Shown here one piece after another: positions 1-14,817 of a DNA stretch of 14,817 nucleotides. The number at the start of each line of letters is the position of its first letter. Positions within the stretch are counted from its first letter, which is position 1. The DNA is taken from NCBI GenBank assembly GCA_003444615.1, contig DLUN01000078.1:1351-16167 (forward strand). Direction: 5' to 3'. The stretch comes from Syntrophomonas sp. (GTDB taxonomy: Bacteria; Bacillota; Syntrophomonadia; Syntrophomonadales; Syntrophomonadaceae). Made by a program: the position numbers and the translations under genes. Below the pieces are notes generated by a model that had not been told where the DNA came from, made no database searches, and saw only the letters and a list, made by a program, of their open reading frames with translations.

Positions 1-537
1 GGCTTTTTAGAGGTTATAAAGGATATGGGGCTAAGACAGCCCTTTATAGGCAGAGTTCCACTGGTGAGTGGTGAAATAGGGGAGGATTTTGCCAACTATT
101 TTTTAGTCTCTGAACAGATTCCTTCCCTAATATCGTTAGGTGTGCTGGTAGCTCCTGATTTATCCATAAAGGCAGCCGGGGGGCTTTTTGTCCAGGCTAT
201 GCCCGGAGCCGATGATAAGGTGTTGGAGAAAATAGAACGGCAAGTTTTTTCACTGGGACCTATTAGTTATCTCTTGGATAAATCGTCTTCTTTAGAAGAA
301 ATCATGGAACAGATTATGCAGGATATACCCTATAAACTAGTAGGAGAAAAGCCTTTGCAGTTTAAGTGCAACTGCAGTCATGAGCGTTTGGCCCGCATAA
401 TGGCCAGTTTATCATCTGAAGAATTGCAGGAGATTGAAGCAAGTGTAGGTAAGTTAGAGGTGTGTTGTAACTTCTGTAATGAAGTATATGGTTTTACTCA
501 GGAGGAAATAGCGACTATAAAAAAGCAAAAGCCTTAG
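1..537 (+). CDS. hslO: 33 kDa chaperonin Hsp33, C-terminal part (5' end outside window)
   Basis: Redox-regulated holdase chaperone of the cytoplasm that binds unfolding proteins under oxidative heat stress. The reading frame is open from base 1 (GFLEVIKDMGLRQPF...), so the ATG at 25 is internal and the gene is cut by the window edge; 178 residues of a family usually near 290 are visible. Seen directly: the core-domain stretch VSGEIGEDFANYF and the C-terminal zinc switch CNC, then 30 residues, then CNFC, matching the family's CxC-(27-32)-CxxC arrangement, in which four cysteines bind zinc when reduced. It converges on rpmB, and its stop codon lies inside the shared terminator hairpin. All expected features of the visible part are intact. 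Identification is confident. Confidence 0.96.
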   Translation, partial: GFLEVIKDMGLRQPFIGRVPLVSGEIGEDFANYFLVSEQIPSLISLGVLVAPDLSIKAAGGLFVQAMPGADDKVLEKIERQVFSLGPISYLLDKSSSLEEIMEQIMQDIPYKLVGEKPLQFKCNCSHERLARIMASLSSEELQEIEASVGKLEVCCNFCNEVYGFTQEEIATIKKQKP

Positions 538-552
538 GCTGAACTAAGGCTT
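529..552. terminator. Shared terminator between hslO and rpmB
   Basis: Perfect 9-bp stem AAGCCTTAG / CTAAGGCTT with a 6-nt loop. On the minus strand it is followed by TTGCTTTTTT, a good U-tract, so it is best as the rpmB terminator. On the plus strand the tail is only TTCTT. The hslO stop codon (535-537) forms part of the left arm. Confidence 0.75.
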
Positions 553-559
553 CTTAAGG

Positions 560-748
560 TTATATGGCTCTTTGAACTTTGCCTGATCTCAGGCAGCGAG
601 TACAAACATAGATCCGGCGGGGAGTTCCATTTTCGATTATTTTAACTCTCTGGACATTTGGTTTCCAATCCCGGCTGGTCCTTATATGGGAGTGGCTATA
701 TTTTTTACCAAACGTAACGCCTTTTCCGCAAACTTCGCATTTAGCCAC
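560..748 (-). CDS. rpmB: Large ribosomal subunit protein bL28
   Basis: Small basic protein of the 50S subunit. The 62-residue length and the sequence (MAKCEVCGKG at the N-terminus, RIYVCTRCLRSGKV near the C-terminus) fit bL28. Both CxxC pairs of the zinc-binding form are present (CEVC and CTRC), so this is the four-cysteine version. The start codon is GTG at 748, preceded on the minus strand by a GAGAGGGGG ribosome site. Convergent with hslO and divergent from the asp23-like/fakA operon, which is the order found around rpmB, yloU and yloV in Bacillus. A good promoter candidate lies about 40 bp upstream. Confidence 0.96.
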   Translation of the reverse strand: MAKCEVCGKGVTFGKKYSHSHIRTSRDWKPNVQRVKIIENGTPRRIYVCTRCLRSGKVQRAI

Positions 749-784
749 AAGTGACGCCCCCTCTCATTGACAATGCACTTAACT

Positions 785-813
785 ATTTTAGCAGAAGGTA
801 TTGGAAAGGGCAA
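785..813 (-). promoter_or_regulatory. Sigma-A type promoter of rpmB
   Basis: On the minus strand TTGCCC (808-813), a 17-bp spacer, then TAAAAT (785-790) preceded by TGC, that is an extended -10. Transcription would start near 778, leaving a 30-nt leader that contains the ribosome site. Read by eye. Confidence 0.6.
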
Positions 814-829
814 GAAGAAGGAATAAACT
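801..829 (+). promoter_or_regulatory. Candidate promoter of the asp23-like/fakA operon
   Basis: TTGGAA (801-806), a 17-bp spacer and TAAACT (824-829), each 4 of 6 to consensus, upstream of the gene at 873. It overlaps the rpmB promoter on the other strand, so the two polymerases would compete for this short region. A weak match. Confidence 0.35.
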
Positions 830-872
830 AACCACCAGAGAATTAAATATGGATAGATAGGAGGGTACCATC

Positions 873-1235
873 ATGTTCAAAATCAAGCAAACTGAATTGG
901 GTGAAATAACTGTGGGACGCGAAGTTATTGAAACCATTGCTGGACTTGCGGCAATTGATTGCTATGGTCTGGTAGGAATGGTGGCCCAGGATATACAATC
1001 TGGATTTTGGAGCATCCTGGGAGTAGATTCTATCCGCAAAGGCGTGTCAGTACGCTCATCAGATCAGGGATTGATTGTAGATGTTCATGTTATCGTGGGA
1101 TACGGGATCAAGATCCATGAAGTAGCCCATAATGTAATGCAAAAAGTGGCTTATGTTTTAGAAAATAATGCTGGTATAACCATAGCCCAGGTGAATGTAA
1201 ATGTTAAAGGAGTAAAGGTACTAGGCGAAAAATAG
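873..1235 (+). CDS. Asp23/Gls24 family envelope-stress protein (YloU-like)
   Basis: A 120-residue protein of the Asp23/Gls24 family (DUF322), small cytoplasmic, often membrane-associated proteins linked to envelope stress. Family marks seen: GEITVGREVIETIAGLAA at the start, a central V-rich strand DVHVIVGYGIKIHEVA, and a C-terminal VNVNVKGVKV. ATG at 873 follows TAGGAGGG. The next gene, fakA, begins 15 bp after the stop with its ribosome site starting at the stop codon, so the two are surely cotranscribed. This pairing with a YloV/FakA gene is conserved in Firmicutes, but the biochemical link is not established. Family assignment is confident; function is not known precisely. Confidence 0.9.
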   Translation: MFKIKQTELGEITVGREVIETIAGLAAIDCYGLVGMVAQDIQSGFWSILGVDSIRKGVSVRSSDQGLIVDVHVIVGYGIKIHEVAHNVMQKVAYVLENNAGITIAQVNVNVKGVKVLGEK

Positions 1236-1250
1236 GGGAGGAACAGGGTT

Positions 1251-2864
1251 TTGAGTCTATTTGTTATGACCGGTAATGATTTCATTAGAAGCATTAAGGC
1301 CGGTTGCATTAAACTTGAACATAATCGCGACAGCGTTGACCTTCTTAATGTCTTTCCGGTACCCGATGGAGATACTGGTACCAATATGTATTTGACTCTC
1401 ATGTCAGCTGTACGGGAAGGCGAAAAGAATCGGGACCAGCCTTTGGGCAAACTAGCTAAGTCTGTTTCCATGGGATCTTTAATGGGAGCTCGGGGCAATT
1501 CTGGGGTTATCCTATCCCAAATTTTCCGAGGTATGGCCCGGGTTTTGGAAGGCAAAGAACAGGCTGGGGCGATGGATATAGCCCAGGCCTTAAAGGCTGG
1601 AGCTGACACTGCTTATGAGGCAGTTATGAAGCCAGTGGAAGGAACCATACTAACCGTATCCCGTGAAATTGGCCGGGCTTGTGAAGCTGAGGCCAAGAAG
1701 AATGATGATATTATGGCCGTATTACTGGCAGGAATTGAAGCTGGGCATACTACTTTAGCCCGGACACCTTCCATGCTGCCTATACTCAAAGAAGCGGGGG
1801 TAGTTGATGCCGGAGGGCGTGGATTTCTTTTTTTCCTGGAAGGTTTTGTAGAGGGTCTGGCTCAAGAGCGGGAGATTAAACTGGAACAGTACCGTGAACA
1901 GACTCCTGCAGAGGTGACCATATCCAGGGAAGATATTGAATTGGATTTTCAATACTGTACTGAGGTACTGATTAAAGGACAGGACCTAGACCCTCTGGAT
2001 GTGCGGGATCATTTAGCTCCTTTGGGGGACTCTTTGCTGGTGGTAGGCGGTGATGATCTGCTCAAAGTCCATGTTCATTCCAATCATCCCGGCAAAGTAT
2101 TAGAGACCTGTCTGCAATGGGGTCAGTTAAGTGATATAAAAATCAACAATATGCTGGAGGAAGCTCATGAACATCGCTTGCTAGTTGAGGAAGCTGGGGA
2201 TAACCAGAAGAGCATAGGGTTGGTAGCTGTTTCTGCCGGAGATGGGGTAGGAGAGATTTTGGAAAGCTTGGGAGTTGATTTATTAGTAGAGGGCGGGCAA
2301 ACCATGAATCCCAGCACCGAGGATTTGCTAAATGCCTGTAACCAGGTGGATGCACAAACAGTTATTATTCTCCCCAATAACAGCAATATAATTATGGCTG
2401 CCCAGCAGGTAGTGGAACTGTGTGGCAAAAAGGTGGTAGTAGTTCCTACTCGATCCGTGATGCAGGCCATAACTGCTTTGATTGCTTATGATGCGGAAGG
2501 AGATATCGAAGCAGTGGCGGAAGAGATGACTTCCCATATCGACAATGTAATATATGGGGAGGTTACTTATGCAGTTCGTGATTCAGCTGTCAATGGACTT
2601 ACTATTAAAGAGGGCGATACCATTGGGCTTATTCAGGATAAGGTAGTTTTAACCAGTCCCAATGCCGAAGAGGCAGTTGTAGGTTTATTAAAAGAAATGC
2701 TTAACGAAGACAGCGAGTTGATTACCCTGCTATATGGCGAGGGTATAACTGAAGATGATGCCCAGGCTTTATTGGAGCGACTGCAAAAAGAATATCCTGA
2801 TAAAGAAATTGAGGTTCATTATGGCGGACAGCCCCATTATAGTTACTGGATTTCAGCAGAATAA
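1251..2864 (+). CDS. fakA: Fatty acid kinase ATP-binding subunit FakA (DAK2 domain, YloV-like)
   Basis: ATP-binding half of the fatty acid kinase; it phosphorylates fatty acids bound to FakB (DegV-type) to acyl-phosphates for phospholipid synthesis. The N-terminal DhaL/DAK2 domain (about residues 1-200) shows the metal- and nucleotide-binding signature VFPVPDGDTGTNM (Asp39 and Asp41) and MGARGNSGV (79-85). DAGGRGF follows near the domain end. A C-terminal DegV-like domain begins near residue 320 (IGLVAVSAGDG) and holds GQTMNPST. The 537-aa length is normal (about 550). The start is TTG at 1251: GGGGAGGA lies 8-9 nt upstream, whereas the in-frame ATG at 1266 is too far from it. No fakB/degV is in the window, so the partner must be elsewhere. 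Confidence 0.93.
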   Translation: MSLFVMTGNDFIRSIKAGCIKLEHNRDSVDLLNVFPVPDGDTGTNMYLTLMSAVREGEKNRDQPLGKLAKSVSMGSLMGARGNSGVILSQIFRGMARVLEGKEQAGAMDIAQALKAGADTAYEAVMKPVEGTILTVSREIGRACEAEAKKNDDIMAVLLAGIEAGHTTLARTPSMLPILKEAGVVDAGGRGFLFFLEGFVEGLAQEREIKLEQYREQTPAEVTISREDIELDFQYCTEVLIKGQDLDPLDVRDHLAPLGDSLLVVGGDDLLKVHVHSNHPGKVLETCLQWGQLSDIKINNMLEEAHEHRLLVEEAGDNQKSIGLVAVSAGDGVGEILESLGVDLLVEGGQTMNPSTEDLLNACNQVDAQTVIILPNNSNIIMAAQQVVELCGKKVVVVPTRSVMQAITALIAYDAEGDIEAVAEEMTSHIDNVIYGEVTYAVRDSAVNGLTIKEGDTIGLIQDKVVLTSPNAEEAVVGLLKEMLNEDSELITLLYGEGITEDDAQALLERLQKEYPDKEIEVHYGGQPHYSYWISAE

Positions 2865-2874
2865 GAATAGTAGA

Positions 2875-2898
2875 AAAAGGCGGGCGATCCCGCCTTTT
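2875..2898 (+). terminator. Terminator or attenuator between fakA and recG
   Basis: Perfect 10-bp stem AAAAGGCGGG / CCCGCCTTTT with a CGAT loop. The U-tract is only TTTT and then GC, and the recG ribosome site AGGAGG (2906-2911) begins 8 nt later, so it may allow partial read-through into recG. Confidence 0.7.
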
Positions 2899-2916
2899 GC
2901 CATTTAGGAGGAGAAC

Positions 2917-4935
2917 ATGGAAAGGCTGTTGCAGAAGGTACAGTATCTGAAAGGAGTAGGACCACAGAGAAGCAGACTTTTGGCCAAAATGGGCATATTT
3001 AATATATTTGATCTTCTCTGGCATTTTCCTCGTACTTATATGGATCGGAGTTCGGTTCAGCAGCCTGGACAGCTAGTGATAGGGGAACAGGCCAATATTA
3101 TTGGCACAGTAAAAACCATTCGTTCCAGCCGCAGCCGCAAGGGTATGTCAGTATTATCAGCGATGATAAGTTCTCCAGGGGGCTCAATTCAAGCCGTCTG
3201 GTTCAATCAACCGTTTTTGATAGATACCATAAAAAGCGGGCAAAGAATCTGGCTACACGGTAAAATAAAGAATGTCCTGCCTCCTGAAATTCATGTAAGT
3301 GAATATGAGATTCTAGGACAAGAAGATACTGTACCTAGTATAGTACCCATTTATACTACTACGGAAGGGATATCCCAGAGAGTATGGCGTTTGCTGATGG
3401 ACCAAGCCTTAAAAAGTTATCTCTCTGATTACCCGGAAATACTGAATTCAGGACAGCGTGAGCATTATGGGGTATGTGGGATTCGGGAAGCCTTAGCCAA
3501 TATCCACTTCCCCCTGGATCGTAATGCCTATGTTCAGGCTCGTAAACGGTTGGCTTTTGAGGAACTGTTGTTATTTCAGATGCGCTTGCTTGAGTTATCG
3601 GCGGAAGATACTCATGCGGGATTAATTCATCGTGAAAAGAATGACTTAGTCCAGCGAGTCTTGGCAGCATTGCCTTATAAGCTAACTGCTGCCCAACAGA
3701 GAGTAATTGCCGAGATATTTGCGGATATGGAATCACCTAGAATAATGAATCGACTCTTGCAGGGGGATGTGGGGGCTGGTAAAACGGTAGTGGCGGCTTT
3801 GGCCATGGCTAAAGCTGTAGCCAGCGGTTACCAGGCCGCCCTTATGGCACCAACAGAGATACTGGCTATACAGCATGGACAGGTTATCAACGATATACTC
3901 AGCGGCTCAGGAGTTAAAACCGCTTTACTGACTGGGAGCAGCACTGCAGCCCAACGTTCTGATATTTTATATCAAACCCAGCACGGGGAAATTGATGTTC
4001 TTATCGGCACCCATGCCCTCATTCAGGAAGGAGTGGCCTTTGAGAAGCTTGGATTAGCAGTAATAGATGAACAGCATCGTTTTGGAGTACGTCAGAGAGC
4101 TGCGTTGACCGCCAAAGGAGACCATCCTGACACGCTTATTATGACAGCTACTCCCATTCCACGAACCCTTGCTTTAACAGCTTATGGAAACCTGGAGATC
4201 AGTATTATAGATCAACTTCCCCCGGGCAGGAAACCGGTTAAAACTAAATATTTGCCCTATAAGGCCCGGGTTCAGGCATACCGCTACGTGAAACAGGAGA
4301 TAATGGCCGGACGACAAGCCTATATAGTCTGCCCTCTAGTGGAGGAATCGGAAACACAGGATCTTCAGGCGGCTGTTAATTTGTATGATGAATTAAGGAA
4401 CGGTATTTTTACCGGCTATGAGCTTGGCCTTTTACACGGTCAAATGCGCCCTGTAGAAAAAGAAGAGATTATGAGCCAGTTTAAGAACGGGAAGATCAAA
4501 ATACTGGTGACCACTACGGTAATTGAAGTCGGTGTGGATGTAGCCAACGCCAATGTGATGCTCATAGAACACGCTGAGCGTTTTGGGCTATCCCAGCTTC
4601 ACCAGTTGCGCGGGAGGGTAGGCCGGAGCAGTGTACAGTCTTATTGTATTCTGCTGGCAGAACCCCATACCGATGAATCCAAACAGCGTTTACGGGCTAT
4701 GGAAATTAGTAATGATGGTTTCTATTTGGCTCAACAAGATCTGAGCATAAGAGGTCCCGGGGACTTCTGGGGGGTGCGCCAGCACGGTCTGGACCAGTTA
4801 AAAATCGCCAACCTGACCAAGGACTTGGTACTGGCGGAAAAAGCCCGGCAGTGCTCCCGGGAATTAAACCCTCTGGACTGGCAGAACTATGTAAATGCCA
4901 GGTTTCCAGTGAGTGAAGGTACTGCTATGAACTAA
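2917..4935 (+). CDS. recG: ATP-dependent DNA helicase RecG
   Basis: Branch-migration helicase acting on stalled replication forks and recombination intermediates. The 672-aa length is close to the 680 or so usual for the family. Domains: N-terminal wedge/OB fold (about 1-230), then the SF2 helicase core. Motifs seen: Walker A GDVGAGKT (283-290), DEQH box (384-387) in VIDEQHRFGVRQR, motif III TATPIPRT, and motif VI QLRGRVGR (563-570). The C-terminus carries RGPGDFWGVRQHG, typical of RecG. ATG at 2917 has AGGAGG 5 nt upstream. In Bacillus, sdaAB and sdaAA lie between yloV and recG; here they are absent. No convincing terminator follows the gene. All catalytic motifs are intact. Confidence 0.97.
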   Translation: MERLLQKVQYLKGVGPQRSRLLAKMGIFNIFDLLWHFPRTYMDRSSVQQPGQLVIGEQANIIGTVKTIRSSRSRKGMSVLSAMISSPGGSIQAVWFNQPFLIDTIKSGQRIWLHGKIKNVLPPEIHVSEYEILGQEDTVPSIVPIYTTTEGISQRVWRLLMDQALKSYLSDYPEILNSGQREHYGVCGIREALANIHFPLDRNAYVQARKRLAFEELLLFQMRLLELSAEDTHAGLIHREKNDLVQRVLAALPYKLTAAQQRVIAEIFADMESPRIMNRLLQGDVGAGKTVVAALAMAKAVASGYQAALMAPTEILAIQHGQVINDILSGSGVKTALLTGSSTAAQRSDILYQTQHGEIDVLIGTHALIQEGVAFEKLGLAVIDEQHRFGVRQRAALTAKGDHPDTLIMTATPIPRTLALTAYGNLEISIIDQLPPGRKPVKTKYLPYKARVQAYRYVKQEIMAGRQAYIVCPLVEESETQDLQAAVNLYDELRNGIFTGYELGLLHGQMRPVEKEEIMSQFKNGKIKILVTTTVIEVGVDVANANVMLIEHAERFGLSQLHQLRGRVGRSSVQSYCILLAEPHTDESKQRLRAMEISNDGFYLAQQDLSIRGPGDFWGVRQHGLDQLKIANLTKDLVLAEKARQCSRELNPLDWQNYVNARFPVSEGTAMN

Positions 4936-4986
4936 AGACATTAAGGAGATAGTCAAAAAAGCTAAGAAACTGCTCTTTGCTTATAG

Positions 4987-4992
4987 TATAAT
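4987..4992 (+). promoter_or_regulatory. Consensus -10 box in the recG/CoA-transferase gap
   Basis: A perfect TATAAT in the 181-bp gap. No good -35 is seen at 16-18 bp (AAGAAA at 17 bp). If used, it gives a leader of about 117 nt that contains the CTTAGC/GCTAAG stem and the 13-bp palindrome described separately. Confidence 0.4.
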
Positions 4993-5014
4993 TAGGACAA
5001 ATCAATTCAAGGCC

Positions 5015-5049
5015 CTTAGCATGGGTACCTATTAAACCGGCTCGCTAAG
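5015..5049 (+). other. Leader stem CTTAGC / GCTAAG
   Basis: CTTAGC (5015-5020) can pair with GCTAAG (5044-5049), enclosing a 23-nt loop. A second GCTAAG copy lies at 4961-4966, upstream of the putative start of transcription. No known riboswitch or T-box is recognised; the T-box consensus is absent. Confidence 0.3.
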
Positions 5050-5088
5050 CGGGAAGAATATTAAGACATATTATTGATGATACCCAGG

Positions 5089-5101
5089 GAACAGACTGTT
5101 C
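5089..5101. promoter_or_regulatory. 13-bp perfect palindrome before the CoA-transferase/GNAT gene
   Basis: GAACAG-A-CTGTTC ends one base before the ribosome site TAGGAGGG (5102-5109) of the gene at 5117. It could be a repressor operator, or an RNA hairpin that limits access to the ribosome site. Confidence 0.4.
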
Positions 5102-5116
5102 TAGGAGGGATAGCGA

Positions 5117-6964
5117 ATGTATAAGCCGGATGATTTCAATAATAAAATAATTGACGAGAATAAACTTATATCTCTTATCGAACCGGGAAATCGGATATTT
5201 CTCTCCAGTGGTTCTGCCATGCCTGTTAGGGTGGCAAAAGCAATTGCAACTTCTGAAAATCTCCTGGGTTATGATCTGGAAATAATTCAAATTACCGCTG
5301 CCAGAGATTATTTTACAGATGAGTCATCTTCTAACCGTAATTACCGGTATAAAACTTTTCACAGCGGAGAAACAGCCTTTGAAGAAGGCTATTCTGGAAA
5401 AAAAGATTATTATCCGGCCAATCTTTTAGAGATACCATATCTTTTCGCTATCCAAGCAATTGAGATCGACATAGCGGTGGTAGCTGCATCCCCCCCTGAC
5501 AAGCGGGGGTATATGAATCTTGGCATTGCCATTGATGTAGCGGATGAAGTTATTAAAAATGCTGCTGTTGTCATCGCCGAGGTAAATCCCAATATTCCCA
5601 TTACATATGGTGACACTTTGATTCATGTTGACCAGGTAGATCATATCATTTTTAGTGATGAACCTTTGATTGAAAGGAAAAGAACACCTTATGACAGTCT
5701 CCAGGATCGAATCGGTTGGCATGTAAGCAATCTTATTCCCGATGGAGCAACGGTTGTGATGCACGTGGGCAGATTATTTGATGCCATTGCCCATCACTTA
5801 AAAACTAAGAAAGATCTCGGTATCCTTACTAACGCTGTGTCCGATTGGGTCATTGACTTGGTGGAAGCTGGTGCGATTTCCAGGGATCGTAAGCGGGAAC
5901 TTGGCGGGCAGATAAATACTAGTTATTGTTATGGGACCCAAAAGCTGTATGATTATGTAAACAACAACCCGCTGATCGGGTTCTATCCTATTACCAAACT
6001 GGCAACCCCTCTTATTATTAGAAGAATTCCCAAACTCATAAGCATTATGAATGTAGAAAAAATTGATGTAACGGCTTCTAGAGTTCTGGTTTACGCAGGG
6101 GACGATCTGCTGTCAGGATATGAGAGCAAATTCAACTTCGCTGCGGGAACAGCCTACTCAGGCAGCGGCAAAGTTATTTTCGCTCTAAAATCAATAGACC
6201 AAAACGGAGAGAGCAACATCGTTATATCCCATACTGAGAATCCGGAAAGGGTCAGGTCGACCCTCAGTGTTGCCAGATATGTGGTAACTGAATATGGAGT
6301 TGCTTCTCTATTCGGCAAATCAATCAGAGAGCGGGTACTCTCCCTGATAGAAGTTGCCCATCCTGATCACAGGGAAACTCTTTTTAAGCAAGCGAAAGAG
6401 AGAGGTTTTATTTATCCTGATCAGATATATAGATCCATCGCTGCCAACTACCCTGCCCACCTCGAAACAGTAAAAACTTTCAAAGATGGATTGGAATTAA
6501 GAATCCGGCCCATAAGAGCCTCGGATGAAGATATGATGAGGAGACTTTTCTACAAGTTCTCCGATCAATCGAAATATTACCGGTATTTTAGCAGTGTCAG
6601 AGTAATGCCTCATGAAAACATGCAGAAGTATCTCAGCGTGGATTATGAAAATATCATGTCAGTTGTAGCTGTTCACCAACATGGCAACGTTGAAAGAATA
6701 GTTGCAGAAGCCAGATATGCAGCATATCCAACAGGAGATAATTATGAGATGGCTTTTCTAGTGGATGAGGAATTCCAGGGCAAAGGCATAGCCACTTATC
6801 TGGCGGAATTTCTAATAATGATCGCTAGAGAAAGAGGAGTTAAAAAGCTCAGTGCCCTGGTTTTGGCTCAGAATGCCATGATGCTGGCGGTGTTTGATAA
6901 ACTATCCGTAAAACCCGTAAAACATTATGACGGGGATACCATTGAGTTGGAATTTCATCTCTAA
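5117..6964 (+). CDS. CoA-transferase-like domain fused to GNAT acetyltransferase
   Basis: A 615-aa two-domain protein. Residues 1 to about 445 match the acetyl-CoA hydrolase/4-hydroxybutyrate CoA-transferase family: SPPDKRGYMNLG, IAEVNPNIPITYGD, and VVTEYGVASLFGKSIRERV with E392-Y-G. Residues about 460-615 are a GNAT domain (LRIRPIRASDEDMM at its start) with the acetyl-CoA loop Q554-G-K-G-I-A. The family's catalytic glutamate, normally in a GIHTEMFSDG-type motif, appears replaced: here the segment is GILTNAVSDW with Asn239. The usual GGQxDF loop is also altered (ESKFNF). So the N-terminal domain may bind acyl-CoA without transferring it, and the protein may be mainly a lysine or small-molecule acetyltransferase. 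ATG at 5117 follows TAGGAGGG. Transcribed alone: long gap upstream, strong terminator downstream. Domain calls are confident; substrate is unknown. Confidence 0.88.
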   Translation: MYKPDDFNNKIIDENKLISLIEPGNRIFLSSGSAMPVRVAKAIATSENLLGYDLEIIQITAARDYFTDESSSNRNYRYKTFHSGETAFEEGYSGKKDYYPANLLEIPYLFAIQAIEIDIAVVAASPPDKRGYMNLGIAIDVADEVIKNAAVVIAEVNPNIPITYGDTLIHVDQVDHIIFSDEPLIERKRTPYDSLQDRIGWHVSNLIPDGATVVMHVGRLFDAIAHHLKTKKDLGILTNAVSDWVIDLVEAGAISRDRKRELGGQINTSYCYGTQKLYDYVNNNPLIGFYPITKLATPLIIRRIPKLISIMNVEKIDVTASRVLVYAGDDLLSGYESKFNFAAGTAYSGSGKVIFALKSIDQNGESNIVISHTENPERVRSTLSVARYVVTEYGVASLFGKSIRERVLSLIEVAHPDHRETLFKQAKERGFIYPDQIYRSIAANYPAHLETVKTFKDGLELRIRPIRASDEDMMRRLFYKFSDQSKYYRYFSSVRVMPHENMQKYLSVDYENIMSVVAVHQHGNVERIVAEARYAAYPTGDNYEMAFLVDEEFQGKGIATYLAEFLIMIARERGVKKLSALVLAQNAMMLAVFDKLSVKPVKHYDGDTIELEFHL

Positions 6965-7092
6965 CCAGACGGGAACGTTTTTGCTGTACTGTTATTCTGA
7001 AACAGAGCAGGAGAGATCAGACCGTGAATAGGTAATCTCTAGTGCCAAGCATTTATTAAAAAAAGAATTAAAAAAATTGAATTACAAATACT
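6965..7092. other. Gene-free, AT-rich stretch after the CoA-transferase/GNAT gene
   Basis: No coding signal seen. It holds a 6-bp inverted repeat AGAGAT...ATCTCT (about 7012-7040) and A-tracts at 7058-7076 that lead into the candidate sigma-G promoter and the terminator. Confidence 0.5.
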
Positions 7093-7093
7093 A
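7065..7093 (+). promoter_or_regulatory. Candidate sigma-G promoter of the SASP pair
   Basis: GAATT (7065-7069), a 17-bp spacer and AATACTA (7087-7093), compared with the sigma-G consensus GMATR / CATNNTA. Start of transcription would fall near 7099, inside the left arm of the upstream gene's terminator, leaving about 60 nt before the microprotein start. A moderate match judged by eye. Confidence 0.4.
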
Positions 7094-7122
7094 AATAAGC
7101 CGGGGAAATCTCCGGCTTATTT
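7093..7122 (+). terminator. Terminator of the CoA-transferase/GNAT gene
   Basis: Perfect 11-bp stem AAATAAGCCGG / CCGGCTTATTT with an 8-nt loop that can pair further, followed by TGTTT; the 3' arm itself ends in TTATTT. This is the first strong terminator after the stop at 6964. Confidence 0.85.
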
Positions 7123-7160
7123 TGTTTACCGAGGTAATTCAGGGAGGTGGCTATATATAA

Positions 7161-7286
7161 ATGAAAGAAAAATCATCAGCAAACCTAACCGATACTGTTG
7201 AGCATCTAAAGTTCGAAGTTGCTCAGGAGTATGGTCTGAATCGAAAAAACGACAAAAAATCCAAGAAAAATATTAAAAACTCTTGA
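7161..7286 (+). CDS. SASP-like microprotein, 41 aa
   Basis: A short reading frame with ATG at 7161 after GGGAGGTGG (7142-7150, spacing about 11 nt). Residues 16-26, LKFEVAQEYGL, resemble the germination-protease recognition segment of alpha/beta-type small acid-soluble spore proteins; the next gene has FKMEAAREVGV at the matching place. The rest differs: the second conserved SASP block (G-x-L-T-x-R-x-A-G-x-x-G-G) is missing and is replaced by a lysine-rich tail, KNDKKSKKNIKNS. It sits 73 bp before a full SASP gene with no promoter or terminator seen between, so cotranscription is likely. It could be a reduced SASP, a GPR substrate that binds DNA through its basic tail, or a decayed gene. No second half is found in other frames nearby. 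Confidence 0.55.
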   Translation: MKEKSSANLTDTVEHLKFEVAQEYGLNRKNDKKSKKNIKNS

Positions 7287-7359
7287 AATAACTTCTAGGC
7301 ATAGATGATTTGGCTGAGGACACAATAAGACTACCAACAGAAAAGGAGGTGAAAGTATA

Positions 7360-7632
7360 ATGGCATCAAAGGGAGGAAGCAATCAGAACAGAATATTAGT
7401 TCCTCAAGCCCGTGCCGCAATGGACCAGTTTAAGATGGAAGCTGCCCGCGAAGTTGGGGTGAACCTGAAACAAGGTTACAATGGAGATCTGACTACCCGG
7501 CAGGCAGGTAGTATTGGTGGCCAGATGGTAAAGAAAATGATCTATGCTTATGAACAGCAACTGAGTGGCGGATCTGCCCCTGGATTCAATGAGTTGCAAA
7601 GCCTGCAAAGCATCCAGCAGCAGAACCAGTAA
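7360..7632 (+). CDS. Alpha/beta-type small acid-soluble spore protein
   Basis: DNA-coating spore protein that shifts forespore DNA towards an A-like form and protects it from UV and heat; it is degraded by GPR at germination. Both family blocks are visible: the GPR site FKMEAAREVGV (24-34), cleaved after the Glu in known members, and the C-terminal DNA-binding block GDLTTRQAGSIGGQMVKKMI (42-61). The 90-aa length is slightly above the usual 60-75 because of a Gln/Ser-rich tail after residue 69. The ribosome site AAGGAGGTGA is the strongest in the window, as expected of a very highly made protein. gpr lies convergent, 95 bp away. Several such genes usually exist in a genome, so no specific symbol is given. 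Confidence 0.95.
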   Translation: MASKGGSNQNRILVPQARAAMDQFKMEAAREVGVNLKQGYNGDLTTRQAGSIGGQMVKKMIYAYEQQLSGGSAPGFNELQSLQSIQQQNQ

Positions 7633-7680
7633 AGCCCTTTAGGATAACAACAGGAATTAACTGATTTATACTAATATGAG

Positions 7681-7712
7681 ACAAGCGGATGAGTTTTATA
7701 TCCGCTTGTTTT
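7681..7712 (+). terminator. Terminator after the SASP gene
   Basis: Perfect 10-bp stem ACAAGCGGAT (7681-7690) / ATCCGCTTGT (7700-7709), 9-nt loop, then TTTC. It lies between the convergent SASP gene and gpr. The minus-strand side has no U-tract, so it mainly serves the SASP transcript. Confidence 0.8.
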
Positions 7713-7727
7713 CAATTTAAGGTCTTA

Positions 7728-8690
7728 TTAGGTAGCATAAAGTTCTAGCTGTTCTTCAGATATTCCGGGAAATATGGAAACGGCTACACCCATAGCCATT
7801 ATTCTAGCTGTGTTTTCAATTATTTCATCTATTTCTTTAGGAGTTACACCCAGACTACCTCCATAAAAAGACACAATTTCTTGTATGCTGTTGCGGGACC
7901 TTATCTCATCGTACATAGCACCACTGTCCAAACAGAACTTTCTGACCGCCTGATCAGCGATTACCGCTGCATTTACAATGGTAGGGCAGCCTATAGCGAT
8001 AACGGGAACACCCAAGTCTTCCTGAGTGATGGCATGACGGGCATTGCCAATTCCAGAACCGGGTTGAATGCCGGTATTAGACATTTGGATAGTTGTGCCA
8101 ATACGCTCCACATTCTGTGCTGCCAAGGCATCCACGACTATTAACAAGGCTGGTTGAACACTATCCACAATGCCTTTGATTACTTCGAAAGTTTCTAAAC
8201 CCGTTATACCCAGAACACCGGGCGCTATACCACAAGTTGGCCGCATGCCTTCCACTAGAGCCTGGGGAGCGTATTGATGATAATGGCGTGTTATAGGACT
8301 GTACTCAATAAATTTAGGACCTAAAGAGTCGGGAGTGGCTCGCCAGTTACCTAAGCCCACCAGCAATACGGTCTGATCAGGGGACAAATCCTGTCCTACC
8401 AGTACTTTCATACTTTTGGCCATGGCTTTTATGATTTCTTCTTTGACATAGGGATCATTAATTTTTAAGGGAGGAGATTGAATAGTTACATAAGTACCTA
8501 TTGGTTTGCCAATTTTTTGGGCACCGTTTTGATTATTGATTGTAATAGTGTGTATCTTCACATTATTATCCATCTCTTCAATTGTTTCTACTACTCCCTC
8601 AATTTCTATATCTGCAACGCCGCGCACAATATCCCGGGCTTCCACAGCTAGATCCACTCTAAGATCAAAAGTCTTAATTATCTCCTGCAT
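7728..8690 (-). CDS. gpr: Germination protease GPR
   Basis: Made as a zymogen in the forespore, it self-processes late in sporulation and at germination cleaves alpha/beta-type spore proteins to supply amino acids. Length is 320 aa (Bacillus forms are about 370). Family marks: RVDLAVEARDIV near the N-terminus, which is preceded by only about 10 residues, GLGNWRATPDSLGP and LLIVVDALAAQ. The two aspartates, Asp121 and Asp187, have the same 66-residue spacing as the catalytic Asp127/Asp193 of the B. megaterium enzyme as I recall it. ATG at 8690 follows AAAGGAGGA on the minus strand, and a near-perfect sigma-G promoter lies just upstream. Convergent with a SASP gene and a SASP-like microprotein, its likely substrates. 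Confidence 0.96.
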   Translation of the reverse strand: MQEIIKTFDLRVDLAVEARDIVRGVADIEIEGVVETIEEMDNNVKIHTITINNQNGAQKIGKPIGTYVTIQSPPLKINDPYVKEEIIKAMAKSMKVLVGQDLSPDQTVLLVGLGNWRATPDSLGPKFIEYSPITRHYHQYAPQALVEGMRPTCGIAPGVLGITGLETFEVIKGIVDSVQPALLIVVDALAAQNVERIGTTIQMSNTGIQPGSGIGNARHAITQEDLGVPVIAIGCPTIVNAAVIADQAVRKFCLDSGAMYDEIRSRNSIQEIVSFYGGSLGVTPKEIDEIIENTARIMAMGVAVSIFPGISEEQLELYAT

Positions 8691-8715
8691 AGTATTCCTC
8701 CTTTGTTTTGCTTCT

Positions 8716-8745
8716 TAGTATGGTCACTGTTCAGGCAAAATATGC
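8716..8745 (-). promoter_or_regulatory. Sigma-G promoter of gpr
   Basis: On the minus strand GCATA (8741-8745), an 18-bp spacer and CATACTA (8716-8722), an exact fit to the forespore sigma-G consensus as I know it. The predicted start is near 8710, just before the AAAGGAGGA ribosome site (8696-8704). Confidence 0.8.
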
Positions 8746-8757
8746 TGCATAAAGAGT

Positions 8758-8853
8758 AAAATAAAATGGCGACTAGGACAGTCGCCATTTTGGGGAGAGG
8801 AGAATTTTGTAAAGTTGTTGGGGAGGGTTTGTTTTTACCAGACTTATCTGGCT
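8758..8853 (-). ncRNA. Candidate forespore small RNA (CsfG-like)
   Basis: Minus-strand RNA of about 95 nt predicted from its parts. In order: a sigma-F-like promoter (8859-8888); a 5' hairpin CCAGA-TAAG-TCTGG (8838-8851); an unpaired A/C-rich stretch carrying ACCCTCCCC (8820-8828) and TTCTCCTCTCCCC (8792-8804), both able to pair with Shine-Dalgarno sequences; and a 12-bp terminator with TTTTATTTTA tail. No reading frame fits on this strand. It lies directly upstream of rsmD (ylbH), and from memory the sporulation-specific RNA CsfG of endospore formers lies by ylbH too, under sigma-F and sigma-G. Homology to CsfG is inferred from position and architecture only. Confidence 0.6.
8763..8791 (-). 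terminator. Terminator of the candidate small RNA
   Basis: Perfect 12-bp stem AAAATGGCGACT / AGTCGCCATTTT with a 5-nt loop. Read on the minus strand it continues TTTTATTTTA, whereas the plus strand reads TTTTGGGGAG, so it acts on a minus-strand transcript. No annotated gene lies upstream on that strand. Confidence 0.8.
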
Positions 8854-8858
8854 ATCCA

Positions 8859-8888
8859 TATCATTACCCGGTTAAATGGTTTCTATAC
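8859..8888 (-). promoter_or_regulatory. Sigma-F-like promoter of the candidate small RNA
   Basis: Minus strand GTATA (8884-8888), a 15-bp spacer and GGTAATGATA (8859-8868). Compared with the sigma-F pattern GYATA / GGNRANANTR, the -35 is exact and the -10 matches 6 of 7 defined positions. The start would fall near 8853. Confidence 0.5.
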
Positions 8889-8905
8889 CAAAAAATAAAA
8901 ATTTT

Positions 8906-8918
8906 TTTATGCTAAAAT
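8906..8918 (+). promoter_or_regulatory. Extended -10 promoter of rsmD
   Basis: TTTATGCTAAAAT: TG, one base, then TAAAAT. No -35 is seen, only A/T runs. It is 12 of 13 bases identical to the element before pta. A start near 8925 would leave a leader of about 54 nt. Confidence 0.5.
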
Positions 8919-8978
8919 ATTAAAAGACTTAAAGGAAGAAAACTATACTCAGCGAATTTAAATGAGGGATAGAGAAAA

Positions 8979-9545
8979 TTGCGAATTATTGCAGGTAAAG
9001 CCAAGGGAAGAAAGCTGGAAGCGCCACCTGGCATAAAAACCCGTCCCATAACCGATATGATCAAAGAAGCTTTGTTTAACATACTCAGTGCCAAGGTGCC
9101 TGACAGCATTTTCTTAGATCTCTATGCAGGAAGCGGAAGTGTGGGCATTGAGGCTCTAAGCCGTGGTGCAGCTAAAGCGGTTTTTGTAGACAACGATCAT
9201 CAAGCAATTAAAGTTTTGCATCAAAACCTGGCTAAATGCGGTCTGCAGGGTGAGGTATATCGCAGTGACGTATTTGATTTCTTAAAACGTGCTGTTCGCA
9301 ATAAACTTACCTTCGATATAATTTATGCTGATCCACCTTTTACTCAGTCATCTTTGTTTGAGCGGACTTTGCACTCTTTGGATAATGATGAACTGCTCAA
9401 TTCAGGGGGAGTAATAATCATAAGAGTCCCTCGTAAAAGTGAGCTAACCTCTAGACTGAATTGGATCGAACTGGAAAGGGAAAAAGCTTACGGTGAATCA
9501 GTCTTATATTTTTATCGCTCGATTAAAGAGGGAGGTTCCATATGA
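8979..9545 (+). CDS. rsmD: 16S rRNA (guanine-966-N2)-methyltransferase RsmD
   Basis: SAM-dependent enzyme that methylates G966 of 16S rRNA (E. coli numbering) in the small subunit. The 188-aa length is typical. Motifs seen: N-terminal RIIAGKAKGRKLEAP, RPITDMIKEALFNIL, SAM-binding LDLYAGSGSVGIEAL (46-60), acidic VDND (70-73), and the catalytic DPPF (118-121) in YADPPF. The start is TTG at 8979 with GAGGGA (8964-8969) upstream; an ATG at 8962 is out of frame. Its stop overlaps the next gene's ATG in an ATGA arrangement, so the two are translationally coupled. In Bacillus the next gene is coaD; here it is not. Confidence 0.95.
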   Translation: MRIIAGKAKGRKLEAPPGIKTRPITDMIKEALFNILSAKVPDSIFLDLYAGSGSVGIEALSRGAAKAVFVDNDHQAIKVLHQNLAKCGLQGEVYRSDVFDFLKRAVRNKLTFDIIYADPPFTQSSLFERTLHSLDNDELLNSGGVIIIRVPRKSELTSRLNWIELEREKAYGESVLYFYRSIKEGGSI

Positions 9546-10000
9546 TGGAGATTTTTAGAATCCTGGACGAATTAGAGTTAATGATCAAAGACGGCAAGAA
9601 AGTTCCTTTATCAAGCGGGAAAGTTTTTATTGATCCCAATCGCTTTCTGGATCGAATTGACCGGATAAGAGCTATTCTACCTGAAGAACTGGAAACCGCT
9701 CGCTCCCTTTTAAGGGATAAAGAACGCATTGTGCAGGAAGCTTATGCTCAGGCAGAACAGTATGTGGAACACTCTCGGGGTCAAGCGGCTAGATTACTGG
9801 ATGAGAATGAGATAACCCGCAATGCTATGGAAATGGCCGATGAAATTGTAGCTCGTGCCAAAGAATTATCACAGGAAATTCGTCAAGATGCCAATGAGTA
9901 TGCGGAAGGTGTTCTTACTCACATGGAAATGGTTTTGAGGCGTGGTTTGGAAGCTATTAGTATGGGTAAGGAAGAGCTACGTCAGTCTATGGACGAATAG
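9542..10000 (+). CDS. Coiled-coil protein resembling ATPase stalk subunits, function unknown
   Basis: A 152-aa acidic, soluble, helical protein. After a start EIFRILDELELMIKDGKKVP and a PLSSGKVFIDPNRFLDRIDR segment, residues about 50-150 form a long charged helix rich in Ala, Glu, Arg and Gln (for example DEIVARAKELSQEIRQ), like F-type subunit b, V-type subunit E/H or DivIVA-like proteins. No transmembrane segment is seen. Similar proteins next to rsmD/coaD in Clostridia are, as I recall, annotated loosely as ATPase subunit H-like. The ATG at 9542 overlaps the rsmD stop, so the two are coupled; ATG at 9545 is an equal alternative given GAGGGAGG at 9528-9535. Its last 14 bp overlap the end of convergent ylbJ. 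A role in a membrane or division scaffold would be a guess. Confidence 0.75.
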   Translation: MMEIFRILDELELMIKDGKKVPLSSGKVFIDPNRFLDRIDRIRAILPEELETARSLLRDKERIVQEAYAQAEQYVEHSRGQAARLLDENEITRNAMEMADEIVARAKELSQEIRQDANEYAEGVLTHMEMVLRRGLEAISMGKEELRQSMDE

Positions 10001-11174
10001 TTTTTGGTAGTTGCATTAGCAGGCTTATTATCATTAATACCGCAATTATTAAAAGCCCGACTACAAGTGAACACAAAGATACATACCAAGCGTCGAAGGC
10101 GTATAATATGCGATAAGTGGGCATAGCCAGTGAGGACACCATTTGACCAGGGGTTATGACCAATGTGTAACCGATCCAGGTGATGATAGCCGAAAATGTT
10201 AACTGCAAAAACCTGGACAGTAAGTAAAAAGACAGCCGTACTGGTAATCCAGCTACAATACTCATTACCTGAGCTATGATAGAAAAACCGCTGAAACCCA
10301 TGATAATTGATACTGCTAATAATTTTATTAAAAGGGGATCATTGGCCGCAGTAATGGTTCTGCTACCCAGGGTGATTTCAAATAGTCCCATACTCATGCC
10401 AAAGCAAACCGGATAGGAAAAATTCATGGAACCCAGCAGCCAGCTTAAAAAAATGGCTATGTAATCCATAACACCCCAGTAGATGAGCATACGGGTCATC
10501 ACGGAGAATAAAACTACAAAGCCTGCTATAGCTAAGAGATTGTTTACACTGACAGAAACGGCACTTGCCAGTAAATTTCCTACACTCTTTTCATCGTTAC
10601 TCAACTGTTGCCAGAGATTACGGAAAGCCTGACTAGGAGAGGCAGTTTTAGTAATTGAGGTGGAAGTAGAGCATCGTCCCCAGATGAAGCCAACCAGTAA
10701 ATTTGCCACATAATGGGATATAGCCAGTAAATAACCTAGCTGCGGGGATGCAAACATTCCCACCCCAATAGCTCCAATAATAAACAAAGGACTGGAGTTG
10801 TTTGTAAAAGCAACTAGTCGCTCAGTTTCCTGAGCAGTTATTAGTTTTTCTTCCCATAGACGGCGGGACAGTATTGCCCCCATGGGAAATCCTGATGTAT
10901 ACCCCATGGCTATCACCAAAGCGCTGCAGCCGGGTAAACGGAACACAGGTCGCATAATAGGTTCTAATAATGCGCCGATTAATCCGACAAAATGAAGGCT
11001 TACCAGCAAGTCAGCTACAATGAAGAAGGGAAGCAGGGCGGGCACAAGTATTTCCACCCATAACTGGAAGCCGCTGGTTGCTGCTTGTACTGTTTCGCGG
11101 GGATTAATAGCCATGAATACGGCAAGAATTAGTATTATTAATAAAAAAAACATTGAAGAAATAGGTTTTAACAA
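9987..11174 (-). CDS. ylbJ: Sporulation membrane protein YlbJ/SpoVV
   Basis: Polytopic membrane protein of the nucleoside-recognition (Gate) family. In B. subtilis the homologue SpoVV moves dipicolinic acid across the outer forespore membrane. The 395 aa contain roughly nine to ten hydrophobic segments, the first at residues 8-23. Conserved-looking features are LWVEILVPALLPFFIVADLL and MGYTSGFPMGAILSRRLW. The start is TTG at 11174, with GGGAGA 7 nt upstream on the minus strand; an upstream ATG is followed at once by TAG. Its 3' end overlaps the coiled-coil gene by 14 bp, and it is divergent from ylbK, as expected of the ylbJ-ylbK neighbourhood. Assignment is confident at family level. Confidence 0.9.
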   Translation of the reverse strand: MLKPISSMFFLLIILILAVFMAINPRETVQAATSGFQLWVEILVPALLPFFIVADLLVSLHFVGLIGALLEPIMRPVFRLPGCSALVIAMGYTSGFPMGAILSRRLWEEKLITAQETERLVAFTNNSSPLFIIGAIGVGMFASPQLGYLLAISHYVANLLVGFIWGRCSTSTSITKTASPSQAFRNLWQQLSNDEKSVGNLLASAVSVSVNNLLAIAGFVVLFSVMTRMLIYWGVMDYIAIFLSWLLGSMNFSYPVCFGMSMGLFEITLGSRTITAANDPLLIKLLAVSIIMGFSGFSIIAQVMSIVAGLPVRLSFYLLSRFLQLTFSAIITWIGYTLVITPGQMVSSLAMPTYRILYAFDAWYVSLCSLVVGLLIIAVLMIISLLMQLPKTIRP

Positions 11175-11207
11175 ACTACATTCTCCCAGGTCTTTTTCAT
11201 AGATATA

Positions 11208-11236
11208 TATAATAAATTAGCGGTTGATAGAATCAA
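11208..11236. promoter_or_regulatory. Overlapping divergent promoter candidates, ylbJ/ylbK
   Basis: For ylbJ (minus): TTGATT (11231-11236), 16-bp spacer, TATTAT (11209-11214). For ylbK (plus): TATAAT (11208-11213) without a clear -35. The two -10 boxes occupy the same bases, so use would be mutually exclusive. No sigma-E match was found for ylbJ. Confidence 0.35.
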
Positions 11237-11260
11237 ACTTTTTACCAAGGAGGCCTCTGA

Positions 11261-12055
11261 TTGAGTAATAAACCTCAGATTGCATTGGTACTCGGAGCAG
11301 GAAGTGCACGGGGATTATCTCATATCGGTGTTATTCAGGTATTGTTGGAAAATAATATCCCGTTCCATTTGCTGGTGGGTAGCAGTATGGGGGCTATGAT
11401 AGGCGGTATATATGCCAGCGGTGCGGATATATATATGCTGGCTCGTATGGTTGAATATATGAATCACGGTGTTCTTTATGACGTAAATTTGCCCCGTATG
11501 GGGTTTATGGCCGGCCGAAAAATAAGTAATTTCTTAGAACTGATGACCAAGAACAAAACCTTTGCCGAGCTAGATATTCCTCTGTTAGTAGTAGCTACAG
11601 ATTTGATTACTGGTGAGACAGTAGTAATAGAGGAAGGCTCAGTAGCCCAGGCCATCAGGGCTAGCATATCTATCCCCGGTGTCTTTCGTCCCGTGCGTGA
11701 TGGAGAAAGGGTTTTAGTGGATGGAGCGGTAACCGACAGACTGCCGGTTAGAGTAGCTCAGGAGTGGGGAGCGGATATAATAATAGCCGTTGATGTGACG
11801 TTTTGTGGCGGTAAGAAAATAGTGATTCGCAATACTCTCGATGTAATTATGACTTCTCTGGATATTCTCCAGAAGCAGCACTTTGATTCGGTATCACCCT
11901 TAGCAGATATTTTAATTCAACCGGCATTAGGTGGATATTCTCCCCAGGACTTCGAGCATTCTCGGGAACTGGTGGAGCTAGGAAGAATTGCAACGCTGGA
12001 TAAAATCGAGGATATCAAGAAAACTATTAAACAGTGGGAGGAGACCCACTCTTAA
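11261..12055 (+). CDS. ylbK: Patatin-like phospholipase family protein (YlbK-like)
   Basis: Serine lipid acyl hydrolase fold of the RssA/YlbK bacterial patatin group. All catalytic features are present: the oxyanion-hole loop GAGSARG (12-18), the nucleophile elbow GSSMG with Ser42, and the Asp of the dyad in VDGAVTD (Asp154). The 264-aa length fits the single-domain bacterial form. No signal peptide or membrane segment is seen, so it should be cytoplasmic or peripheral. The start is TTG at 11261 with AAGGAGG 7 nt upstream. Its stop codon overlaps that of convergent tmcAL. The natural substrate is unknown; neighbouring fakA and spore-membrane genes fit a lipid role only loosely. Confidence 0.9.
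   Translation: MSNKPQIALVLGAGSARGLSHIGVIQVLLENNIPFHLLVGSSMGAMIGGIYASGADIYMLARMVEYMNHGVLYDVNLPRMGFMAGRKISNFLELMTKNKTFAELDIPLLVVATDLITGETVVIEEGSVAQAIRASISIPGVFRPVRDGERVLVDGAVTDRLPVRVAQEWGADIIIAVDVTFCGGKKIVIRNTLDVIMTSLDILQKQHFDSVSPLADILIQPALGGYSPQDFEHSRELVELGRIATLDKIEDIKKTIKQWEETHS
12033..12050 (-). terminator. Possible tmcAL terminator inside the end of ylbK
   Basis: 6-bp stem AGTGGG / CCCACT with a 6-nt loop. On the minus strand it is followed by GTTTAATAGTTTT, on the plus strand by no U-tract. It lies just past the tmcAL stop but within the ylbK coding sequence. The stem is short. Confidence 0.4.
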
Positions 12056-13296
12056 ATGGGTCGGGGGGAGGAAGTAAAATCAAGTCTACCTGAGCGTAAA
12101 GAGGGGTTAGGGAGCAGTAGATTATAAAGGTCGGTAGCCATAATATCCAAACTTATCATACTCTGAACACTTAAGCCTAGCTTACCATCAAAGGCTTCTT
12201 TAACCTGACTACCCCGGCTCAAAATAGGCAGCTCTGATTTATGCTGCATCTGCTGCAGCAGGTATTGGCCTCGACGTGAAAAGGCTAAAACATGATAGTA
12301 TAAAGGACCAGTGCCATCGAATACATCCACCTGACCAGCTTTTATATTGAGTAAGGAGTAAATCAGCAAACGGTTGATTTTGGTCATACTGTAGCGTTTC
12401 GATTTTATAGCATGCTTTAGTTCATCCAGAGTCCCGCAGCGTAAAGCGGCTTCTTTAACGCGATTTTCGATTCCTTCGGTGATTTCATAGATTTCACTTA
12501 GTTCTTGGAGAGTTATGGTGCGAAGCCGGTAAAATATTAAAGATGCTAGATCGTTGTCGAAAACCGGCCCATTGCCCTTTTTCATTTCTCGCTCCAAAAT
12601 TTTGAGGCTGGAAGGAGGAAGAACGGGGTTCAGGTTGGATATATCAATTTTCTGTCGGAGAGCTTGACGAATAGCCGTGGCACTGGCAAAACGATTCAGT
12701 TCCGGGCTGTGAAAACACCCCTGACGAGCAACCACTATAGGCTCAATATCTAACTGCAGTTCTTTAATAACGCGTAAATACTCCAGAGCCAAAATGTTGT
12801 TAGGCTGGCTAAGCATTGAATGGAAGTCACGGTCATCGTTGCCCAGAAAGGCCTGCAAGGCCTGGGACCTAGCGGCGGGAAAGCTATAGCCCTGCTGGAG
12901 GAATGCTTTTAGCTGTTGGCGGTATTCAGCCGGCTCATCTGCCAATATGTGGGCGATGGTTTGCAATTCCTGCTGACGGCCACTTTCACTGCCAAAAGCT
13001 AAATGGGTAACCAGCCCGGTTTTTGCCAGCATCATCAGTGAGTAACGAGCAAAATAATAAGCACTGCGCACGGAGAAAACTAGTGGTAACTCAAGAACCA
13101 AATCAATACCACCGTGAACAGCCATTTCGGCTCTAGCCCATTTGTTGATCAGAGCAGGTTCACCTCTTTGCAGAAAGTGCCCGCTCATGACACAGATAGC
13201 AGCAGAATCTGGGTAGAGTTGGCGAGCAGATTCTATCAGGTAGCGATGTCCATTGTGGAATGGATTAAATTCAGCTACAATGCTTAACACTTTCAT
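12052..13296 (-). CDS. tmcAL: tRNA(Met) cytidine acetate ligase TmcAL (YlbM)
   Basis: Makes N4-acetylcytidine at the wobble position (C34) of elongator tRNA-Met, using acetate and ATP through acetyl-AMP rather than acetyl-CoA. The nucleotidyltransferase-like signature IVAEFNPFHNGH (6-17), with its HxGH-type motif, is at the N-terminus. VLELPLVFSVRSAYYFA, FGSESG and FASATAIRQALR follow, all typical of the family. The 414-aa length is normal. I chose ATG at 13296: GGAG lies 8 nt upstream of it, whereas the TTG two codons earlier is only 2 nt from the same GGAG. Divergent from pta-ackA, which produce acetate and acetyl-phosphate. The stop codon shares three bases with that of convergent ylbK. 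Confidence 0.93.
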   Translation of the reverse strand: MKVLSIVAEFNPFHNGHRYLIESARQLYPDSAAICVMSGHFLQRGEPALINKWARAEMAVHGGIDLVLELPLVFSVRSAYYFARYSLMMLAKTGLVTHLAFGSESGRQQELQTIAHILADEPAEYRQQLKAFLQQGYSFPAARSQALQAFLGNDDRDFHSMLSQPNNILALEYLRVIKELQLDIEPIVVARQGCFHSPELNRFASATAIRQALRQKIDISNLNPVLPPSSLKILEREMKKGNGPVFDNDLASLIFYRLRTITLQELSEIYEITEGIENRVKEAALRCGTLDELKHAIKSKRYSMTKINRLLIYSLLNIKAGQVDVFDGTGPLYYHVLAFSRRGQYLLQQMQHKSELPILSRGSQVKEAFDGKLGLSVQSMISLDIMATDLYNLLLPNPSLRSGRLDFTSSPRPI

Positions 13297-13329
13297 AAAC
13301 AAGTCTCCGTACGGTTTATCATCGCATAA

Positions 13330-13338
13330 ATTCTACCA
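13330..13338 (-). promoter_or_regulatory. Extended -10 promoter of tmcAL
   Basis: Minus strand TGGTAGAAT: TG, one base, TAGAAT. No clear -35. It lies about 34 bp upstream of the tmcAL ATG, so the leader would be under 30 nt. Confidence 0.45.
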
Positions 13339-13350
13339 CTTAAATATTAC

Positions 13351-13363
13351 TTTATGCTAGAAT
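13351..13363 (+). promoter_or_regulatory. Extended -10 promoter of pta-ackA
   Basis: TTTATGCTAGAAT, an extended -10 with no good -35 at 16-18 bp. Start near 13370, leader of about 57 nt ending in the ribosome site GGGGAGG. Confidence 0.5.
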
Positions 13364-13426
13364 GTACAAAGAAACTTGCTAATTAGAACCAAAAATTTTC
13401 GTTAAGCTTTTAGGGGAGGTAGAAGG

Positions 13427-14419
13427 ATGAGTTTACTTGCGGAAATTAGGGAAAAAGCGGCAAAAAAAGGCCGCGCAATTGTTCTGCCCGAAGGCACCGA
13501 AGAAAGGACATTGCAAGCGATTAAAGGAATTGTGGATAATCGTATTGCCACGCCTATTCTGCTCGGTGACGAAGGCGAGATTAAAGCGGCGGCCAGTAAG
13601 GTGGGAGCTGACATATCAGGGGCGGAGATCATCAACCCGGCTAAGGCTCCGTTTTTTGACGATTTTGTACAAGCTTTTTACGAGATGCGTAAGAGTAAGG
13701 GGGTTGACTTGGATAAAGCCAAAAGTACTATGTTGGATCCCCTGTTCTTCGCTTCTATGATGGTTAAAATGGGTAAAGCCGATGGTAAAGTAGCCGGGGC
13801 CCAAAACACCACTGGTAATGTCTTGAGACCAGCCTTGCAGATTATCAAGACTGCTCCTGGAATTCCAGCTGTATCAGGAGCTTTTATTATGATTGTTCCC
13901 AACTGTGAGTACGGTGATGATGGTATATTTGTTTTTGCTGATTGTGCAGTTACCATTGATCCCACAGCCGAGCAATTAGCTGCTTTTGCCAAAGCCTCTG
14001 CCCTGACGGCAGTAGATTTGTGCGGTATGAAAGAGCCTAAAGTAGGCATGCTGTCATTCTCCACCAAAGGCAGTGCCAGCCATGAAACCGTAGATAAAGT
14101 GGTTGAAGCTACGCGCCTTGCCAAAGAAAAGTATCCGGAGCTGAAGGTGGATGGAGAATTCCAGTTTGACGCTGCTATCGTTCCCAGTGTGGGAGCATCC
14201 AAAGCTCCAGGAAGCCCTATTGCCGGTGATTGCAATGTACTGGTATTTCCCGATATAAATGCTGGCAACATAGGCTATAAGTTGGTGCAGCGTCTGGCCA
14301 AAGCTGAAGCTATTGGACCGATACTTCAGGGTCTGGATAAACCGGTCAATGATCTATCCCGTGGCTGCAGCGTTGAAGACATCGTAAATGTAGTCGCTAT
14401 GACAGCCGTGATAGCTTAA
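13427..14419 (+). CDS. pta: Phosphate acetyltransferase
   Basis: Converts acetyl-CoA and phosphate to acetyl-phosphate and CoA; with AckA it yields acetate and ATP. At 330 aa it is the short, class I form without the N-terminal regulatory domains. Family marks: [42 protein letters not shown], and the C-terminal block [20 protein letters not shown] with PVNDLSRGC, which holds the Ser-Arg pair of the CoA/phosphate site. The start is ATG at 13427 with GGGGAGGT about 6 nt upstream. ackA follows after 58 bp with no terminator, so the pair forms an operon. Usual role in anaerobic Firmicutes: substrate-level ATP synthesis. Confidence 0.96.
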
Positions 14420-14477
14420 TAAGCGGGAAAAGGTGTATTTACCTGATTAGTATATTCAAACTTGAGGAGGTAAAAAA

Positions 14478-14817
14478 ATGAAGGTACTGGTAGTGAATGC
14501 AGGGAGTTCTTCCATTAAGTATCAAGTGTTTGATATGACTGATGAGTCTGTTCTGGCTAAAGGCTTAGTTGATCGGGTGGGCATTCCGGGAACAACTCTT
14601 GAACATAAACCCGCTGGAAAAGATGAAGTAGTCATTAAGAGGGATTTGCCGGACCACACTGAAGGAATGAAACTAGTTCTGGATGTTCTGGTTAACCCTG
14701 AATACGGTTGTATCAAGAGCATGGATGAGATCGGCGCAGTAGGCCATCGAGTTGTTCATGGCGGTGAAGATTTTTCCGCATCAGTAGTCATTGATGACAA
14801 TGTAAAAATACACATCT
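14478..14817 (+). CDS. ackA: Acetate kinase, N-terminal part (3' end outside window)
   Basis: Transfers phosphate between acetyl-phosphate and ADP, giving acetate and ATP. The frame from ATG 14478 stays open to the window edge, so 113 of about 400 residues are visible. VLVVNAGSSSIKYQVF at the N-terminus is the first phosphate-binding motif of the acetate kinase family, and AVGHRVVHGGEDF holds the conserved Arg and His of the active site. The ribosome site is GAGGAGGT, 6-7 nt before the ATG. It directly follows pta in the same direction. Confidence 0.95.
   Translation, partial: MKVLVVNAGSSSIKYQVFDMTDESVLAKGLVDRVGIPGTTLEHKPAGKDEVVIKRDLPDHTEGMKLVLDVLVNPEYGCIKSMDEIGAVGHRVVHGGEDFSASVVIDDNVKIHI

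Follow-up and report, generated by a model that had tools for sequence, protein, structure and literature searches.

A putative Syntrophomonadales form of the forespore RNA CsfG with an open and nearly invariant core

The window, by which is meant the whole stretch of 14,817 nucleotides of Syntrophomonas DNA that was analysed, holds a predicted RNA gene on its minus strand between the genes gpr and rsmD. Comparison across genomes supports the reading that this RNA is an ortholog of CsfG, in a form special to its order, the Syntrophomonadales, and with a predicted structure different from that of CsfG elsewhere. The favoured interpretation, to which a probability of about 0.6 is given, is that csfG of this Syntrophomonadaceae-like spore former yields a sigma-F-dependent forespore transcript whose C-rich motifs would pair in trans with ribosome sites. 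The locus is made up of the following elements.

7728..8690, minus strand: gpr (spore protease; TIGR01441, 333 bits), the next gene downstream of the RNA and on the same strand.
8763..8853, minus strand: predicted RNA gene csfG (CsfG) of about 90 nt, its start placed from the promoter and its end from the terminator.
8763..8791, minus strand: intrinsic terminator with a stem of 12-13 bp, then T-rich DNA on the minus strand; covarying.
8792..8832, minus strand: core predicted to be unpaired, ACAAACCCTCCCCAACAACTTTACAAAATTCTCCTCTCCCC, 41 nt, of which the last 38 nt are near-invariant.
8792..8804, minus strand: C-rich motif 2, UUCUCCUCUCCCC, directly 5' of the terminator and common to other-family CsfG.
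8820..8828, minus strand: C-rich motif 1, ACCCUCCCC (window letters ACCCTCCCC), common to many other-family CsfG copies.
8837..8852, minus strand: 5' hairpin GCCAGA-UAAG-UCUGGU of 6 bp, a predicted fold that covaries in the order.
8859..8888, minus strand: sigma-F-like promoter, with GTATA at 8888-8884, 15 nt, and GGTAATGATA at 8868-8859.
8979..9545, plus strand: rsmD (ylbH; TIGR00095, 168 bits), the divergent neighbour of the RNA.

The preliminary description of this DNA, made from its letters, had placed an RNA gene on the minus strand between gpr and rsmD. The TIGR01441 and TIGR00095 matches on either side bear out that placement, and every one of the small RNA elements that it named was found where it had been put, with TCTCCTCTCCCC at 8803-8792 on the minus strand as the second C-rich motif. 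The terminator is present with its T-tract on the minus strand, although the stem measures 12-13 bp rather than the 12 bp given for it, and the stretch described as open is indeed predicted to be unpaired, whilst being an almost invariant core and more than merely A/C-rich. Folded on the minus strand, the window RNA reaches -24.5 kcal/mol (z -5.1), a value equalled by 0 of 200 shuffles. A terminator scan of 801 bp returned one site where 0.7 would be expected and is by itself not significant; it is the conservation across the order that excludes chance for the RNA gene.

Within the order the hairpins of csfG vary with compensation and the unpaired core hardly varies. A search with the rsmD of the window gave 30 loci, many of them from Syntrophomonas or Syntrophomonadaceae, and the core lies upstream of rsmD in 26 (the exceptions are L016, L026, L027 and L029). 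With up to three mismatches allowed, a single copy of the 38-nt core was found in every one of 16 genomes from the window's order, against none in the 382 other Bacillota genomes searched. These 38 nt, which comprise ACCCUCCCC, an A-rich linker and UUCUCCUCUCCCC, are letter-identical in 47 of 53 distinct copies from the order; four further copies have one changed letter, one is shorter by a letter and carries a change, and one contains two N. The neighbouring rsmD has 45-57% amino-acid identity to most Syntrophomonadaceae-like relatives, and the invariance of the core does not appear to come from a lack of divergence time. For the helices, an alignment of 39 copies (43 were found and identical ones were left out) displayed changes on both sides of 10 pairs, in 37 cells. 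Column shuffles gave 5.3 and 10.1, and controls with slid alignments no more than 4 pairs and 10 cells, whilst further pair types in these 39 copies were not above shuffles (19 against 17.9). Both-side changes affect five of the seven pairs of the 5' hairpin. The hairpins and C-rich motifs picked out in the window are conserved in related genomes, the former through covariation and the latter as parts of the identical 38-mer.

The promoter upstream of the order's csfG is, judged from its letters, of the sigma-F/sigma-G type. It scores 11 out of 11 in 43 of the 53 distinct copies, 10 in nine and 9 in one, with a score of 11 reached by 0 of 1060 mononucleotide-shuffled controls, 10 by 18 and 9 by 217. 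Because the promoter is conserved and the helices covary, the view that minus-strand csfG is a separate, selected RNA with its own promoter and terminator is supported. A small protein-coding gene has next to no chance of being the correct reading in its place: a minus-strand ATG at 8858 does, by eye, read through the core in the window, but a start followed by an open frame through the core is found in no more than 32, 21 and 20 rows for the three frames, out of 118 with duplicates included, the third positions of the core are invariant and the flanks differ in length by non-multiples of three.

The gene csfG is divergent from rsmD in 52 of the 53 distinct order copies, the remaining stretch being without rsmD, and in 49 of 52 copies gpr comes next on the downstream side, in the orientation of csfG. 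This last arrangement, which extends to the decayed copies L317 and L318 and to two of eight other-family loci (L486 and L488), favours a reading of the element as a 5' leader or attenuator of gpr, with the terminator controlling read-through, but that reading is unlikely. A sigma-F/G-like promoter proper to gpr lies between the terminator and gpr in the window (about 8745-8717, by eye), and such promoter motifs are found, with a loose and uncontrolled pattern, in part of the other intervals. Moreover, gpr is missing from the flank in three of the 52 copies, some of the intervals between terminator and gpr are 200-440 nt long, and six of the eight other-family loci are without a gpr match.

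The reading of csfG as a separate RNA leads to the question of its relatives in other families. That CsfG lies at ylbH, which the preliminary description had stated, is confirmed by the passages of PMC3574147 on this locus. Its suggestion of a CsfG relative also held, as the site and orientation at rsmD, the type of promoter and the ACCCUCCCC and UUCUCCUCUCCC motifs are all common to CsfG; the likeness to CsfG of Bacillus subtilis covers the rsmD/ylbH place and orientation, a sigma-F/G-type promoter, the CCCC/CCCUCCCC and UUCUCCUCUCCC motifs and a terminator that follows motif 2 directly. A covariance model, R1, that was built from 39 sequences of this order only, the window included, recovers other-family CsfG beside rsmD. 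R1 scores 102 bits at 8854-8756 in the window, which is itself in the model, and matches 54 of 61 genomes of the order, two decayed copies included, and 23 of 382 other Bacillota genomes at 27-44 bits; R1 searches over more than 40 genomes ran with stricter filters, and weak matches were lost. Among these 23 genomes rsmD could be placed in 14 (its position was known for 10 and the rest were judged from eight fetched loci); in 13 of the 14 the match sits next to rsmD in divergent orientation, and in the lone exception, G043, it lies 3.5 kb from rsmD. When L486 is aligned, ACCCUCCCC and UUCUCCUCUCCC are matched and a hairpin arm stands opposite the A-rich linker. CsfG of other families carries CCCC or CCCUCCCC either in the loop of a hairpin or 5' of it, followed by the 3' arm of the hairpin near GCUCUUCCUCC, then UUUCUCCUCUCCC and then the terminator.

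Amongst 30 loci collected by pattern (L047-L076, chance matches included), rsmD lies within the stretch in 18, divergent in 17 and on the same strand in one (L049). The loose pattern CCCCN{5,34}TTCTCCTCTCC is unspecific, with matches in 209 of 398 genomes, and this count was set aside; TCTCCTCT is found antisense in 14 of 60 stretches upstream of rsmD, mostly of genomes without the loose pattern. Viral copies of CsfG were discarded as candidates: at least 120 stretches of viral contigs carry a loose pattern, none with rsmD among the matches listed, and the four that passed a motif filter are unlike CsfG. In family f40 (L486, L488) CsfG is followed by gpr in the same orientation, with rsmD divergent, and the order gpr-csfG-rsmD is not private to the Syntrophomonadales. 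Decay of the core is seen in genus g272, in L317 (genome G439) and L318 (genome G415), where R1 scores 47.7 and 32.8 bits and the promoter-like letters, the 5' hairpin, the terminator and the adjoining rsmD and gpr are retained. Both g272 genomes have strong sigma-F/G matches, and SpoIVA is present in G415. The draft genome G431 contains two different csfG-rsmD loci (contigs C35 and C39), each resembling another genus, which is probably due to contamination.

The Rfam model, named in the preliminary description as a check, does not call the window RNA: RF00516 gives 18.1 bits against a gathering threshold of 50. This family, called the ylbH leader, belongs to the same locus as CsfG but is modelled on the opposite (plus) strand, and the account of the locus in PMC3574147 identifies it as the antisense strand of CsfG. 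Its name would make the element a plus-strand leader of rsmD, in keeping with the plus-strand model and its weak match on that strand, but this is very improbable. The promoter consensus of 53 copies is on the minus strand, as are the terminator and its T-tract in the window, and the northern signal that PMC3574147 describes for this locus in B. subtilis comes from the minus strand only. Amongst 20 other-family CsfG loci RF00516 passes in seven and stays at 24-43 bits in 13; CsfG is under-annotated, with an Rfam model that is on the opposite strand and misses those 13 of 20. The remaining weak Rfam matches, including MicX (E 0.006 with a 241-nt query, 21.8 bits against a gathering threshold of 75), fall mostly on the terminator and were taken as chance.

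It is in its predicted architecture that the minus-strand RNA of this order departs from CsfG elsewhere. In the order copies the parts of the core have a mean predicted unpaired probability of 0.97-0.98, with values above 0.8 for all three of them in 47 of 52 copies. The sole predicted hairpin lies 5' of the core, with none carrying or separating the C-rich motifs, and these conserved motifs are predicted to sit in single-stranded regions, as is characteristic of CsfG. A hairpin at the motifs is predicted in 31 of 44 other-family copies, when the most favourable of three flank lengths is used, whereas the form of the order has none and is distinguished by a 5' hairpin that precedes the core and by a nearly invariant A-rich linker. 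The central hairpin is absent by prediction in 13 of the 44, and its loss seems not to be private to the Syntrophomonadales. The hairpin form occurs across many other families, and on this ground the hairpin-less form is taken here to be the derived architecture. Amongst the titles listed from the open-access literature, none reports the hairpin-less order form; CsfG of B. subtilis was reportedly described by Marchais in 2011, and that description may cover related forms. The variant sets apart the kept part, two C-rich motifs that precede the terminator in a fixed order, from a central hairpin that may be absent, and thereby permits a direct test of the working part of an RNA that is kept in many endospore formers.

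The distribution of the RNA follows that of sporulation sigma factors. In the window, a SASP gene neighbours the csfG locus, as does gpr. In a search for the sigma-F family, the best match was 1.7e-86 or better in 57 of the 61 order genomes and weak only (8e-27 to 2.5e-36) in four; the curated sigma-F cut-off was passed by one of the 61, and the strong matches are read as sigma-F and/or sigma-G. All 54 RNA-bearing genomes are among the 57, and the four genomes without a strong match (G407, G434, G436 and G442) have neither the RNA nor SpoIVA, which gives a Fisher p of 7e-5 over the 61 genomes with kinship and draft incompleteness uncorrected. An R1 match is absent in G405 (98% complete), G428 and G449 despite their strong sigma-F/G matches. 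Within the order, SpoIVA tracks the RNA less closely than the sigma factors do: 49 of the 61 genomes have both it and the RNA, five the RNA only, three SpoIVA only and four neither (p 0.007, with incomplete drafts among them).

Beyond this set, the locus L016 has rsmD but, unlike L025, no core, gpr or SASP in its 4.5 kb, and its genome (completeness unstated) is without a SpoIVA match. SpoIVA was present in 42 of 48 genomes tested from the rsmD-upstream set, and the motif lies at rsmD in none of the six genomes without it. Since 31 of the 42 show no motif at rsmD, many spore formers among these 48 genomes, a biased sample, are without CsfG, carry it elsewhere or have a copy that has diverged too far. 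Genome G121 (L073, 80% complete) has CsfG at rsmD yet no SpoIVA match. The relevant part of PMC9147052 states that disrupted sporulation sRNAs caused no obvious sporulation defect.

For the proposed mechanism, it is likely from the promoter that sigma-F, and perhaps also sigma-G, would transcribe csfG in the forespore. The C-rich motifs, kept open between the 5' hairpin and the terminator, could then bind the G-rich ribosome sites of mRNAs in the forespore by pairing, which would lower the translation of these mRNAs, as the C-rich regions of RoxS do. The block of translation that the preliminary description had proposed would fit this class of C-rich sRNAs. The sections of PMC8216469 and PMC4409812 on these RNAs count CsfG among the three C-rich-region sRNAs of B. 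subtilis, give no target or role as known for it, and describe the C-rich regions of RoxS as pairing with ribosome-binding sites. RoxS/RsaE and FsrA thus offer an analogy in their unpaired C-rich regions, which the CsfG of the order appears to have in common with them, but they are described in this literature as controlled by ResDE and Fur. Copies without the hairpin still keep the motifs, so that the working part should be the C-rich motifs rather than the hairpin, and the almost unchanged 38-nt unpaired core points to the core as the working part. It counts against the mechanism that ribosome-site pairing alone would not require a near-invariant A-rich linker.

A tentative idea is that CsfG in the Syntrophomonadales has been cut to its essence, a 38-nt open strand that would be read end to end by one conserved forespore partner; if true, the order would be the place to find the long-missing partner of CsfG. 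As a rival to ribosome-site pairing, a CsfG ortholog whose core is bound along its whole length by one conserved partner, be it a protein or a single RNA, is doubtful. The nearly identical core is predicted to be unpaired whilst both flanking helices vary, its linker varies no more than the two C-rich motifs do, and CsfG of B. subtilis co-purifies with Hfq according to the passages of PMC3574147 on it. Outside the order, however, the letters of the linker differ and often form a hairpin arm, so that a linker partner would be specific to the order. In addition, a search of the 61 order genomes for stretches of 18 nt that nearly complement motif 2 and the linker, with three mismatches at most, gave no order-wide recurrence among the matches listed; the exact ones examined there are csfG itself and the others recur, by eye, within a genus at most.

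For the favoured pairing with ribosome sites, no conserved CsfG target emerged from duplex, complement and start-region tests. In genome G263 a home-made gene caller supplied 2273 start regions. The ten strongest duplexes that the 41-nt core forms with them average -31.2 kcal/mol against -27.5 to -31.0 for 12 shuffled cores, and this strength, only marginally beyond all 12, was rejected as a target signal. Exact 12-mer complements in G263 number 51, with 30 in csfG itself, and the 21 that are left compare with 3-33 in 25 shuffles. Median percentiles of start-region pairing gave no signal for gpr (0.60), SASP (0.53) or rsmD (0.24). The best start-region complement in G263, 15 nt without a mismatch, covers the ribosome site of a gene read here as lipid-kinase-like (L439, C1:2046677-2046696, minus strand), and 15 nt or more was reached by 11 dinucleotide and 5 mononucleotide shuffles out of 300 of each kind. 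Its pattern, which allowed TTG and so also matched csfG, has a non-csfG match in four other genomes of the 61; in the three of these four whose locus was inspected there is no lipid kinase, and the candidate was dropped as unproven.

Two further genes of G263, L357 and L412, which are trpB-like and trpD-like by our own reading, have the ribosome site GAGAGGAGA and are possibly CsfG targets, or a coincidence. In genome G022 (L057) the ribosome site GGAGAGGAGAA of a lipoprotein-like gene complements CsfG motif 2 over 11 nt; G219, from the same genus, has similar-looking matched letters at C18:39968-40000, and both genomes have CsfG. Elsewhere in the window, 5117-6961 encodes an acetyl-CoA hydrolase/transferase fused to a GNAT acetyltransferase domain.
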